Assembly (NCBI RefSeq): GCF_031624395.1
Contig: NZ_JAMQON010000001.1
Coordinates: forward strand, 310,001-374,000
DNA: 64,000 nt
Origin: Halomicroarcula saliterrae
Lineage (GTDB): Archaea > Halobacteriota > Halobacteria > Halobacteriales > Haloarculaceae
Reading direction: 5' to 3'
Numbering within the stretch: the stretch's first letter is position 1; each line of letters starts with the position of its first letter. Both the position numbers and the translations under genes were made by a program. Below, piece by piece: positions 1-64,000 of the stretch. The notes beneath the pieces were generated by a model. It ran no database searches. It saw only the letters and a list, made by a program, of their open reading frames with translations, and was not told the origin of the DNA.

Positions 1-95
1 AAGTCCACGTCGAACTCCAGTTCGGCTTCCAGCATCTTGCCCTCCGTCGTCTCTTTTACCGACGTGGATAGCGAGACGTTGCTAACTTTTACCAT
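1..95 (-). CDS. Hypothetical protein, N-terminal 31 codons only
   Basis: Only the start of this leftward gene is in the window. It begins with the ATG complementary to 93-95 and reads MVKVSNVSLS, then an acidic stretch (EAELEFDVD) off the left edge. An A/T-rich box at 118-126 lies about 27 bases upstream, which supports this start and a leaderless message. The family is not recognisable from 31 residues. Confidence 0.6.
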   Translation of the reverse strand, partial: MVKVSNVSLSTSVKETTEGKMLEAELEFDVD

Positions 96-117
96 GGCAA
101 ATCATTCCGCCCCCGGA

Positions 118-126
118 TATTTATTA
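118..126 (-). promoter_or_regulatory. TATA-like box of the left-edge gene
   Basis: On the minus strand the run AATAATAAATAT is the only strongly A/T-rich segment in this GC-rich gap. It is centred about 27 bases before the ATG at 95, the normal distance for a haloarchaeal leaderless promoter. Confidence 0.5.
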
Positions 127-271
127 TTTTTCCGCTACACTTCAGGATTAAACGGCACCTGACGATTCATTGCACCCATCGTCCGCGGCCGGTGTCCGGC
201 TGACCGATACACTGGCGCGCCGGACACGGCTGTCCGATAGCCGTGGCAGCTCTGACAGACCGACCCTCCGC

Positions 272-1390
272 TCACCCGAAGTACTCGACCAGCCGCTCGG
301 CCGCGGTCTCGACCCGTGGCGTCGTCAGCGAGAATCGCAGGTCGTCGGCCCGCGCCTCGCCGAAGGCCGCGCCGGGCATCCCCGCGACCCCGGCCTCGTC
401 GACGAGCCGCTCGGCGTTCTCGAAGCTGCCCGGGAAGTCGGGAAACCGGGCCAGCACGTAGAAGCCGCCGTCGGGCCGGGTGTACGTCGCACCGGCCTCG
501 TCCAGTGCCTCACAGAAGCGCCCGATACGCTGCTGCAGTCGCTCCCGGGCGGCCTCGTAGTACGCTGTGTCAGTCCGTTCCATCGCCTGCTGTACGGCGT
601 ACTGGGCCGGGCGCGAGCCGCTGACGTTCGTCAGCATGTGCCGCGTCGTCGCCCGCTCGACGAGGTCCCCGGTCGGCCCGTCCGTGGGCGGGAAGACGGC
701 GTACCCAACGCGAAAGCCGGTGACGGCCATCGACTTCGAGAACGCGTTCGTGGCGACGACGTTGGGCGACTCGACGGCGAGGGCGGAGCTGAACCGCCCG
801 GAGTAGTCGAACTGACTGTACACCTCGTCGGAGACGAGCAGGGCATCGTTTTCCTCCGCGACGGCGACGAACGCCGCCATCGCGTCTTCACCGTACACCG
901 CGCCGGTGGGGTTGTTCGGCGAGTTGGCGACGACGACGGCCGTCTCCGAACTCGCCGCGGCCCGGACCGCAGCGGGGTCCAGCCGGCCGTCGGACTCGAC
1001 CGGGACGAAGGTGGTCTCCGCGCCGAGGAAGTTCGCCCGACCGGCGTAGTAGGGGTACACCGGGTCCGGCAGCAGTATCTCCCCGCCGTCGAACCGTTCG
1101 AGCCCGCCGGTCATCGCGAGGTGGTTGGCCTCGCCGGCCCCGTTCGTGACGACGACGCGGGCCTCGTCGACGCCGTGGCGCGCGGCGATGGCCGCCCGGA
1201 GCCCCCGGAGGCCGCGGCTGGGGGCGTACTGGAACTCGTCGGCGTCGGCCTCGGCGTACGCGCTCAGGCCGTCCCGGACCGCCTCGGGCGGGTCCCAGTC
1301 CGGGCTCCCCGACACCATCTCGACCACGTCCCGGTCGGCGCGGGCGGCGTACTGCATCACCCGGTAGAACTGCGGGGTCTCGTAGTCCAT
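272..1390 (-). CDS. Pyridoxal-phosphate-dependent aminotransferase, class I/II
   Basis: A 372-residue fold-type I aminotransferase. Visible family motifs are NSPNNPTG (about residue 150), SDEVYSQFDYSG (about 185) and NAFSKSMAVTGFRVGY, where the Lys after Ser is the expected Schiff-base lysine. The C-terminal Arg of FSLTTPR is the likely carboxylate-binding residue. The length is typical. I chose the ATG at 1390 (MDYETPQF); an open frame continues upstream to 1858 but that extension overlaps other genes and has no family character. The amino-acid substrate cannot be told from sequence; aspartate- or aromatic-type are both possible. It stands alone, leftward, with a tiny membrane gene upstream. 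Confidence 0.88.
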   Translation of the reverse strand: MDYETPQFYRVMQYAARADRDVVEMVSGSPDWDPPEAVRDGLSAYAEADADEFQYAPSRGLRGLRAAIAARHGVDEARVVVTNGAGEANHLAMTGGLERFDGGEILLPDPVYPYYAGRANFLGAETTFVPVESDGRLDPAAVRAAASSETAVVVANSPNNPTGAVYGEDAMAAFVAVAEENDALLVSDEVYSQFDYSGRFSSALAVESPNVVATNAFSKSMAVTGFRVGYAVFPPTDGPTGDLVERATTRHMLTNVSGSRPAQYAVQQAMERTDTAYYEAARERLQQRIGRFCEALDEAGATYTRPDGGFYVLARFPDFPGSFENAERLVDEAGVAGMPGAAFGEARADDLRFSLTTPRVETAAERLVEYFG

Positions 1391-1437
1391 ACGCCCTCTC
1401 GCAGCGCCGGTCCCCTCTGTCTTTCCGTCGACCGCGA

Positions 1438-1584
1438 CTACACCTGCCGGATGTACAGTACTACCATCCCGAGTACGAGCAGGAGTATCCCCCAGAAGAG
1501 GTCCGTGCCCGGAAGGAAACCGAGTATCAGCGTTACGATGCCCGATGTGAGAAGCGACCAGCCGACCGTCGTCTGGTAGGCCAT
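1438..1584 (-). CDS. Small hydrophobic membrane protein (48 aa)
   Basis: A short gene of 48 codons, MAYQTTVGWS to YIRQV-stop. It reads as two hydrophobic segments (roughly residues 8-22 and 28-43) joined by a GFLPGTD turn, so it is probably a two-helix membrane hairpin. It fits exactly between the MscS-like gene and the aminotransferase on the same strand. No family is recognised. The clean hydrophobic pattern and in-frame ATG are the only support. Confidence 0.5.
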   Translation of the reverse strand: MAYQTTVGWSLLTSGIVTLILGFLPGTDLFWGILLLVLGMVVLYIRQV

Positions 1585-1689
1585 ACGACACGTTCGCGGG
1601 CGACACAGAAATGTCTGCGGCCGGCGTCCGGAGCGGCGAGCGACGATAGCAGTTCGGCCGTCGAAAAATACCGAAGTTCGGACCGGTTC

Positions 1690-2571
1690 TCAGTCGTCCG
1701 CGACGGCGCTGGTCTCGGTCTGGTTGACGTCCAGCGAGCCGACGACCTCGGTGTGTGGGTACGGGAACCCGATGTCCGCTTCGTCGAAGCGGTCCATGAC
1801 CGATTCCGTGAGCTGGTGCTTGACGCCGCCAGCACCGGTCTCCTGTGGGTTTATCCACGCGCGAGCGTTGAAGACGATGGCGGAGTCACCGAGGGTGGTA
1901 AGGGGTGCACTCGGCGCCGGCTCGTCCAACACGCCGTCGATAGCGGCGACCTCTTCGAGGATTATCTCCCGTGCGCGGTCCACGTCGGAGCCGTAATCGA
2001 CACCGAAGTCGACCGTGACACGCCGCGTCTCGTTGGCCTGCGTGTTCTTCACGACGGCGTTTGCCAGCTCGCCGTTGGGAACCGTCAGCTGTTCGTTGTC
2101 CCACGTGTCGAGCTTCGAGACGCGCAGGTCTATCTGCCGAACGGTACCGCCGTTACCGTTCCATTCGATGTAGTCGCCGACCTCGAACGGTTTGTCCTTG
2201 AGGATGAAGATGCCGGCCACGAAGTTCTCGATGATATCGCCCGCGGCGAACGCGACGCCCAGTGCGAGCGCACCGGTGATGGTCGCGAAGGCGGCCAGAA
2301 TCGTCGGGAAGCCCGCCACGGCCGCAGCGACCGCCACGGCCCCGAACAGCGCCAAGGCGCCCGCGATGCTCTCGCCGAGTCCGACGACGGCGGGGGAGAA
2401 CTCGCGGGCGTTGAGCGCCCGTCTCGTCGCCGGAACGAGCACCGTCTTGCCGACCAGATACAGGACGACGAACGAGACCGCGAACATGCCGACAGTCAGT
2501 ACGAACGATATTATCGCCGGGATGATACCATTGGGAACACCCAGCTGCAACAATGTGGCTGTCACAATCAT
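1690..2571 (-). CDS. MscS-family mechanosensitive ion channel
   Basis: 293 residues. The N-terminal third is membrane-spanning (segments about 15-40, 62-85 and 88-115), and the last one is the Gly/Ala-rich pore helix typical of MscS (ATITGALALGVAFAAGDIIEN). A beta domain follows (FEVGDYIEWNGNGGTVRQI, then LTVPNGELANAVVKN), and the C-terminal alpha/beta domain ends near FPYPHTEV. This is the small-conductance channel architecture that relieves hypo-osmotic stress. The ATG at 2571 gives an ordinary family length. A TATA-like ATATTTAC lies about 20-25 bases upstream. Confidence 0.9.
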   Translation of the reverse strand: MIVTATLLQLGVPNGIIPAIISFVLTVGMFAVSFVVLYLVGKTVLVPATRRALNAREFSPAVVGLGESIAGALALFGAVAVAAAVAGFPTILAAFATITGALALGVAFAAGDIIENFVAGIFILKDKPFEVGDYIEWNGNGGTVRQIDLRVSKLDTWDNEQLTVPNGELANAVVKNTQANETRRVTVDFGVDYGSDVDRAREIILEEVAAIDGVLDEPAPSAPLTTLGDSAIVFNARAWINPQETGAGGVKHQLTESVMDRFDEADIGFPYPHTEVVGSLDVNQTETSAVADD

Positions 2572-2714
2572 TTCACCATCTATGGAAGTAAATATCTAAT
2601 TGTTATATTCACATCACGAGGCCAAAGAGAATTTATGCTGTCCGGGAACCGACATGGACCGGCCCACCGACCGACGGCTGAACGCTTATTCCGCGGCCCC
2701 ACGAACACCGCACC

Positions 2715-3224
2715 ATGACAGCAGACGATCGACCCGTCGAGCGGCGGGTCGGCGAGACACTGCGGGACCGGGGAGACACTGTCGCCGTCGCCGAATCCTG
2801 TACCGGCGGGCTGGTCGGCTCGCTCCTGACCGACGTGTCGGGCTCCAGCGCCTACTTCGACCGGTCGGTGGTGACCTACTCCTACGACGCTAAACAGGAC
2901 GTACTGGCCGTCTCCCGCGAGGCCCTGGACGACCACGGCGCCGTCTCCGAACCGGTCGCCATCGAGATGGCCCGCGCGGTCAGGGACACCGCCGGAACCG
3001 ACTGGGGCGTGGCGACGACCGGGGTCGCCGGGCCGACGGGCGGGAGCCCCGAGACGCCGGTCGGGACCGTCTACATCGCGGTCGCCCACGCGGCCCCGTG
3101 GGAGACCGGACAGTCCGGCTGTACCGTCAGACACTACGAGTTCGCCGGCTCACGGACCGAGGTGAAAGCGAAAATCGCCGGACAGGCCCTCGAAGACCTG
3201 TTGGACAGGACACACACTCAGTAG
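2715..3224 (+). CDS. CinA C-terminal domain protein (nicotinamide-nucleotide amidohydrolase type)
   Basis: 169 residues covering the stand-alone CinA C-terminal domain. The signature AESCTGGLVGSLLTDVSGSS lies near residues 28-47 and the ATTGVAGPTGG loop near 95-105. Family members deamidate nicotinamide mononucleotide in pyridine-nucleotide salvage (PncC type). The N-terminal molybdopterin-binding-like half of full-length CinA is absent, as in many archaea. A weak TATA-like CTTATTCC sits about 27 bases upstream. Activity is inferred from the family. Confidence 0.88.
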   Translation: MTADDRPVERRVGETLRDRGDTVAVAESCTGGLVGSLLTDVSGSSAYFDRSVVTYSYDAKQDVLAVSREALDDHGAVSEPVAIEMARAVRDTAGTDWGVATTGVAGPTGGSPETPVGTVYIAVAHAAPWETGQSGCTVRHYEFAGSRTEVKAKIAGQALEDLLDRTHTQ

Positions 3225-3261
3225 CAAGACCTTTCGGTCACGCTGTCGTCGAAGCGCTTGA

Positions 3262-3768
3262 ATGAACAAGCGCGGTCACGTTCTGAACGCGGTCCTCCTG
3301 AGTATCGGGCTCGGCTACGTCCTCGACCCGTCCGGCGACGTCTCCACGTTCGCCACCATCGCCGAGGTGTTCCTTCCGGTCGTCCTCGGCGCGCTGTTCC
3401 CCGACGTGGACACGGCCTTCGGGAAACACCGCAAGACGCTCCACAACCTGCCCGTGTTGCTCATCTTCCTGGCCCACCCGGTGTACCACGGCGGGAACCT
3501 CCAGTGGGTGTGGCTCGGCGTGGTGACCCACTACGTGCTCGACATCGTCGGCTCGAAGCGCGGCATCGCGCTGTTCTACCCGATTTCCAGCACGGAGTAT
3601 GGCTTCCCCACGGGCGTGACGACGTCGAGCGACCGCGCCGAGGCCGTCACCGTCGCGATCACCCTCTTCGAGTTGGCCGCCATCGCGGCGCTCGTCTACG
3701 TCCTGCCGACGTATCTCCCGCCGCAGGCGGCCGAAATCGTCGCGAACACGACCAACGTGGTGGTTTAG
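3262..3768 (+). CDS. DUF457/YdjM-type membrane-bound metal-dependent hydrolase
   Basis: 168 residues with four or so hydrophobic segments. It carries the family's metal-site pattern: an early His (GHVLNA), FPDVDTAFGKHRKTLHN near residues 50-68, and HPVYHGG. Relatives are annotated as membrane-bound metal-dependent hydrolases of unknown substrate. The gene follows the CinA-domain gene by 37 bases on the same strand and may be co-transcribed. Its stop codon overlaps the stop of the convergent PHP gene by four bases. Confidence 0.82.
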   Translation: MNKRGHVLNAVLLSIGLGYVLDPSGDVSTFATIAEVFLPVVLGALFPDVDTAFGKHRKTLHNLPVLLIFLAHPVYHGGNLQWVWLGVVTHYVLDIVGSKRGIALFYPISSTEYGFPTGVTTSSDRAEAVTVAITLFELAAIAALVYVLPTYLPPQAAEIVANTTNVVV

Positions 3769-4526
3769 TACACTTTCACGTCGTCGAACCGGCCGCCGTA
3801 GGCGACGTGGTCCGGATGCGTCGGCGCGGTGCCCTGCAGCATGACCCGGTCGAACTTCTCCCAGCTGTTCTCGTAGCCGAGATGGGCGAACTCGAGTCCT
3901 CTGCGCAGCGTGTGGGCCAGCCCGTCCCGGTGGTGGACCCGGCGTGTGGCCGTCTCCCGGAGCGCACTGGTAAAGGCCGCCTCGTCGGGACAGGGCTCGT
4001 CGAAGGCCACCCATGCCTCGCCGATGGTCCCCGGCAGGTGCGCGTAGGAGGAGGCGAACACCGGGAGCCCGGTCTCGGCCGCGAACCGGCGGGCTCGGCC
4101 GGTGTGGTGTGGCAGATACTTCGGGTTGTACACCTCGATGGCGTCGATAGTCTCCCGGTAGGTCCGCAGCTCGTCGAGCCCGAGACTGACCGAGAGAAAG
4201 CCCGGGTGGGGGACGAGCACCGCCGCGCCCTGCCGCCGCAGTTCGGCCATCGTCCCGTCGAGGGTCAGAAAGTCCGGAACCATCTCGTCGAGGCCGACGG
4301 CGAGGACGTGGCGGCGCCGCTGCCACGTCCCGGTAAACAGCTCCCGACCGGGATAGACGGTCAGCTCCGAATCCGAGTAGTGGTCGGCCCGCGCTCGGAT
4401 GTCGGGCAGACGCACGAAGTGTGGCGCATACACCAGCGCGTCGAGGCCACGCGCTTTCGCTCGCTGGACGACCTGCTCGTCGAGCACCTTCACGTGCAGG
4501 TCGACGGTGAACCCCTCGCTCGTCAC
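3765..4526 (-). CDS. PHP-domain metal-dependent phosphoesterase-like protein
   Basis: Recognisable as a PHP protein by FTVDLHVKVLD at the start, APHF near residue 35, VLVPHPGFLS near 130 and the late VFASSYAHLPGTIGEAW block. The first motif lacks the canonical HxH spacing (DLHVK), so one metal ligand may be missing. I chose GTG at 4526, directly before the first PHP strand. A GTG at 4583 in the same frame would add 19 residues without family character. The substrate is unknown. The gene ends tail-to-tail with the DUF457 gene. Confidence 0.75.
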   Translation of the reverse strand: MTSEGFTVDLHVKVLDEQVVQRAKARGLDALVYAPHFVRLPDIRARADHYSDSELTVYPGRELFTGTWQRRRHVLAVGLDEMVPDFLTLDGTMAELRRQGAAVLVPHPGFLSVSLGLDELRTYRETIDAIEVYNPKYLPHHTGRARRFAAETGLPVFASSYAHLPGTIGEAWVAFDEPCPDEAAFTSALRETATRRVHHRDGLAHTLRRGLEFAHLGYENSWEKFDRVMLQGTAPTHPDHVAYGGRFDDVKVY

Positions 4527-4627
4527 GCGTCCGGCTACCCCTGTCGCACCATTATGGGTTTCTATTCGCGGAAGTGTCGACACGTCGTGGCGAACGCTTT
4601 TAATGCCCGGGTGCTTGCCTCAGAGCA

Positions 4628-4918
4628 ATGCCACGCTGGGAGTGTGCCATCGAGGGCGACGACAGTCGGTTCGACCGCGTAGAGGAACTCATCGTCCACC
4701 AGTCGACCGAGCACGACCGCATCTCGTGCAAGGTATGCGGGACCGTCGTGCCCGACGGCTACTTCGCTATCAAACACGCCTTCGACGAACACTCCCGGGC
4801 CGAGTATGTCCGTGCCTACGACGCCTCCGCTGCGGAGGTCCGCCGCCGCGAGAACATCAAGGAGTCCATCGAATCGGAGGCGGACATGAACGAAGTCATC
4901 GAACGGCTTGAAGGCTAG
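4628..4918 (+). CDS. Small CxxC zinc-finger-like protein (96 aa)
   Basis: An acidic 96-residue protein with a single zinc-finger-like core: CKVCGTVVPDGYF at about residues 34-46, then KHAFDEH. The C..C..H..H arrangement suggests a C2H2-type zinc site. The C-terminal half is charged and predicted helical. A TATA-like CTTTTAATG lies about 27 bases before the ATG, fitting a leaderless gene. The function is unknown. The stop overlaps that of the convergent membrane gene. Confidence 0.7.
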   Translation: MPRWECAIEGDDSRFDRVEELIVHQSTEHDRISCKVCGTVVPDGYFAIKHAFDEHSRAEYVRAYDASAAEVRRRENIKESIESEADMNEVIERLEG

Positions 4919-5550
4919 GGCCGCGAGCGGAGATAGCCGCCGAGCCCGACGAATAGCGTCCCGGCGAGTACCGACCCGAGACGCAGGAGCGTCCCGGAGT
5001 CCGTCACCGGCGGCGTCCCCCTCCGGACGGTCATCAGGTCGTATCTGGCTATCGCCTGTCTGCGCTGTTCTATCCGACTCCGGTTCACCGAATCGCGCTC
5101 GCTCGTCGTCTCGGCCTCCGGTGGCTCGGGCCGGCGGTCGATGCGGTCGACGGGTTCGTCGGCCGGCGGCAGGCTGGCGTTCTCGGGGCGCTCGATGACG
5201 ATGCTCGTAAGCCGACGGCGTTGCTCGTACTCCTCCGAGCTCGTGACCTCGCCGAAGTCCTCGGCGCCCGTGTACGGGAACTCCGGTGCGCCCTGCCCGT
5301 CCGGCACCGTGTACTCGTCCTCGGAGCGGAGCGCGGCGACGTATATCTCCTTGCCTCGTTCGGAGAGGTTCTCGTAGGCGACGACAGTGTACCCCTGCGC
5401 TTCGAGCTCCGAGCCGTTCATCGTCGCACCGTCGTCGGTCTGGTGATAGAGCACCTGTTGTACGGGGACCAGTGCCGGTACGAGCAGTGCGGCGACGCCC
5501 AGTACGAGCAACACTGCGCCCGCCGTGTCCGCGACATCTCGCCCCATCAC
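4915..5550 (-). CDS. Hypothetical membrane protein of the ABC operon
   Basis: 211 residues. One hydrophobic segment near the N-terminus (about 10-30) and another near the C-terminus (about 183-203) flank a long hydrophilic, mainly acidic region. The topology suggests a two-pass protein with its middle outside the membrane. It starts four bases inside the preceding permease gene (ATGA-type overlap), so it is almost certainly the third gene of the ATPase-permease operon and may be an accessory subunit. No known domain is recognised. Confidence 0.72.
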   Translation of the reverse strand: MMGRDVADTAGAVLLVLGVAALLVPALVPVQQVLYHQTDDGATMNGSELEAQGYTVVAYENLSERGKEIYVAALRSEDEYTVPDGQGAPEFPYTGAEDFGEVTSSEEYEQRRRLTSIVIERPENASLPPADEPVDRIDRRPEPPEAETTSERDSVNRSRIEQRRQAIARYDLMTVRRGTPPVTDSGTLLRLGSVLAGTLFVGLGGYLRSRP

Positions 5551-6395
5551 AGATCAGCTCCGTCGAACCGCAGGTAGCCGATAGCGAGCGGCACACCAAG
5601 CCAGACGGCGAAGACGAGCAGCGATATCTCGTCACCGAGATAGCCCGGCAGCGCGTACTCCTCCGTGGGGCGCTGGAGTACCTGTCGCTCCATCCCGCTC
5701 GGCACGGCGAGGTTCATCGCCTTCCGGTAGGCGATGAGCGGACTGGTGTACAGCACGGCGTTGTACAGGTCGAAGTTCGGCTCGAAGCCCAGCATCCTCT
5801 GGTGGACGAACCGGATCAGCAGCGCGACGTTGACGCCCGGGATGACGTACAGCAGGACGAGCATGAAGTACGACCCGACGGCGGCGGCGATGGCCCGACT
5901 TCGCTCGGCGACCATCGCCGACAGTGCCACCGCGATACCGACGAAGACGGCGGCGTAGACGAGCGTCACGGCGAAGATTCCAGCGAGCGCGCCCAGCGGG
6001 AGGACGCCGTTTCGCGCGACCGCCATCGCCGTCGCGGTCGCGAACATGAAGCTCACGCCCGCACCGACGATGGTCAGCCGGCTCACCAGCTTCCCGAGGA
6101 ACACGTCCCGGCGGCTGTTTGGCAGCCCGAGCAGGAACTTCACTCCGCCGCTCTCGCGCTCGCCCGCGATGGACATGTAGCTCGCGACGAGCGCGACGAT
6201 GGGGACGAGGAGCGCGAGGACACCGCCCATGGTGCGAAACAGCTGCTGGACTGTCTCGGTGGGCGACATGCGGTAGCCGCTGAACCCGAAGGCGATAAAC
6301 GCCGTCAGCAACCCCAGCAGCGTCGCGACGGCCCACAGCGCTCGCGACCGCCGCGCCGCGGTGAAGTCCTTCCGGGTGACGTCGACGAGACTCAC
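5547..6395 (-). CDS. ABC-2 type transporter permease
   Basis: 282 residues with about six hydrophobic helices. The start, VTRKDFTAARRSRALW, is the usual cytoplasmic opening of NosY/Nat-type ABC-2 permeases. GERESGGVKFLLGLPNSRRDVFLGK near residues 75-98 is the characteristic cytoplasmic loop between helices 2 and 3. It overlaps the upstream ATPase gene by four bases, so the two are translated together. The substrate is unknown; relatives export small molecules, peptides or lipids. Confidence 0.88.
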   Translation of the reverse strand: MSLVDVTRKDFTAARRSRALWAVATLLGLLTAFIAFGFSGYRMSPTETVQQLFRTMGGVLALLVPIVALVASYMSIAGERESGGVKFLLGLPNSRRDVFLGKLVSRLTIVGAGVSFMFATATAMAVARNGVLPLGALAGIFAVTLVYAAVFVGIAVALSAMVAERSRAIAAAVGSYFMLVLLYVIPGVNVALLIRFVHQRMLGFEPNFDLYNAVLYTSPLIAYRKAMNLAVPSGMERQVLQRPTEEYALPGYLGDEISLLVFAVWLGVPLAIGYLRFDGADL

Positions 6396-7327
6396 TGCGG
6401 GACCTCCGCCGCGGTGTCGGCGCCGTCGCGACCGCCACCGGTCAGGTCGTTGAACAGCGACTCCAGCGACACCGTCTCCGACCGGATGTCCTCGACGGTC
6501 GCGCGCTCGGCGACGTAGGTGACCACGTCGACCTTCGCGGCGGGGTCGGTGCAGTCGACGACGAGCGTCCGGTCGTCGACGCTGGTCCCCGCGACACCGG
6601 CGAGCGCGTCGATCCCGAGCCCTGTCGGCGGCGACGCGCAGTCGAGGTGCAGGGTCGCGTGCCCGCCCGTGCTCTCGCGGAGGCCCTCGATACTGTCGAC
6701 CGCGACCAGTTCGCCCTCGTTCATCACGCCGACGCGGTCGCTGACCGCTTCGACCTCCGAGAGGATGTGGCTGGAGAAGAAGACCGTCGTCCCGCCGGCC
6801 GCCCGCTCGCGGACCACGTCACGCAACTGCTGGATGCCGTTGGGATCCAGCCCCGTGGAGGGTTCGTCCAGAATCAGCAGGTCGGGGTCGTCCACCAGCG
6901 CGATGGCGAAGGCCAGGCGCTGTTGCATCCCCTTCGAGTAGTCGCCGGCCAGTCGGTCGGCGTCATCGGCCAGCCCCACGAGGTCGAGCAGCTCGTCCGC
7001 GTCGTCGTCTGCGCGTTTCGTCCGAATCGCCCACGACAGATACTCCCGGCCCGTCAGCGGGTCGTCGAAGCCGTACCCCTCCGGGAGGACGCCGACCCGC
7101 TGGCGTATCGCTTCCGGATTCGTCTGTGCGTCCCGCCCGAGCACCTCGACGCTGCCCTCGGTGGGCCGGATGAAATCGAGCAGGAGGTTGATGGTCGTCG
7201 ACTTCCCGGCGCCGTTGGGCCCCAGAAACCCGAAGACCTCCCCCTCCTCGATGGTGAGGTCCAAGTCGTCGACGGCGACGACGTCGCCGAAGCGCTTCGT
7301 CAACCCGTTCGTTCGGATAGCTACCAT
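6392..7327 (-). CDS. ABC transporter ATP-binding protein
   Basis: 311 residues. It has Walker A GPNGAGKST (about residue 38), a Q-loop region, the signature YSKGMQQR (about 130) in place of LSGGQ, Walker B DLLILDEP and the switch His in FFSSHIL. The C-terminal 90 residues match the DrrA/NatA-type extension. It is the first gene of a three-gene leftward operon with the permease and a membrane protein. A TATA box at 7358-7364 is the likely promoter. Confidence 0.92.
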   Translation of the reverse strand: MVAIRTNGLTKRFGDVVAVDDLDLTIEEGEVFGFLGPNGAGKSTTINLLLDFIRPTEGSVEVLGRDAQTNPEAIRQRVGVLPEGYGFDDPLTGREYLSWAIRTKRADDDADELLDLVGLADDADRLAGDYSKGMQQRLAFAIALVDDPDLLILDEPSTGLDPNGIQQLRDVVRERAAGGTTVFFSSHILSEVEAVSDRVGVMNEGELVAVDSIEGLRESTGGHATLHLDCASPPTGLGIDALAGVAGTSVDDRTLVVDCTDPAAKVDVVTYVAERATVEDIRSETVSLESLFNDLTGGGRDGADTAAEVPQ

Positions 7328-7357
7328 CTTGTAACCGAGCTATCACCAGCTCGTGTT

Positions 7358-7364
7358 GTATATC
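7358..7364 (-). promoter_or_regulatory. TATA box of the ABC operon
   Basis: GATATAC on the minus strand, about 31-37 bases before the ATPase ATG at 7327. It is the only A/T-rich cluster close to the start. Confidence 0.45.
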
Positions 7365-7610
7365 TTCTGAAGGCTTCAACTGTCTTTTGACCCACGGCTC
7401 GGGGTTCTATCGCATAGTGAGAGACAGTACAGCTGCCAGTACACGTTACATATCCGAAAACGAATACGTGGCCATGCTGTGTGGACCGGGGCAGGCGCGC
7501 GAGTGACACTCGACAAAATCGAGTGGGGGACGCTCGTCGCACCCGACGTGTAGCCCGCTCGGTGCCCGTTCTCACGGGTCGCTTCGCACCCCTTCGACCG
7601 TAACGAGGAA

Positions 7611-7625
7611 CTACCGCTCCTCGCT
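7611..7625 (-). repeat. Short third copy of the spt5 3' terminus
   Basis: CTACCGCTCCTCGCT at 7611 is identical to the first 15 bases from the spt5 stop codon at 7904, and recurs at 7664 with one change. Three tandemly arranged copies of the same gene end suggest repeated local duplication or slippage. Confidence 0.55.
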
Positions 7626-7663
7626 ACGTTCTCGCGGCTCCGCCGCTCGAACTGTCCGGGGAG

Positions 7664-7757
7664 CTACCGCTCCTCGCGATCCAGCACGCGAATCCGGTCG
7701 CCCCGAACCGTCACGGGAATCGCGACCGTCGTTTCGTACAGCTCGACGGTCACCTAG
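7664..7757 (-). pseudogene. Truncated, degenerate copy of the 3' end of spt5
   Basis: About 94 bases align without gaps to 7904-7997, the last 31 codons of spt5, with about seven substitutions. One change turns a CAG codon (Gln) into TAG in frame, so the copy cannot encode the same tail. No spt5 sequence lies upstream of it. It is therefore a partial duplication placed just downstream of the intact gene and free to decay. Read on the minus strand it still ends with the gene's own stop codon. Confidence 0.7.
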
Positions 7758-7847
7758 TCCTCACGCCTCCACCTTTTTCTGCCTCGGGCGTCCTCGTTCG
7801 CTTCGCTCACTGCGGGCACCCTCGTGGAAAAACGTGGGCGAAAAACG

Positions 7848-7872
7848 CGACCACTCGCTCCGCTCGTGGTCG
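7848..7872. repeat. Inverted repeat, 7-base arms
   Basis: CGACCAC at 7848-7854 pairs perfectly with GTGGTCG at 7866-7872 around an 11-base loop. It sits between the spt5 end and its decayed duplicate and could form a hairpin in either transcript. Confidence 0.5.
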
Positions 7873-7876
7873 TGAA

Positions 7877-7895
7877 CCGGCGGCGAAGCCGCCGG
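7877..7895 (-). terminator. Perfect 8-bp GC hairpin just past spt5
   Basis: CCGGCGGC (7877-7884) and GCCGCCGG (7888-7895) form an 8-bp stem with a GAA loop, beginning 8 bases after the spt5 stop. Haloarchaeal terminators are mainly T-tracts, and there is none here, so a role in 3'-end processing or RNA stability is equally possible. Confidence 0.35.
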
Positions 7896-7903
7896 ATGCT
7901 CGA

Positions 7904-8341
7904 CTACCGCTCCTCGCTATCCAGCACGCGAATCTGGTCGCCCCGAACCGTCACGGGAATCGGGACCGTCGCCTCGTACAGTTCGACGGTCACCTGGTCC
8001 TTGCCCTCGTCGATGCGCTGGACCTGGGCCTTCTCGCCCTTGAACGGGCCGGCGATGAGCTCGACGATGTCGCCCTCGGCGATACCCTCGACGTCGGGTT
8101 TCGGCGAGAGGAAGTGCTCGACCTCGGCCATCGAGGACTCGCCCTGCACCACGCCGTTGGCGTGGGGAATCTCGTCGAGGATGCGGTCGAAGACGGCGTG
8201 GTCGTCGGCCTCGACCATCACGTAGCTGGTCAGCGAATCGGGGGCCAGCGCCGCGTGGATGTCCGGCTCCTCCCGGTTGATTATCATGTCGGCGACGGTG
8301 CGTTCCTGGCTCGCCGTGGTTTTGACTGCGTAGATTCCCAT
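7904..8341 (-). CDS. spt5: Transcription elongation factor Spt5 (NusG homologue)
   Basis: 145 residues with the archaeal Spt5 layout: an NGN domain (about 1-85, starting [18 protein letters not shown]) and a KOW domain (about 88-140, [21 protein letters not shown]). Spt5 binds the RNA polymerase clamp with Spt4 and promotes processivity. It lies five bases after secE in the same direction, the order conserved across Euryarchaeota, and shares the secE promoter. The ATG at 8341 gives the standard NGN beginning. Confidence 0.95.
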
Positions 8342-8345
8342 GGGG

Positions 8346-8525
8346 TTACACCGGTTTGCTGCCCGGGACGAACGTCATCAGGGCGAAGATGATGAAGCCG
8401 ATGAGCCCGACGAGGAGGATACCGGCACCGGCAATCTTTGCAATCTGTGAGAACTCCTCCCAGTCGGGCGTACTCGCCAGTTTGAGCACGCGGATGTAGG
8501 AGGTGAGGTCGTACGGAACGTTCAT
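8346..8525 (-). CDS. secE: Preprotein translocase subunit SecE (Sss1/gamma)
   Basis: 59 residues: an amphipathic N-terminal helix ([23 protein letters not shown]) and one C-terminal transmembrane helix (about 33-55, [15 protein letters not shown]). This is the single-span SecE/Sss1 form that clamps SecY. MNVPYDL at 8525 was chosen because a TATA box lies 30 bases upstream; an in-frame ATG at 8540 would add five residues. Confidence 0.93.
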
Positions 8526-8551
8526 ACCGGGTGGTACCAACTGATGGCTTT

Positions 8552-8558
8552 TCTATAT
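8552..8558 (-). promoter_or_regulatory. TATA box of secE-spt5
   Basis: AATATAG on the minus strand, centred about 30 bases before the secE ATG at 8525. It indicates that secE-spt5 is now transcribed from its own promoter rather than from ftsZ1. Confidence 0.5.
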
Positions 8559-8577
8559 TGTGGTCGGCGGGCGCCAC

Positions 8578-10587
8578 TCAGCGACGCTGGCGCGCGGCGA
8601 CCGTCCCCAGCAGCGCTGCGACCAGCGCCGTCAGGACGCCAAAGCCCGGGCCGTCGCCTGCGGTGGTCGTGACGGCGGTGGCTTCGGCGGTGTCGGTCCT
8701 CGCGCGTGTCTCGGTACTGGGGTCGTTCTCCACGGTCGGCGCCGGTTGCAGCGGAACGGACTGCCCGACCGGGGGACCGCCGATGAGATACGTGTCCCGG
8801 TGGTCGGGGACCCGCTCGGACACACCCTCCTCGTCGTTCGTGGCCGGTGTGAGCGCAGGCTCGACCGTATCGAGGACGAAATAGTACGTCTCGTTCTGCC
8901 GGTCAGTGACGACGGTGGCTACGTTGGTCCGATTCAACGGCAGTCGGTAGGGGTATCGGTGTGACCCCTCCGGAGTGACTCCCTGCAGCGTAGTGTTGGC
9001 TCGATCCAGCATCGCCGGGAACCGGACCCGTCCGTTCGGGGCTCGACTGGCTGCCAGCGCGCCCCCGAATCCGTCGACGCGGAGCCGAACCAGGAGCGTC
9101 TCCCCGGCCGTGACGGTCGACGATTCGGTCACCCACCCGGCCTCGCGGCCCCGCTCGATATCCCGGTGCGTCTCCAGCCGGTCGCTGGCGTTTGCCGGTG
9201 CGGTCAGATAACTGACGTTGCCGTCTGTCGGGGCCGCGAGCCGGATGGTCTCCGTGTCGTCCGGGTCCCGCTCGCTTACCGTCCCGTCGTAGACCTCGAT
9301 GCTGTACTCGCTCGCCGTTAGATTCGTCCCGCGGCGTTCCCGGACGGCGACCTCGTCGCCGTCACGCGCGCTGTAGACGGCCGTCTCGTTCGCGCCCTGG
9401 GCACCGAGGTAGGTGTTTATCCGCAGGGTGACTCCTCCGTCACCCGAGGCGTCGTCGACCCGCAGCTCACGGCTGTACTCGCCGGCCCGTCCCGCCACGA
9501 CGAGTGTCGCGGTGTCGTTCTCCGGCAGTACTACCGTCAGTTCGACCACGTCACCCAGCGTCTCGTCGTCCGGTGGGCCGTCGATGGCGACCCGTGAGTA
9601 GACTGCGCCGTCCCTGACCTCGAAGTCGACGGAGTCGCCATCGAGATCGCGACTCTCGCCGTCGACGGTGAACTGCGGATCGAACTCGGCCCGACCGTCT
9701 CGCGTTCCTACCGCCGACGGCGTGAGTTTGGCCTCGGCCGTGTCGACGACGAACGTGTAACTGTCGTTGCGCCCGTCCGTGACGACGTGTGCGACGTTGG
9801 TCCGGTTCAGCGGGATGTGGACGTCGGGAGATTCTATACTCGGGTTCCGCCACTCCAGACGGAGCGACGCGTTCTGGCGGTCCAGCGCCGAGAAGAATCG
9901 GTCAGTGTCGTTCGTTCCAGAACTGGCCGCCAGCGCGCCCTCGATGCCGTCGACCCGGAGTTCGAGAAGCATCGTGTCGTTGGTCGCGATCACTGGCGTC
10001 TCGCTCCCCGGGTCCGACAGGCGTTCGGACTGTATTACCCAGTCTTCTCGCTGGCCGCGCTGAATATCCTCCCGGGTGGTGAGACGGTCCGTCGCGTTCG
10101 ACGGAGCGGCGGCGTACGACACGGTTCCGCCCGTCGGCGCGGTTAGCTCGACCGACGCCGTGTCGGCCGGTTCGTCTTGGGTAGCCGTTCCGTCGAACAC
10201 CGCGACGTCGTAGCGAGTGGTCGTGATTCGGTCACCGGACTGCTCCTCGATACGCACGCTATCGCCCTCGCCGACGCTGTAGACGGCCGTCTCGTTCGCG
10301 CTCCGGTTCCCGAGGAACGTGTTTATCCGCAGCGTGACACGTCCATCCCCGGAGGTGTCGCGGAGACGGAGCTCACGGCTGTATGCCGCCGATTTGGACT
10401 CCTCGACGACGACCGTGGCGGTGCCGTTCTCGGGCACTGACACCGTCAGTTCGACCACGTCGCCGAGCGTCTCGTTCTCGGGCGGGTCGTCGAGAGCGAC
10501 CGGCGAGTCGGCGGCGCTGGCTCCTGCGAGGAGCCCACTGACCAGAACGAGACTGCACACGAGGAGGGAGAGACGTGTGGGGCCCAT
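8578..10587 (-). CDS. PGF-CTERM surface protein with two tandem repeat units
   Basis: 669 residues. An N-terminal signal peptide (about 1-26, LLVCSLVLVSGLLAGASA) is followed by two similar units, about 27-340 and 341-600. Each starts with a DDPPENETLGDVVELTV-like strand and contains RINTFLG/RINTYLG plus NETAVYS, and each ends with PLNRTNVA. A Thr-rich linker and a C-terminal PGFG motif, hydrophobic helix and Arg cluster follow. That tail is the PGF-CTERM signal, processed by archaeosortase A for lipid anchoring. Many N-x-T/S sites suggest N-glycosylation. It resembles haloarchaeal 'BGTF surface domain' (DUF7827-type) proteins. The role is probably cell envelope or adhesion, which is inferred. 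Confidence 0.82.
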   Translation of the reverse strand: MGPTRLSLLVCSLVLVSGLLAGASAADSPVALDDPPENETLGDVVELTVSVPENGTATVVVEESKSAAYSRELRLRDTSGDGRVTLRINTFLGNRSANETAVYSVGEGDSVRIEEQSGDRITTTRYDVAVFDGTATQDEPADTASVELTAPTGGTVSYAAAPSNATDRLTTREDIQRGQREDWVIQSERLSDPGSETPVIATNDTMLLELRVDGIEGALAASSGTNDTDRFFSALDRQNASLRLEWRNPSIESPDVHIPLNRTNVAHVVTDGRNDSYTFVVDTAEAKLTPSAVGTRDGRAEFDPQFTVDGESRDLDGDSVDFEVRDGAVYSRVAIDGPPDDETLGDVVELTVVLPENDTATLVVAGRAGEYSRELRVDDASGDGGVTLRINTYLGAQGANETAVYSARDGDEVAVRERRGTNLTASEYSIEVYDGTVSERDPDDTETIRLAAPTDGNVSYLTAPANASDRLETHRDIERGREAGWVTESSTVTAGETLLVRLRVDGFGGALAASRAPNGRVRFPAMLDRANTTLQGVTPEGSHRYPYRLPLNRTNVATVVTDRQNETYYFVLDTVEPALTPATNDEEGVSERVPDHRDTYLIGGPPVGQSVPLQPAPTVENDPSTETRARTDTAEATAVTTTAGDGPGFGVLTALVAALLGTVAARQRR

Positions 10588-10647
10588 TACATTCTAGGAA
10601 ATATAATCGAAAATAAATGAAGGTAGTGGTACGGACGGCTCCGGTCG

Positions 10648-12123
10648 TCAGGCGCGTCTTCGTCCGCTGGCGACCAGCACGGCGAACAGCACCGCACACA
10701 GCCCGGTGAGGACGCCGAATCCGGGGCCGTTCGTGGCCGTGGCGTTCGTGCCCGCGGCAGTCGCTGATCCATCGGCAGTTGCCGGTCCGGATGTGGGCGA
10801 TGGGGTGGTTTCGGCGCTCGTCTGCGTCGACGGTGCCTCGGTGTCGGTCAGCGACGGTTGCTCGACAGACGCGTTGGCGAGCACCGTCCCTTGAGGCCCC
10901 GTCAGGACGACAGTGGTGTTCGACAGCGTCCGCGACTCGGTGTCGACCGTTCCGTTGAACGTCCCGTTCTGACCGACAGTGACCGTCGTCGGTCTGACCT
11001 CGGTCCCGGGCAGCCGTACGCCCAGCGCCGTTCCGGGGGCGACGTTCGTCGATCCACGTACCGTCAGCCGGCCGTCATAGCTAGCGGGCACCGAACCGCC
11101 GTCGGTGTGCAGTTCGGCCTCGGGTTTTTCGAGCTCGAACTCGGGGGACGCGTTGCTGTCGTCCCGCTCTCTGAGCCGAGGTTCGCCGTCGACACTGAGC
11201 TTCACTGCTAGCTCATCACCAGCATTTATCAGTTCATTCGCTGACTGCGTGAGGTCGGCCTCGTCGGTGTCAACCACGAGCGCGTAGCTGTCGTTGTGCC
11301 TGTCTGGAACGACGTGTGCAACGTCGGTCCAGTTCATCGTGATGTAGATGGGGTCATCCGCTATCAAAAGTCCGTCCATCACTTCCAAACGAAGCGACGC
11401 GTTCTGACAGTCCAGCGCCGAGAAGAACCGTTCGCTGTCGTTCGTTCCAGAACTGGCCGCCAGCGAACCGCCCAGTCCGCCGACCCGGAGCTCGATGAGC
11501 ACCGTGTCGTTGGCTGCGAACTCCGGCCCGTCTATCTCCCGATCGGACGGCCGGTTCCACTGGCTCACCCAGCCCGAGCGCTGCCCTCGCTGGATAGCCT
11601 CTGCGGTAGTGAGACGGTCTGTGGCGTTCGCTGGCGCGGTCGCGAACGATACGGTTCCGGCGCTCGGGGCGGTCAACTCGGCAGATGCCGTGTCGACCGG
11701 CTCGTCCTGAGTGGCCGTTCCGTTGAACACCGCGATGTCGTAGCGAGTCGCTTGGAGCCGGTCGCCGGACTGCTCCTCGATACGCACGGTATCGCCCCCG
11801 CCGACGCTGTAGACGGCCGTCTCGTTGGCTCCCTGTTTCCCGAGGAAGGTGTTTATCTGGAGCGTGACGCGTCCGTCACCGGAGGCGTCGCGGAGACGGA
11901 GCTCACGGCTGTATGCATCCGAGTTGGACTCCTCGACGACGACCGTGGCGGTGCCGTTCTCGGGCATCGACACCGCCAGTTCGACCACGTCGCCGAGCGT
12001 CTCGTTGTCAGGTGGGTCGTCGAGAGCGACCGGCGAGTCGGCGGCGGCCGCTCCGCCGCCGGCTATCAGCGCGACGACACAGAGTGTCAGGGCCAGTGGA
12101 AGGACGAATTTGCTGGGGACCAT
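10648..12123 (-). CDS. PGF-CTERM surface protein, single-unit paralogue
   Basis: 491 residues from the ATG at 12123 (MVPSKFVLPLALTL). It has a signal peptide, one repeat unit nearly identical over long stretches to the first unit of the downstream paralogue, then a different C-terminal domain (PEAELHTDGG, SYDGRLTVRGSTNV) and a Thr/Ser/Ala-rich stalk. It ends with the same PGFG, hydrophobic helix and RRR tail. The two genes are head-to-tail with a 60-base gap, so they look like a tandem duplication followed by domain change. An in-frame ATG at 12162 is upstream of the TATA box and was not used. Confidence 0.82.
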   Translation of the reverse strand: MVPSKFVLPLALTLCVVALIAGGGAAAADSPVALDDPPDNETLGDVVELAVSMPENGTATVVVEESNSDAYSRELRLRDASGDGRVTLQINTFLGKQGANETAVYSVGGGDTVRIEEQSGDRLQATRYDIAVFNGTATQDEPVDTASAELTAPSAGTVSFATAPANATDRLTTAEAIQRGQRSGWVSQWNRPSDREIDGPEFAANDTVLIELRVGGLGGSLAASSGTNDSERFFSALDCQNASLRLEVMDGLLIADDPIYITMNWTDVAHVVPDRHNDSYALVVDTDEADLTQSANELINAGDELAVKLSVDGEPRLRERDDSNASPEFELEKPEAELHTDGGSVPASYDGRLTVRGSTNVAPGTALGVRLPGTEVRPTTVTVGQNGTFNGTVDTESRTLSNTTVVLTGPQGTVLANASVEQPSLTDTEAPSTQTSAETTPSPTSGPATADGSATAAGTNATATNGPGFGVLTGLCAVLFAVLVASGRRRA

Positions 12124-12150
12124 CCGTCGGCCTGTCGTCTCACTGACGGA

Positions 12151-12157
12151 ATATAAA
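12151..12157 (-). promoter_or_regulatory. TATA box of the upstream surface-protein gene
   Basis: ATTTATAT on the minus strand, about 28-34 bases before the ATG at 12123. It excludes the earlier in-frame ATG at 12162 as the start of a leaderless transcript. Confidence 0.5.
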
Positions 12158-12201
12158 TGCACGGCAAACCGGCAGAAAACGACCGCGGTCGGGACTGTCC
12201 G

Positions 12202-13368
12202 TCAGTCCACGTAGTCGATGTCTTCGCCCATCTCCTGTGAGGCGCGCTCGCGCTCGGCCTCGCTCTGGCCGTATATCTGTGGGCTCTCGACGCCGGTGAC
12301 GACGATCATCGTCTCCATCTTCCCCTCGAACTCGTTGTTGACCGAGGCCCCCCAGATGATGCGGGCGTCGGGGTCGATGCGGTCGTAGATCTCTTCGACG
12401 ACGCCTTCTGCCTCCTCGATGCTCATGTCGGGGCCCCCGACGACGTTCACGAGGGCGCTGTTGGCACCGTCGAACTCCACGTCCAGCAGCGGCGAGCGAA
12501 GCGCCGAGCGGATGGAGTCCTGTGCCTTGTTCTCGCTGTCGGACTCGCCGAGGCCGATCATCGCGACGCCGCCGTTCTCCATGATGGTGCGAACGTCGGC
12601 GAAGTCCACGTTGACCAGCCCGGGCTTGGTGATGAGTTCGGTCATCCCCTTCACCGAGCGCATCAGCACGCGGTCACAGATCTTGAACGCGTCCTGCAGG
12701 GGCATACTGGGCGCGTAGTCGAGCAGGCGGTCGTTGGGCACGACGATGACGGTATCGGAGACCGAGCGCAGGCGTTCGAGGCCCGCGTCGGCGTTGGCCC
12801 GCCGCCGCTCGCCCTCCGCGGTGAACGGAATCGTGACGATGGAGATAGTCAGCGCGCCGGCCTCCTGTGCGGCCTGTGCGACGACCGGGGCCGAACCGGT
12901 CCCCGTGCCGCCGCCGAGCCCGGCCGTGACGAACACCATGTCCGACCCCGAGATGGACTGCTGGATGTCCTCGATGTCCTCCTGGGCCGCCTCCTCGCCG
13001 ATTTTCGGCACCGAGCCGGCACCGCGACCACCGGTACGCTTGCGCCCCATCAGAATCTTCGTGTCCGCCTCGACCTCGTCCGCGAGGTGCTGGGCGTCCG
13101 TGTTCGCGGCGACCAGCTTCGCGCCGTGGATACCTTCTTCCATCATTCTGGTGACGGTGTTACCACCGGCGCCGCCACAGCCGACCACCGTGATCTTGGT
13201 CTCCAGGTCCTTGACGACGCTCGCAAGCTCGTCGTCTGTCATCGTCCCGGACGTGGACATGTCGTCACGGTTCGGCGTCGGTTCGCGCTCGCTGTTGGTC
13301 GACGGGTCGGCGGACTGCTCCCCCTCCCCTTCGGCCTCGTCGATGGCGTCGTCGATAATCGAGTCCAT
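12202..13368 (-). CDS. ftsZ1: Cell-division tubulin homologue FtsZ1
   Basis: 388 residues. An acidic, disordered N-terminus (about 1-45) is followed by the GTPase domain with [12 protein letters not shown], the tubulin signature [10 protein letters not shown], and the T7-loop region [15 protein letters not shown] whose Asp residues complete GTP hydrolysis in the neighbouring subunit. The short C-terminal tail ends IDYVD. Its place upstream of secE and spt5 matches the conserved euryarchaeal ftsZ-secE-spt5 group and points to the FtsZ1 paralogue. ATG at 13368 ([13 protein letters not shown]) matches the family start. An A/T-rich ATTTAAAT directly abuts it. Confidence 0.94.
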
Positions 13369-13461
13369 ATTTAAATCCCCGTTGCAGACGAACACTCATT
13401 AGTTTTCCCCCTGTGTCTGACGGGCGACCGACGAGCCGAGGGCCAGTTTGCTGCCGGTTTC

Positions 13462-14814
13462 CTACAACGTAAAGCGACGTATACGTTCGCTTTGGACCGT
13501 CTCCGGCTCGATTTCCCGGCCGTTGACCTCGACGGACTGGCCCGCGGAAAGCTTCCCGTACTTCGGCCCTTCGGGGATGCCGAGGGTGTCTGCGAGGTCC
13601 GGGTCGAACCGCTCTTCGCGGGCGCGCAGTTCCCCGTCCGCCACCTCGACGCTGTCGTAACGCTGCCGAAGTACGTCGGCCAGCGCGTCGACGACGGTCG
13701 ACCGGTCCGTCGCCGCGAGGACGACCGGTCCGGTGACGACGGTGCCCTGCTGTTCGGTGCCGAAGGCGAGCGCGTTCGCCTCGAACCACGACCGAACGGC
13801 CGCGGCGTCGATCCCAGTCGCCTCGGCGACCAGGTCGGCGGGGAGGTCGACGACGCGCCACGCGTCGGCGCCGTCTGTCGCCGCGTCGCCAAAGCGGAGG
13901 CCGTCCTCGACCGGCCCGACGGCCGCCTCGAACGCCTCGACGAGTTCGAGCGGTACCCCCGTCGTCTCCCTGACGAACCGCTCGTCGACGACGCGGTAGC
14001 CCAGCGACTCGATACGGTCGGCAAGTCCGGGGCTGTCGCCGGTAACGAGCGCGTACTCGGCCCCGCTGGCTGCGACGGCCCGCTCGATGACCGCCTCGTA
14101 CTGGCTCGCGTCCCCGGCCCACTCTTCGAGCGCGTCCAGACACCAGTCGGCGCCGATGTGGCCGACCGCCCAGTCCGTCTCGCGAACCACGCGCTCGAAG
14201 CGGGGCGCGTAGTGGCCCCCGCCGAAGCCGACGAGCTGTCGGCGGTGACCGCCCTCGTCCGGTGCGTCGGGCGACACCCCTCTGCAGTCGAGAATCGCCC
14301 GTGCGACGGCCCGCGCCGCCGCGGGGTCGCGCCACTGTGGCTCGGCGCTGCCGACCTCGACGAACATCGAGGGGACGCCCACGTCCGTCGGCCCGTGGTG
14401 GGTGCACTCGGTTCCGACCTCGTACCCCTCGGGGGCGTGGTCGGCCAGCGCGCCGACGACAGCCCGGTGGGCGTTCGGTGCGGCGCGCGCGAACTGGCCG
14501 CTCTCGCCGCCGTACTCGGCGACCCCGAAGTTCCCGGTGTGGTGGGCGGTCAGCAGCTCGTCCGTCGCACCGGCGTGTTTGGAGGCGAACACCAGCAGGT
14601 CGGGGGCGTCGTAGACGTCACCGACGCCCTCCAGCTCGAGATGGCGTCCGTCGAACTCGCGGAGTTCGGCGCCCTCGGTCCGGTAGACGGTCCCGCCACC
14701 GGCCGCGTCGGGGCGGCCCTCGTCGACCGACTCGGTCCAGTCCGCGACCGCTCGGAGCTGCTCGCCGATGCGTACCGAGGCCTCGTCAGCCCGGGAGACG
14801 ACGATAGCGAGCAT
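13462..14814 (-). CDS. dtdA: D-aminoacyl-tRNA deacylase, archaeal type
   Basis: 450 residues. The archaeal/plant DtdA (GEK1-like) family is recognised from VFASKHAG near 80, TAHHTGNFG near 92, EVGTECTHHGPTDVG near 135, FVEVGSAEPQW and the GFGGGHYAPRF block near 210. The enzyme removes D-amino acids from mischarged tRNA and uses zinc. The length is at the long end of the family because of an added C-terminal region (about 285-450). The start ATG at 14814 overlaps the stop of the upstream exchanger gene by one base (TGATG), so the two are translationally coupled. Confidence 0.88.
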   Translation of the reverse strand: MLAIVVSRADEASVRIGEQLRAVADWTESVDEGRPDAAGGGTVYRTEGAELREFDGRHLELEGVGDVYDAPDLLVFASKHAGATDELLTAHHTGNFGVAEYGGESGQFARAAPNAHRAVVGALADHAPEGYEVGTECTHHGPTDVGVPSMFVEVGSAEPQWRDPAAARAVARAILDCRGVSPDAPDEGGHRRQLVGFGGGHYAPRFERVVRETDWAVGHIGADWCLDALEEWAGDASQYEAVIERAVAASGAEYALVTGDSPGLADRIESLGYRVVDERFVRETTGVPLELVEAFEAAVGPVEDGLRFGDAATDGADAWRVVDLPADLVAEATGIDAAAVRSWFEANALAFGTEQQGTVVTGPVVLAATDRSTVVDALADVLRQRYDSVEVADGELRAREERFDPDLADTLGIPEGPKYGKLSAGQSVEVNGREIEPETVQSERIRRFTL

Positions 14815-16199
14815 CAGTCCGCCTGCTCCGCGTGGACGGGCTCGCGTCCCAGGGCGGTCCGGAAGGCGTCGCCGGCCAGTCCGAACAGCCGAGCGAGGGC
14901 CCGCCGCCGGACTGCAAAGAGCGCGGTCCCGATGACGAGATACAGCACGGTGTAGCCGACGAGCAGTTCGTAGCTGTCGAACGGGAGGACCAGCAGGTCC
15001 CGGATGAGCGCGAACTCGACGAGCACCTGCGAGATGAACAGTCCGAAGAGGACGATTGCCTCGCGGATGGTGATCTCGAAGTTGACCAGGATGGCCAGCG
15101 CGAAGTACGACTGGGCCGCGGTAATCCAGATCTCGGCGGCCTGCTTCTGGTCGAACGGCAGCGTTCCGAGCCCGCCCAGTGCGATGGAGTAGACGACGGC
15201 GATGGTCCCGATGAGCAGCGTCCACTGGTTCAGCTTCGAGGAGATGAGCGCGTTGAAGCCGGCCGTCGAGCGGGCCTTGTTCACGAGGACTGCGACGACG
15301 ATGAGCTCGGGGGATTCACTCGCCAGCGGCGCGACCCACTGAATCATGAAGAACTCGGGGATGCCGTTCTGGAGCCCTATCTCTTCGAGCCCGTGGGCGA
15401 ACGGCTCGACGGCGGTGAAGATGAGTAGCCCGGAGTACGCAAAGAGCGTGACGACGACCAACGGCCGCCACGGCAGCGACCACTTCTGGAAGTACTTGGG
15501 GACGCCGACGGTGTGGTCAGACGTCTCGACGTCGGATCTCAGTACCAACCCGATGTAGGTGACGTAGAGGCCCACCAGAAACAGCGTGTCGAGCAGGCCG
15601 ATACCACCGCCCAGCGGGACGAGGAACGCCCACCCGGTCGCCAGAAAGAGGAAGGCGATTTCGGTCGCGATGTCCTTGTCCAGCGTGACCGCGTCGGTCA
15701 GGGTCCCCTCGCGGTTCTCGACCGCGGGGTCCTTGGTTGTGGCGGCCCGCCAGACGGTGAAGACGGCGATGCCGGCCCAGCCGATACCGATGAGGATGCG
15801 GTTCGCGCCGGTCATGTTCGCGATGGCCAGGTTCGCGTCGTGACAGCCACGGGCGAGCGTCGTCTGGCTCGCCTGTATCTGTTCGGCGCTCAGTTGTGCG
15901 CAGGCTTCCGCCGTCGCCCCGCCGGCTCCGGCGTTCCAGGCGTACAGCGCGTCGACGGCGTACTCGGGCGCGACCGCAAGCACCGCGAGGACGGCGATAG
16001 CGAACGCTCTCGGCACGTCCTTCTCGGCGGTCTCGGCGCCCCACGCCAGGAGGAAGGACGCGCCCAGAACCGCAAGCCCCGAGATGCCGACGGTCGCCAG
16101 GACGCCGAGGTCGACACCGAGGAGCAACACGGCGACCCAGCCGACGGTCAACAGGGCCGCACCCCCGACCTGCACGAGTGGATGACTCAGGCGGCTCAC
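14814..16199 (-). CDS. Sodium/calcium exchanger-family cation antiporter
   Basis: 461 residues with about ten to eleven hydrophobic helices. Two alpha-repeat-like segments carry acidic residues in membrane helices: VLAVAPEYAVDALYAW near 75 and PLASESPELIVVAVLVNKARS near 295. These fit the CaCA superfamily. It is expected to exchange Na+ or H+ for Ca2+ or another cation in the cytoplasmic membrane. It is coupled to dtdA by a one-base overlap, with no obvious functional link. The ion specificity is not visible. Confidence 0.8.
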   Translation of the reverse strand: MSRLSHPLVQVGGAALLTVGWVAVLLLGVDLGVLATVGISGLAVLGASFLLAWGAETAEKDVPRAFAIAVLAVLAVAPEYAVDALYAWNAGAGGATAEACAQLSAEQIQASQTTLARGCHDANLAIANMTGANRILIGIGWAGIAVFTVWRAATTKDPAVENREGTLTDAVTLDKDIATEIAFLFLATGWAFLVPLGGGIGLLDTLFLVGLYVTYIGLVLRSDVETSDHTVGVPKYFQKWSLPWRPLVVVTLFAYSGLLIFTAVEPFAHGLEEIGLQNGIPEFFMIQWVAPLASESPELIVVAVLVNKARSTAGFNALISSKLNQWTLLIGTIAVVYSIALGGLGTLPFDQKQAAEIWITAAQSYFALAILVNFEITIREAIVLFGLFISQVLVEFALIRDLLVLPFDSYELLVGYTVLYLVIGTALFAVRRRALARLFGLAGDAFRTALGREPVHAEQAD

Positions 16200-16251
16200 T
16201 AGGAGAGCAGAACAGTGGTCCGGTGGAAAAGGTTGCGAAACGAACGGCTAG

Positions 16252-16376
16252 CTATGAGTTGTGTGATTCTACGTCAGCGTGGAAACTTGCGTACAGCCCG
16301 AAAAACGCCCCGCTGGCGACGACTGACCGCGGAACTGCGAACAGCCAGACGGACCCGGCCGTCGGCGGTTGGTCAT
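16252..16376 (-). pseudogene. Possible frameshifted small membrane-protein gene
   Basis: In the 293-base gap before aroE, one minus-strand frame (16252-16395) encodes a protein-like stretch with hydrophobic core SVWLFAVPRSVVASGAFFG, ending HADVESHNS-stop, but it has no ATG or GTG. An ATG at 16374-16376 lies in another frame. Adding one base just after it would give a start MT..PPTAGSVWLF and a 40-42 residue protein. I infer a recent single-base loss or chance; support is weak. Confidence 0.25.
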
Positions 16377-16492
16377 CAGTGCCGGGTGGGACGTTCTAGC
16401 TGTCCTGACTCCTGCTGACAGCGGTACAGTGTACGACAGCAGTTTCGAACAGGAGCGTGGCGTTCAATAGCGGGGGCCACGCCGTCGGAGGT

Positions 16493-17290
16493 ATGGAAGT
16501 CTACGGTCTCATCGGGAACCCGGTCGGGCACTCGCTGTCGCCGCCGATGCACGAGGCGGGCTACGAAGCGCTGGGTATCGACGCGAAGTACGTCACCTTC
16601 GAGCCGCCGGCAGACGAAGGGGCGGCGGCCGTCGACGCCGCCGACAGACTTGGCGTCGCCGGGCTGAACGTCACCATTCCGTTCAAGCAGGACGTCATGG
16701 ACGCCGTCGAGCCCGCGCCGCTGGCCGAGCGCATCGGCGCGGTCAACACCATCGACTTCTCGGGCGAGGTGCCACGGGGGTACAACACGGACGCTGTCGG
16801 GGCGGTTCGGGCGCTCTCCCACCACGGCGTAACACTCGACGGCACGGCGGTGGTCGTCGGCGCCGGCGGGGCCGGACGGGCCGTCGCGTTCGGGCTGGCC
16901 GACGAGGGGATGGCCGTCGAGATAGCCAATCGGACCGCCTCGAAGGCCGACGCGCTGGCCGACGAAGTCCCGGGTGCGAGCGGTCACGGGCTCGACGCGC
17001 TGGCGGACCTGCTCTCGACCGCCGACGTGCTCGTCAACTGCACCAGCGTCGGGATGGACGAGGACGCGACGCCGGTGCCCGCCGAGGCGCTCCACGGCGA
17101 CCTCGCCGTTCTGGATGCGGTGTACTCGCCCATCGAAACGCGGCTGCTCCGGGACGCTGGCGCGGTCGGGGCGACGACGGTCGACGGCGCGTGGATGCTG
17201 CTGTACCAGGGCGTCGAGGCGTTCGAGCGCTGGACCGGTGAGGACGCCCCGGTCGACGCGATGAACGAGGCGCTCCGAGCCGGCCTCTGA
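16493..17290 (+). CDS. aroE: Shikimate dehydrogenase
   Basis: 265 residues. The substrate site is seen in [17 protein letters not shown] at the start, the catalytic Lys in [11 protein letters not shown] (about 65), the Asn/Asp pair in AVNTI and YNTDAVGA, and the NADP-binding [16 protein letters not shown] (about 122) followed by NRTASKA. It reduces 3-dehydroshikimate to shikimate in aromatic amino-acid synthesis. The ATG at 16493 begins MEVYGLIG, as in the family. An A/T-rich TTCAATAG about 27 bases upstream may be the promoter. The aromatic pathway link to the nearby chorismate-using operon is notable. Confidence 0.94.
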
Positions 17291-17340
17291 CGCGGGCTGT
17301 ACCAGCAAAAGATTAGTGTAGGGGGCCAGAACATCCGCGT

Positions 17341-17931
17341 ATGGGTTTGCTTCAGAAGCTGAAATCTGCACTCGGGCTCAACGGGGCCGAGTCGTCGGAG
17401 GCGGGTCACTCCGACGACGTCGACGTCACTGTCGAGCGTGAGCCCTCTACCGAGGGCGAGGACGCGGTCAAGGGAACCGACACGGCAAGTAGTGCTGGGA
17501 GTGCGACGGAGACGCCAGACGAGTCGGCGACGGAGACTGACGACGCCCCGTCCGCCGACGAGTTCGAGACGGTGGCGGAATCCGACGAGTTCGGTGACGC
17601 GACCACCGACGGCGAATCCGCCGACGCCGAGACCGCCGACGACGGCACCGACGAGACCGCCGAGGGCGCCGGGGCTATCGAGGAAGCCGAACCGGACGAC
17701 GCCGAATCGACCGAGCCCGACCGGGTCGACGGCGACGACGCCGCCGAGGGGAGCTCGGACCCGGTCACGGAGCTGAACGGTATCGGGCCGGCGTACGGCG
17801 ACCGGCTCGCGGGCGCGGGCATCGAGACCGTCGGTGAGCTCGCCGTGGCCGACGCCGCCGACGTGGCGGACCGAATCGACCTCGGCGAGAGCCGCGTCGC
17901 GGACTGGGTCGAACAGGCGAAGACGTACTGA
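17341..17931 (+). CDS. Acidic protein with C-terminal helix-hairpin-helix domain
   Basis: 196 residues. The first 135 are very acidic and low-complexity (Glu, Asp, Thr, Ser, Ala), probably disordered. The last 55 form a helix-hairpin-helix unit, LNGIGPAYGDRLAGAGIETV, of the kind that follows non-sequence-specific DNA-binding folds. The N-terminal MGLLQKLKSALGL is a short amphipathic helix. It may bind DNA or act as a protein adaptor; the function is not known. It is downstream of aroE with its own gap of 50 bases. Confidence 0.75.
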   Translation: MGLLQKLKSALGLNGAESSEAGHSDDVDVTVEREPSTEGEDAVKGTDTASSAGSATETPDESATETDDAPSADEFETVAESDEFGDATTDGESADAETADDGTDETAEGAGAIEEAEPDDAESTEPDRVDGDDAAEGSSDPVTELNGIGPAYGDRLAGAGIETVGELAVADAADVADRIDLGESRVADWVEQAKTY

Positions 17932-18039
17932 TTCTGCGGCTCGCGTCCTTCGCTCGGGGGCTGATTCCCACGTGGCCGGCGGGTGGAGACAGCTGCCCGA
18001 ACCGCAAGCGAATTATCCGCCGGCCTGCTTTCCCCGGTA

Positions 18040-19512
18040 ATGCCACGGGTCGAGACGAGCCGGGACACCTTCGAGACGCTCGCGGCCGACGCGCCGCCGC
18101 GGGCCCGGATTCCCGTCGCGGTCACCGTCACCGTCGAGGACCCGTTCGCGGCCTACCGCCGGGCCCGCGACCCGACCGGCGGCGTGTATCTCGGGACGAC
18201 CGGCGGGCAGTCGGGCTGGGGCTATTTCGCCACCGCGCCGGCCGAGTTCACCGAGGTGGGTCCCGACGACGGCGGGGCGCTCGCCGCGCTGACCGACGTA
18301 CTCGCGGACGAGCGGCTCGTCCGCGGGGACTGTGCGGTCCCCTACCCCTGTGGCGCTATCGGCTGGCTCTCCTACGACGTCGTCCGCGAGCTGGAGCGAC
18401 TGCCCGACAGCGCCGTCGACGACCGCGCGCTCCCCCGGGTACAGCTCGCGACCTACGACCGCGTCGCGGCGTGGCCGGAACCCCGCGGTGAGGGGCCGGT
18501 CGAACTCACGGTCACGGCGTGTCCGCGACTCGCCGACCACGAGTCCGTCAGCGTGGCCTACGAGTTCGCCCGCCAGCACGCACTGGAGCTCGCCCGCGCG
18601 GCGACGGCGGGCGACCCGGCGGTCGGTGACCCGCCGGTCGAGACCGACAGCGCGGCCTTCGAGAGCGAGTACACCCGCGAGGAGTTCGCCGAACGGGTCC
18701 GGACGGTCAAACGGTACGTCCGCGACGGCGACACGTTCCAGACCAACATCTCACAGCGCCTCTCCGCCCCCGCCGCGGTCCATCCGGTCGAGGCGTTCGA
18801 CGCCCTGCGACGGGTGAACCCGGCGCCGTACTCCGCCCTCGTGGAGTTCCCCGGCGTCGACCTGGTGAGCGCGAGCCCCGAGCTCCTGTTGCACCGCGAC
18901 GGCGACCACCTCCGCACGGAACCAATCGCCGGCACGCGCCCCCGCGGGGAGACGCCCGAGGAAGACGAACGGCTGGCCGAGGACCTGCGCACCGACGAGA
19001 AAGAGCGGGCCGAGCACGCGATGCTGGTCGACCTCGAACGCAACGATCTGGGGAAAGTGAGCCAGTTCGGCTCCGTCGAGGTGACCGATTACCGCCGCGT
19101 CGACCGCTACTCCGAGGTGATGCATCTGGTCTCGGAGGTCGAGGGTCGCCTGCGCGGGCGGGCCACGCTGGAGGACGCCGTCGCCGCGGTGTTCCCCGGC
19201 GGCACTATCACCGGCGCGCCCAAGCCGCGGACGATGGAGATAATCGACGAGGTCGAGGGGACCCGTCGCGGACCGTACACCGGCTCTATCGGCGTGTTCG
19301 GATTCGACGGGAAAGCGACGCTGAACATCGTCATCAGGACGCTGGTGCGGTACGCCCAGACCTACTACCTCCGTGTCGGCGCGGGCATCGTCCACGACTC
19401 GGACCCGGACAGCGAGTACGAGGAGACGCTGGACAAGGGCCGGGCGCTCGTGACCGCCGTCGACGAGGCGCTGGGCAAGCGCGCGGACCTCTCCGTGGAG
19501 GGCGCGAAGTGA
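18040..19512 (+). CDS. pabB: Chorismate-binding enzyme: aminodeoxychorismate or anthranilate synthase component I
   Basis: 490 residues of the TrpE/PabB family. Visible are the [13 protein letters not shown]-terminal block, [11 protein letters not shown], the [10 protein letters not shown] active-site strand, [15 protein letters not shown], the [18 protein letters not shown] motif and GPYTGSIG. The operon, with a glutaminase and a class IV aminotransferase-fold enzyme, says PabB. However, the PIxGT strand has Ala where classical PabB has the nucleophilic Lys, which is the anthranilate-synthase state. Both activities are possible. ATG at 18040 was chosen; AATTATCC lies about 27 bases upstream. 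Confidence 0.88.
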
Positions 19513-20132
19513 GCGAGTCGCTCGCCCCGACGATTCTGGTCGTCGACAACTACGACTCCTTTGCCTACAATCTCGTCCAGTACGTCGGCGAGGTCGTGCT
19601 CCGCCTGGGCGGCGGCGAGGACGACGTGGTGGTCCGGCGAAACGACGCCGTCACCGTCGAGGGGATACACGACCTCGACCCCGACGGTATCGTCGTCTCG
19701 CCCGGCCCGGGAACGCCCGACGAGGCCGGCGTCTCGATGCCGACCTTCGCCGAGCTGGACTACCCGACGCTCGGCGTCTGTCTGGGCCACCAGGCGCTGT
19801 GTGCCGCAAACGGGAGCCCTGTCGGCCACGCCGACGCCGTCGTTCACGGCAAGTCCTCGCTGGTGACCCACGACGGCGAGGGCGTCTTCGAGGGCGTCCC
19901 CGACCCGGTCGAGGTCGGGCGCTACCACTCGCTCGCGGTCCGGCGCGACGACCTACCCGACGCGCTCGAAGAGACGGCCCACACCGTCGCCGAGGACGAG
20001 GCCGACATCGTCATGGCGGTCCGCCACCGCGAGGCGCCCCACGTCGGCGTCCAGTTCCACCCCGAGAGCATCCTCACCGACCACGGGAAGACCATGGTCG
20101 AGAACTTCTGTCTCGCATGCAATACCACGTAA
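19509..20132 (+). CDS. pabA: Glutamine amidotransferase subunit (PabA/TrpG)
   Basis: 207 residues, class I glutaminase. [17 protein letters not shown] opens the domain, the nucleophile Cys is in [14 protein letters not shown] (about 85), and the His/Glu pair is in VQFHPESI (about 183). It supplies ammonia to the chorismate enzyme encoded just upstream. It starts with GTG at 19509 inside the last codons of pabB (GTGA overlap), so the subunits are translated together. Its own end overlaps pabC by 16 bases. Confidence 0.92.
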
Positions 20133-20989
20133 ACGGCGACCTCGTCCCCGAGGACGAGGCCACGGTGTCGGTCCGCGACAGAGGGTTCATGTACGGCGAC
20201 GCAGCCTTCGAGACGCTGCGCGTGTACGGCGGTGACCCCTTCGAGTGGGACGCCCACCGCGAGCGGCTCGCCCACACCGCCGGGACGCTGGGCTTCGCCG
20301 ACGCGGTCCCCGACGACCTCCGGGAGCGCGTCGCCGAGACGCTCGCCGCCAACGACCTGACTGAGGCGTACTGTAAGGTCTCTGTCTCCCGCGGCGTCCA
20401 GCCCGGCACACTGGACCCCCAACCCGAAGTTGACCCGACGGTCGTCGTCATCACGAAGCCGCTGCCGCGTGGCGGCCGCGACGGCGAGCGCGTCTGGGAC
20501 GGTCCCGCGACGGTCCAGACCGTCAGGACCCGCCGAGTCCCCGGCGAGGCCGTCCCGGCCGACATCAAGAGCCACAACTACCTGAACGGGATTCTCGGCC
20601 GGCTCGAACTCCGCCGGTCGGCCGGCGACGGCGGCCCCGCCGACGAGTGCCTGCTGCGCGATATCGACGGTAACGTCGCCGAGGGCGCGACGAGCAACGT
20701 CTTCTTCGTCACCGAGAACGGGCTCCGGACGCCCAGTGCGGACCTCGACCTCCTGCCCGGCGTGACCCGCGACGTCGTGCTCGACCTGGCTCGCGACGAG
20801 GGCTTTCCCGTCGAGACCGGCGCGTACTCCCTCGACGCCCTCAGAAACGCCGACGAGGCTTTTCTTACTAATTCGACGTGGGAGATTCGCCCAGTCGAGA
20901 CGGTCGACGGCATCGACGTGGGTGCGGGGCCGATGACGAAATTGCTGCAGCGACTGTACGACGAGCGGGTAGAGACGCTGCACTACTGA
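20117..20989 (+). CDS. pabC: Class IV aminotransferase-fold enzyme, probably aminodeoxychorismate lyase
   Basis: 290 residues. Fold-type IV PLP enzyme: MYGDAAFETLRVYGG near 25, the likely PLP lysine in DIKSHNYLNGILGRLE near 155, EGATSNVFFV near 190 and LLPGVTRDVVLDLA near 210. In this family branched-chain transaminase, D-alanine transaminase and 4-amino-4-deoxychorismate lyase look alike. The tight operon with pabB and pabA favours the lyase, giving p-aminobenzoate for the folate or pterin route. ATG at 20117 overlaps pabA. Confidence 0.85.
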   Translation: MQYHVNGDLVPEDEATVSVRDRGFMYGDAAFETLRVYGGDPFEWDAHRERLAHTAGTLGFADAVPDDLRERVAETLAANDLTEAYCKVSVSRGVQPGTLDPQPEVDPTVVVITKPLPRGGRDGERVWDGPATVQTVRTRRVPGEAVPADIKSHNYLNGILGRLELRRSAGDGGPADECLLRDIDGNVAEGATSNVFFVTENGLRTPSADLDLLPGVTRDVVLDLARDEGFPVETGAYSLDALRNADEAFLTNSTWEIRPVETVDGIDVGAGPMTKLLQRLYDERVETLHY

Positions 20990-21067
20990 TACTGGTGGCT
21001 GTGACAAACTGAAGGCATTCGCTACCCGAGGTGGCGAATATCTCAACGAACGTACAGCCACCAGTAT
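20989..21067. repeat. 79-base nested palindrome after pabC
   Basis: A perfect 14-base inverted repeat, ATACTGGTGGCTGT at 20989-21002 and its complement at 21054-21067, begins on the last base of the pabC stop codon. The 51-base interior holds a second hairpin (ATTCGCTAC against GTGGCGAAT, one G-T pair, 5-base loop). It could terminate or stabilise the pabBAC message, or be a small element remnant. Confidence 0.6.
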
Positions 21068-21082
21068 GACCGCCGAGCCCGA

Positions 21083-21253
21083 TTACACCTCCTCGATGTT
21101 CTCCTTGAGCGTTTCGACGGTCCCCTCGTCAAGTTCGAGGTCGGGGTGTTCCTCGGCGGCGTGGCCCTCGGCCACCTCGAGTATCTCCGCTACGGTCTCT
21201 TCGGTAATCGTTGCCTCACAGCCGTCGACGACACAGCTGAGTTGTTGTGCCAT
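21083..21253 (-). CDS. DUF1059-family small protein
   Basis: 56 residues starting MAQQLSCVVDGCEATITEETVAEILE. The Cys pair (CVVDGC) and the HAAEEHPD segment match the DUF1059 pattern of short proteins with a presumed metal site. The function is not known. The frame extends upstream to 21307, but the ATG at 21253 gives the family start. Confidence 0.78.
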   Translation of the reverse strand: MAQQLSCVVDGCEATITEETVAEILEVAEGHAAEEHPDLELDEGTVETLKENIEEV

Positions 21254-21352
21254 TGCAGATGTCCGTACCGGGTAGACTCCATTGGGAGTTCGCTTGGTTA
21301 GAACCAACGTATCATCGTCGGCCCCTTTGCCTCTGGCACTGTGACCGGAGCT

Positions 21353-22099
21353 TCACGTCCCGGTGTCGTCGACCCGGCCCCACGCCACTTCCGACGCGAA
21401 CTCCGTCGCGAGCCACGCCTCTGCACGGGAGAGCCGATACTGGACCGTCGACTGTGGGATGTCCAGTTCGTCGGCGAGTTCCTGTGTGGTGATCCCCCGA
21501 GGGGTCTCGTAGTACCCCCGTTCGACGGCCTCCCTGAGCATCGTCCGCTGCTCGTAGGGAACGTCGGCCAGCGAGACGACGGTGTCCCCCCACCGCGTCG
21601 GCTCTTTCAGGTGGTCGAGACTTAGCCGGAGCCCGTCTCGGAGCCCGCTGTGGATAGTGTCGTACAGGTCGCCCAGTTCCGCGTCCTCCGGGACGAGAAT
21701 GCGCCACCGGTACTGGTCGCCGCGGCGTTCGGCGTCGTGGACGAGGCCGTCGCCGAGGTGGGTGACGCCGAGCCCGGGTATCGAGTGACAGTCCTCGCCG
21801 TCCGTTCCGTACGAGTAGACGGTCCGGCTGTTCTCGCCGCTCGATAGCAGTTCGTACGTCCACTGCGTATCACAGAGCTCCGCGCTGAGACACTCGTTGC
21901 AGTGTGTCGGGTCGAGGAAGATATCGTCCAGCCGTTCGAGCGCCGCGGCGGGACCGGTGATGCGGTTGAGAAACCAGACGCTGTCTTCGGTCACGCTACA
22001 GTCCAGCAAGGTCATCACGATGTCCGGATACGCTATCAACACGTCGGCTATCGGGTCGCTTCCCTTGTCGTACGTGACGGTGAACACGAACTCCTGCAT
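21353..22099 (-). CDS. Bacterio-opsin activator-like HTH-10 transcriptional regulator
   Basis: 248 residues. The N-terminal 150 residues are a Bat-type input region (EFVFTVTYDKGSDPIADVL). The C-terminal 55 are the HTH-10 domain, with LREAVERGYYETPRGITTQELADEL, then IPQSTVQYRLSRAEAWL as the recognition helices. It probably binds DNA in response to an unknown signal. A Cys cluster, HCNECLSAELC near residues 67-77, could bind metal or sense redox. It is a single leftward gene; its target is not visible from context. Confidence 0.85.
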   Translation of the reverse strand: MQEFVFTVTYDKGSDPIADVLIAYPDIVMTLLDCSVTEDSVWFLNRITGPAAALERLDDIFLDPTHCNECLSAELCDTQWTYELLSSGENSRTVYSYGTDGEDCHSIPGLGVTHLGDGLVHDAERRGDQYRWRILVPEDAELGDLYDTIHSGLRDGLRLSLDHLKEPTRWGDTVVSLADVPYEQRTMLREAVERGYYETPRGITTQELADELDIPQSTVQYRLSRAEAWLATEFASEVAWGRVDDTGT

Positions 22100-22236
22100 T
22101 TTTGCGTATAGATGTCCCAGGTCCCTTTATCGGTAAGGGCGGTTTCGGTCATTACCAACACAGCCACCGTGCTATAGCCCACGCTGTGTTCAGGGAGTGC
22201 CGCGTGGCCCGCGGCGGACGCCGCGACGCCGGGTCC

Positions 22237-23292
22237 TCACACGTCCTCCCGTTCGACGCCCTCGACGTCGAGAATCAGGTCGGGCCCGTACGCGCCGGCG
22301 GGCGTCCGGTACCCCGGTGGCGCGTCGCCGTCGAGCGCTCGCCGCGCGGTCGCCAGCGCCGTCTCGACGGTCAGCGCGTAGGTGTGTGGGCCACGCAGCC
22401 GCGACACCGCGCGGTCGCCATCGCCGTTGCGGACCTCGCCCCAGACGTAGCTCTCGCCGCTCGCCCGGTCGTCGGCGCTCGGTCCCTCGGTGGTCCGTTC
22501 GATGAGCCACTGGAGGCCGGTCCTGACCCGTGGGAGCGAGAGCAGCGGCGCGAGCAGTCCGGTGGCCCGCTGTAGCTTGACGGCGCGCTCGGGCATCGCC
22601 ATGTACGTGGTGACGTTCGGGATGCCGGTGGTGTGGTAGGCGGTCGACACGTCGCCCCAGGGAATCGCCGCGACGTGCTGGGCGTCCAGCCCCCAGCCGA
22701 AATCCACCGTGCGCGTCTCGTGGGCGGTCGGGACGTCCTCGATGCGACCGTCGCGGCGGACGGCGCCGCCGCCGTCGAGGTGTTCGACCATCGTCTTGGC
22801 CGTCCCGCGGGAGACGCCGTTCTCGGCGCGGAAGGCGAGTTCGAGCGTGTCGGCGTCGGGCAGGCGCTCGGCGAGGTGGGCCGCAAGGCAGTCCGTGGGC
22901 ACGACGTCGAAGCCCACGCCGGGGAGCAACATCACGCCGGCCGCCTCGGCCTCGTCGCTCCGCTCGTGGACGGCCTCGAAGACCGTGAGTTCGCCGGTGA
23001 TGTCGAGATAGTGGGTGCCAGTTCGCAGGCAGGCGTCGACCATCGGTTCCCAGGTCCGCGAGAACGGGCCGGCGCAGTTGAGGACGGCGGTCGCCTCCGA
23101 CAGCAGCATGTCGAGCACGGCCGGCTCGTCCAGGGACGCGACCTCGAAATCACACTGTAGCCGTTCGGCCTGTGATTCGAGCGTGCGGCGCTCCCGCCCC
23201 GCAAGCGTCGGTTCGAGGCCGCGCTCGGCGGCGGCTTCGGCGACGAGAGCGCCCGTATAGCCGTAGGAGCCGTAGATGACGAGGTCGCCCAT
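22237..23292 (-). CDS. Saccharopine dehydrogenase-like / enoyl-reductase-like NAD(P)-binding protein
   Basis: 351 residues. The N-terminal Rossmann fold starts VIYGSYGYTGALVAEAA. NCAGPFSRTWEPMVDACL (about 70-90) and HYLDITGE (about 93) are typical of the saccharopine-dehydrogenase-like family that also includes the mycobacterial trans-acting enoyl reductase. The reaction here is not predictable; true saccharopine dehydrogenation is unlikely. It is a stand-alone leftward gene convergent with nothing obvious; the divergent Rieske-domain gene starts 95 bases away. Confidence 0.82.
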   Translation of the reverse strand: MGDLVIYGSYGYTGALVAEAAAERGLEPTLAGRERRTLESQAERLQCDFEVASLDEPAVLDMLLSEATAVLNCAGPFSRTWEPMVDACLRTGTHYLDITGELTVFEAVHERSDEAEAAGVMLLPGVGFDVVPTDCLAAHLAERLPDADTLELAFRAENGVSRGTAKTMVEHLDGGGAVRRDGRIEDVPTAHETRTVDFGWGLDAQHVAAIPWGDVSTAYHTTGIPNVTTYMAMPERAVKLQRATGLLAPLLSLPRVRTGLQWLIERTTEGPSADDRASGESYVWGEVRNGDGDRAVSRLRGPHTYALTVETALATARRALDGDAPPGYRTPAGAYGPDLILDVEGVEREDV

Positions 23293-23387
23293 ACCGGGGA
23301 TTGGCGGGCCGGGTGGAAAACGGTTGGCCGCAAAACGTGTCGATAACCGGGACGTTGAAACCCATCAGGGCCGTATCACCGCCACCA

Positions 23388-23804
23388 ATGGACGAGGACA
23401 GTCGTATCGCGGCCGTCGAAGACGTCCCCGAGGACGGCAGCTTCCTCTTTACCGTCCGTGAGGGGTTCGACACCTCGGAGGCGATTCTGGTCTCGCTCGC
23501 CGACGGCGTCGTCGCCTTCGAGAACTACTGCCCCCACTGGCGGGACGTCCGTCTGGACAAGGGCAGCGGCGCGACCGTCCGGGACGACGAACTGGTGTGT
23601 GAGAAACACGGCGCGACGTTCGAGCGCGATTCGGGCAGTTGTACGTTCGGCCCCTGTGAAGGCGCCGTCTTGGAAGAGGTCGAGACGGCCGTCGAGGACG
23701 GCGACGTCTACCTGACCGACGACCGCTACGAGTTCGAGCAGCAGGGTCCCTCCGGTGACCACGACCTCTCCTCGGGCGGCCGTATCGGGTTTTCGGGGCA
23801 GTAG
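23388..23804 (+). CDS. Rieske [2Fe-2S] domain protein
   Basis: 138 residues forming a single Rieske domain: first ligand motif Cys-Pro-His in ENYCPHWRDV (about 44-46), second Cys-x-x-His in LVCEKHGATF (about 69-72). It lacks a membrane anchor or an oxygenase partner domain, so it is probably a soluble ferredoxin-like electron carrier (NirD or dioxygenase-ferredoxin type). The ATG at 23388 is preferred over an upstream in-frame start at 23301 that has no family sequence. The redox partner is unknown. Confidence 0.85.
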   Translation: MDEDSRIAAVEDVPEDGSFLFTVREGFDTSEAILVSLADGVVAFENYCPHWRDVRLDKGSGATVRDDELVCEKHGATFERDSGSCTFGPCEGAVLEEVETAVEDGDVYLTDDRYEFEQQGPSGDHDLSSGGRIGFSGQ

Positions 23805-23908
23805 TAGACGCCGTCGTTCGCGCGGGCTCGCTGTATCGTTACTGCCGGTCGCCGGGGTGTGAGTAAGTAACAGCCACAGTTATTGCAGTAGGTGTGGTAC
23901 GTGTTCGC

Positions 23909-24046
23909 ATGACGCGCGAAAACCGCACACGGACAGAAGTCTGCCCCGAATGCGACAACAACCCCGTGGTTCTGGAACACGGCGGCTACTTCTGTGACTG
24001 CTGTAACGAGGAGTTCACTCGCGCGGACCTCGTGAAACTCAACTGA
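23909..24046 (+). CDS. Zinc-ribbon microprotein (45 aa)
   Basis: A 45-residue protein with two Cys pairs, CPECDNN at 12-18 and CDCCNEEF at 29-36, separated by VLEHGGYF. The arrangement is that of a zinc ribbon. Such one-domain zinc microproteins are common in haloarchaea and are mostly uncharacterised. The ATG and stop are clear and no other frame in the area is better. Confidence 0.68.
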   Translation: MTRENRTRTEVCPECDNNPVVLEHGGYFCDCCNEEFTRADLVKLN

Positions 24047-24199
24047 GCGGCGGGCTACTCGAACCGGTCGGTGACGCTGTCACAGTCCAGACAGCACGCC
24101 GGCGTCCGCTCCTCGCCCCCTCCGCTGGAACGCGTCGGGCGCGAACCGAATCGCCTCGCTCGCCCACACCGATTTGTGGGTCGCGGCCCTCGCTCCGGT

Positions 24200-24916
24200 A
24201 TGGCACGCACAGCAGTTATCGCCGGCGTCGGGCCGGGACTGGGCGCCACACTGGCACGCAGATTCGTCGACGAGGGCTGTCGGGTCGGCCTGTTCGCCCG
24301 CTCGAACGAGTTCGTCGACGACCTCGCGGCGGAACTGGGCGAGGACGCGCTCGCCGTCCCCACCGACATCACCGACCCCGAGGCAGTCACCGCGGGGTTC
24401 GAGGCGGTCCGCGAGCGGTTCGGACCGGTGGATGTGCTCGTCAACCACGCCAGCGGCGGCTCCTGGGAAGGCATCAGGGACATCTCGCTCGACGCCTTCG
24501 AGCAGGCGCTCGACGTCTCAGCCGTCGGCGGGTTCCTCTGTTCGCGGGAAGCCGTCGAGGACATGCTCGACGCGCGGCGAGCCTCGCCGGACGAGAACGC
24601 TGGAGGTGGGACCATCATCTTCACCGGCGCGACCTCGGCGGTCCGCGGGCGGGGCGGGGCACCGGGCTTTTCGGCCGGCAAGTTCGCCGCTCGCGGGCTG
24701 GCGGAATCTATGGCCCGCGAACTCGGGCCGGAGGGCGTCCACGTGGCTCACGTCGTCATCGACGGGCAGATAAACACGCCGGGGGTGACCGACCGAGACC
24801 CCGAGGAGCTCCTCGACCCCGAGGCCATCGCCGACGCCTACTGGACGCTCGTGACGCAGGACCGCTCGGCGTGGACGCTGGAACTGGACCTGCGACCCCA
24901 CGTCGAGTCGTTCTGA
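24200..24916 (+). CDS. Short-chain dehydrogenase-like protein lacking the catalytic Tyr
   Basis: 238 residues with an SDR Rossmann fold: GVGPGLGATLARRF near 9-22 for the dinucleotide, VNHASGG in place of NNAG, and FTGATSAVRG for the catalytic-Ser strand. At the YxxxK position the sequence is GFSAGKFA, so Phe replaces Tyr while Lys is kept. Close relatives in bacteria share this change. It may bind NAD(P) without standard alcohol dehydrogenation. The ATG at 24200 is at the first beta strand. Confidence 0.8.
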   Translation: MARTAVIAGVGPGLGATLARRFVDEGCRVGLFARSNEFVDDLAAELGEDALAVPTDITDPEAVTAGFEAVRERFGPVDVLVNHASGGSWEGIRDISLDAFEQALDVSAVGGFLCSREAVEDMLDARRASPDENAGGGTIIFTGATSAVRGRGGAPGFSAGKFAARGLAESMARELGPEGVHVAHVVIDGQINTPGVTDRDPEELLDPEAIADAYWTLVTQDRSAWTLELDLRPHVESF

Positions 24917-24937
24917 CGCCGGCCACCGATACCCCGC

Positions 24938-25228
24938 TTACCCGATCGTGTAGGCCGGTTCCGCGACGCTCTCGGCCTTGCACTCGGGACACCGGCTCGG
25001 CCGGTTCGTCAGGTCGTCGAAATCAGCGAAGCCACACTCGTTGCACTCCGGCGGGGCGACGAGCAGCTCCTCGTCCGTCGCATCGAGGGACCTGGCGATG
25101 TGTTCGACGTGTGTGAGCGCAGTGCTCGTCGGTATCTCGAAGTCGTTGGCTATACTGCCCGCGGCCATTGGCTCATCGCGCAACCGTTCCGCGATGCGCT
25201 GGCGCGTCGTGCGACTTGCCTCGCGCAT
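24938..25228 (-). CDS. Winged-helix transcriptional regulator with C-terminal zinc ribbon
   Basis: 96 residues. The N-terminal half is a small HTH (TRQRIAERLRDEPMAAGSIANDF, then TALTHVEHIARSL). The C-terminal half is a zinc ribbon with Cys pairs CNEC (about 68-71) and CPEC (about 84-87). This fusion is a common haloarchaeal regulator type. The TATA box at 25251-25256 fits a leaderless start at 25228; the open frame further upstream is arginine/proline-rich shadow. Confidence 0.8.
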   Translation of the reverse strand: MREASRTTRQRIAERLRDEPMAAGSIANDFEIPTSTALTHVEHIARSLDATDEELLVAPPECNECGFADFDDLTNRPSRCPECKAESVAEPAYTIG

Positions 25229-25250
25229 GCGGACACTTCGGGGCCGTCGA

Positions 25251-25256
25251 TAATAG
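25251..25256 (-). promoter_or_regulatory. TATA-like box of the HTH/zinc-ribbon gene
   Basis: CTATTA on the minus strand, 23-28 bases before the ATG at 25228. It sets the start at that codon. Confidence 0.45.
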
Positions 25257-25277
25257 GTTTTGTCGCCCGAGGGCGTC

Positions 25278-26351
25278 TCAGTCGTCGTCGGCCGCGGCTT
25301 CGGGCTCGTCCTCGTCGAGGGCGCGCGGCCCGGCCGCGTGGCCCTCGTGGGCGAGCGCCGTCGCGAACAGGTCTGGCGAGATGGCGGGTACATCCACGTC
25401 CTCGACCGCGCCCTCGGCCTCGATATCGTCCAGCGAGCGCGGGTACTTCCGGAGGTCTTTGTGGATGGCGATGCCCGCGTCGGCCCCCTCGCCCATAGCG
25501 ACGGGAATCTGGTTGTGGCCGGGGGTCAGGTCGCCCACCGCGTAGACACCGGCGACGCTCGTCTCGCCGTGGTCGTCGACGGCGACCGTGCCGTCGTCGT
25601 TGCGCTCGACGCCGAGACCGTCGGCCAGTTCGGCGTGGTAGTCGGAGCCCAGCATCGGGAAGCCGCCCTTGTACTCTCTTACACTGCCGTCCTCGAACTC
25701 GTAGGCCGCCAGCCACCCGTTGTCGTCGGTGCGTTTACCCGACAGTTCGGTGTCGACGACCTCGACCGGGTGTTTGTCCAACATTCTCTGGGTGTCGTCG
25801 CTCCACTCGGGCTCCTCGCCGCGGGTCAGGATGTCCACGTCGTCGGTGTAGTTCAGCATGATCATCGCGACGTAGGCGGCCGAGTCGCCGGTCCCCATCA
25901 CGAAGACGGGCTCGCCGACGAACATGAACGCGTCACAGTGGAGACACCAGTGTAGCCCCTTGCCGGTGCGGGGCAGCGGCGGGTCCGGGCGCTCGTCGGC
26001 GAAGCCGGTCGCCAGCACGACGCGCTTGACCGTCACCTCGCCGTCGTCCGTCGCGACCTCGAACCCGTCCGCGTCTCCGAGCGGGTCGACCGACTCGACG
26101 AAGCCCCGTCGGTAGGTCCCGCCGTAGTCTTCGACCTGCTCGCGGGCCGTCTGCAGGAACTCGTTGCCCGAGACGTCCTCGGTGACGCCGATGACGTTGT
26201 GGGTGTCGGTCATCATCGCCGCACGGCCGCCGCCGCGGTTGACGACGACGGTGTCCATGCCCAGACGGGTCGTGTACAGTGCGCTCGTCAATCCGGCGGG
26301 GCCCCCGCCGACGACCGCTACGTCGTAGTCAAACTGCTCGTCGGTGTACAT
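25278..26351 (-). CDS. Thioredoxin reductase-like FAD/NAD(P) oxidoreductase
   Basis: 357 residues. FAD site VAVVGGGPAGLTSALYTTRLG near 11-31, redox-active CxxC in HWCLHCDAF near 140, second nucleotide site VMGTGDSAAYVAM near 160 and the late FAD motif AGVYAVGDLTPGHNQ near 270. The Cys pair is CLHC rather than the usual CATC. The HRRxxxR motif that fixes NADPH preference is absent (TRGEEPEWSDD instead). An acidic C-terminal extension (about 310-357) goes beyond typical TrxB length. The ATG at 26351 fits the fold. Confidence 0.85.
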   Translation of the reverse strand: MYTDEQFDYDVAVVGGGPAGLTSALYTTRLGMDTVVVNRGGGRAAMMTDTHNVIGVTEDVSGNEFLQTAREQVEDYGGTYRRGFVESVDPLGDADGFEVATDDGEVTVKRVVLATGFADERPDPPLPRTGKGLHWCLHCDAFMFVGEPVFVMGTGDSAAYVAMIMLNYTDDVDILTRGEEPEWSDDTQRMLDKHPVEVVDTELSGKRTDDNGWLAAYEFEDGSVREYKGGFPMLGSDYHAELADGLGVERNDDGTVAVDDHGETSVAGVYAVGDLTPGHNQIPVAMGEGADAGIAIHKDLRKYPRSLDDIEAEGAVEDVDVPAISPDLFATALAHEGHAAGPRALDEDEPEAAADDD

Positions 26352-26529
26352 TGAGCGTCTCTTAGGGTTCGACCGATAAAAACGGCCGACATCCGGCGAG
26401 ATACGGGTGACCACGCCGTCTCGGCGTGTGGCCGGCGCCCGGTCGTCCATCCGTCATCGTTTAAGTCTCCAGGTCGACACGTCAGGGTATGGCTCGACGT
26501 CGTCCGCGTGCGGGGACCCGGAGGCACCG

Positions 26530-27849
26530 ATGGTAGATATCGCGTTCGCGCTGGGGCGGCTCCTGATCGCCTTCGTGCTGGTCGTGCTAAACGGCTTCTT
26601 CGTCGCGACGGAGTTCGCGTTCGTCCGGGTGCGCTCGACCTCGGTCGACCAGCTGGCGGCGGAGGGCCGGGCGGGCGCGGAGACGCTGCAGGACGTGATG
26701 ACCAATCTCGACGACTACCTCGCTGTCACCCAGCTCGGCATCACGCTGGCCTCGCTGGGGCTGGGGTGGGCGGGCGAGCCGGCCGTCGCCTCGCTCATCG
26801 AGCCCGTACTGGGCCCGCTCCTGCCGGCCGACCTGCTCCACCTGGTCGCGTTCGCCATCGGATTCTCGTTCATCACCTTTCTCCACGTGGTCTTCGGCGA
26901 ACTCGCGCCCAAGACCATCGCAATCGCCGAGGCGGAGCGGCTCTCTCTGCTGGTCGCGCCCCCGATGAAACTGTTCTACTACGTGTTCTACCCGGGGCTG
27001 GTCGTGTTCAACGGGACCGCCAACGCCTTTACCCGACTCGTCGGTATCCCACCGGCCTCGGAGACCGAGGAGACGCTCGAAGAGCGCGAAATCCGGCGCG
27101 TGCTGGCCCGCTCCAGCGAGCAGGGCCACGTCGATACTGCCGAGGTCGAGATGATAGAGCGTGTGTTCGACCTCGACGACACCACCGTCCGGACCGTGAT
27201 GGTCCCGCGGCCGGACGTGGTGGCCATCCCGGCCGACGCTTCGCTGGCCGAGATTCGGGAGACGGCACTGTCGGCCGGCCACACCCGCTACCCGGTCGTC
27301 GGCGCCGACGACCGCGACAGCGTGGTCGGGTTCCTGGACGTCAAGGACGTGTTACGGGCCATCGAAACCGACGGAGAGACCACGGCCCAAGCACTGTCCC
27401 GCGGCCTGCTCATGGTCCCGGAGACGGCTACTGCCGACGACATCCTGCTGCAGTTCCGCGAGGAACACCAGCAGATGGCCGCGGTCATCGACGAGTGGGG
27501 GGCGTTCGAGGGCATCGTCACTATCGAAGACGTCGTCGAGGCCGTCGTCGGCGACCTCAGAGACGAGTTCGACGTCGACGAGCGGGAACACTCGGTCCGA
27601 CAGCTCGGTGTCGGCCGGTACGAAATCGACGGGGGCGTCTCGCTCGCGCTCGTCAACGACGAACTGGGGTCGACGTTCGAGAGCGACGGCGTCGAGACCA
27701 TCGGTGGGCTGGTCCTCGCGCGGCTGGGCGAGATTCCCGAGCCCGGCGACGGCGTCGAGGCCGACGGGTACCGCATCGAAGTCGCGACCGTCGACGGCGC
27801 CCGCATCTCGACCGTGGTGGTCGAGTCACTGGAGACGGCGTCGGAGTGA
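26530..27849 (+). CDS. CNNM/CorC-family membrane protein with CBS domains
   Basis: 439 residues. The N-terminal DUF21/CNNM membrane domain (about 1-190) has an LNGFFVATEFAFVRVR helix and GELAPKTIAI near 120. Two CBS domains (about 205-330) follow with MVPRPDVVAI and GFLDVKDVLRAI. A CorC_HlyC C-terminal domain (about 350-430, IDGGVSLALVNDELG) ends the protein. Family members are linked to Mg2+ or Na+ transport and resistance to Mg or Co stress. It is probably a single gene; a TTTAAG box lies about 70 bases upstream. Confidence 0.88.
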   Translation: MVDIAFALGRLLIAFVLVVLNGFFVATEFAFVRVRSTSVDQLAAEGRAGAETLQDVMTNLDDYLAVTQLGITLASLGLGWAGEPAVASLIEPVLGPLLPADLLHLVAFAIGFSFITFLHVVFGELAPKTIAIAEAERLSLLVAPPMKLFYYVFYPGLVVFNGTANAFTRLVGIPPASETEETLEEREIRRVLARSSEQGHVDTAEVEMIERVFDLDDTTVRTVMVPRPDVVAIPADASLAEIRETALSAGHTRYPVVGADDRDSVVGFLDVKDVLRAIETDGETTAQALSRGLLMVPETATADDILLQFREEHQQMAAVIDEWGAFEGIVTIEDVVEAVVGDLRDEFDVDEREHSVRQLGVGRYEIDGGVSLALVNDELGSTFESDGVETIGGLVLARLGEIPEPGDGVEADGYRIEVATVDGARISTVVVESLETASE

Positions 27850-27918
27850 GAGCGTCCGTTTCCGGCGGTTTCGGTCGAAAAACGAACCTTCTTGGGCACG
27901 CTGGGTCATGGGCGGGTA

Positions 27919-29727
27919 ATGGCTGACTCACGCGGTATCACTCGGTCGTCGGACGACGCCGACGGGGAACAGGAGGTCCCCGTCACGGGCGAAGTGGTGC
28001 CCGACAAGTTCTCGTCCGACGAGGTGTTCCAGCGCATCGTCGCCGACGCCGACCACGAGATAACCTCCGGCGCCCGTGAGCTGTTCTTCAGCGCGCTGGC
28101 CGGCGGCTTCGCCATCACCATCACGCTGCTCGTCTACGCCTCGATGTACCCCAAGACCGACAGCAGCATCCTCGCGGCGCTGCTGTACCCCATCGGCTTC
28201 ATCTACATCATCATCGGCGGCTACCAGCTCTACACCGAGAACACGCTCCCGCCGGTCGCGCTCACATTGGAGCGGCTGGCGTCGATTCCCGCACTCCTGC
28301 GCCACTGGGGTATCGTCGCGGCGGGCAACTTCGCCGGCGGAGCCATCGGGGCCGTCGTGCTCGCTTACGGGGGCGTGTTCAGCCCGGAGGCGGCGGCTGT
28401 CGCGGCTAACCTCGCCGTCGAGGGGGTCTACGAGACCACCCGGTGGCAGCTGTTCTTCAAGGGGGCGTTCGCCGGACTCGTCGTCGCCGGCGTCGTCTGG
28501 ATGAACTTCGCGGCCCGGGACACCATCACCCGGCTGCTGGTCGTCTATCTCGCCTTCCTGGTGATTCCGCTCGCGGACCTCTTCCACGTCGTCGTCTCCT
28601 TCACCGAGGCGACGTATCTGATGCTCGTCGGCGACCTCCCCTTCCTGCTTGCGATGACCGACTTCGTCATCCCCGTGATGCTTGGCAACACCGTCGGCGG
28701 CGTCGTCTTGGTCACCATCGTCAACTACTACCAGACGACGGAAGAGCGGCTGGAGACAGCCCGGTTCGAACACGTGCGGCGGCTCTCTGTCCGCGAGTGG
28801 CTACTGGGCAACCTCGCCGGCCGGTCGTACGTCCCGCTGGTCGACACGGTCGAGGACTTCGTCCGGGACCCCGAGTCGTACCGCGTGCTCGTCCCCATCG
28901 CGAACCCCCGCACCGAGTCGGGGCTGGTCGAACTGGCGTGTGCGCTCGCGAGCACCCGAGAGAAGGGGACGGTCCACGTCGCCCACGTCGTTCAGGCACC
29001 CCAACAGAGCAAAGCGGCCGACGACCGACGACAGCGAGAGCGAATCGTCGAGGAGTCATCGCGTCAGCTGGAGGACATCGAGCGCATCGGCGAACAGTAC
29101 GACGTCGCCTTCGAGACCTCGACCATCGTCTCCCACCGGTCGTTCGAGGAGGTGTTCGACCGGGCGAACCGCACCCGCCCCGACCTCGTTCTGATGAACT
29201 GGGAGAAACACGGCCTGTGGGCCAGTGCGCGCGCAGAGCGGCCGATAGCCGAACTCACGAACCAGCTCCCGGCGGACTTCCTCGTGGTCAAGGACCGCGG
29301 CGGCGACTGTTCCCGGATGCTCGTGCCGACCGCGGGCGGGCCGGCCTCGGACCTGAGCGCCGAGATAGCGCGCGGCCTGCGGGAGGCCACCGGCGGCGAG
29401 ATAACGCTCATGCACGTCGTCGACCCCGGCGAGCAGGAAGCGGGTGAAACCTTCCTCGCCGAGTGGGCCGAGGGCCACGACCTCGACGATGCGACCCGTA
29501 TCGTCGACGACTCGGGCGATATCGAGCGCGCCATCGAACGCGAGGCGGCCGACCACACGATGGTGATGCTCGGTGCGACCGAGCAGGGTATCCTCGCGCG
29601 ACTGGTCACCGACTCGCTCCACCTGAACGTCGTCGACGAGGTCGCCGGGACCGTCCTGCTCACCGAACGCGAGACCGATCGGTCGCTCACCCAGCGGTTG
29701 TTCGGGGCCGGGCGGCGGAACAGCTGA
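27919..29727 (+). CDS. Formate/nitrite transporter-family channel fused to two UspA domains
   Basis: 602 residues. Residues about 30-285 are an FNT-type membrane domain: AGGFAITITLLVY, YQLYTENTL (the YTGN-like loop), and PLADLFHVVVSFTEA carrying the pore His of the family. Residues about 325-460 and 465-590 are two UspA-like alpha/beta domains (RVLVPIANPRT, VHVAHVVQ; RMLVPTAGGPA, ITLMHVVDPG, MVMLGATEQG). The soluble part probably regulates the channel by nucleotide binding; this is inferred. Candidate substrates are formate, nitrite or other small anions. ATG at 27919 was chosen over 27892. Confidence 0.85.
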   Translation: MADSRGITRSSDDADGEQEVPVTGEVVPDKFSSDEVFQRIVADADHEITSGARELFFSALAGGFAITITLLVYASMYPKTDSSILAALLYPIGFIYIIIGGYQLYTENTLPPVALTLERLASIPALLRHWGIVAAGNFAGGAIGAVVLAYGGVFSPEAAAVAANLAVEGVYETTRWQLFFKGAFAGLVVAGVVWMNFAARDTITRLLVVYLAFLVIPLADLFHVVVSFTEATYLMLVGDLPFLLAMTDFVIPVMLGNTVGGVVLVTIVNYYQTTEERLETARFEHVRRLSVREWLLGNLAGRSYVPLVDTVEDFVRDPESYRVLVPIANPRTESGLVELACALASTREKGTVHVAHVVQAPQQSKAADDRRQRERIVEESSRQLEDIERIGEQYDVAFETSTIVSHRSFEEVFDRANRTRPDLVLMNWEKHGLWASARAERPIAELTNQLPADFLVVKDRGGDCSRMLVPTAGGPASDLSAEIARGLREATGGEITLMHVVDPGEQEAGETFLAEWAEGHDLDDATRIVDDSGDIERAIEREAADHTMVMLGATEQGILARLVTDSLHLNVVDEVAGTVLLTERETDRSLTQRLFGAGRRNS

Positions 29728-29745
29728 CCGGAAGCGTGTTTCCGG
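29728..29745 (+). terminator. Hairpin directly after the FNT-UspA gene
   Basis: CCGGAA at 29728-29733 pairs with TTCCGG at 29740-29745 around GCGTGT, immediately after the TGA. There is no T-tract, so it may be an RNA-stability element. Confidence 0.3.
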
Positions 29746-29823
29746 GACCACGGAGGAGGCAGTAGCACAGCCAGCAAGACCCGGACGCTACACGAAGCCG
29801 GCAGTCAGTCACAAACCAGTTTG

Positions 29824-30459
29824 CTAGCCGAAGTTTTCGACCTTGGCGTCCTCCGTTTCGACGCCGGCCGCCTCCAGCGCGGCCATCGCGTCGTCGAGGA
29901 AGTCGGCGAAGCCGTAGACGAACACCTGGCCGCCGTCGGCGCTCGCCTCGGCGACCGCGTCGGTCAGGTCGGCGTCGCCGTCCAGTACGTGGACGAGCAC
30001 GCCCGATTCTCGGAGCACGTCCAGACGATCCTCGTGGATGGGTGCGTCGTCCTGGTAGACGACGGCGGCCTCGTTGCCGTCGGCGAGCGCCCGCTCGGCG
30101 ATACCGATGGCCGGGCCGATGCCGGGGCCGCCGGCCAGCAGGACCGCGCGCGACTCGCCCTCGTAGTAGTCCGAGCCGAAGGGGCCGGCGATGCGGACCG
30201 TGTCGCCCGCTTCCAGCTCCGCCAGATGGGGCGCGACCTCGCCGTCGGGGTCGATACCCACCGTCATCTCGAAGACGCCGTCGACGTCGGGCGAGGAGAT
30301 GGTGTAGAACCGGGATTCGTCCTCGCCGTCGACTTCGAGCGTGAGCTTGACGAACTGGCCGGGCTGGGCCGAGAACTCGTCGGGCGTCTCGACGTCGATG
30401 GCGATGGCGTCGGGGCCGACCTCGCGGACGGCAGTGACCGTGAGTGAACGTTCGTCCAT
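29824..30459 (-). CDS. FAD-dependent ferredoxin/flavodoxin-NAD(P) reductase-like protein
   Basis: 211 residues of the FNR family. The FAD domain has SRFYTISSPD (RxYS/T motif, about 50) and GPFGSDYYE; the NAD(P) domain begins LLAGGPGIGPAIGIAE (about 110) and ends VFVYGFADFLDDA (about 180). It catalyses electron exchange between a nicotinamide nucleotide and an iron-sulfur or flavin partner. It is divergent from korAB with a 120-base shared promoter region, so it may recycle the ferredoxin reduced by KorAB; this is an inference. The ATG at 30459 (MDERSLTV) is the family start. Confidence 0.85.
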   Translation of the reverse strand: MDERSLTVTAVREVGPDAIAIDVETPDEFSAQPGQFVKLTLEVDGEDESRFYTISSPDVDGVFEMTVGIDPDGEVAPHLAELEAGDTVRIAGPFGSDYYEGESRAVLLAGGPGIGPAIGIAERALADGNEAAVVYQDDAPIHEDRLDVLRESGVLVHVLDGDADLTDAVAEASADGGQVFVYGFADFLDDAMAALEAAGVETEDAKVENFG

Positions 30460-30579
30460 ATCCCGGACGTTGGAGCACGGAGACAAGGGAATTTCGGTCG
30501 CGGGCCGGTGGAGCACGTGGCACGCGCGCGGGCGCACACAGAAGCCTTTTCACCCACCACAGGCTACCCGTGTGGTAGT

Positions 30580-32355
30580 ATGCCAGACGACCTCAACTGG
30601 GCCATCGGCGGCGAAGCCGGCGATGGAATCGACTCTACCGGGAAAATCTTCGCGCAGGCTCTCTCCCGGGCCGGTCGACACGTCTTCACCTCCAAGGATT
30701 TCGCATCGAGGATACGCGGCGGTTACACCGCATACAAAGTCCGGACCTCGGTCGACCGCGTCGAGAGCGTCGTCGACCGGCTGGACATCCTCATCGCCCT
30801 GACCGAACGGACCGTCCACGAGAACGAGGACGAACTCCACGAGGACAGCGTCGTCATCTACGACGGCGAGCGCTCGACGATGCAGGACGTCGAGGTCCCC
30901 CACGGCGCGACCGCCCTGGAGGTCCCCCTGAAACGGCTCGCCGAGGACGCCGGCGGCGCCATCATGCTCAACGTCGTCGCTCTGGGCGCGGCGTGTGAGG
31001 TGACGAACTTCCCCATCGAGAACTTGGACGAGAGCCTCCAGAAACGCTTCGGCGACAAGGGCGAAGCCATCGTCGAGAACAACAAACAGGCCGCCCGCAT
31101 GGGCCAGGAGTACGTCCGCGAGGAGTTCGACCTCGACACCGACTACGATGTCGAGACCACCGACGAGGACTACGTCCTGCTCAATGGCGACGAGGCCATC
31201 GGGATGGGCGCCATCGCTGCCGGCTGCCGGTTCTACGCCGGCTACCCCATCACACCGGCCACAGACGTGATGGAGTACCTCACCGGCCGCATCGACCAGT
31301 TCGGCGGCAAGGTCGTCCAGGCCGAAGACGAGCTCTCCGCCATCAACATGGCGCTCGGTGCGGCGCGGGCCGGCGCTCGCTCGATGACCGCCACGTCGGG
31401 TCCCGGTATCGACCTGATGACCGAGACGTTCGGGCTGGTCGCGACCAGCGAGACGCCGCTGGTCATCTGTGACGTGATGCGGAGCGGCCCCTCGACGGGG
31501 ATGCCCACCAAACAGGAACAGGGCGACCTCAACATGACGCTGTACGGCGGCCACGGCGAGATTCCGCGCTTCGTCGTCGCGCCCACCACGATTTCGGAGT
31601 GTTTCTGGAAGACCGTCGAGGCGTTCAACCTCGCCGAGAAGTACCAGATTCCGGTCTTCCTCGTCTCGGACCTGGCGATGGCCGTCACCGAGCAGACGTT
31701 CTCGCCCGAGACCTTCGACATGGACGAGGTCGAGGTCGACCGCGGCAAGGTCGTCGACGAGAGCGACATCGACGCGTGGCTCGACGAGAAGGGACGCTTC
31801 CAGGCGCACTTCCCCGCCGCCGACGGCGTCTCACCGCGGGCGTTCCCGGGCACGACCGACGGGGCCCACATGACGACCGGCCTCGAACACGACGAACTGG
31901 GCCGCCGGACCGAGGATACAGACGTTCGGGTCGAGCAGGTCGACAAGCGCAACCGCAAGGTCGAGACCGCACGGGAAGAGGAGAGCTTCGACTACCGCGA
32001 GTTCGGCGACCCCGACGCTGACACGCTGGTCATCTCGTGGGGCTCGAACGAGGGCGCGATGCGGGAGGGCATGGAGTTCCTCGCCGAGGACGGCTACGAC
32101 GTGCGATTCCTCTCGGTGCCGTACATCTTCCCGCGGCCCGACCTCAGCGAGGAGGTCGCGGCCGCCGAGACGACCATCGTCGTCGAGTGTAACGCCACCG
32201 GCCAGTTCGCAGACGTTATCGAGCACGACGTCCTAGAGCGGGTCGAACGCATCAACAAGTACACCGGCGTCCGCTTCGACGCCGACGAGCTGGCCGAGGA
32301 GGTCAAATCGACGCTCGCCGATTCGGCGGGTACACAGGAGGTGGAAGCAGAATGA
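30580..32355 (+). CDS. korA: 2-oxoacid:ferredoxin oxidoreductase, fused gamma-alpha subunit
   Basis: 591 residues. The N-terminal gamma domain (about 1-185) has GGEAGDGIDSTGKIFAQAL and SRIRGGYTAYKV. The alpha region has GCRFYAGYPITPATDVME (about 222) and TATSGPGIDLMTE (about 292) from the thiamine-pyrophosphate-binding half. This gamma-alpha fusion is standard in haloarchaea. The length near 590 and partner length near 287 fit KorA/KorB (2-oxoglutarate) better than PorA/PorB (pyruvate). The enzyme makes succinyl-CoA and reduced ferredoxin in the TCA cycle. ATG at 30580 was chosen. Confidence 0.9.
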   Translation: MPDDLNWAIGGEAGDGIDSTGKIFAQALSRAGRHVFTSKDFASRIRGGYTAYKVRTSVDRVESVVDRLDILIALTERTVHENEDELHEDSVVIYDGERSTMQDVEVPHGATALEVPLKRLAEDAGGAIMLNVVALGAACEVTNFPIENLDESLQKRFGDKGEAIVENNKQAARMGQEYVREEFDLDTDYDVETTDEDYVLLNGDEAIGMGAIAAGCRFYAGYPITPATDVMEYLTGRIDQFGGKVVQAEDELSAINMALGAARAGARSMTATSGPGIDLMTETFGLVATSETPLVICDVMRSGPSTGMPTKQEQGDLNMTLYGGHGEIPRFVVAPTTISECFWKTVEAFNLAEKYQIPVFLVSDLAMAVTEQTFSPETFDMDEVEVDRGKVVDESDIDAWLDEKGRFQAHFPAADGVSPRAFPGTTDGAHMTTGLEHDELGRRTEDTDVRVEQVDKRNRKVETAREEESFDYREFGDPDADTLVISWGSNEGAMREGMEFLAEDGYDVRFLSVPYIFPRPDLSEEVAAAETTIVVECNATGQFADVIEHDVLERVERINKYTGVRFDADELAEEVKSTLADSAGTQEVEAE

Positions 32356-33215
32356 GCTCAGATATTCGATTCACGGACTTCAAGTCCGACAAGCAACCGA
32401 CGTGGTGTCCCGGCTGTGGTGACTTCGGGACGATGAACGGCATGATGAAAGCGCTCGCCGAGACCGGCAACGACCCCGACAACACGTTCATCGTCGCCGG
32501 CATCGGCTGTTCGGGCAAGATAGGGACGTACATGCACAGCTACGCGCTGCACGGCGTCCACGGCCGCGCTCTCCCGGTGGGAATCGGCGTCAAGATGGCC
32601 AACCCCGACCTCGAAGTGATGGTCTCCGGTGGCGACGGTGACGGCTACTCCATCGGCGCCGGCCACTTCATCCACGCGGTCCGACGCAACGTCGACATGA
32701 GCTACGTCGTGATGGACAACCGCATCTACGGGCTCACCAAGGGCCAGGCCTCGCCGACCTCCCGAGAGGACTTCGAGACCGCGACCACGCCCGACGGGCC
32801 GAACCAGCCGCCGGTCAACCCCAAGGCGCTCGCGCTCGCCGCCGGGGCGACCTTCATCGCTCAGACGTTCTCCTCGAACTCCCAGCGTCACGCCGAGATC
32901 GTACAGGAGGCCATCGAGCACGACGGCTTCGGCTTCGTCAACGTCTACAGCCCCTGCGTGACGTTCAACGACGTCGACACCTACGACTACTTCCGGGACA
33001 CCATCGAGGACGTCGAGGAGACGGACCACGACCGGTTCGACCGCGAGCAGGCCAAGGACAAGATTCTGGAGAGCGACAAGGAGTACATGGGCGTGCTCTA
33101 CCAGGACGAGGACTCGGTGCCGTTCGAGGAGCGCGAGGGCGTCGAAGGCTCCATGGCCGAGATTCCCGACGGCGCGCCCGAGGGCGCGATGGACCTGGTT
33201 CGAGAGTTCTATTAG
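32352..33215 (+). CDS. korB: 2-oxoacid:ferredoxin oxidoreductase beta subunit
   Basis: 287 residues. The cluster and cofactor sites are in WCPGCGDFGTMNGMM (about 17-31), AGIGCSGKIGTY (about 48) and the TPP/Mg motif SGGDGDGYSIGAGH (about 92) completed by MDNRIYGLTKGQ (about 118). With its Cys residues it binds the single [4Fe-4S] cluster of the two-subunit haloarchaeal enzyme. ATGA overlap with korA shows coupled translation. Confidence 0.93.
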   Translation: MSSDIRFTDFKSDKQPTWCPGCGDFGTMNGMMKALAETGNDPDNTFIVAGIGCSGKIGTYMHSYALHGVHGRALPVGIGVKMANPDLEVMVSGGDGDGYSIGAGHFIHAVRRNVDMSYVVMDNRIYGLTKGQASPTSREDFETATTPDGPNQPPVNPKALALAAGATFIAQTFSSNSQRHAEIVQEAIEHDGFGFVNVYSPCVTFNDVDTYDYFRDTIEDVEETDHDRFDREQAKDKILESDKEYMGVLYQDEDSVPFEEREGVEGSMAEIPDGAPEGAMDLVREFY

Positions 33216-33237
33216 ACCACTTTTTGCACCGTCACTC

Positions 33238-33254
33238 GCGCGCCTCCGGCGCGC
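33238..33254 (+). terminator. GC hairpin after korAB, motif repeated at 33299
   Basis: GCGCGCC and GGCGCGC form a 7-bp stem with loop TCC, 22 bases after the korB stop. The core GCGCCTCCGGCGC occurs again at 33299-33311. A terminator or mRNA 3'-end structure is plausible. The rest of the 232-base gap to the next gene shows nothing coding. Confidence 0.35.
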
Positions 33255-33447
33255 TCGCTCGGGCAAAAACTTGGGGAAAAATCGCGGCGTGCTCTTTCGC
33301 GCCTCCGGCGCGGCAGTCCGCGCGCCGCGGTCGAACCGGTTCGCTTCGCTCACCGGATGCTAGCCGCAACAGCCCTGCCCTTCCCCGCCGGCGCGGCACG
33401 GAGGCCGCGCCCGGCCACCACGCTGCATCGACCGGCCCGTTCCGTGA

Positions 33448-33618
33448 TTAGTCGTCTTCTTCCTCTTCGCCACCACCGCCTTCTTCGCCGCCACCCTCTT
33501 CCTCTTCTTCGCCACCGCCGCCACCCGGAATCCCACAGCCGGCGAGGCCGACCGTCCCGATTGCGACACCGGTGCCGAACAGTACTCGCCGCCGCGACGT
33601 GCTGTCGCTTCGTGTCAT
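33448..33618 (-). CDS. Tiny Tat lipoprotein with a Gly/Glu-only tail (56 aa)
   Basis: 56 residues. The start MTRSDSTSRRRVLFGTG has a twin-arginine-like signal, followed by a hydrophobic stretch and a lipobox LAGC at residues 25-28. The mature part after CGIP is made almost only of Gly and Glu runs, ending EEEEDD. It should be exported folded-route (Tat), lipid-anchored and strongly negative. A frame on the same strand rich in Lys/Ala is a shadow. The function is unknown; see the findings. Confidence 0.6.
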   Translation of the reverse strand: MTRSDSTSRRRVLFGTGVAIGTVGLAGCGIPGGGGGEEEEEGGGEEGGGGEEEEDD

Positions 33619-33701
33619 ATCTACCCCGTCGGCGCAGGTGTAACTAAAGCTATTCCCGGCGACGGAAAGGTTGGTTAGTCCGGCGGGCGAACTGGGAGCC
33701 G

Positions 33702-33908
33702 ATGGACCTCAACCGGCTCTACGAGTGGCATCACTTCGTCGTCGGTATCGGCGGGGTCGTGGCGACGCTGCACATCACACGACCGGGCGAGCACAGCGTC
33801 GCGCTCGGCCCGGTGAGCGTCGATCTATTTTACGTCATCCTGATATCTGCGCTGGCACTGGTCACGCTTTCGGGCCACACGCTGTGGACGATGTACGACG
33901 ACCGCTGA
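33702..33908 (+). CDS. Small membrane protein (68 aa)
   Basis: 68 residues with two hydrophobic helices, about 13-28 (VVGIGGVVATLHI) and 40-58 (LFYVILISALALVTLSG). It begins MDLNRLYEWHHF, with His residues near the first helix. No family was recognised. Spacing to the photolyase gene is 84 bases, and a palindrome lies between, so it is probably independent. Confidence 0.6.
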   Translation: MDLNRLYEWHHFVVGIGGVVATLHITRPGEHSVALGPVSVDLFYVILISALALVTLSGHTLWTMYDDR

Positions 33909-33925
33909 TCGGAGCCATAGCCAGT

Positions 33926-33940
33926 TGTCACATTGTGACA
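33926..33940. promoter_or_regulatory. Perfect palindrome upstream of photolyase, candidate operator
   Basis: TGTCACATTGTGACA: 7-base arms around one base, 53 bases before the photolyase ATG and 18 after the preceding stop. The symmetry and size fit a dimeric repressor site. No partner regulator is identifiable in the window. Confidence 0.4.
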
Positions 33941-33992
33941 TACACAACAGAGTTGGGGTCGAAGCCAAGCCGGGCGGGCGACTAGTCGTCCT

Positions 33993-35363
33993 ATGCATAT
34001 CTTCTGGCACCAGCGGGACCTCCGAATCCGGGACAACCGCGGCCTCGCGGCCGCCGCGGCGGACGACACCGTCGTCCCCGTCTTCGTCGTCGACCCCGAG
34101 GTCCGTGCGGCGGTGGGCGATCGGCAGTGGGCGTTCTGGACGAACGGTGTCCGGGCACTCAGAGCGCAGTACCGCGAGCGCGGCAGCGACCTGCTCGTCC
34201 GCGTCGGCGACCCGGCCAGCGCCCTCTCGGCCGTCGCCGACGAACACGACGCGGACCGGGTGTTCTACAACGACCACTACCGACCGGTCCGCCGGGAGCG
34301 CCAGCGCGCGGTCGACGACGCCGTCCCGACCGAGTCCGTCACCGACCTCGTGCTCGTCGACCCCGCCGACCTCGAACCGCGATACGAGAACCACAGCCGG
34401 TTCTACGACGACTGGCGGACCCACGCGAAGCCAGCGCCGGCACCGACGCCGGCCGCCGACGCGCTCGCCGACGTGTCGGCCCCACAGGCGATTCCCGACG
34501 CCGAGGTGGATATCGCGCTCCCGACTGCTGGCGAGGCCGCCGCCCGCAGCCGCTGGGACAGCTTCCTCGCCGACGGTATCGAGTCCTACAGCGACACGCG
34601 CGACGACATGCAGGCGGCCGTGGAACGGCCCGCTGGCGCGGTGTCTCGCATCTCGCCGTATCTCGCCGCGGGGATGCTCGGGATTCGGGAGCTGTGGGCC
34701 GACGCCACCGACCGGTACGAGGCGGTCGACGGCGACGCCCGGCGCAACGTCGACAAGTACCGCTACGAGCTCTCCTGGCGCGAGCAGAACTACACCCTGC
34801 TGTACCACCACCCCTCGCTCCCGTCGGAGAACTACAAGTCCTTCCCCGAGGCCATCGACTGGGAGAACGACCCCGAGAAACTCGACGCGTGGAAACGCGG
34901 TGAGACGGGGTATCCGCTCGTCGACGCGGGGATGCGCCAGCTGAACGAGGAGGGGTACGTCCACAACCGGCCGCGCCAGAACGTCGCGTCCTTTCTCACG
35001 AAACACCTGCTCGTGGACTGGCGCGAAGGACTGCGCTACTTCGAGGAACAACTCCTCGACCACGACCCGGCGAACAACGCCGCCAACTGGCAGTGGACCG
35101 CCTCCACCGGGACGGACTCAGTCGACGTACGCATCTTCGACCCGGTCGCCCAGATGGACAAGTACGACGACGGGGCCGACTACGTCACGACGTACGTCCC
35201 GGAACTCCGCGGAGTGGCGCCGGGGAACGCCGTCGAGTGGCCCACCCTCTCGGCTGCGGAACGCCGGCGGCTCGCGCCGGAGTACACCGACCCTATCGTC
35301 GACCGGAACGCCGCCTACGAACGCGCCCAGCGGGTGTTCGAGGCCGCACTCGGCAGGTCGTAG
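33993..35363 (+). CDS. phr: Deoxyribodipyrimidine photolyase
   Basis: 456 residues. The N-terminal antenna domain starts MHIFWHQRDLRIRDN. The C-terminal FAD domain has the GETGYPLVDAGMRQLNEEGY and NRPRQNVASFLTKHLLVDWR segments and a Trp-rich NNAANWQWTASTG block. It repairs UV-induced cyclobutane dimers using blue light, with FADH- as catalytic cofactor; this fits organisms in bright brines. The length is standard. A possible operator palindrome lies upstream. Confidence 0.93.
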   Translation: MHIFWHQRDLRIRDNRGLAAAAADDTVVPVFVVDPEVRAAVGDRQWAFWTNGVRALRAQYRERGSDLLVRVGDPASALSAVADEHDADRVFYNDHYRPVRRERQRAVDDAVPTESVTDLVLVDPADLEPRYENHSRFYDDWRTHAKPAPAPTPAADALADVSAPQAIPDAEVDIALPTAGEAAARSRWDSFLADGIESYSDTRDDMQAAVERPAGAVSRISPYLAAGMLGIRELWADATDRYEAVDGDARRNVDKYRYELSWREQNYTLLYHHPSLPSENYKSFPEAIDWENDPEKLDAWKRGETGYPLVDAGMRQLNEEGYVHNRPRQNVASFLTKHLLVDWREGLRYFEEQLLDHDPANNAANWQWTASTGTDSVDVRIFDPVAQMDKYDDGADYVTTYVPELRGVAPGNAVEWPTLSAAERRRLAPEYTDPIVDRNAAYERAQRVFEAALGRS

Positions 35364-35467
35364 CCGACGCTACCTGACGAACCCGGGTCGAAACCGCACG
35401 ACGCAATGGGAAAGTTGAGGTTAGTGACCCCCAAATACCATTACCGTTGATCGACCAACCCACTGCA

Positions 35468-36814
35468 ATGGGCGGTGACAGCGACGACCGCGTCTGCTAC
35501 GTCATCAGTGACCTCCACATCGGCGGCGACGAGCAACTGGAGGAAATCGACTTTCTCGACGAGCTGCTCGCCTTTCTGGGCCGTCTCGAAGACACCGACG
35601 AGAACGCCGAGCTGGTGATAAACGGCGACGCCTTCGGGCTGTGGGAGTTCACGCAGGTCGAGGGGCTCCGGAAGTTCGACGTCCTCGCCGAGACGTACCC
35701 GGAGCTGTTCGACCAGCTGCGGGCGACCGGCGAACAGGTCGATATCACCCTGCTGCCGGGCAACCACGACCACGAGCTCGCCGCCTACGAGGAGTACGTC
35801 GAGCGCTTTGCCGAGTACAACGTCGAACTCGTTCAGGCGGAGTCGCTCACCCGGGCGGTCGGTGACCACGTCGTCCACTTCGAGCACGGCCACCAGCACG
35901 ACCCCAACAACCGCATCTCGGAGTGGGGCGACCCCAACTCGACGCCGCTTGGCTACTACTACAACACGCTCGTCACCTCGCGCGCGGGCCAGCTCTCCGA
36001 CCGCGGCCGGTACAACTGGCTGAAGGACGTACAGGCGGTGACGCCCACCGAACGGATGCCCGTGTGGCTGCTCTCGAAATACTTCTATCGGGAGATGAAC
36101 CCGCTGCTCCGGTACGCACTGTTGCCCTTCCTGTTGCTGTTCAACGTCAGCGCCGTCCTCGCCGTCGTCGCCGGGCTCGATATCCTCGGCGTCTGGACGA
36201 CGCCCGTGACCGTGACGACGGCGTTTCTCGCGCAGTTCGGCGCCGCCGGGACCGCGGTCTGGTTCCTGCTCGCAGTCAACGTCGCCATCACCGGTCTGCT
36301 GTTGTTAGTCGGTATCCCGCTGTATCTGCTCCGCCGGGATATCCGGAAAACCATCGACCGCTTTGGCGTCTTCGAGACCGACCTCACCGTCGACGCCGAG
36401 GCGCCCTACGAGGACGCGGCCCGGGAGATATTCGCCGAGAAGCCCCGGACGAGCGTCTACTGTTACGGCCACACCCACCGGCCGACGATGCAGTCAGTCG
36501 ACGGCGGCCTGCTGGTCAACACCGGGACCTGGCTCAAACGTCTCCACCGCCGCGACGGCCTCATCGGCGTCCTCCCGCCGGTGTTCTACCCGTCCTACCA
36601 GCTCTGTGCCGTCCGAATCGCCGAGGCGCCCGACGGGCTGGCCGTCGAGTACGAACCGATACAGAAACCGAGTCCGAGCCCCGAGGAGCTCACGCTCACC
36701 GAGCGCCTCCTCACCCTGGGGCGGAAACCGGACACGGAACTGCCCGACCGGCGGGTCGTCGGCGACGAGGGACGTGATGTGGCGCCCGAGAGCGAACCGG
36801 AGTACGCGCGCTGA
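35468..36814 (+). CDS. Membrane metallophosphoesterase
   Basis: 448 residues. Calcineurin-like phosphoesterase motifs are SDLHIGGDE (about 14), NGDAFGLWE (about 52), LPGNHDHELA (about 97), HGHQHDPN (about 143) and GHTHRPTM (about 335). The order matches the LpxH-like UDP-diacylglucosamine hydrolase group. Between the fourth and last motif three hydrophobic helices are inserted (about 210-300). The membrane insert splits the catalytic domain. The substrate is unknown; lipid A is absent in archaea. ATG at 35468 was used; a TTG at 35447 is in frame. Confidence 0.82.
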   Translation: MGGDSDDRVCYVISDLHIGGDEQLEEIDFLDELLAFLGRLEDTDENAELVINGDAFGLWEFTQVEGLRKFDVLAETYPELFDQLRATGEQVDITLLPGNHDHELAAYEEYVERFAEYNVELVQAESLTRAVGDHVVHFEHGHQHDPNNRISEWGDPNSTPLGYYYNTLVTSRAGQLSDRGRYNWLKDVQAVTPTERMPVWLLSKYFYREMNPLLRYALLPFLLLFNVSAVLAVVAGLDILGVWTTPVTVTTAFLAQFGAAGTAVWFLLAVNVAITGLLLLVGIPLYLLRRDIRKTIDRFGVFETDLTVDAEAPYEDAAREIFAEKPRTSVYCYGHTHRPTMQSVDGGLLVNTGTWLKRLHRRDGLIGVLPPVFYPSYQLCAVRIAEAPDGLAVEYEPIQKPSPSPEELTLTERLLTLGRKPDTELPDRRVVGDEGRDVAPESEPEYAR

Positions 36815-36892
36815 CGGTACGGCACAGCCGTCCGTAGCCGTCACTGTACGGCTGCTCCGATACTTCTATACCGTCTGACACGCGTTGGTACC

Positions 36893-37951
36893 ATGATGGA
36901 TAAAGGACGAAACTGGGCTGAGACACGGGGGAGCCGCCGACGGTATCTCGCCGGCGTCGCCGGGCTCGTCGGTAGTATCGCGCTCGCCGGCTGTTCCTCT
37001 GACGACGTGGACCCGCCCGAACAGGTCACCGAGGCCGACGGGACCGACACGGCGGCCGCCGAAACGCCGCCGACGACCGCGACGGAGCGCCCGCCGGACC
37101 GGTCGACAGGTGACGCCGCCGACGCCGCGCTCGGCGATGTCATCGAGGGGGACCGGCTGGCGCTGGTCGCCTACAGCGTCGAACGGACGGCGACCGTCGG
37201 CGAGTATACGGAGGCCGACACGGGCAACGAGTTCGTCGTCGTCGATGTGGCCGCAAAGAACAAACACGACAGCGAGTACGTCAGTTTCTCGTCGTTCCTG
37301 CAGCTTGCGATCAAGGACAGCGAGTCCTACGAGTACGACCAGTCGTTCGTCCTGTCCGACGACGGTCTCGACAGCGGCGAGCTGGCACCCGGCGAAGTGA
37401 CCCGGGGCATCGTCGCCTTCGAGGTGCCCGACGACGCCGCGGGACTCTCGCTGCACGTCGACCTCGAAGAGTCGCTGTTCAGCTACGACCGCGCGGTCGT
37501 CGACCTCGGCACACAGGGGTCGGGGCGCACTCTCACCCAGACCCTCGCGGTGCCAGTGTACGACACCGGCGACACCGCGGCCTACGAGGACACCCGACTC
37601 ACCGTCAACTCGTTCCGGACGTCGACGGGCAGCGGCTACTTCACGCCCGAGACCGGCAACGAGTACGTCATCCCCGATGTCACCGTCGAGAACACCGGCT
37701 CGGAGGAGCTGACCGTCTCGACGCTGCTCCAGTTGTCACTCAAAGACGACGTCGGCCGCTCGTACGACACGTCGCTTGCGGGGTCGACCGTGCTCGACCG
37801 GGAGTTCTCACAGGGCAGCCCCATCGCGCCGGACAGCCGACGCCGCGGTGAAATCGCGTTCGAGGCCCCCCGGGGCCAGTCGCCGCTGTATCTGGTGATG
37901 GACTTCGACTACTTTTCCGAGGGTGACCGGACGTTCTTCAGACTGCGCTGA
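36893..37951 (+). CDS. Tat lipoprotein with two DUF4352 domains
   Basis: 352 residues. The signal contains SRRRYLAGVAGLVGS and a lipobox ALAGC near residue 34. An acidic Thr-rich linker follows. Two beta-sandwich DUF4352-like units (about 85-200 and 215-350) each show the pattern GNEFVVVDVAAKN / GNEYVIPDVTVEN. Such domains are extracellular and of unknown ligand. The gene is alone, convergent with the next minus gene. Confidence 0.8.
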   Translation: MMDKGRNWAETRGSRRRYLAGVAGLVGSIALAGCSSDDVDPPEQVTEADGTDTAAAETPPTTATERPPDRSTGDAADAALGDVIEGDRLALVAYSVERTATVGEYTEADTGNEFVVVDVAAKNKHDSEYVSFSSFLQLAIKDSESYEYDQSFVLSDDGLDSGELAPGEVTRGIVAFEVPDDAAGLSLHVDLEESLFSYDRAVVDLGTQGSGRTLTQTLAVPVYDTGDTAAYEDTRLTVNSFRTSTGSGYFTPETGNEYVIPDVTVENTGSEELTVSTLLQLSLKDDVGRSYDTSLAGSTVLDREFSQGSPIAPDSRRRGEIAFEAPRGQSPLYLVMDFDYFSEGDRTFFRLR

Positions 37952-37957
37952 AATCCC

Positions 37958-39121
37958 TCAGTGATGGCCGGGCAGGACCTCGGGCTTCCCCGAGCGGTAG
38001 ATGTACTCGACGGCGACACCGGTCAGCGGCGAGTCGGCGGCCGTGGCGTACTCCTTGGCCAGGTCGAGATACTGCTCGGTGATGTCGACGACGTGGTTGT
38101 AGGCGGCCCGGTCGTCCGGCGCCAGCAGGTACTCGGCCGTGACGGGCGTCAACTGGCCCTCGGCGCGGTCGTCCGCGTAGTCGTCGATGTCGTCTAACCA
38201 CACCTGCGCGCCGATGATGGCCAGCACGATGGCCTTCGCAAAGTCGTCGTCTATCTCCAGGCCGGCGAGTCGGTAGAGGTCCAGCATGCCGTCGTAGATG
38301 ACGCCCACGCGGGCGTACTGGGTCTTGCTGTAAGGGAGCGCCTGCTCGGCGGCCGACAGCGTGGCCGGCGGCTCCTCGTAGTCCGCGAACTTGTACTCCT
38401 CGCGGATGGCATCGAGGGCCTCGCCGTCGCCGGCCTCAGCATCGTCCATCAGCTCGCGGAAGTAGTCGTCCCGGTCCTGGTGGGCCTCGCTGTAGTCGAC
38501 CGCCCACTGGTAGGACTCGCCTACGGCGTCGGGAAGGCCGTCGAGCAGGCTGTCGAGATGTGACTGCAGGGTAGCCTGTGCCGTCTCGGCGACGCGGCGG
38601 CGGTCGCCCTCGCCCGCCTCGAAGTCCACCTCGAAGTCCTCGAACTCGGCGTCGTTGATGGCGTCGCGCATGTCGCCGTCGACCAGGGCCTCGATGGAGA
38701 GGCGGGTCATCTGCTCGGCCCGGACGACCCGCTCGCGCGGGGTGAGCGTCGGGGACTCGCCGTCGAGCGCTGCCCCCTCGACTGGCGGGACGCCCGTGGC
38801 GATGTCGTCGGCGACGGGGTCCCCGTCGGCGTCCTGCCGGGCCGCCCGGTAGACGTACCCCAGCGTCAGCTGCGCGGGCAGGATGAGCTTGGTGTCGTAG
38901 TCGAAGGTGACGGGGCGACCGAACTCCTCGGCCAGCGCGGTCTCGATGCGGTCGTACACGTCGTCGAGCATCCGCTCCGTCCGGTCGTCGATCTCAGATT
39001 TCAGCGAGAGGCTGCCGTAGTCGAACACGCCCGTGTCGGCGTAGTAGCCAAGCACCGACCGGACCGCTGTCGGTAGCCGGCGACTGTCGGCGAGCGCGGC
39101 CGCGCTTGATTTGAGGACCAT
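37958..39121 (-). CDS. Uncharacterised acidic helical protein with Asp-rich motif
   Basis: 387 residues, largely helical, no signal peptide. Near residue 320, after a hydrophobic helix (AIVLAIIGAQVW), comes LDDIDDYADDRAEGQLTP, which recalls the Asp-rich Mg2+ motif of all-alpha prenyl/terpenoid synthases. The N-terminal IDDRTERMLDDVYD might be a first Asp motif. The resemblance is weak and may be chance in an acidic proteome. The divergent neighbour is a geranylgeranyl-reductase-family flavoprotein, giving some context support for a prenyl-lipid role. ATG at 39121 was chosen. Confidence 0.65.
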   Translation of the reverse strand: MVLKSSAAALADSRRLPTAVRSVLGYYADTGVFDYGSLSLKSEIDDRTERMLDDVYDRIETALAEEFGRPVTFDYDTKLILPAQLTLGYVYRAARQDADGDPVADDIATGVPPVEGAALDGESPTLTPRERVVRAEQMTRLSIEALVDGDMRDAINDAEFEDFEVDFEAGEGDRRRVAETAQATLQSHLDSLLDGLPDAVGESYQWAVDYSEAHQDRDDYFRELMDDAEAGDGEALDAIREEYKFADYEEPPATLSAAEQALPYSKTQYARVGVIYDGMLDLYRLAGLEIDDDFAKAIVLAIIGAQVWLDDIDDYADDRAEGQLTPVTAEYLLAPDDRAAYNHVVDITEQYLDLAKEYATAADSPLTGVAVEYIYRSGKPEVLPGHH

Positions 39122-39236
39122 CTGTCGTCTCTCGGTATGGACACTGCTGTGACTGGTGGCTTCTTTACCCTTTCGAGAGACGGACCCGGGAGCCAATAAA
39201 GCAAGACTGATTAGCCAGACGGCGTACCTACCGACT

Positions 39237-40472
39237 ATGCGCGACCGCTTTGACGTGGTGATAGCAGGGGCTGGTCCCGCCGGCGGCCAGTGCGCCCGCG
39301 ACCTGGCCGAGCGGAACTACGACGTGCTGGTCCTCGAAACCGAGCCCGAAGACGAGTTCCCGCGTCAGAGCAACAAATCGACCGCCGGCACGTTCCCGTC
39401 GGCGATGACGGCCTTCGCCATCCCGGACGAGGTCGTGATGCAGTACACCGACAAGGTGGTGCTGGAATCACCGAACGACCACTACACCCGAACCCAGACC
39501 GGTGCCGTCCTGGAGTTCGCCGACTTCAAGCGCTTCCTCGTCGAGGACAGCCGCGAGAAAGGCGCGACCTACCGGTTCGACGCCCGGGTTTCGGCGCCAA
39601 TCATGGAGGACGGCGAAATCGTCGGCGTCCGGTACGACGGCGACGAGGAAGTGTACGCCGACATCGTCATCGACGCCACCGGCCCCGCGGCACCGCTGGC
39701 GAAGAAACTCGACGTCTGCAACTTAGAGCGCGAACACCAGGCCATCGGCATCGAGTACGAGTTCGAGAACGTGGTCGTGAACCACGACGACTACGCCGAC
39801 CTGCGCGACGGGATGATGCTTCGGCTGGACCACGACCTCGCTCCCGGTGGCTACTCGTGGATCTTCCACACCGGCGGCGACACCGCCAAAGTCGGGCTGT
39901 GTTACATCCAGAACGGCTCCCACCACAGATACGCCAAAGACGGGATGGGAATCGACGACTACCTGCAGTACTGGCTCGACTCCGACCCCCGCTTTGCCGA
40001 CGCCGAGAAAATCGAGGGGACCCAGGCCCATCGCGGCTCGGCCCACATACAGCCGCCCAAGTCGATGAGCACGGACCGCTTCATGGCCATCGGCGACACC
40101 GTCCCCACTATCGACCCGCTCTGGGGAGAGGGAATCCACAAGGGGATGAAGTCGGCCCGCGCCGCCGCCGCCACCGTCGACGCGGCGCTGACCCCCGACG
40201 AGCCCCAGACCGACGCCGAAACGCTGTCGGTGTACGACACGCTCTGGCACCGCGACGTGGCCCCGAAACACAGCGCTCGGCTGATGATGACCGAACTCCT
40301 CTATCTTGCGCCCAACGAGCGCTACGACGAGCTCATGACCGACCTCCGCCGGACTGACAGTGACACGCTCGAACAGATAAACCGCGGCGACCGCCGCGCG
40401 ATACTGGAGCTGACGCACTTTTCGGACCTCTCCCTGCTCGCGACGTACGCCAAACGACGGCTGCAGCGCTAG
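39237..40472 (+). CDS. Geranylgeranyl reductase-family FAD oxidoreductase
   Basis: 411 residues. FAD site VVIAGAGPAGGQCARDLAERNYDVLVLE (about 7-34), with later GDTVPTIDPLWGEGIHKGMKSAR (about 285) as the conserved flavin/active-site segment. The family saturates geranylgeranyl chains of archaeal lipids or related prenyl groups. Another family member is at 57065; which one reduces membrane lipids is not determined. The ATG at 39237 is favoured because it is just before the first strand. It shares a 115-base divergent promoter area with the preceding minus gene. Confidence 0.85.
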   Translation: MRDRFDVVIAGAGPAGGQCARDLAERNYDVLVLETEPEDEFPRQSNKSTAGTFPSAMTAFAIPDEVVMQYTDKVVLESPNDHYTRTQTGAVLEFADFKRFLVEDSREKGATYRFDARVSAPIMEDGEIVGVRYDGDEEVYADIVIDATGPAAPLAKKLDVCNLEREHQAIGIEYEFENVVVNHDDYADLRDGMMLRLDHDLAPGGYSWIFHTGGDTAKVGLCYIQNGSHHRYAKDGMGIDDYLQYWLDSDPRFADAEKIEGTQAHRGSAHIQPPKSMSTDRFMAIGDTVPTIDPLWGEGIHKGMKSARAAAATVDAALTPDEPQTDAETLSVYDTLWHRDVAPKHSARLMMTELLYLAPNERYDELMTDLRRTDSDTLEQINRGDRRAILELTHFSDLSLLATYAKRRLQR

Positions 40473-40561
40473 TCGCCGACGTTCACCGTGTGGTCATCTC
40501 GACAGCGTCTGCCAGCGCGAGTGCGGCAACTTTTTCTCCGACCGGCGGGGAGTCGCTGTCA

Positions 40562-41281
40562 ATGAGTGACAGCGCCGTGGGCGTGGTCGGCGACCCGGCA
40601 GTGGGCGACCGGCTCCGCGAGGCGGGGGCCTCAGTGGTCGCGGGGACTGTCGACAGCGTTCCACAGACCGAGCGGGTCGTCGCCGTCGGGGAGACGGCCG
40701 TGCGGGCCGTCGCGGTCGCCGACGGTGACCCGCTGGTGGTCCCGGTCGCGGCCGGACGGGGCGTCCGCTCCGTGGCTCGCGAGTCGGCCCCGGCCGCGGT
40801 GGCCGGGCTCGCCGACGCCCGCGTCGAAGCCCACCCGCTCTTCGATATCGCCACCGCCGGGTCGGCCGTCGGCACGGCGATGTACGACGTGACGGCGGTC
40901 ACGGCGGAGGCCGCCCGTATCTCCGAGTACGCCGTCGAGACGGCGACCGACGTCGTGGGCCAGTTCCGCGCCGACGGCGTGACCCTGGCGACGGCGGCCG
41001 GCTCGCCGGGCTACGCGCGTCGCATCGGCGGCCCCGTACTCGCGCCGTCGGGGTCGGTGGGCGTCATCGCCCCGATCGCGCCGTTCCAGACGAATCCGGA
41101 CCACTGGGTGGTCTCGCTCGACGGGCTCTCGGTGTCCGTCGAGCGCGACGAGGCGACTGTCACGCTGTACGTCGACGGCGAGGCGGCCGGGACGGTGGCC
41201 TGCCACGACTCCGTGACGGTCCAGCGGACGGGGACGGTACGGCTGGCCGTCGTCCCCGAGAGCCTCTCGCGGTTCCAGTGA
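40562..41281 (+). CDS. NAD kinase-like protein without the GGDGT motif
   Basis: 239 residues. The middle and C-terminal parts resemble the NAD kinase fold: GVTLATAAGSPGYARRIGGP (about 140-160), corresponding to the NAD-binding TxTGSTAY region, then VGVIAPIAPF like the LTPICPH strand. In the N-terminal half the expected GGDGT ATP motif is replaced by VAVGETAV (about 40). That loss suggests altered or absent kinase activity. ATG at 40562 fits the first beta strand (VGVVGDP). Confidence 0.7.
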   Translation: MSDSAVGVVGDPAVGDRLREAGASVVAGTVDSVPQTERVVAVGETAVRAVAVADGDPLVVPVAAGRGVRSVARESAPAAVAGLADARVEAHPLFDIATAGSAVGTAMYDVTAVTAEAARISEYAVETATDVVGQFRADGVTLATAAGSPGYARRIGGPVLAPSGSVGVIAPIAPFQTNPDHWVVSLDGLSVSVERDEATVTLYVDGEAAGTVACHDSVTVQRTGTVRLAVVPESLSRFQ

Positions 41282-41330
41282 CCCGCAGAAATTGGAAAGA
41301 CACTAATGGCCGTCGTACAGAGAATCAGGC

Positions 41331-41792
41331 ATGCAGCCAGACGTCATCCTCTTTGGGCCGCTGGACACTATCCTCGGGAGCGAGGCACCCGGTGGCGCGC
41401 TCGTCATCGAGTACGTGCTGTTCGTGTTCGTGCTCGCCAACTTCGGAACGCGCCTGCTGGCCCACCGACGACACGAGTCCCAGTACGAGGAGGGCGGTGC
41501 TGAGGCCATCACCCGCCATCCGGCACACACAGCGACCAACTTCCTGCTGGTCATCACCTCGTTTCTCTACATGACCATCGCCGCACACGGCGGGACCGTG
41601 ATGTCGGTGCTCGTCCTCGGCGCGGTCATCACCGACTTCTTCGAGTTCGAGTCCCGCAAGGTCGAAGCGCGCCGTGACATCCCGCTCGAACGCCCGAAGG
41701 GCGCGCTGGTGGCGGTCGCGCTCGTCTTCATGTACGCCAGCTACCAGGCGCTGTTCTGGATCATCAAGGAACCCTGGTCCGCGGTCATCTGA
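41331..41792 (+). CDS. Small membrane protein of the respiratory cluster (DUF7313-like)
   Basis: 153 residues, four hydrophobic helices (about 25-42, 70-85, 88-103, 122-142), starting MQPDVILFGPLD. Proteins like this lie next to cytochrome bc genes in haloarchaea. It is convergent with the respiratory operon and separated by 155 bases of gap. A role in assembly or membrane anchoring is possible; nothing is known from sequence alone. Confidence 0.65.
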   Translation: MQPDVILFGPLDTILGSEAPGGALVIEYVLFVFVLANFGTRLLAHRRHESQYEEGGAEAITRHPAHTATNFLLVITSFLYMTIAAHGGTVMSVLVLGAVITDFFEFESRKVEARRDIPLERPKGALVAVALVFMYASYQALFWIIKEPWSAVI

Positions 41793-41947
41793 CGACGGTT
41801 CCGGTCGCTACTGTACCTTCTCGTGGCGCTACTCCTCGACGGACAGTGACGATATCTCCGCCGCCCGTCTGTCCCGCGGTCCGTTCTCCTCGGCCGAACC
41901 GGACAGTTGTCACTGCGTCGGGCGTGAGAACGCCGCCAGAAACAGCC

Positions 41948-42217
41948 TCAGGCCGACCGCTCGTCGAGATACGCGCGCAGTTCCGAGAACAGCGGAATCG
42001 CGACCCAGAACGTCAGCGCGCCGAAGATGGCGAACCAGAAGAACGCGTCCATCAGCAGTAGCGCCGCGGTGTCGAACACCGTCGGCTCCTCGACGGTGAC
42101 TTCCCCGATGAGCTGTGCCCCCTCGAAACTCGGCGTCCGGTACCAGCCCGCGATGGTCATCCAGCCCAGCCCGCCGACCATGAGCGCGCCAAAGCCCTTG
42201 ATGAACTCGTCAGCCAT
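41948..42217 (-). CDS. Small membrane protein of the respiratory cluster (DUF7314-like)
   Basis: 89 residues, two hydrophobic helices (about 8-25 and 53-75), MADEFIKGFGALMVGG. The start overlaps the end of the upstream 112-aa gene by eight bases, so translation is coupled. It is the last gene of the leftward cytochrome cluster. Its function is unknown, though a small subunit of the complex is plausible. Confidence 0.65.
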   Translation of the reverse strand: MADEFIKGFGALMVGGLGWMTIAGWYRTPSFEGAQLIGEVTVEEPTVFDTAALLLMDAFFWFAIFGALTFWVAIPLFSELRAYLDERSA

Positions 42218-42548
42218 TACCCGAAGGTTCGTCAGCGTCGTCTTTAGACTTTCCCATCTCCTCGGTGCGAAAGCGCGTCGAGAACGCGTAGACGACAGTG
42301 CCCGCGAGGATGAGGCCGAGGCCGAGGATGGCCACCGGCACGTCGATCTCCGAGGCCGGAGCCGACGCCCGGTCGGTCGCGACGTCGACGAGGATGAACC
42401 CGCCGACGACGCTGAATATCGCGAACAGCGTCGAGAACACCGTGACGGTCTTGTAGACGCGAAGCGGGACGACGACCTCCCGCTGTTTGCCCTCGCCGTC
42501 ACTGGTTATCTGGGGCGGGTCGTCGGCACCGGGGTCGTCCTCGCTCAT
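42210..42548 (-). CDS. Small membrane protein of the respiratory cluster (DUF7315-like)
   Basis: 112 residues. Acidic N-terminal tail, then REVVVPLRVYKTVTVFSTLF and two helices (about 33-53 and 70-88). The cytoplasmic tail ends in charged residues. Downstream of the palindrome that separates it from cytochrome b. Likely co-transcribed with the 89-aa gene. Confidence 0.65.
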   Translation of the reverse strand: MSEDDPGADDPPQITSDGEGKQREVVVPLRVYKTVTVFSTLFAIFSVVGGFILVDVATDRASAPASEIDVPVAILGLGLILAGTVVYAFSTRFRTEEMGKSKDDADEPSGNG

Positions 42549-42600
42549 TGGCGTCGCTATGGCGGGCAGCTACTTCACTGCGGCGAGATGGGCTAGCTAC

Positions 42601-42815
42601 AACAACTGTTGCGAGTTCCGTTTGGACTCTCTCGGACAGCCGGAAAGTCCACCCGTAGCCGGCTGGTCAAACAGCGCTGGGTGGGACTGAAAGGGGCGGC
42701 TGGCTTCGGTCGGGGGCCTCGCTGCGCGCTTCCTTCGCTAGGCTCAGTCCAGTGCTTGCGTCGTCCACCTTCCCGAAGCCAGCCGGGGCTTTCCGGCTGT
42801 TAGCAACGGTGTTGG
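42601..42815. repeat. About 215-base nested inverted-repeat element in a 354-base gene-free gap
   Basis: The gap at 42549-42902 holds no gene. Three nested pairs of arms are visible: an imperfect outer pair (42601-42613 with 42804-42815), a perfect 11-base pair (CAGCCGGAAAG at 42638-42648 with 42790-42800) and a perfect 13-base pair (CGGCTGGCTTCGG at 42698-42710 with 42774-42786). A further GGACTG/CAGTCC pair lies in the interior. It may be a MITE-like remnant or a structured RNA between two parts of the respiratory cluster. No second copy was seen in the window. Confidence 0.6.
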
Positions 42816-42902
42816 ATACCACTGTTAGCGGGGCGTTCTGGCTGTAAACGGTAGCAACTCGAGTATCACAGCGAGATACAAAAACAGAGGAAACCGTCGC
42901 GA

Positions 42903-43673
42903 TTACTTCGGCGGTCGCAGCCGGTAGTAGCGCCGGTTCAGCGTGAACATGTAGCCTTCACGCATCGTCTTCAGCACCGCGTAGGTGATCGTCGCGCTGA
43001 CGATGGGCACCAGGAACGTCAGGTCGAACAGGAGGTTCGAGTCCATCGGGATGAGGTTCTTGATGGAGAGCGCGGCGATGGTCAGGCTGAAGATGACGCC
43101 CGACATGCCGACGGCGGCCCAGAACGGCTGCTCGACGGGTCGTCGCGCCGACCCCTTGTTCAGGAAGGGGACGATGGCGACGAAGCCGACGACCACGACG
43201 TTCGCCAACACGCCGTAGGTCCGGTCAGCCATGATCTTCGCCCCGCCCAGAATGGCCAGGTCGGGGTTCAGCGGACCGAGTTTCAGCAGGCCGAACGACC
43301 AGTAGAGATACCAGTCGGGCAGGATGATAGCGGGCGTGACTCCCGAGTTCGCGGCGTTTGGCATCTCCGGTGGGAGCGCCGCCGCCACGAACAGAATCAT
43401 CCCGACGAAGAAGCTCGTCAGGGCGAGGTTCCGCATCATCTCGTGGGGCCAGGCCGGGAACGCGAGCACGTCGCGCTCGACGTAGTCCGACTGCTGGCGC
43501 AGGTCCTGGTCCTCGCGGCGGCCCCGCTCGAAGTACTCGTAGGTGAGCCGCGAGAGCCCCTGCGTGCGCTGCTTGCGCTCGGACCACGAGGGGGTCTCGT
43601 CGTCGGGGGCGACGATACCCGAGCCCGAGCCGTCCGTGCGAACGTCGTCGTTGTCTGAGTCGTTGTCGCTCAT
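42903..43673 (-). CDS. Cytochrome b, C-terminal part (subunit IV-like)
   Basis: 256 residues. A long acidic N-terminal tail (about 1-85) leads to three or four helices. LPDWYLYWSFGLLKL near 118 is the cytochrome-b PxWY-like quinol-oxidation motif (PDWY). This is the second half of a split cytochrome b. It starts four bases after the N-terminal half gene stops. It forms the quinol-oxidising site with the haem-bearing subunit and the Rieske protein. Confidence 0.88.
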   Translation of the reverse strand: MSDNDSDNDDVRTDGSGSGIVAPDDETPSWSERKQRTQGLSRLTYEYFERGRREDQDLRQQSDYVERDVLAFPAWPHEMMRNLALTSFFVGMILFVAAALPPEMPNAANSGVTPAIILPDWYLYWSFGLLKLGPLNPDLAILGGAKIMADRTYGVLANVVVVGFVAIVPFLNKGSARRPVEQPFWAAVGMSGVIFSLTIAALSIKNLIPMDSNLLFDLTFLVPIVSATITYAVLKTMREGYMFTLNRRYYRLRPPK

Positions 43674-43677
43674 GGGT

Positions 43678-44481
43678 TTAGTGTGGTTCCGCGATGCCCT
43701 GCATCCAGACGATACCGATGTGGAGGGCGATGACGGCGGTCGTGATGAACGGCAGGAAGAACACGTGCAGGATGTACATCCGTTGCAACGTGGCCTGTGA
43801 CAGGGTGAACCCGCCGAACATCAGCTGTGCGACCCACTCGCCGATAAGCGGTATCGAGAGGGACATCTCGACGCCGATCTGGCCCGCCCAGTAGGACAGC
43901 TGGCTCCACGGGAGCAGGTAGCCCGTGTAACCGAAGACCAGCGTCAGCGAGATGAGGATGATGCCGATGAGCCAGTTGAGCTCGCGGGGTTCCTTGTACG
44001 CGCCCGTGAAGTAGACACGGAGCATGTGGAGGAACACGGCGGCCACCATAATCTGGGCGGCCCAGCGGTGGACCGACCGGAGGAAATAGCCCAGGTTCAG
44101 CTGGCCCATGATGAGCAACACGGAGTCGTACGCCACGGTCGGCGAGCCGTCGGCGGCCGCCGCTGCCGGGGCGTAGTAGAACCCCAGCAGGGCGCCCGAG
44201 ATGGCGGCGACGATGTATGCGATGGTCGAGAACGACCCCAGCGCGTACAGCGGATACCAGTACCAGAACTTGTTGTCGAGGTTGTACTGTTCGGTGTGGC
44301 TCTTTGGCATCTGCATGTTGACCTTGTAGTAGAGGTCCTCGAGGATCTCCAGATAGTCAACGACGCGCAGGCGCTTGTCGAGCCAGATGAGTGTCGTGAG
44401 GTAGATGGTTTCGAGCGGCGACAGCTCGCGCGATTTCATCCACCCTTTGTGGTCGTGGTCGTCTTTGCGTTCTAGGCTCAT
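43678..44481 (-). CDS. Cytochrome b, haem-binding N-terminal part
   Basis: 267 residues with four transmembrane helices. Two His pairs for the two b haems lie in HRWAAQIMVAAVFLHMLRVYFTG (about 137-160) and the later HVFFLPFITTAVIALHIGIV (about 240-258). GYTGYLLPWSQ near 188 is the canonical cytochrome b turn. It is the haem subunit of the quinol oxidoreductase. The N-terminal 60 residues form a cytoplasmic amphipathic extension. Confidence 0.92.
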   Translation of the reverse strand: MSLERKDDHDHKGWMKSRELSPLETIYLTTLIWLDKRLRVVDYLEILEDLYYKVNMQMPKSHTEQYNLDNKFWYWYPLYALGSFSTIAYIVAAISGALLGFYYAPAAAAADGSPTVAYDSVLLIMGQLNLGYFLRSVHRWAAQIMVAAVFLHMLRVYFTGAYKEPRELNWLIGIILISLTLVFGYTGYLLPWSQLSYWAGQIGVEMSLSIPLIGEWVAQLMFGGFTLSQATLQRMYILHVFFLPFITTAVIALHIGIVWMQGIAEPH

Positions 44482-44487
44482 GGTTAG

Positions 44488-45342
44488 TTATTCATCTGTC
44501 TGTGGCGGGCGCGGCAGCGCCACGAACTGTTTCTGGACGGGACTGAACGGGTCGTACACCGACTGGTGACACTGGCAGTAGATGGCGTTCGCGCCACCGA
44601 AGTTCGCGCTCCCCTCCTGCGTCTTGAAGCCGGGGACACAGCAGAAGTGCGTACACTTGTTGAGCCAGGCGATGAAGCCCTGGTCGGTCGCCTCCGAGAT
44701 GAAGCTCTGGACGCTGCTCGGGAGGTCCGTGTTCCCGTTGGCCATCTCCTCGACCCGGGTCGACCGGATAATCTGGACGGGGACGCCGCCGTCGTCGGTC
44801 GTACGCCAGGTCGCGCTGGCGGGCTTGCCGAGCCCCGCCGTACCGATGCCGTTGCCCCACGACTCGTAGTCGTCGAACATGTCGACGGTCAGCGGCGTGC
44901 CCTGTTCGATGTCGCCCTGCCAGTCGAACGACCCCGGGCTGTTGAGGAAGAGGTTGTCCGCGTCGGCCTGCGGGTAGATACCGGCGGAACTCTGGATGCC
45001 GCAGTACTGGAACCACGCCGAGGAGTAGTCGATACCGCTCCCGCCGAAGTCGCTGGCGATGGCGACGCCGGCGTCCTCGTCGTACTCCGGCCAGATACCG
45101 GATATCTCGCCGTTGTTGATCTCGATTGGGATGATAGGCATCCCGCGCGGCGCGGGACCGTCGGTGTTCTCGACGGCGACGAACGTGGTCGTCCCGCCAC
45201 CTTCGCCGGCCGCGTCGGTGAGCGTGTCGGCCGCGGCGGCACCGCCGACACCGATAGTAGAGAGCGCAGCGCTACCTACGACACCTGATACGAATCGTCG
45301 TCGGCCCGTCTCGGCCGGATACTTGTCTTCGTCTAGTGGCAT
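44488..45342 (-). CDS. Rieske iron-sulfur protein of the cytochrome bc-type complex
   Basis: 284 residues. The Tat signal/anchor has TGRRRFVSGVVGSAALSTIG (about 10-30). The cluster ligands are in CTHFCCVPGF and CQCHQSVYDP (about 240-270), giving Cys-x-His and Cys-x-x-Cys-His-like spacing with the disulfide pair. The family box normally has Gly after CTH; here it is Phe-Cys. The 140-residue spacer before the box is longer than in typical Rieske proteins. ATG at 45342 was chosen. It transfers electrons from quinol to halocyanin or a c-type acceptor. Confidence 0.88.
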   Translation of the reverse strand: MPLDEDKYPAETGRRRFVSGVVGSAALSTIGVGGAAAADTLTDAAGEGGGTTTFVAVENTDGPAPRGMPIIPIEINNGEISGIWPEYDEDAGVAIASDFGGSGIDYSSAWFQYCGIQSSAGIYPQADADNLFLNSPGSFDWQGDIEQGTPLTVDMFDDYESWGNGIGTAGLGKPASATWRTTDDGGVPVQIIRSTRVEEMANGNTDLPSSVQSFISEATDQGFIAWLNKCTHFCCVPGFKTQEGSANFGGANAIYCQCHQSVYDPFSPVQKQFVALPRPPQTDE

Positions 45343-45343
45343 A

Positions 45344-45763
45344 TTACTTCTTGTAGTAGGGGTAGATCGCGCGTTTGACAGTCTCGGTGAACTGGCCACC
45401 GTCGGCCATCTTGGTGCCGTCGACGTCGTCCTGTCGGATGTAGAGGTCCTCCCACTTGCGGCGGCGCTTCTTGACGATCATCACGTCGGGGAGGAACTCC
45501 TTGCGGTACAGCAGCATGATGAACGCGAGGTCGATGAAGATGGCCGTCAGCACCCCACCGAGGAACATGTTGGCCTCGATGAGACTCACAGTAAGCGTCG
45601 TGCCGATACCGGACGCCCAGCCGGCGAGCATCCCGTAGGTAAAGAGGCCGACGAGCCCGACCTGAATGACGGTCAGCAGGACGATGCCGACCGCCGCGGC
45701 CGTGCTCTCGCGCGGCGGCTCGTAGCGGTGGATATCGCCGTAGGTGGAGCCTTCCGACGCCAT
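45344..45763 (-). CDS. Small membrane protein of the respiratory cluster (DUF7318-like)
   Basis: 139 residues with two or three hydrophobic helices (about 22-45 and 58-82) and a basic-rich MIVKKRRRKWEDLYI segment after them. It is placed between halocyanin and Rieske, overlapping the halocyanin stop by one base. The fixed position suggests an accessory subunit. No known motif. Confidence 0.68.
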   Translation of the reverse strand: MASEGSTYGDIHRYEPPRESTAAAVGIVLLTVIQVGLVGLFTYGMLAGWASGIGTTLTVSLIEANMFLGGVLTAIFIDLAFIMLLYRKEFLPDVMIVKKRRRKWEDLYIRQDDVDGTKMADGGQFTETVKRAIYPYYKK

Positions 45764-46440
45764 CAGCTGTTCCCTCCGCTCGTGTGGGGCGATTCACCGT
45801 ACTTCAGCTGGAAGAAGGTGAAAAGCAGCGGGATGATCACCGCGAGGCCGGCCCCGAACCCGACGTAGTGGGGCTGGATTGGGACCCCGGCGTAGTGGGG
45901 GTCGACCTCGACGGGGCCGGTTCCCACGGTCTGTGTGGGGTACTCCTCGCCGACGACGATGGCCCCGAGCATCCCGTTTGCCTCGTGGGGCACACAGAGG
46001 TAGTTGAAGATGCCGTCTTCCTCGAACGTGTACTCGTAGTTGACGCCGGCGCCCGAGACCGTGCTTCCCGAGTCGAGCGGCCCCTCGCCGTCCGAGACGA
46101 CGTTGTGGCTCCCGTCCCCGGTCCACTCGAACTCTACCGTCGCGCCGTTGTCGACGTGGACGGCGGGCGGCCCGAAGCCGTAGGGGCCGCCGTTGGCCTG
46201 TACACCGACTTCGACTGTCACCGTGTCCTGACCCGTCGCGTCCACGGTACTGGCCGGGCCACCGAAGTTCCCGACGTTGTCGAGGTAGCCGCCGTAATCC
46301 GGGGCTGTGCTGCCGTCGCCGCCGCCACCGCCGCCAGAGCTCGTGCCCTCTTCCTGGGCAGCGGCCGGGCCGGCGGCACCGAGTGCGGCCGCGCCGGCCG
46401 TGGCGCCCCCGGCAGTCCGGACGAATTCCCGCCTGTTCAT
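45763..46440 (-). CDS. Halocyanin-type blue copper protein, membrane-anchored
   Basis: 225 residues. Tat signal MNRREFVRTAGGATAG, a low-complexity Gly linker, then a cupredoxin domain. Copper ligands: His in DGSHNVVSD (about 115), Cys and His in NYLCVPHEANGM (about 150) and Met in that same loop. A C-terminal helix (about 192-212) anchors it. It shuttles electrons on the outer face from the Rieske complex to a terminal oxidase. A TATA box lies at 46469-46474. Confidence 0.9.
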   Translation of the reverse strand: MNRREFVRTAGGATAGAAALGAAGPAAAQEEGTSSGGGGGGDGSTAPDYGGYLDNVGNFGGPASTVDATGQDTVTVEVGVQANGGPYGFGPPAVHVDNGATVEFEWTGDGSHNVVSDGEGPLDSGSTVSGAGVNYEYTFEEDGIFNYLCVPHEANGMLGAIVVGEEYPTQTVGTGPVEVDPHYAGVPIQPHYVGFGAGLAVIIPLLFTFFQLKYGESPHTSGGNS

Positions 46441-46468
46441 GTTCGTCCCGATTTCAGGACTGTGTTTG

Positions 46469-46474
46469 TATAAA
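46469..46474 (-). promoter_or_regulatory. TATA box of the halocyanin-Rieske-cytochrome b operon
   Basis: TTTATA on the minus strand, about 30 bases before the halocyanin ATG at 46440. It suggests an operon start here and a separate unit for the upstream 276-aa gene. Confidence 0.5.
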
Positions 46475-46501
46475 CCCACCGGATACCACCCGCAGGAACC
46501 G

Positions 46502-47332
46502 TTACGCACCGACTTCGTCGGCTTCCTCGCTCCCGTTAGTCTCCCGGTCGTCCTCGGCCGTGAGCTCGGGGACGAACTCCGGGCGCTCGCCGTCTTCGAG
46601 CCCGATGGCTCGCAGTCGGTCGCGGTACTCCTCGGCACGGAACTTATCGGAGAGTCTCGCGTTCGCCACTGTGAAAAACAGCACCAGCGCGACGCCGATG
46701 AAGGCGAATCCGCCGACGACCATGAACTCGATGTTCGTCCCGGGGCCGCCGAGGACGCCGACGATGGCGAGCACCGCCCCGGCGAGCATCACCAGCCCGG
46801 CCAGCAGTTGCACGCCGGCGATGACCTGGAGCATCCGGTTGCCGAGCTCGCCGCCGCCCTCGGGAACCGCGTCGGGTTCGGGCAGCGGGTTCTCGGGCAC
46901 CGACTCCGGAACGTCGTAGCTCTCCATCGAGGCCAGTGCGACCGTCGGCTTCACGTCCCGGAGGACGGTTCCCTCGCCCTCGACGCTGCCGTCGGGGTAG
47001 ACGATGGCGTACCCCTCGTCGGAGTAGGCGAGCACGCGCGGGGGGTTCCGGTTGCGCTCGACGCGGGCGAAGACGTCCCGGCTGGCCACCCGGTTCCTGA
47101 GGTCGCGCTCGACCCGGTCGAGCAGTTCGTCGCCGGTGATCCAGGAGTCCGCGTCGAAGGCGACCTCCCACTCTTCGGCCGACATCTCGGCCATGTCCGC
47201 CGGGCCGAAGTCGTCGAAGTCGTACTTCTCTTCGACCTGCTTGCGGAGCGCCTCGACCTCCTCGGCATCGGGGTCCGCAGGACTGTCCGCTGGCTGTCCC
47301 GCACTCGCCTGCTCGTCCGAGGAATCGCTCAT
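46502..47332 (-). CDS. Membrane protein of the respiratory cluster (DUF7319-like)
   Basis: 276 residues. The N-terminal 140 residues are soluble, acidic and start with a coiled stretch (EEVEALRKQVEEKYDFDDF). Two hydrophobic helices follow (about 168-190 and 198-218). The acidic tail ends after residue 220. It is immediately upstream of the halocyanin gene. It may be a regulator or assembly factor for the complex. Confidence 0.65.
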   Translation of the reverse strand: MSDSSDEQASAGQPADSPADPDAEEVEALRKQVEEKYDFDDFGPADMAEMSAEEWEVAFDADSWITGDELLDRVERDLRNRVASRDVFARVERNRNPPRVLAYSDEGYAIVYPDGSVEGEGTVLRDVKPTVALASMESYDVPESVPENPLPEPDAVPEGGGELGNRMLQVIAGVQLLAGLVMLAGAVLAIVGVLGGPGTNIEFMVVGGFAFIGVALVLFFTVANARLSDKFRAEEYRDRLRAIGLEDGERPEFVPELTAEDDRETNGSEEADEVGA

Positions 47333-47388
47333 TGACCGGACGTACGTGGGGCGTGCCCGTTAGCGTGACGATTGCTACCGCTGTGGGA

Positions 47389-47595
47389 CTACCCGAAGTA
47401 GAGGACGCCGCCGCCGGAGGGGAGGAACTCGGCCTGACACGCCTGACAGGCCACAAGTCCGTAGCGGTCGAAACACTGCTGTTCGACCTCACAGAGTTCA
47501 CACGTCGCACGTTCGCCGTAGTAGTATTCGCTCCTGTTGTTCGGTGGGTTCAGTCCACCGTTGCCGACATCCCGACGGTTCGCCGATCCAATCAT
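47389..47595 (-). CDS. Small Cys-rich protein with CxxC pairs (68 aa)
   Basis: 68 residues: CELCEVEQQC near 32-41 and CQACQAEF near 50-57, a zinc-ribbon-like set of four or five Cys, with an Asn/Gly-rich N-terminal third. The divergent neighbour is the respiratory-cluster membrane gene at 47799. No function is known. It may be a zinc microprotein; a redox role was also considered. Confidence 0.58.
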   Translation of the reverse strand: MIGSANRRDVGNGGLNPPNNRSEYYYGERATCELCEVEQQCFDRYGLVACQACQAEFLPSGGGVLYFG

Positions 47596-47798
47596 TGTCT
47601 GGGCATACGTACTGCATGATGGCTCATAAGTCTATATCTGCACGGTTTTTCAGCGTAAATAGGATACATTCGAGCAGAAAGAGCGCGATAACTGCACGTT
47701 GTCGGCTATTCTCTGTCGATGCGTATCGACGCGTTTCTGTGTGGGAGCGAGCGTCCCGCATCCGGCACGTTTTAGCGCGTCCTGTCCTAACGCCGGCC

Positions 47799-48281
47799 AT
47801 GGTGTCGGACGCGCTGGTCGCCGCTGTCGTGTTCGTGATGGTGAGCCTCAGTTTCCCCTGCTTTCTCTACGGTGCCTACTACATCATCGAGACCGAGCCG
47901 GTCACCTGGGGCGTGCTCGTGCATCACCTGAAGTTCGTCACGACGGGGCTGTTGCTGACGACGGTGCCGATGCTGCTCTGGATGGTTCCGCGACTACCGA
48001 ACCAGCTGGGCGGGCTCTCGGCCGTCCACGCGTATCTCGGTCTGCAGGCCTACGCCCTCTTGCTGTTCGGTGGGACCGGAATCGTCCGTATCTTCCGGGC
48101 GAAACGCCGCCACGACCTCTACAACGACTACGACGAGGACATCCTCATGGACGAAATCGGCGGCGACCGGATGTCCCACTGGCGCTCGCGGCTCCGAATC
48201 GGCGTCTTCGGCTACGTCATCTTCTGGATGCTCGCCTACGTCGTGGGGACGGCCCGCTTTGTCATCCGGTACGTCCTCTGA
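47799..48281 (+). CDS. Membrane protein flanking the respiratory cluster (DUF7321-like)
   Basis: 160 residues with four hydrophobic helices (about 5-25, 38-60, 75-90 and 130-150). Charged loops lie between (RIFRAKRRHDLYNDYDED near 93-110). The ATG at 47799 follows a TTTTAG box by about 30 bases. It runs opposite to the cytochrome operon and probably belongs to it functionally. No motif identified. Confidence 0.68.
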   Translation: MVSDALVAAVVFVMVSLSFPCFLYGAYYIIETEPVTWGVLVHHLKFVTTGLLLTTVPMLLWMVPRLPNQLGGLSAVHAYLGLQAYALLLFGGTGIVRIFRAKRRHDLYNDYDEDILMDEIGGDRMSHWRSRLRIGVFGYVIFWMLAYVVGTARFVIRYVL

Positions 48282-48340
48282 CCGGCGTCCCAAACAGTCG
48301 CGTGCATTGATATTATCACGGCGCGTACATTCGGGCTGAG

Positions 48341-48862
48341 ATGTACCAGACCATCCTCTTTCCGACAGACGGCAGCGACGGAGCCGACGCCGCGCTCGAC
48401 CACGCCGTCGAACACGCCAGAACCTACGACGCGACCCTGCACGTCCTGTTCGTCGCGAAAGACGACTTCGGCCCGTCGGGCATGGTCGAGAAGGAACACG
48501 AGGGCGTCGAGCGCACGGAGATGGTCGGCGGCGAGGAGCTAGAGCGGGAACGAGCGGCGGCCAGCAAGACCGGGATGACCAACAAACCCCCAGAATCGGC
48601 GGGGGCTGTCCACGAACACGGCCGCCGCGTCGTCGCGGACGTGGCCGACAGCGTCGCCGGCGTCCCGGTCGAGACGGCCGTGCTGAACGGCGACCCGTAC
48701 AAGCGAATCCGCGAGTACGCGGACGAACAGGACGCGGACCTCATCGTGATGGGGACCCACGGCCGAACCGGCGTGGACCGCTACCTGCTCGGGAGCGTCA
48801 CCGAGAAAGTCGTCCGGACGGCCGACCAGCCCGTGCTGACGGTCCGGATGCGCGAGGAGTAG
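48341..48862 (+). CDS. Universal stress protein UspA family
   Basis: 173 residues, a single UspA domain: YQTILFPTDGSDGADAAL at the start, LHVLFVAKDD, then GTHGRTGVDRYLLGSVTEKVVR near the end, which is the ATP-binding G-x2-G-x9-G-S/T pattern (GTHGRTG...LGS). A hydrophilic insert (about 45-85, Glu- and Lys-rich) makes it longer than the usual 140. A TATA box TGATATTATC lies about 28 bases upstream. Confidence 0.9.
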   Translation: MYQTILFPTDGSDGADAALDHAVEHARTYDATLHVLFVAKDDFGPSGMVEKEHEGVERTEMVGGEELERERAAASKTGMTNKPPESAGAVHEHGRRVVADVADSVAGVPVETAVLNGDPYKRIREYADEQDADLIVMGTHGRTGVDRYLLGSVTEKVVRTADQPVLTVRMREE

Positions 48863-48879
48863 CTCCCACGGAGCCGTCG

Positions 48880-49563
48880 CTACCAGGGCTCGCCCGACGC
48901 GAGGTCGATGTCGCTGTCGCCCTTCGCCGATGGACAGATATCGGCCAGCACGCACTCCCCGCACTCGGCCGAGCGCGCGCCACAGACGGCTCGCCCGTGG
49001 TCGATGAGCAGGTGCGTGAACTGCTGCCACTCGCTCTCGGGGACGATATCGAGGAGGTCCGCCTCGATGGCTTCGGGGCGCTCTTGCTCGGTCAGGCCGA
49101 GTCGGCGGGAGATGCGCTGGACGTGCGTGTCGACGACGATGCCCTCGACGATGTCGTGACCGTGCTGGAGCACGACGTTGGCGGTCTTGCGCCCGACGCC
49201 CGGCAGGTCGGTCAGCGCCGACATGGTGTCGGGCACCTCGCCGTCGTGTTCCGCGAGAAGTTGCTCGCCGATACCTTTCAGGTAGCCGCCCTTGTTGTTG
49301 TGGAAGGTGATGCCGTAGATGTCCTCGGCGAGTTGCTCCTCGCTCGCTTCGGCGTAGTCCTCGGGCGTCTCGTATTTCTCGAACAGCTCCGCGGTGACCT
49401 CGTTGACCCGCTCGTCGGTACACTGCGCGGAGAGGACGACGGCGATCAGGAGTTCGAGGCGGCTCCCGTAGTTCAGTGAGATGGTCGAGTCCGGATACGC
49501 CTCGTGGAGCCGACTGACGACTTCTTCGGCCTGTGCCTCGCGGCTCGCGAGCGGAGTTCCCAT
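48880..49563 (-). CDS. nth: Endonuclease III (DNA glycosylase/AP lyase)
   Basis: 227 residues. HhH motif LPGVGRKTANVV (about 117) contains the catalytic Lys, and VDTHVQRISRRLG (about 143) contains the catalytic Asp. The [4Fe-4S] cluster loop is C-x6-C-x2-C-x5-C near 193-209 (CGARSAECGECVLADIC). It excises oxidised pyrimidines in base excision repair. Length and all key residues are standard. Start ATG at 49563. Confidence 0.95.
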   Translation of the reverse strand: MGTPLASREAQAEEVVSRLHEAYPDSTISLNYGSRLELLIAVVLSAQCTDERVNEVTAELFEKYETPEDYAEASEEQLAEDIYGITFHNNKGGYLKGIGEQLLAEHDGEVPDTMSALTDLPGVGRKTANVVLQHGHDIVEGIVVDTHVQRISRRLGLTEQERPEAIEADLLDIVPESEWQQFTHLLIDHGRAVCGARSAECGECVLADICPSAKGDSDIDLASGEPW

Positions 49564-49616
49564 ACCCCAACCAGCGGGGCGCCTGACTTCGGGTTGTCGG
49601 AACGGCAGCGCGCGGT

Positions 49617-50657
49617 TCAGCTGTCGCCGTACGCTTCGGGGTAGGCCTCGGCCAGCAGCTCGGGCTCGTCGTTCAAGCGCTCGCGCACGGGGCCTACGAC
49701 CTCGGAGATGGCCGCCGCGACGCCGGGTTTGAGGTCAGCGGGGTGGAGCTCGCCCGAGACGAAGTCCTCTTCGACCTCGTCGTAGCTCTCGTAGGTCAGG
49801 TCGCCGCCGTACTCCTCCGGTCGCTCGACGACGAAGGGCTCGTCGTCGACGGCCAGAACCGGGAAGACGAGGTGGTTCAGATATTCCAGAACGCCGTTGT
49901 CCTCGACCTCGCCGGCCGGACAGTACGCCTGGCCGATCTTCTCCTCGACCTCCTCGGGCGAGTCGGTGAGGTTCACCTTCGAGGCCGCGTCGGAGGCGCT
50001 CATCTTCCCGCCCGACAGTCCCGACAGCAGCGGCGCGAACACACAGACCGGCGCGTCTCCGCCGTGGTCGGGCAGAATCTCGCGGGAGAGCATGTAGATG
50101 CCACGCTGGTCGACGCCGCCGTAGGCGATGTCGGCGTCGAGCGCCTTCACGTCCAGCGTCTGCATCAGCGGGTAGACGAGCCCGCCGAGGTTCGGGCTCT
50201 CTGACTCGCGGACGACCTCGCTTGCGGCCCGCTGCGTGCGGGCGATGGTCGTCTCGGCGGCCATGCGGTACATCTCCAGCGTGTACTCCTCGTCGAGCTG
50301 GAAGTCGGTGCCCCGGACGAACTCGACGTCGTCGGGGTCGGCGCCCGCGGCTTCTATCATCCCTTCGATGGCCGTCTCGTAGTACGCCGAGCGGGCGTCG
50401 AGCAGGTCGAAGGGGCTCTTGTTGTCGTCCAGGTGGGCGTGGAGGTCGGCGATGAGCACCGTCACCTCGACGCCGGCCCGCAGGAAGTCGGCGAGCTTGC
50501 GCATCGTCGTGAAGTGGCCGATGTGCATCTCGCCGGTGGGCGCGTAGCCGATGTACGCCGTCGGGTCGCCGGCCTCGAACAGTTCCTCGAGTTCCTCGTC
50601 CGTGACGACCTCCTGTGTGTGTCTGCTCACGAGGTCGACTCGCTCGGCCGTGTTCAT
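49617..50657 (-). CDS. tyrS: Tyrosyl-tRNA synthetase
   Basis: 346 residues, class I synthetase. The HIGH motif is in GEMHIGHFTT (about 43-52), and KMSAS in GGKMSASDAASK (about 205). The tyrosine-binding region ADLHAHLDDNK lies near 70. The compact length without a C-terminal S4 domain is the archaeal TyrRS form. It is leftward and alone; ATG at 50657. Confidence 0.93.
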   Translation of the reverse strand: MNTAERVDLVSRHTQEVVTDEELEELFEAGDPTAYIGYAPTGEMHIGHFTTMRKLADFLRAGVEVTVLIADLHAHLDDNKSPFDLLDARSAYYETAIEGMIEAAGADPDDVEFVRGTDFQLDEEYTLEMYRMAAETTIARTQRAASEVVRESESPNLGGLVYPLMQTLDVKALDADIAYGGVDQRGIYMLSREILPDHGGDAPVCVFAPLLSGLSGGKMSASDAASKVNLTDSPEEVEEKIGQAYCPAGEVEDNGVLEYLNHLVFPVLAVDDEPFVVERPEEYGGDLTYESYDEVEEDFVSGELHPADLKPGVAAAISEVVGPVRERLNDEPELLAEAYPEAYGDS

Positions 50658-50723
50658 ACCTCGTCTCCCGGTGCCGGCGATTAAAACCTTGTCAGTCCGA
50701 GTCCGCCGCCGGTCCCGCCGCGG

Positions 50724-51446
50724 TCAGGCGAAGCGCTCGAACGCCCGGCGGAGCTCGTCGACGGAGTAGTCGTCGTGGTACACCTGCATGGACTCGAAAT
50801 TCTCGGAGCCGATGCTGTGGTCGAACTCGAGCAGGACGTGGGTGACCTCCTCGCGGGGGATGAAGTGGAGCTCCAGCTCGCTGTACGACCGGCTGCCGGT
50901 CGGTTTGAACTCGATCTCTTGGTCGACCGGGAGCTGGGCCTGTGCGTCCTTGGTGGCGATGGTGTCGGTGTCGACGGTGACCTTCGAGAGCCGGTGGCCG
51001 GCCCGCTCGACCGCTTCCAGCATGGCCGCCATCGGCTCGGTCGGCGCGACCTGCAGGTAGTCCGTGTCGTCGGCGTCGATGGCCCGGTCTATCTCCAAGT
51101 CCGTGTCTATCCACACCTTCGCGCGGTTCGTCTTCGCGTCGAGCGTCGTCACGGGGGTCTCGTGGTGGATGGGAATCTCCGACTCGAAGACCTCCCGCTC
51201 GCCCGCTTCGATGGTGAACGGGCCCGTAACGCGGTGGGTCGAGATGTCGTATTCGTCGGTCGCCTCGTCCCGTTCGCGTCGGGTCTCGAGTTCGAGCTCG
51301 ATGGCCTCGATGTCCTGGTCTACTTTCCCGCCGTCGACGACGACCCGCACCGGGAGCGTCTCGCCGGGTCGGACAGTGTCCGTCTCCAGCAATGTATCGA
51401 CCTCTGCGGCACCGATTCGAACGGACGCGAGCACGTTGTCGAACAT
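50724..51446 (-). CDS. Spo0M/arrestin-like sporulation-control family protein
   Basis: 240 residues. Two beta-sandwich halves in an arrestin-like fold; the start GAAEVDTLLETDTVRPGETLPVRVVVDGG is typical of the Spo0M family. HHETPVTTLDAKTNRAKVWIDTDLEIDRA marks the link between the halves. In bacilli Spo0M relates to cell differentiation; its archaeal role is unknown. ATG at 51446 is preferred over 51473. Confidence 0.85.
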   Translation of the reverse strand: MFDNVLASVRIGAAEVDTLLETDTVRPGETLPVRVVVDGGKVDQDIEAIELELETRRERDEATDEYDISTHRVTGPFTIEAGEREVFESEIPIHHETPVTTLDAKTNRAKVWIDTDLEIDRAIDADDTDYLQVAPTEPMAAMLEAVERAGHRLSKVTVDTDTIATKDAQAQLPVDQEIEFKPTGSRSYSELELHFIPREEVTHVLLEFDHSIGSENFESMQVYHDDYSVDELRRAFERFA

Positions 51447-51548
51447 CGTAGATACAACAGTCTCGGGGTACAAATAAGGCAGGGGCGCTCGGAACGAACC
51501 GTTCAGTCCGGGAACAGAGCCATATGGGTCCGGTCGCTAGGCGCCCGC

Positions 51549-51986
51549 ATGTACACCGGGAAGACGGAGAAGGCGTGTTGCCTGTGTGGCAACCCCGACA
51601 TCAGTAGCCGCCTCGACCTGCCGCCGCGGGCGGTCCCGCTGTTGAAGCACTCGGCGGCTATCGCCTGGCAGGACATCGTCGGCGAGGTGTCCATCTACTT
51701 CTGTGAATCGGACTGGGAGACGGTCCGCGACCTCGTCCTCGAAACGGGGATGAGTCCCCTCTCGCGGTGTAACGTCGCCCGGGCCTCCTTCGACCTGCGG
51801 GAGGACTTCGAGGCCCTGCTCAACGATATCCGTGAGGAACCCGACCACTCGGAGCTGGAAGCCGAGATGCGCGCGGAGGTCGAGCGCGTGCTCTCGAACC
51901 GCGACGACCCGTACGTCGAGGAGCGTGACGTCGTCGAGGCCCGCGTCGTCAAGTGGGCCTTCGAGGACACCGAAGCGACGGTGTAA
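51549..51986 (+). CDS. Hypothetical protein with an N-terminal Cys motif
   Basis: 145 residues. Cys residues at about 10-13 (CCLCGNPDIS) and later CESDW (about 52) and RCNVA (about 75) could bind zinc. The C-terminal half is acidic and helical (REDFEALLNDIREE). It is divergent from the Spo0M-like gene. No family or function is recognised. The ATG at 51549 starts just before the Cys motif. Confidence 0.65.
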   Translation: MYTGKTEKACCLCGNPDISSRLDLPPRAVPLLKHSAAIAWQDIVGEVSIYFCESDWETVRDLVLETGMSPLSRCNVARASFDLREDFEALLNDIREEPDHSELEAEMRAEVERVLSNRDDPYVEERDVVEARVVKWAFEDTEATV

Positions 51987-52102
51987 CGACCGCAGCCAGT
52001 CACCACTCGATTCGCTTTTCACGGTCTGAAACACCGCTCGACGGTTGATTGCGGCGTAGGTTGATTTATATCAGATGGTGGCAGAGTGGGAGTAGAGTAG
52101 CC

Positions 52103-54034
52103 ATGACTGACGACACCAGGGCGAGCGTCTCGACGCGGCGTCGGTACCTCGCGATGTTCGGTTCCGGCGCGCTTTCCGCGGGACTTGCCGGCTGTTCGAC
52201 GACAACGACATCTGACCCCACGCCCGGGACGCCGCCGTCGACCGCGACGGCGGACGGGACCGGCGGGAACACGCCCGACGCCGGCGCGGTCTCGGGTGAC
52301 ACCGCGGGACTCGACCCGTGTCTGCGGCCGGCCAGCGACTCGACGTGTTCGAGTCCGGTCGAAGTGACCTCCGGCGTCGTGGACGACACCGTCTGGGGCG
52401 GCGACTGCGACGAGTATCTCGTCAGCCGGACCGTGCGCGTACAGAACGGGGCGACGCTCACCGTCGAACCGGGGACGCGCGTCGTCTTCGGACAGAACGC
52501 CAGCCTCCACGTCGACGCGGACAGCGCGCTCTCCGCGGTCGGGAGCTGTGGCGACCCCATCGTCTTCACCGGCGAACAGGAGACGCGGGGCTACTGGGGC
52601 GGCGTCCAGTTCGACCAGGCCGACCGCGTCGCCAGCGAACTGGCCTACTGCGTCGTCGAGTACGGCGGCGGGGACGAATTCTCGCGGGCCGACCAGCCCG
52701 GGAACCTCGTCGTCACTCGGGGCGCACGGGTGTCGGTCACGAACAGCGCGATCCGGGAGGGGGCGGGCTACGGCGTCGTCCTCGACAGCGACGTCCGGGT
52801 CGACGAGTTCGGCGACAACGTCGTGACGGCTAACGCGGACGGGGCGGCCTACGCTTACGGCCAGACGGCCGACAGCTTCTCCGCGGCCAGCAGCTACGTC
52901 GGCAACGACGACGACGCGGTCGTCCTGCGAGGCGGCGAAATCGCCCGGGACGACGAACCCACGTGGGACGCCATCGACGTGCCCTACCGCGTCAGTACCG
53001 GTCGGGGCGTCACCGTCTACGGTCACCTCACCGTCGCGCCGGGCGCCACCGTCGAGTTCGGCCAGAACGCCTGGCTCTCGATGGATCCACAGGGCCCCGG
53101 TCGGCTGACCGCCGTCGGCGTCGACCCGGAGACCGAGCAGACGCGCCCCATCACGTTCACCGGCGAACAGAAGACGCGGGGCTACTGGCGCGGTATCCAG
53201 TTCCGCGGGTCAGACCGTACCGAGAACCGGCTCCAGCACTGCGTCGTCGAGTACGCCGGCAGCGAGCGGTTCTCCCGGGCGGAGGTCAGGGCGAACGTCG
53301 TCGTCATCGACGACTCGCGGGTCCGAATCGCCGACTCGACCGTGCGGGAGTGTGACGGCTACGGGGTCCAGATTGACAACAGCTCCCGGGCCGACGGCTC
53401 CATCCGGAACACGATTACCCGCAACGCCGCGGGCGCGGCCTACGCGGGCGGGCGGAGCGCGCGCTTCCTCCACGCTTCGGGGACCTACGTCGGCAACGAC
53501 GAGGACGTGGTCGCCGTCCGCCGCGGGGAGCTCGAACCCGGCGACGAGCACACGTGGAACGCGCTCGACGTCCCCTACCGCGTCCTCGCGGGCCAGGGCG
53601 TGACGGTCAACGGCCACCTCACCGTCGCGCCGGGGACGACCGTCGAGTTCGGCCAGAACGCTTGGCTCTCGATGAACCGCGAGGGGCCGGGGAGGCTAAC
53701 GGCGGTCGGCATCGACCCGGACGAACGGACGAATCCCATCACGTTCACCGGCGAACAGAAGACCCGTGGCTACTGGCGGGGTATCCAGTTCCGCGGGTCG
53801 AACCGGACGGAGAACCGGCTGCGGAACTGCGTCGTCGAGTACGCCGGCAGCGAGCAGTTCTCCCGAGCCAACAGCCCGGCGAATATCGTCGTTCTCGACG
53901 GCTCCCGACTGTTCTTGCGTGACAGCACCGTCCGCAACAGCGCCGGGTACGCCGTCGACGTCGACGCCGACGCGACGCTGGAAGCGTACAACAACGTCTA
54001 TTCGAACAACGCGGCCGGCGACGTGCTGAACTGA
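52103..54034 (+). CDS. Tat lipoprotein with triplicated right-handed beta-helix domain
   Basis: 643 residues. The signal TRRRYLAMFGSGALSAGLAGC gives a Tat lipobox (Cys about 33). After a Thr-rich linker come three related units (about 110-275, 290-470, 487-643). Each has a TVxPGTxVxFGQNAxLS strand, a TGEQxTRGYWxGxQF strand and a CVVEYxG strand. Units 2 and 3 are nearly identical to each other, showing recent internal duplication. Beta-helix folds usually bind polysaccharide; the ligand is unknown. An ATTTATAT box at about 52063-52070 precedes it. Confidence 0.82.
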   Translation: MTDDTRASVSTRRRYLAMFGSGALSAGLAGCSTTTTSDPTPGTPPSTATADGTGGNTPDAGAVSGDTAGLDPCLRPASDSTCSSPVEVTSGVVDDTVWGGDCDEYLVSRTVRVQNGATLTVEPGTRVVFGQNASLHVDADSALSAVGSCGDPIVFTGEQETRGYWGGVQFDQADRVASELAYCVVEYGGGDEFSRADQPGNLVVTRGARVSVTNSAIREGAGYGVVLDSDVRVDEFGDNVVTANADGAAYAYGQTADSFSAASSYVGNDDDAVVLRGGEIARDDEPTWDAIDVPYRVSTGRGVTVYGHLTVAPGATVEFGQNAWLSMDPQGPGRLTAVGVDPETEQTRPITFTGEQKTRGYWRGIQFRGSDRTENRLQHCVVEYAGSERFSRAEVRANVVVIDDSRVRIADSTVRECDGYGVQIDNSSRADGSIRNTITRNAAGAAYAGGRSARFLHASGTYVGNDEDVVAVRRGELEPGDEHTWNALDVPYRVLAGQGVTVNGHLTVAPGTTVEFGQNAWLSMNREGPGRLTAVGIDPDERTNPITFTGEQKTRGYWRGIQFRGSNRTENRLRNCVVEYAGSEQFSRANSPANIVVLDGSRLFLRDSTVRNSAGYAVDVDADATLEAYNNVYSNNAAGDVLN

Positions 54035-54117
54035 TCCTCGGCGACGCGACACTGACCCGTGTGCCAACGCGGGACAATACCCAAACGGTTTTGAACACCG
54101 GAATCAGACGGCAAGCT

Positions 54118-55155
54118 ATGTCTGTACGCGTAGGCGTCCTCGGCGCCACAGGGGCAGTCGGACAGCGACTCATCCAGCTACTCGACCCGCACCCGGAGTT
54201 CGAGATCGCCGCACTGACCGCGAGCGAATCGAGCGCCGGCAAGACCTACCGGGAGGCCGCCAAGTGGCGCGTCGACGCGCCCATCCCGACCGACGTGGCC
54301 GAGATCGAAGTCGGCGCGACGGCCCCCGAGGCCGTTCCCGACGACGTCGACCTCATCTTCTCCTCGCTCCCCTCGGGCGTCGGCGAGCAGGTCGAACCGG
54401 AGTTCTGCGAGGCGGGCTACGTCGTCTCCTCGAACTCCTCGAACGGACGGATGGACGAGGACGTCCCCCTCACGATTCCGGAGGTCAACGCCGACCACGT
54501 CGACCTCATCGAGGTCCAGCGCGACGAGCGCGGCTGGGACGGTGCCCTCCTGAAGAACCCCAACTGCTCGACCATCACGATGGTGCCGGCGCTGGAAGCG
54601 CTCGACCGCGCCTTCGACCTGACCGACGTGCGCGTCTCGACGCTGCAAGCGGTGTCGGGCGCCGGCTACTCGGGCGTCTCCTCGATGGAGATAATCGACA
54701 ACGCCATCCCGCACATCGGCGGCGAGGAGCAGAAGATGGAGACCGAATCCCGCAAGCTCCTGGGGAGCTTCGACGGCGCCGAGGTCCGGCTGCACGACAT
54801 GGACGTCGCGGCCTCGTGTAACCGCATCCCGACGCTCGACGGCCACCTGGAGAACGTCTGGGCCGACACGGCCGACGACGTGACCGCCGAGGAAGCGGCC
54901 GAGGCGATGGAAGCCGTCTCCGGAATCGACCTCCCCTCCTCGCCCGAACAGCTCATCACGGTGTTCGAAGAGCCCGACCGCCCGCAGCCCCGGCTCGACC
55001 GGAACACCGAGGGCGGCATGGGCGTCGCCGTCGGCGGGTTCCGCGAGACCACCGACGGTGTCCAGTTCAACTGCCTCGCCCACAACACGATGCGTGGTGC
55101 CGCCGGGGCCTCCATCCTCAACGGCGAACTGCTGGACAAACGCGGTTACCTGTAG
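54118..55155 (+). CDS. asd: Aspartate-semialdehyde dehydrogenase
   Basis: 345 residues. NADP-binding GVLGATGAVGQRLIQLL (about 6-22), SSNSSNGRMDEDVP (about 103), catalytic Cys in NPNCSTITM (about 148) and the active-site segment SCNRIPTLDGH (about 230). It reduces aspartyl phosphate to the semialdehyde for lysine, threonine and methionine synthesis. The ATG at 54118 was chosen over 54061, which precedes an unrelated leader. It is the archaeal/fungal type of the family. Confidence 0.94.
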   Translation: MSVRVGVLGATGAVGQRLIQLLDPHPEFEIAALTASESSAGKTYREAAKWRVDAPIPTDVAEIEVGATAPEAVPDDVDLIFSSLPSGVGEQVEPEFCEAGYVVSSNSSNGRMDEDVPLTIPEVNADHVDLIEVQRDERGWDGALLKNPNCSTITMVPALEALDRAFDLTDVRVSTLQAVSGAGYSGVSSMEIIDNAIPHIGGEEQKMETESRKLLGSFDGAEVRLHDMDVAASCNRIPTLDGHLENVWADTADDVTAEEAAEAMEAVSGIDLPSSPEQLITVFEEPDRPQPRLDRNTEGGMGVAVGGFRETTDGVQFNCLAHNTMRGAAGASILNGELLDKRGYL

Positions 55156-55194
55156 GCCGGTAGACTCTTTTCGTCGGCAGGAAAAGACCGTCCC

Positions 55195-55578
55195 ATGGTC
55201 TCCCGCGACAGCAAAGTCCAACTCGCCGTCGTCGTCGCCACCATGGCGCTTGCGACCCTCTGGGTCCGCTTCGGGACGCCGGGTGCCGTCACGTCGGGAC
55301 TCTTCGTCGTCGCCTGTTACGTCCTCCTCTTTGCCGGCTCACACGTCTATCTGGCCGCCCGCGGCGACGGCGGGGACGTCCCGGTCGCCGCTCGCTGGCG
55401 GTTCGTCGGGCTGGTCAGTTTCGCCGTCGTCGCCCTGTTGCTGGGCAACACTTTCGGCGGCGTCAAACTGGATGGCTTGGCCCTCTCGAAGGCCGTCTGG
55501 GCGTTCGTGACCGTCGTCTTCCTCGCGTACGTCGTCTACGAGGCCCGCGATGGCTACCGGGCGAGCAGAGAGACGTAG
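55195..55578 (+). CDS. Small membrane protein (127 aa)
   Basis: 127 residues with four hydrophobic helices (about 8-24, 30-48, 67-83 and 95-112). No motif or family. It follows asd by 39 bases and may share its transcript. Its stop abuts that of the convergent dehydrogenase gene. Confidence 0.65.
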   Translation: MVSRDSKVQLAVVVATMALATLWVRFGTPGAVTSGLFVVACYVLLFAGSHVYLAARGDGGDVPVAARWRFVGLVSFAVVALLLGNTFGGVKLDGLALSKAVWAFVTVVFLAYVVYEARDGYRASRET

Positions 55579-56532
55579 CTACAGGTCAACCTGGTTCCGC
55601 AGGCCGTCCCACGCGCCGTTCTCCTCGGCCCGCCGGACGTTCTCCGCGACGATGTCCGCGAGCCGCTCGTAGTACTCGGGCGTGTGGCCGGCGTTGTGGG
55701 GCGTGAGCAGAACGTTCTCGAAGTCCCACAGCGGGTGGTCCGCGGGGAGCGGTTCGGGGTCGGTCACGTCCAGCACGGCGCCGCCGACGTAGTTGCGCCG
55801 GAGGGCATCGACGAGCGCGTCGGTGTCGACGACCGGGCCGCGGGCGACGTTGACGAGGACGGTCTCTGGATGCATCGTCCGGAGCAGGGACTCGTCGACC
55901 AGCCCGCGCGTCTCGTCGGTCAGGGGACAGGCCAGCGCCACGTAGCGGGCGTCGGCCATCGCCTCGTGTATCTCGTCGTAACCGTACACTTCGTCGGCGG
56001 CCGCCCCCTTCTCCGGGGAGTGACGCACCGCGACGGTCTCCACGCCGAAGCCGTCCAGCCGGGCGACGATGGCCTCGCCGATGGCGCCCAGGCCGACGAC
56101 ACAGACCCGGCTCTCGGCGAAATCGGTCGCCTGGAACGCCTGCCAGACCCGCTCGCGCTGCTGGCGACGGGCCCGCAGAAACCCCCGCGCCAGCGAGAGC
56201 CACGCGCCGAGGACGTACTCGGCGACGTTCGGGCCGTGGACGCCGGAGGCAGTGGTCAGCGCGACGCCGCGCTCACGGAGCGCATCGAGCGGCAGGTGGT
56301 CGTAGCCGGCGTAGGTGCTGGCGAACAGACGGAGGGCGTCGGCCCGGTCCAGCAGCGCCTCGTCGATGGCGCTCCCCGTGACGACCGTCGCGTCGGCGAC
56401 GAGGTCGCGCTCGGCGTTCGGTGTCCGCGCGACGGCGACCTCGCTGTCGGGGAGGCGCTCGCGCAGCGCCGACGCGTACTGGTCGACGGGCATCCCGTGG
56501 ACGCTGTGGCGGCGAACGACGATGTCGGGCAT
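55579..56532 (-). CDS. D-2-hydroxyacid dehydrogenase
   Basis: 317 residues. NAD site VVGLGAIGEAIVARL (about 145-159); the catalytic triad positions are visible as Arg in VNVARGPVVDTDAL, Glu in TDPEPLP and His in LTPHNAGHTPEYYE. It reduces a 2-keto acid to the D-hydroxy acid or the reverse. Substrate cannot be told; the family includes phosphoglycerate and glyoxylate enzymes. ATG at 56532 begins MPDIVVRRH. Confidence 0.88.
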   Translation of the reverse strand: MPDIVVRRHSVHGMPVDQYASALRERLPDSEVAVARTPNAERDLVADATVVTGSAIDEALLDRADALRLFASTYAGYDHLPLDALRERGVALTTASGVHGPNVAEYVLGAWLSLARGFLRARRQQRERVWQAFQATDFAESRVCVVGLGAIGEAIVARLDGFGVETVAVRHSPEKGAAADEVYGYDEIHEAMADARYVALACPLTDETRGLVDESLLRTMHPETVLVNVARGPVVDTDALVDALRRNYVGGAVLDVTDPEPLPADHPLWDFENVLLTPHNAGHTPEYYERLADIVAENVRRAEENGAWDGLRNQVDL

Positions 56533-56659
56533 AGCTGTGGTGTCGCTCGGTGGCGCAAAAACGGTGGCGAACGACGGCCCCGAACACCGATTCGACCCGC
56601 GGCGTTCTGCCGAACTCGGTCGAGTAACCGGTGTCGAACGGTCAAAACAGCCGCGGGTG

Positions 56660-56666
56660 TATATAG
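56660..56666 (+). promoter_or_regulatory. TATA box deciding the GTG start at 56690
   Basis: TATATAG centred about 27 bases before GTG at 56690. The longer open frame starting upstream overlaps a divergent gene and is ruled out. Confidence 0.55.
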
Positions 56667-56689
56667 TTATCACGGCCGGGGGTGGTAGT

Positions 56690-57016
56690 GTGACAGGGAC
56701 TGTGGGAACGGTGCTGTCCGTCGACGACTACCTGCGGAAGCCGGTCCGTCGCGAGGCTGCTCACTTGGCGCTCCGCCGCGCCAGGGCCGTCGCCGACTGC
56801 CGGCCGCGAGTGCGTCGCCTCCTCGCGCTGGCCCGCCGCGTCGAGGTGGTACAGGCCAGCGCTGCCGGGTGCGTCTTCGCGGGGAACGACCGCTACCGGC
56901 GCGCCATCGACCGCCACCAGCGGACCCTCAGTGAGGCCGAGACAGCCCTTCCCGCCGGCCCCGGCGGAGAGCGGTCGCGGCCCCTGTCCGACCGGCCGCT
57001 GCGGGAATCACCGTAA
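56690..57016 (+). CDS. Hypothetical protein (108 aa) with GTG start
   Basis: 108 residues, starting V(M)TGTVGTVLSVDDYLRKPV. It is Arg-rich in the middle (RRARAVADCRPRVRRLLALARR), helical, and lacks the usual acidic surface. The strong TATA box and the in-frame GTG are the main support. No family is recognised; nucleic-acid or protein binding is possible. Confidence 0.55.
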   Translation: MTGTVGTVLSVDDYLRKPVRREAAHLALRRARAVADCRPRVRRLLALARRVEVVQASAAGCVFAGNDRYRRAIDRHQRTLSEAETALPAGPGGERSRPLSDRPLRESP

Positions 57017-57064
57017 CGCGACCGAGACAATAGGTTTTAGCCGCCGGGGGGCACCGTAGCGCGT

Positions 57065-58420
57065 ATGGAAGACGTAGACGTGGCCATCGTCGGCGGCGGT
57101 CCGGCGGGGTCGTCGGCCGCCGAGGCGGCCGCTGCCCGCGGCGCCGAAACGGTCGTCCTGGAGAAGGGCGTCCCCCGCGCCGACCGCGATGGCCCCGGAC
57201 CGGATTCGACCGACGCTGCCGGGTTACTGGACTACTGGCTCGACCTGATGGAGTACGAGCCCGACGAGATTCCCGAGGACATCGTCCTCAGCGAGCTGGA
57301 GGGGGCGAAGTTCTACGGTCCCGACAGCGAGCTGGCGCTGACCGAGACCGGCATCGACGCCAGCTACGACGGCTTCGGCTTCACGTTCCACCGCGCGAAG
57401 TTCGACGACTGGCTCCGCGTGCGGGCCGAGGACGCCGGCGCCGACTACCGTGTCGGGGTCAACGTCACCGGCGTCGAGACGGAGCTCACCGCCTCTCCGC
57501 GCCACACCGTCCACCTCGCCGACGGCGAGGACATCCGGACGGACTACGTCGTGCTGGCCGACGGGCCACAGCGGACCGTCACCGGCCCGACGCTGGACCA
57601 GTTCCTGCTGGACCGTCGGATGGGCGATATCATGCCCTCGAACGAGGCCAACCACATCGCCTACCAGGAACACCGCCGGATGCCCGAGGAACTGTTCGAC
57701 CCGGAGTTCATCGAGTTCTGGTGGGGGATGATGCCCGGTCACACCGCCTACCCGTGGATCTTCCCGAACGACGACCACGTGGCCCGAATCGGGCTGACGA
57801 TGCCCATCGGACTGGACATCGACGACTTCGAGCGGAGCGAGTGGGCGCTCCTGCGCGACGACGACGAGGGTATCCCGCGGGGGACTCAGTACATCGAGCG
57901 CTTGCTCGAACGGCAGTTCCCCGGCTACGAGCTCGACGACTTCCCGGTCGTCGAGAACCGTGGGAAAGCAAAGGGCACCGAGACGTACCCCATCTCCTCG
58001 ACGCGGCCCATCGAGTCGCCGGCCGGCGCCGGCATCGCCGTCACCGGCGGCGCGATGGGCGCGACTTCCGCCTTCCACGAGGGCGGCGACCACGTCGCGG
58101 TCCGCACCGGGAAGATAGCGGGCCGGCTGGCCGCCGAGGAGTCCCTGGAGAGCTACAACAGCGAGTGGCAGGCCGCCATCGGCGACGAGATACTCCGGAA
58201 CGTCACCTTCGCCGACCTCGTCCGCGACTGGGGGCCACGCGACTGGGACCGCGCCTTTACCACCGCGAACGACCTGATGGACACCCGCGGAATCAAGGCC
58301 GACGCCGCGCTCAGGGGCGGGTTCCACGGCCTGCAGCTCGTCACCCAGTACAAGTACGGGAAGTTCGGCTACCGCGACGGGCGATACGTCCAGCTTCGGG
58401 AAGCGGACTACGCTATCTGA
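57065..58420 (+). CDS. NAD(P)/FAD oxidoreductase, geranylgeranyl reductase-like
   Basis: 451 residues. FAD site VAIVGGGPAGSSAAEAAAARGAETVVLEKG (about 6-35). The later VTGGAMGATSAFHEGGDHVAVRTGK (about 325) corresponds to the flavin-binding region of the GGR/FixC-like family. It could saturate prenyl chains or act in another flavin redox step. It lacks the C-terminal iron-sulfur domain of ETF-quinone oxidoreductase. A TTTTAG box about 30 bases upstream fits a leaderless start at 57065. Confidence 0.83.
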   Translation: MEDVDVAIVGGGPAGSSAAEAAAARGAETVVLEKGVPRADRDGPGPDSTDAAGLLDYWLDLMEYEPDEIPEDIVLSELEGAKFYGPDSELALTETGIDASYDGFGFTFHRAKFDDWLRVRAEDAGADYRVGVNVTGVETELTASPRHTVHLADGEDIRTDYVVLADGPQRTVTGPTLDQFLLDRRMGDIMPSNEANHIAYQEHRRMPEELFDPEFIEFWWGMMPGHTAYPWIFPNDDHVARIGLTMPIGLDIDDFERSEWALLRDDDEGIPRGTQYIERLLERQFPGYELDDFPVVENRGKAKGTETYPISSTRPIESPAGAGIAVTGGAMGATSAFHEGGDHVAVRTGKIAGRLAAEESLESYNSEWQAAIGDEILRNVTFADLVRDWGPRDWDRAFTTANDLMDTRGIKADAALRGGFHGLQLVTQYKYGKFGYRDGRYVQLREADYAI

Positions 58421-58532
58421 ACGTCAGGCTTAGGTACGGCAGTGTCGTAGTTCCGGTGCGCGCCTTTAATCCCCGGCCGAGGCCCGTCTATCGGGACGAT
58501 GAGAGACCGGAGAACCCGGGCGCGGTACATCC

Positions 58533-58739
58533 GGTGGCTTCGCCACCACGACTGGCAGGCGGTACCTGCCCGACTGGCGGCCGCGCTCGCCCGCCTGACG
58601 CTCGAAAGGCGTCACCGCCGCGACGGTTTGCGCCGTCTCGGCACCCGTCGCCCTAGCGGGCGACCTTCGAGCCGGCCGACGCCGGCTCGACAGCTAGCGG
58701 CGACTGCGTCGTCGCTCGCCCGGCACGAGGGTTTGCCGG
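58533..58739 (+). other. Array of eight consecutive stem-loops, candidate structured RNA
   Basis: Eight hairpins follow each other. Stems: 58533-58547 (6 bp, loop TTC), 58554-58570 (6 bp), 58596-58614 (6 bp), 58622-58637 (5 bp), 58647-58664 (7 bp, loop TAGC), 58667-58690 (10 bp perfect, loop CGAC), 58696-58716 (9 bp with one G-T pair) and 58720-58739 (6 bp). A promoter-like TTTAAT lies about 65 bases before the first. Strand assignment assumes the rightward promoter. No known RNA family was recognised. Confidence 0.4.
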
Positions 58740-58866
58740 CTGACGTGGCACACCGCCGAGGATGATGCCGGACGTTAGTGTTCCGGGCGACATTTCGCTG
58801 TGCTACCAGTGTCGTCTACAGGCAGTCTGCGTGAGCACAGCGGGTGGGTCTCTCGCAGCGACCACC

Positions 58867-58873
58867 GTTATAC
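58867..58873 (+). promoter_or_regulatory. TATA box of the DUF4177 gene
   Basis: GTTATAC, 24-30 bases before the ATG at 58897, which fixes that start over an earlier in-frame ATG at 58762. Confidence 0.5.
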
Positions 58874-58896
58874 AGCTACGCGAAGAACTGTCAGTG

Positions 58897-59118
58897 ATGA
58901 CCCAGTTCGAGACCGAGCGCTGGGAGTACGAGACGCTCAGAGCGCCCCGCGGAGAAACACAGAAGGAATCGGAGGACCCGAAAAAGGAGCTGAACGAACT
59001 CGCCGCCGAGGGGTGGCGGTTCGTCGAGACGATAGACTACTCCGGCGGCGGAACGAAGTACCTCGTGTTCGAGCGGGCGAAGCAGTCGGCTGACGACGGC
59101 GAGGGACCGCCGTCGTGA
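58897..59118 (+). CDS. DUF4177-family small protein
   Basis: 73 residues, MTQFETERWEYETLRAPRG and then LNELAAEGWRFVETIDYSGGGTKYLVFER: the WEY...GW...V..R pattern of DUF4177. Members have no known function. The start of the next gene overlaps its stop by four bases, so they form an operon. Confidence 0.8.
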   Translation: MTQFETERWEYETLRAPRGETQKESEDPKKELNELAAEGWRFVETIDYSGGGTKYLVFERAKQSADDGEGPPS

Positions 59119-60170
59119 GCCCCGACACCATCGACGGGGACGCGAACCCGAACGTCGACACCGACATCGACGTCAGCACGGCCAACACCATGCGCGAGCG
59201 GGCCGGGGAGAGTCACGTCAAAATCTGGCTGTTGCTCGGCGCGAACCGCTGGCACGTGACTGCCGTGTTGGCACTCGTGGTGTTCGTTCTCTTCGTGGCC
59301 CTCGTGACGGTGCTCCCGCCCGCGCTGTTGCCACAGCTGCGCTCCGGTGACACTATCGAGACGATGTTCTCGGCGATGATCGGCGCGATCATCACCGGTG
59401 TCACGCTCGTCGTGACCATCGGCCAGCTCGTGCTCTCCCAGGAGAACGGCCCGCTCGGTGAACAGCGCGATCGGATGGAGAACTCGATGGACTTTCGCGA
59501 CTACGCCGAGGAACTCATCGGTTCGCCGAGCCCGGCGGACCCGTCGGCGTTTCTCAGCGATCTCGTCGGCGTGGCCCAACAGCGCGCCGAGGCGGTTCGG
59601 GACGGCCTGAGCGACATCGACAGCGACCAGCTCCAGTGGGAAGTCCAGGAGTTCACCGAGAGCCTTATCGGTAACTCCGAGGAGGTCCGGGAGCAACTCG
59701 ACGGCGCCACGTTCGGCAGCTTCGACGTGCTGTTCGCGGCGCTGAACTACAACTACGGCTGGAAGATATACCAGGTGGAACGCATCGCACACGACCACGC
59801 GGAGGACCTGGGCGAACCGGAGAACACGCTCCTCACCGAGCTGAAGACGGCGCTCTCGCTGTTCGGCCCGGCCAGAGAGCACGTGAAGACGCTGTACTTC
59901 GAGTGGGCGCTGGTATCGCTCTCACAGCTCATCCTGTACGCGGCGATTCCGGCGCTGGTCGTCGCCGGCGTCATGCTCACTACCGTCGAAGGTGCGACAC
60001 TCCCCGGGCGCACGTTCGGGGTGGCTCACATGACGCTACTCATCGGGGCCGCGTTCACGATAACGCTCGTCCCGTTCCTTTTGTTTACGTCGTACGTGTT
60101 GCGAATCGTCACGATCGCGAAACGAACGCTGGCGATCGAGCCGCTGATTCTGCGGGAGTCACAGCGGTAA
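59115..60170 (+). CDS. Membrane protein of unknown function with GTG start
   Basis: 351 residues. Two hydrophobic helices near the N-terminus (about 50-72 and 85-108) and two near the C-terminus (about 268-290 and 305-330) flank a soluble helical middle (about 110-260). It starts with GTG in a GTGA overlap with the DUF4177 gene. The topology suggests a cytoplasmic or outside domain held by two helical pairs. No family recognised. Confidence 0.7.
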   Translation: MSPDTIDGDANPNVDTDIDVSTANTMRERAGESHVKIWLLLGANRWHVTAVLALVVFVLFVALVTVLPPALLPQLRSGDTIETMFSAMIGAIITGVTLVVTIGQLVLSQENGPLGEQRDRMENSMDFRDYAEELIGSPSPADPSAFLSDLVGVAQQRAEAVRDGLSDIDSDQLQWEVQEFTESLIGNSEEVREQLDGATFGSFDVLFAALNYNYGWKIYQVERIAHDHAEDLGEPENTLLTELKTALSLFGPAREHVKTLYFEWALVSLSQLILYAAIPALVVAGVMLTTVEGATLPGRTFGVAHMTLLIGAAFTITLVPFLLFTSYVLRIVTIAKRTLAIEPLILRESQR

Positions 60171-60213
60171 GTACCGCGCAGCCGTCGGCCGTCTTCGACT
60201 GTCGGCTGTGGCC

Positions 60214-61602
60214 TCACGTCCCCCCGTCTCCGCCCAAGCCGTGCTGGACCCAGATACTCTTGCGATTGACGAACTCCCGGATGCCGTGGCGGGAGAGTTC
60301 GCGACCGTAGCCGGAGTTTTTCACGCCGCCGAAGGGCAGCCGCGGGTCCGACTGGACGTACTCGTTGACGAAACAGAGGCCGGCCTCGAACTCCCGTGCG
60401 ATGCGCTCGCCGCGGTCGAGGTCGCCCGTCCAGACGCTCGCGCCGAGGCCGAAACTCGTGTCGTTGGCCAGTTCGAGCGCTTCGGCCTCGTCGTCCACCT
60501 CGAAGACGGCCGCGGCGGGGCCGAAGGTCTCTTCGGTCGCCGCCGAGGCGTCTCGGGGTACGTCCGTCAGCAGCGTGGGCGCGTAGAAGGCGCCCTCGCG
60601 GTCCATCGGCTCGCCGCCCAGCGCCAGCGTGGCCCCGGCGTCGACGGTCGCGGTCACCTGGTCGTGGAGGTCAGCGACGAGGTCCTCGCGGGCGAGGGGC
60701 CCCACGTCGACCGACTCCTCGCGCGGGTCACCCACGGTCAGCGCGTCGAGCCTCTCGTGGAACGCCCCGACGAACTCGTCGTAGACGTCGGTGTGGACGA
60801 TAAAGCGCTTGGCCGCGATACAGGACTGGCCGTTGTTCTGGGTGCGCGCGGTCACGGCCGTCTCCGCGGTCGCCTCGACCGGCGCGTCGTCGAGGACCAC
60901 GAACGGGTCCGACCCGCCGAGTTCGAGGACGCTCTTTTTCAGCTCGCTTCCGGCCCGCTCGGCGACGGCGCGGCCGGCCCCCTCGCTCCCGGTGAGCGTG
61001 ACGCCTCGAATCCGATCGTCCCCGACGAGGTCGGCGGCCGTCTCCGAGTCCACGAGCAACGACTGGAAGGCGCTCTCGGGGACGCCGGCGTCGTGGAGAA
61101 CGTCTTCGATGGCCCGCGCACAGCCGGGGACGTTCGAGGCGTGTTTCAGCAGGCCCACGTTGCCCGCCGCGAGGTTCGGGACGGCGAAGCGAAACACCTG
61201 CCAGAACGGGAAGTTCCACGGCATGATGGCAAGCACCGGCCCGACCGGCTCGTAGCTCACGAGCGTGCGGGCGTCGGCCTCGGTGCCGACGACCTCGTCG
61301 GCGAGCTGTTCGGGGGCGGTTTCGGCGTAGTAGTCACACAGCCACGCGCACTTCTCGACCTCCGCGCGGGCCTGCTCGATGGGTTTGCCCATCTCGCGGG
61401 TCATCAGCGAGGCGTACTCATCGAGGCGCTCGCCGAGCAGGTCGCCGGCTCGGTCGACGAGACGGCAGCGGTCCTGAACCGACCGGTCGGCCCACTCGGG
61501 GAAGCGGTCGGCGGCCGCCTCGATGGCCTGTTCGACCTCCCGGTCCGTCGGCGTCTCGTAGCTGTCCAGTACGTCCGTCGTGTACGGGTTCGTGCTCTGC
61601 AT
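60214..61602 (-). CDS. Aldehyde dehydrogenase, YneI/Sad-like (succinate-semialdehyde type)
   Basis: 462 residues. Active-site residues: Asn in [10 protein letters not shown] (about 130), the general base Glu in LELGGSDPF (about 230) and nucleophile Cys in [12 protein letters not shown] (about 264). The C-terminal [15 protein letters not shown] is standard. The [15 protein letters not shown] signature fits the YneI/Sad subgroup that oxidises succinate semialdehyde. It starts 15 bases after the flavin-reductase gene, likely the same transcript. Confidence 0.9.
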
Positions 61603-61617
61603 GGTGTGTCGCGTGTG

Positions 61618-62328
61618 TCAGCCCTCGCCCGCGGCGTCCTGTTCCCAGCCTTCGCTGTGGATGCGCTCGTCCGGTGCGCCGAGTTCGCCGAGCCGGTCCG
61701 TGGTGTCGACGACCATCCCCGGCACGCCACAGACGTAGAAGTCGGTTTCCTCGAAGTCGTCGAACAGCGTGTCGAGGTGGTCCTGGACGTATCCCGCCCG
61801 GCCCGTCCACTCCCAGTTGGGGTCCGAGAGAGTGAACGCTACGTCGACTTCCGGGTGCATGGCGGCGAGTTCGTTCAGCGTCCCGCGGTGGATGAGCGAC
61901 TCCTCGTCGCGCTCGCCAAAGAGGAGCGTCGCCTCGCCGGTGCCTTCCCGGACGTACTGCCGGAGCATCGCGAGCATCGGCGTGAGTCCGGTCCCCGTCG
62001 CGAGGAACGCCACGTCGCGGTCTTTATCGGCCAGTCCCAGATTCCCCTCCAGTTCACCGATGGTGATCTGGTCGCCCGGGCGGGTGGTGTGCACGTACGA
62101 GGAGGCCAGCCCGTCGTCGTAGCGCTTGATAGCGAGGGTGAGCTGTTCGGTACCTGGGAGGTTCGTCGGGGTGTACGGTCGGACCACCCGCTCGTCGCCC
62201 GAGTCGAACCGGACAGTCGTGTGCTGGCCGGGCCGGTGGTCGAACGTGTGGCCGGGCACGCGCAGGCGAAAGCCCGACACGCGGGGCGTGAGCGGATACC
62301 TGTCGAGAACCGTCGCTGTGTAGGTCAT
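61618..62328 (-). CDS. FAD-dependent ferredoxin-NADP reductase-like protein
   Basis: 236 residues. FAD motif VRPYTPTN (about 60, RxYT), GELEGNLGL and the NAD(P) part FLATGTGLTPMLAMLRQYV (about 105-123), ending FYVCGVPGMV (about 200). It moves electrons between a nicotinamide nucleotide and an electron carrier. The next gene downstream is aldehyde dehydrogenase, but a shared pathway is not clear. ATG at 62328. Confidence 0.87.
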   Translation of the reverse strand: MTYTATVLDRYPLTPRVSGFRLRVPGHTFDHRPGQHTTVRFDSGDERVVRPYTPTNLPGTEQLTLAIKRYDDGLASSYVHTTRPGDQITIGELEGNLGLADKDRDVAFLATGTGLTPMLAMLRQYVREGTGEATLLFGERDEESLIHRGTLNELAAMHPEVDVAFTLSDPNWEWTGRAGYVQDHLDTLFDDFEETDFYVCGVPGMVVDTTDRLGELGAPDERIHSEGWEQDAAGEG

Positions 62329-62514
62329 AAAGTTAGCGTATTGAAAAGAAGTCACAGCAACATAAGTCACCGGGCGGGAGACGGCGGCGCAGGTCCGTCG
62401 TCGGACCGTGGGGACGTTTCGCGTACGCACCCGGCCGAGTCGGGGACGCAACCACACCGATATCGGCCGTATCCTGTCACCTCGGTTATGGTCGATGGGG
62501 GCGTAGCGCGACGT

Positions 62515-62916
62515 ATGGCAATCGAGAGCGCAAGGGGCCAGCGGTCCGCACTCCCCGAGTTCGAAGCGACGCACACGCTGGACGAGGGTATCTGGCGGGA
62601 GGCTTACTGGGGCGATATGCGCGTCGGGTACGAGACGTACTTGCGGGACTTCGACGATGCACCGCTTCTGGCGGGGTTACCGAACGGCCGGTGTCAGTGT
62701 CCCCACTGGGGATACATGCTCTCGGGCCGCATGACGGTCCGATACGCCGACCACGAGGAGGGAGTCGAGGCCGGGGACGTCTACTACATGGCGCCGGACC
62801 ACAGCATCGCGGTCGACGCCGGGACCGTGTTGCTGGAGTTCAGCCCGCTCGACGAGTGGGCGGAGCTGATGGCGGCCACCGAGGGGAGCCTGCCGGACGA
62901 CACCGACGCCGACTGA
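62515..62916 (+). CDS. Cupin-fold protein
   Basis: 133 residues. A single cupin barrel: HWGYMLSGRMTVRYADHEEGVEAGDVYYMAPDHS near 62-95 shows the GxVxxG and P-x-H strands with one likely metal His. It is longer at the N-terminus than a minimal cupin. Role unknown; ligands range from sugars to small acids. It may start at ATG 62488 instead. A much longer open frame across 60208-62916 on this strand is antisense shadow for most of its length. Confidence 0.72.
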   Translation: MAIESARGQRSALPEFEATHTLDEGIWREAYWGDMRVGYETYLRDFDDAPLLAGLPNGRCQCPHWGYMLSGRMTVRYADHEEGVEAGDVYYMAPDHSIAVDAGTVLLEFSPLDEWAELMAATEGSLPDDTDAD

Positions 62917-62981
62917 CGACGAGCGGTGATTCGTCTCCCTGCTCGTGGCGTCCGGGGTCACGGTCCGACCCCCCGTCGCGA

Positions 62982-63764
62982 CTACGTGTGTGCGAACCCG
63001 CCGTCGACGAGGATACGCTCGCCGTTGACGTAGGAGGCGAGGTCACTGGCCAGGAACAGGGCGACGTTGGCCACCTCCTCTGGTCTCCCAAAGCGGCCCT
63101 GCGGTATCGCCCCCAACAGCATCTCCTGAAAACGCTGGCCCTCCTCACCCTCGCCCATCGGTGACTCGGCGAGCATCTGTGTCTCGGTCCAGCCGGGGTT
63201 GATGCAGTTGACGCGGATACCCTCGTCGCCGAAGCGGTCGGCGAGCGAGAAGGTGAGCTGCTGGACGCCTGCTTTTGCGGGGCCATAGAGCGGCATGTCA
63301 CCGCCGGTGCGGGCCGCCGCGAGACTGGCCATGTTGATGATGGTCCCGGCCGTCTCCTGGTCTAGGAACTGCTTTGCGGCGGCCTGGGCGCCGAAGAACA
63401 CCCCCTTCAGGTCGATGTCCATCACGTGGTCGAAGTCCTCGGGCGTGACCTCGAGAAAGTCGATGTGTGAGATGACGCCGGCGTTGTTGACCCAGATGTC
63501 CAGACCACCCAGTTCCTCGGCCGCCTCGGCGGCCACTTCGAGGTCAGTGTAGTCGGTCACCGAACACTCGACGTACTCCGCTCGCTGGTCCGTCTCGGCC
63601 GCGATACGCTCGTGGGTCGGCTCGCCGCCCTCCTTCGGGTCTTCGCGGATGTCGGCGACGACCACGTTCGCGCCATGCTCGGCGAACCTCAGCGAGATGG
63701 CCCGCCCGAGGCCGCTGGCGCCCCCCGTGACGACGGTGGTCTGGCCGTCCAGTAGCTGACTCAT
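62982..63764 (-). CDS. Short-chain dehydrogenase/reductase (SDR), glucose-1-dehydrogenase-like
   Basis: 260 residues. TGGASGLGRAISLRF (about 13-27) is the NAD(P) motif, NNAGV (about 92) the structural motif, and YGPAKAG (about 160) the catalytic Tyr-x3-Lys. IINMASLAA has the Ser. C-terminal FLASDLASYVNGERILVDGG is the standard end of the family. All catalytic residues are present. Substrate unknown, in contrast to the SDR at 24200 that lost its Tyr. Confidence 0.9.
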   Translation of the reverse strand: MSQLLDGQTTVVTGGASGLGRAISLRFAEHGANVVVADIREDPKEGGEPTHERIAAETDQRAEYVECSVTDYTDLEVAAEAAEELGGLDIWVNNAGVISHIDFLEVTPEDFDHVMDIDLKGVFFGAQAAAKQFLDQETAGTIINMASLAAARTGGDMPLYGPAKAGVQQLTFSLADRFGDEGIRVNCINPGWTETQMLAESPMGEGEEGQRFQEMLLGAIPQGRFGRPEEVANVALFLASDLASYVNGERILVDGGFAHT

Positions 63765-63929
63765 CGCTGTGCCCTCGCTCGGAACTGCACTGTATGACGA
63801 ACGTTCATGTGTGACACGGTGTCACTGTCGGCCGAGCGAACAATAAACACTGTCGTAGCGCCAACAGGAACAGTGACCGGTCGGTTGAGTGATTCACTGC
63901 TGGTGGAGCCGACCGGCCGGCGGAGAGTT

Positions 63930-63936
63930 TTTATTA
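63930..63936 (+). promoter_or_regulatory. TATA box of the right-edge gene
   Basis: TTTATTA, centred about 27 bases before the ATG at 63961. Confidence 0.45.
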
Positions 63937-63960
63937 TGGAGCGGTGACTCGGTCAGAACG

Positions 63961-64000
63961 ATGCCGGATACCTCACCAAACGAGTTCGTCGTCACCTCGA
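63961..64000 (+). CDS. Hypothetical protein, first 13 codons only
   Basis: Starts with ATG at 63961 (MPDTSPNEFVVTS) and runs off the right edge. Supported only by the TATA-like box upstream. No family can be named. Confidence 0.45.
   Translation, partial: MPDTSPNEFVVTS

Follow-up and report, generated by a model that had tools for sequence, protein, structure and literature searches.

A hairpin-rich spacer inside a probable double H/ACA guide RNA gene of Halomicroarcula saliterrae

Guide RNAs of the H/ACA type in archaea follow a rule of distance, according to which 14-16 nt lie between the target and the ACA box (PMC7991803). In halobacteria, a double H/ACA RNA was predicted by Grosjean in 2008, and the passages of that work dealing with it already remarked on its "long spacer" (PMC2584109). 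As given in the same passages, the first module (HP1) was predicted for pseudouridine 2621 of the 23S rRNA, and the second one (HP2) for positions 1956 and 1958 (PMC2584109). The sections devoted to these RNAs in a more recent paper list Haloarcula marismortui as a carrier, and treat the motifs Hvo1 and Hvo2 of Haloferax as experimentally validated, citing Blaby 2011 (PMC4652768, 2015).

The locus described here belongs to a stretch of 64,000 nucleotides of the haloarchaeon Halomicroarcula saliterrae, hereafter the window, where an examination of the letters alone (the sequence-only reading) had noticed a row of eight stem-loops and suggested either an undescribed structured RNA or a decayed cluster of repeats. 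The analysis indicates that these eight hairpins form the spacer that separates two guide modules in the gene of a box H/ACA guide RNA, an identification to which we assign a probability of roughly 0.92. The RNA is indeed structured, as supported by compensatory changes, by its occurrence throughout the class and by a signal resembling a promoter, but it can hardly be called undescribed after its prediction in 2008. The row had also been placed in a gap flanked by the genes for a flavoprotein and a DUF4177 protein, and both neighbours hold, with the upstream protein matching families of FAD-dependent oxidoreductases and the downstream one DUF4177. The flavoprotein gene (57065-58420) shows in addition a weak geranylgeranyl-reductase-like match, below the cut-off, and by eye this gene seems, at many loci of the genus, to stop immediately 5' of the guide RNA.

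A DNA search with this stretch of the window matched 51 of 60 genomes, its own included, and many of the matches were restricted to parts lying outside the hairpins, namely a block at about 58456-58530 and another from 58717 on. Alignment of the relatives revealed two conserved hairpins, HP1 and HP2, separated by a highly variable spacer, which is the part that holds the eight hairpins (Table 1). A joint alignment of HP1, spacer and HP2 (A1) misaligned the hairpins and was left out of all counts.

Table 1. Features of the guide RNA locus, in positions of the window
Feature	Position	Strand	Basis or remark
Promoter TATA-like element CTTAGGTACG	58429..58438	+	upstream profile, 114 loci
HP1, first H/ACA guide hairpin	58454..58529	+	covariation (A2), model R2
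ORF of 88 codons, chance frame inside the RNA gene	58499..58765	+	not conserved
Interdomain spacer, eight hairpins	58530..58716	+	local fold
Hairpin 1 (5'-most)	58533-58547	+	local fold
Hairpin 2	58554-58570	+	local fold
Hairpin 3	58576-58595	+	local fold
Hairpin 4	58596-58614	+	local fold
Hairpin 5	58617-58642	+	local fold
Hairpin 6	58647-58664	+	local fold; perfect 7 bp stem, 4-nt loop
Hairpin 7	58667-58690	+	local fold; perfect 10 bp stem, 4-nt loop
Hairpin 8	58696-58716	+	local fold; directly abuts HP2
Clearest A-B unit of the window	58617..58665	+	R3 51.1 bits, E 2.8e-8
Second A-B unit of the window, B hairpin abuts HP2	58667..58716	+	local fold
HP2, second H/ACA guide hairpin	58717..58792	+	covariation (A3), model R1

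In HP1, the lower stem is formed by GCGCGCC (58458-58464) with GGCGCG (58519-58524), and the motif shows the kink-turn letters CGAG and GATGA, a 3' guide AACCC and a box ACA at 58527-58529, with the outermost pair lost in the window (G.G). HP2 comprises a lower stem CGCCCGG/CCGGGCG, a 5' guide GAGGGUU, a 3' guide (GU)UAGU, the kink-turn letters UGA and GATGA and a box ACA at 58790-58792. Compensatory base changes, which the sequence-only reading had put forward as a check, were found in both hairpins. For HP1, 96.2% of the cells of alignment A2 (51 sequences, 50 distinct) are paired, and two-sided changes affect 8 of 11 pairs, with 0/500 shuffles; four measures of covariation stood at 0/500 and a fifth one at 1/500. 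For HP2, 99.5% of the cells of alignment A3 (51 sequences, 38 distinct) are paired, two-sided changes affect 8 of 15 pairs and all five measures stood at 0/500. The covariance models for HP1 (R2) and HP2 (R1) each matched 385 of 391 genomes, a sample of the class that includes some of the suppliers of training rows for both models. A box ACA or ATA terminates each of the two hairpins in 51 of 51 sequences, a count that is partly given by construction because the pattern used to cut them out demanded A[CT]A, the place of the box following from the covarying stems. Above the pocket, both modules appear at the level of sequence to carry a kink-turn or kink-loop: the 5' GA and the 3' UGA of HP1 are invariant (51/51), and so are A27 and T47 G48 A49 in the alignment of HP2, where G26 reaches at least 90%.

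Some further features of the modules were observed along the way. By eye, columns 30 and 44 of A3, close to the kink-turn, co-vary within the genus as G/G, A/G or C/C, a non-Watson-Crick pattern hinting at two alternative pairings for the tip of HP2. Two genomes (G223 and G335) gave two matches each to both guide-RNA modules and two others (G009 and G325) a second match to HP2 only, perhaps corresponding to duplicated genes. A sequence close to CGACCKYTTGYAGCGYTCGCTWCGCTCRC, again by eye, recurs just downstream of HP2 in three genera (L035, L045 and L046), and may be a haloarchaeal intergenic repeat.

The halobacterial sRNA composed of HP1 and HP2 is presumably the one named sR-h45 in Blaby 2011. 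In the window, the AACCC of HP1 is predicted to pair with GAGCUGGGUU[U]AGACCG of the 23S rRNA and lies 14 nt from the box ACA. The putative partner of HP2 is GUAAC[U]A[U]GACCCUC in helix 69 (H69) of the same rRNA, with 14 nt from UAGU and 16 nt from GUUAGU to ACA, and the distance from target to ACA shifts by 1 where loci have one extra base before ACA. The target sites GGGGGUAACUAUGACCCUC and GAGCUGGGUUUAGACCG were found in the 23S rRNA of all seven relatives examined (7/7). When the pairing of guides and targets was ranked blindly, the HP1 site took rank 1-2 in 4/7 genomes and the HP2 (H69) site came first in 3/7, two of these being tied; the rRNA scans are noisy, as the loci include flanks. 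Since pairing alone is not decisive for the targets, the identity of the RNA was settled by the literature (PMC2584109). HP1 and HP2 guide pseudouridylation, according to the literature, by means of the Cbf5/Nop10/Gar1/L7Ae machinery, and the genes for Cbf5 and Nop10 were found in the genome above their cut-offs. Following those published assignments, the RNA of the window is predicted to direct pseudouridylation at positions 2621, 1956 and 1958 of the 23S rRNA.

A search of Rfam, which had likewise been advised, turned up nothing: Rfam 15 gives 0 matches in the window, and at 58400-58900 with E up to 10 the best candidate was aspS, on the opposite strand, whose 19.2 bits fall short of the cut-off of 42.5. 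Rfam 15 being blind to the guide RNA in the window, the gene may go unannotated. RNase P RNA was also considered for the hairpin locus and rejected, as the RNase P RNA lies elsewhere in the genome.

Upstream of the RNA, a profile of 114 loci, numbered from the TCCCC of HP1, showed an enrichment of TTA at -40..-38 and of A/T at -22/-21. The conserved TTA of the window is located at 58430-58432, and transcription of the guide RNA would be expected to start near 58457. A TTTAAT box had been thought to precede the hairpins; such a box does exist (58465-58470), but it falls inside HP1, about 35 nt downstream of the conserved TTA that resembles a promoter.

As to the hairpin series itself, the proposed comparison with shuffled controls came out clearly on the side of structure: the + strand of 58533-58739 folds at -121.9 kcal/mol versus -101.25 (sd 4.47) for dinucleotide shuffles (n=200), none of which was as good (z -4.62, 0/200). 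The - strand also folds well (z -3.48), as expected from near-perfect inverted repeats. A local fold with pairs at most 36 nt apart recovered the eight consecutive hairpins, among them the two perfect stems, of 10 and 7 bp with loops of 4 bases, that had been singled out. The series was nonetheless drawn too long, since it stops at 58716 and not at 58739; the latter end perhaps counts a CCGGCA/UGCCGG pairing (58720-58739), a competitor of those stems of HP2 that show covariation. When counting starts at HP2 and proceeds upstream, the window has linkers of 0, 5, 2, 4, 2, 0, 5 and 6 nt, a spacing that is regular in the HP2-proximal half of the spacer and irregular in its 5' half.

Linkers counted in this way over 81 spacers of all groups alternate, with means of 0.25, 4.19, 1.75, 3.15, 0.74 and 5.12 nt. 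In spacers having three or more hairpins, the odd-even difference was 3.04 nt for the genus (n=26) and 2.75 nt for the remainder of the family (n=20), values reached by 0/2000 permutations within spacers in both cases. No alternation is seen outside the family (-0.15 nt in 14 spacers, 1336/2000 permutations as high), and dinucleotide-shuffled sequences showed an overall difference of -0.03. The second and fourth hairpins from HP2 contain internal loops more often than the first and third (4%, 51%, 17% and 48% for the first four), an alternation that fades farther away (21% and 23%). Moreover, 7 of 41 long spacers, all of them in the family, contain direct repeats (12 nt minimum) spaced by 50, 52, 53, 53, 100, 101 and 152 nt. 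Judging from the linker alternation, the pattern of internal loops and the repeat spacing, the spacer of the family (58 loci) is built of tandem two-hairpin units of ~51 nt, with a copy number differing between species.

The layout of a unit is a hairpin A, about 4 nt, a hairpin B and about 0-2 nt before the next unit. Hairpin A recurs in several genera in the form GCC-UC-stem-UC-GGC with covariation, as seen in alignment A5, whose 30 units were hand-picked out of 94 for a clear A-B form, 26 of them from the family, so that the unit results lean that way. The unit model R3 gave 19 matches in 15 genomes, 18 of them in the guide-RNA spacer; it matched 9 of the 10 family genomes searched, with none in the tenth, and 0/5 outside the family, these 15 genomes being hand-chosen and several of them suppliers of training rows. 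The match of the clearest unit of the window (Table 1) is to be expected, as this unit is among the 30 training rows. The second unit scores lower (18.6 bits, E 0.063, at 58667-58712) because its A hairpin has an uninterrupted 10-bp stem with no internal loop.

In an alignment of nine close relatives (A4), the hairpins are 99.3% paired with 9 two-sided changes (0/500 shuffles). Three measures stood at 0/500 and the pairs with a two-sided change at 18/500, and further pair types were not above shuffles (500/500). The earlier idea of a decayed cluster of repeats was therefore correct regarding the repeats, given the tandem units of the family, but the stems appear to have been maintained and not to have decayed, both in A4 and in the covariation of hairpin A. 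A mobile palindromic element was rejected, with a single match of the DNA query in its own genome and 18/19 unit matches at the spacer. The off-locus unit match belongs to a relative (G002:C1:1804069; L285 about 1050-1185), where a two-hairpin unit of the same geometry sits in an intergenic hairpin cluster that adjoins the 3' end of a gene identified by eye as aconitase-like. In the window itself, several GC-rich hairpins (CTCGCGGCTCCGCCGCTCG, GGAGCTACCGCTCC) lie at 7590-7680, where R3 found a weak match (18.4 bits, E 0.068).

A broader view of the spacer comes from 114 loci, an uneven sample in which related species are not independent: 32 belong to the genus of the window, 26 to the remainder of its family, and 56 fall outside the family. 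L031, the rRNA loci and those repeating genomes already included were left out of the set, and L095, L120 and L145, where HP2 is present with no HP1 by pattern, stand outside the 114. Spacer length goes from 2 to 253 nt, with a median of 69.5 nt and less than 15 nt in 3/114 loci, these lengths carrying some error because the pattern places the end of HP1 2-3 nt early in a few loci (L001, 189 vs 187 nt). The median is 40 nt outside the family versus 140 nt for the genus and 103 nt for the other members of the family. Hairpins number from 0 to 10 per spacer, with two or more local hairpins in 86 of the 114 loci; they are the least conserved part of the RNA and are nearly absent at some loci. A hairpin abutting HP2, that is, a stem of 5 bp or more that ends within 2 nt of it, occurs in 100 of 111 spacers compared to the 42.8 expected from shuffles. 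As the excess holds for the genus (31/32 vs 12.4 expected), the rest of the family (23/25 vs 11.1) and outside it (46/54 vs 19.3), the abutting hairpin is a class-wide feature. For spacers of at least 15 nt (n=111), the mean folding z is -3.59 in the sense and -3.64 in the antisense strand, and G-U pairs in the hairpins are rarer on the sense (112/2982) than on the antisense strand (192/3103). Such equal folding of both strands, together with fewer sense G-U pairs, means that selection on the spacer at the RNA level is not demonstrated, and leaves room for a purely mutational origin.

What the array does for the guide RNA can be proposed only tentatively. At somewhat short of even odds, we suggest that it acts as a self-folding linker. 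Each hairpin would close on itself, which would reduce pairing between the GC-rich spacer and the guide modules, while the last hairpin, touching HP2, may be stacked on its base. Copy number would be free to drift, as any number of self-closing hairpins would be tolerated. In this regard, the mean predicted probability of the correct lower stem is 0.629 for HP1 with the native spacer versus 0.464 with shuffled ones (higher in 77/111 loci), and 0.639 versus 0.337 for HP2 (higher in 85/111 loci), reaching its highest values without any spacer (0.830 and 0.845, respectively). The window behaves in the opposite way, with native values of 0.22 for HP1 and 0.02 for HP2 versus 0.33 and 0.25 after shuffling, and the fold predicted for its RNA on thermodynamic grounds differs from the conserved one. 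These modelled values fit a self-folding spacer that would do little harm, a benefit not being demonstrated. With a probability clearly below one half, the spacer as a whole might be a selected RNA architecture, made of the class-wide hairpin stacked on the HP2 base plus the expandable chain of units of the family (A, hinge of ~4 nt, B, near-zero junction). If this were true, an extensible linker or platform would join two RNA-guided enzymes, evolving by gain and loss of whole units.

It is also possible, though we would not call it likely, that the guide RNA is real and the array has no function, slippage and template switching creating, perfecting and duplicating inverted repeats wherever self-folding is tolerated. 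A process of this kind would agree with a number of hairpins running from 0 to 10, with repeats at multiples of ~51 nt, with the lack of strand preference and the few G-U pairs, and with loci where the array is missing. The confinement of the unit geometry to one family and the similar hairpin pair found off-locus in 1 of the 15 genomes searched point in the same direction. Drift alone, however, does not obviously suffice for an HP2-abutting hairpin recurring throughout the class (46/54 vs 19.3 even outside the family), nor for a linker alternation present in two separate parts of the family. Rather improbable, in turn, is that the array binds a protein or makes up a third functional module, with the A-B unit or the HP2-stacked hairpin as a platform tuning the assembly or localisation of the RNP. 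The repeated geometry, the form of hairpin A recurring in several genera (in hand-picked rows) and the terminal hairpin abutting HP2 in 100/111 loci would suit such a platform, but loops are diverse, with the commonest, CTGACG, appearing 31 times and followed by many others, and no conserved single-stranded motif stands out besides an AWYY-like linker.

A free-standing regulatory sRNA unrelated to H/ACA would also account for the promoter-like signal and the structure, but is very hard to reconcile with the H/ACA pair being the conserved part and with hairpins that are the least conserved one, nearly absent at some loci. Finally, a small Arg-rich protein gene at 58499-58765 deserves practically no credence and was rejected, because its ATG does come after the TTTAAT box but opens just 11-67 codons in the 11 relatives checked, its product matches no Pfam family and the conserved letters follow base pairs, all of which vindicates the doubt already raised about this frame.

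Returning to the double guide RNA with its variable spacer, of 69 genomes that belong to the phylum but not to the class, 18 gave weak matches to HP2 (29/80 in all). Among 12 outgroup loci, corresponding to 12 of those 18 genomes, 8 have a weak HP1 match (E 6e-5 to 0.013) directly upstream of HP2, with a gap of 1-21 nt. Given such short gaps, the genomes sampled suggest that the expanded spacer is a trait of the class and the unit array one of a single family within it.

Altogether, the RNA itself is mostly already known, a housekeeping molecule present in nearly every sampled genome of the class, while the abutting hairpin and the modular spacer of the family are not described in the literature searched. 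As this search was made mainly at the level of titles and abstracts, the absence of the hairpin and unit structure from print is not established. The "long spacer" of the discoverers appears to have a construction rule in the family of the window. If functional, this rule would describe a modular RNA linker of variable copy number between two guide modules; if not, it would offer a clean natural record of the birth and loss of tandem hairpins inside an RNA gene. Intergenic repeats of the REP/MITE type are short GC-rich palindromes of variable copy number. The units of the window resemble them in both palindromes and variable copy number, but sit in one RNA gene (18/19 matches). The HP1/HP2 sRNA of Haloferax volcanii and other halobacteria has the same order of modules, the same 23S targets and a long spacer as in the window, and the passages that treat it only call this spacer long, with no hairpins or units mentioned there (PMC2584109, PMC4652768). 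As for the Thermococcales, stems II and III of Pf7 / Pab40 of Pyrococcus are named as homologs of HP1 and HP2 in the corresponding passages, where both hairpins are adjacent, unlike those of the window with their long spacer (PMC2584109).
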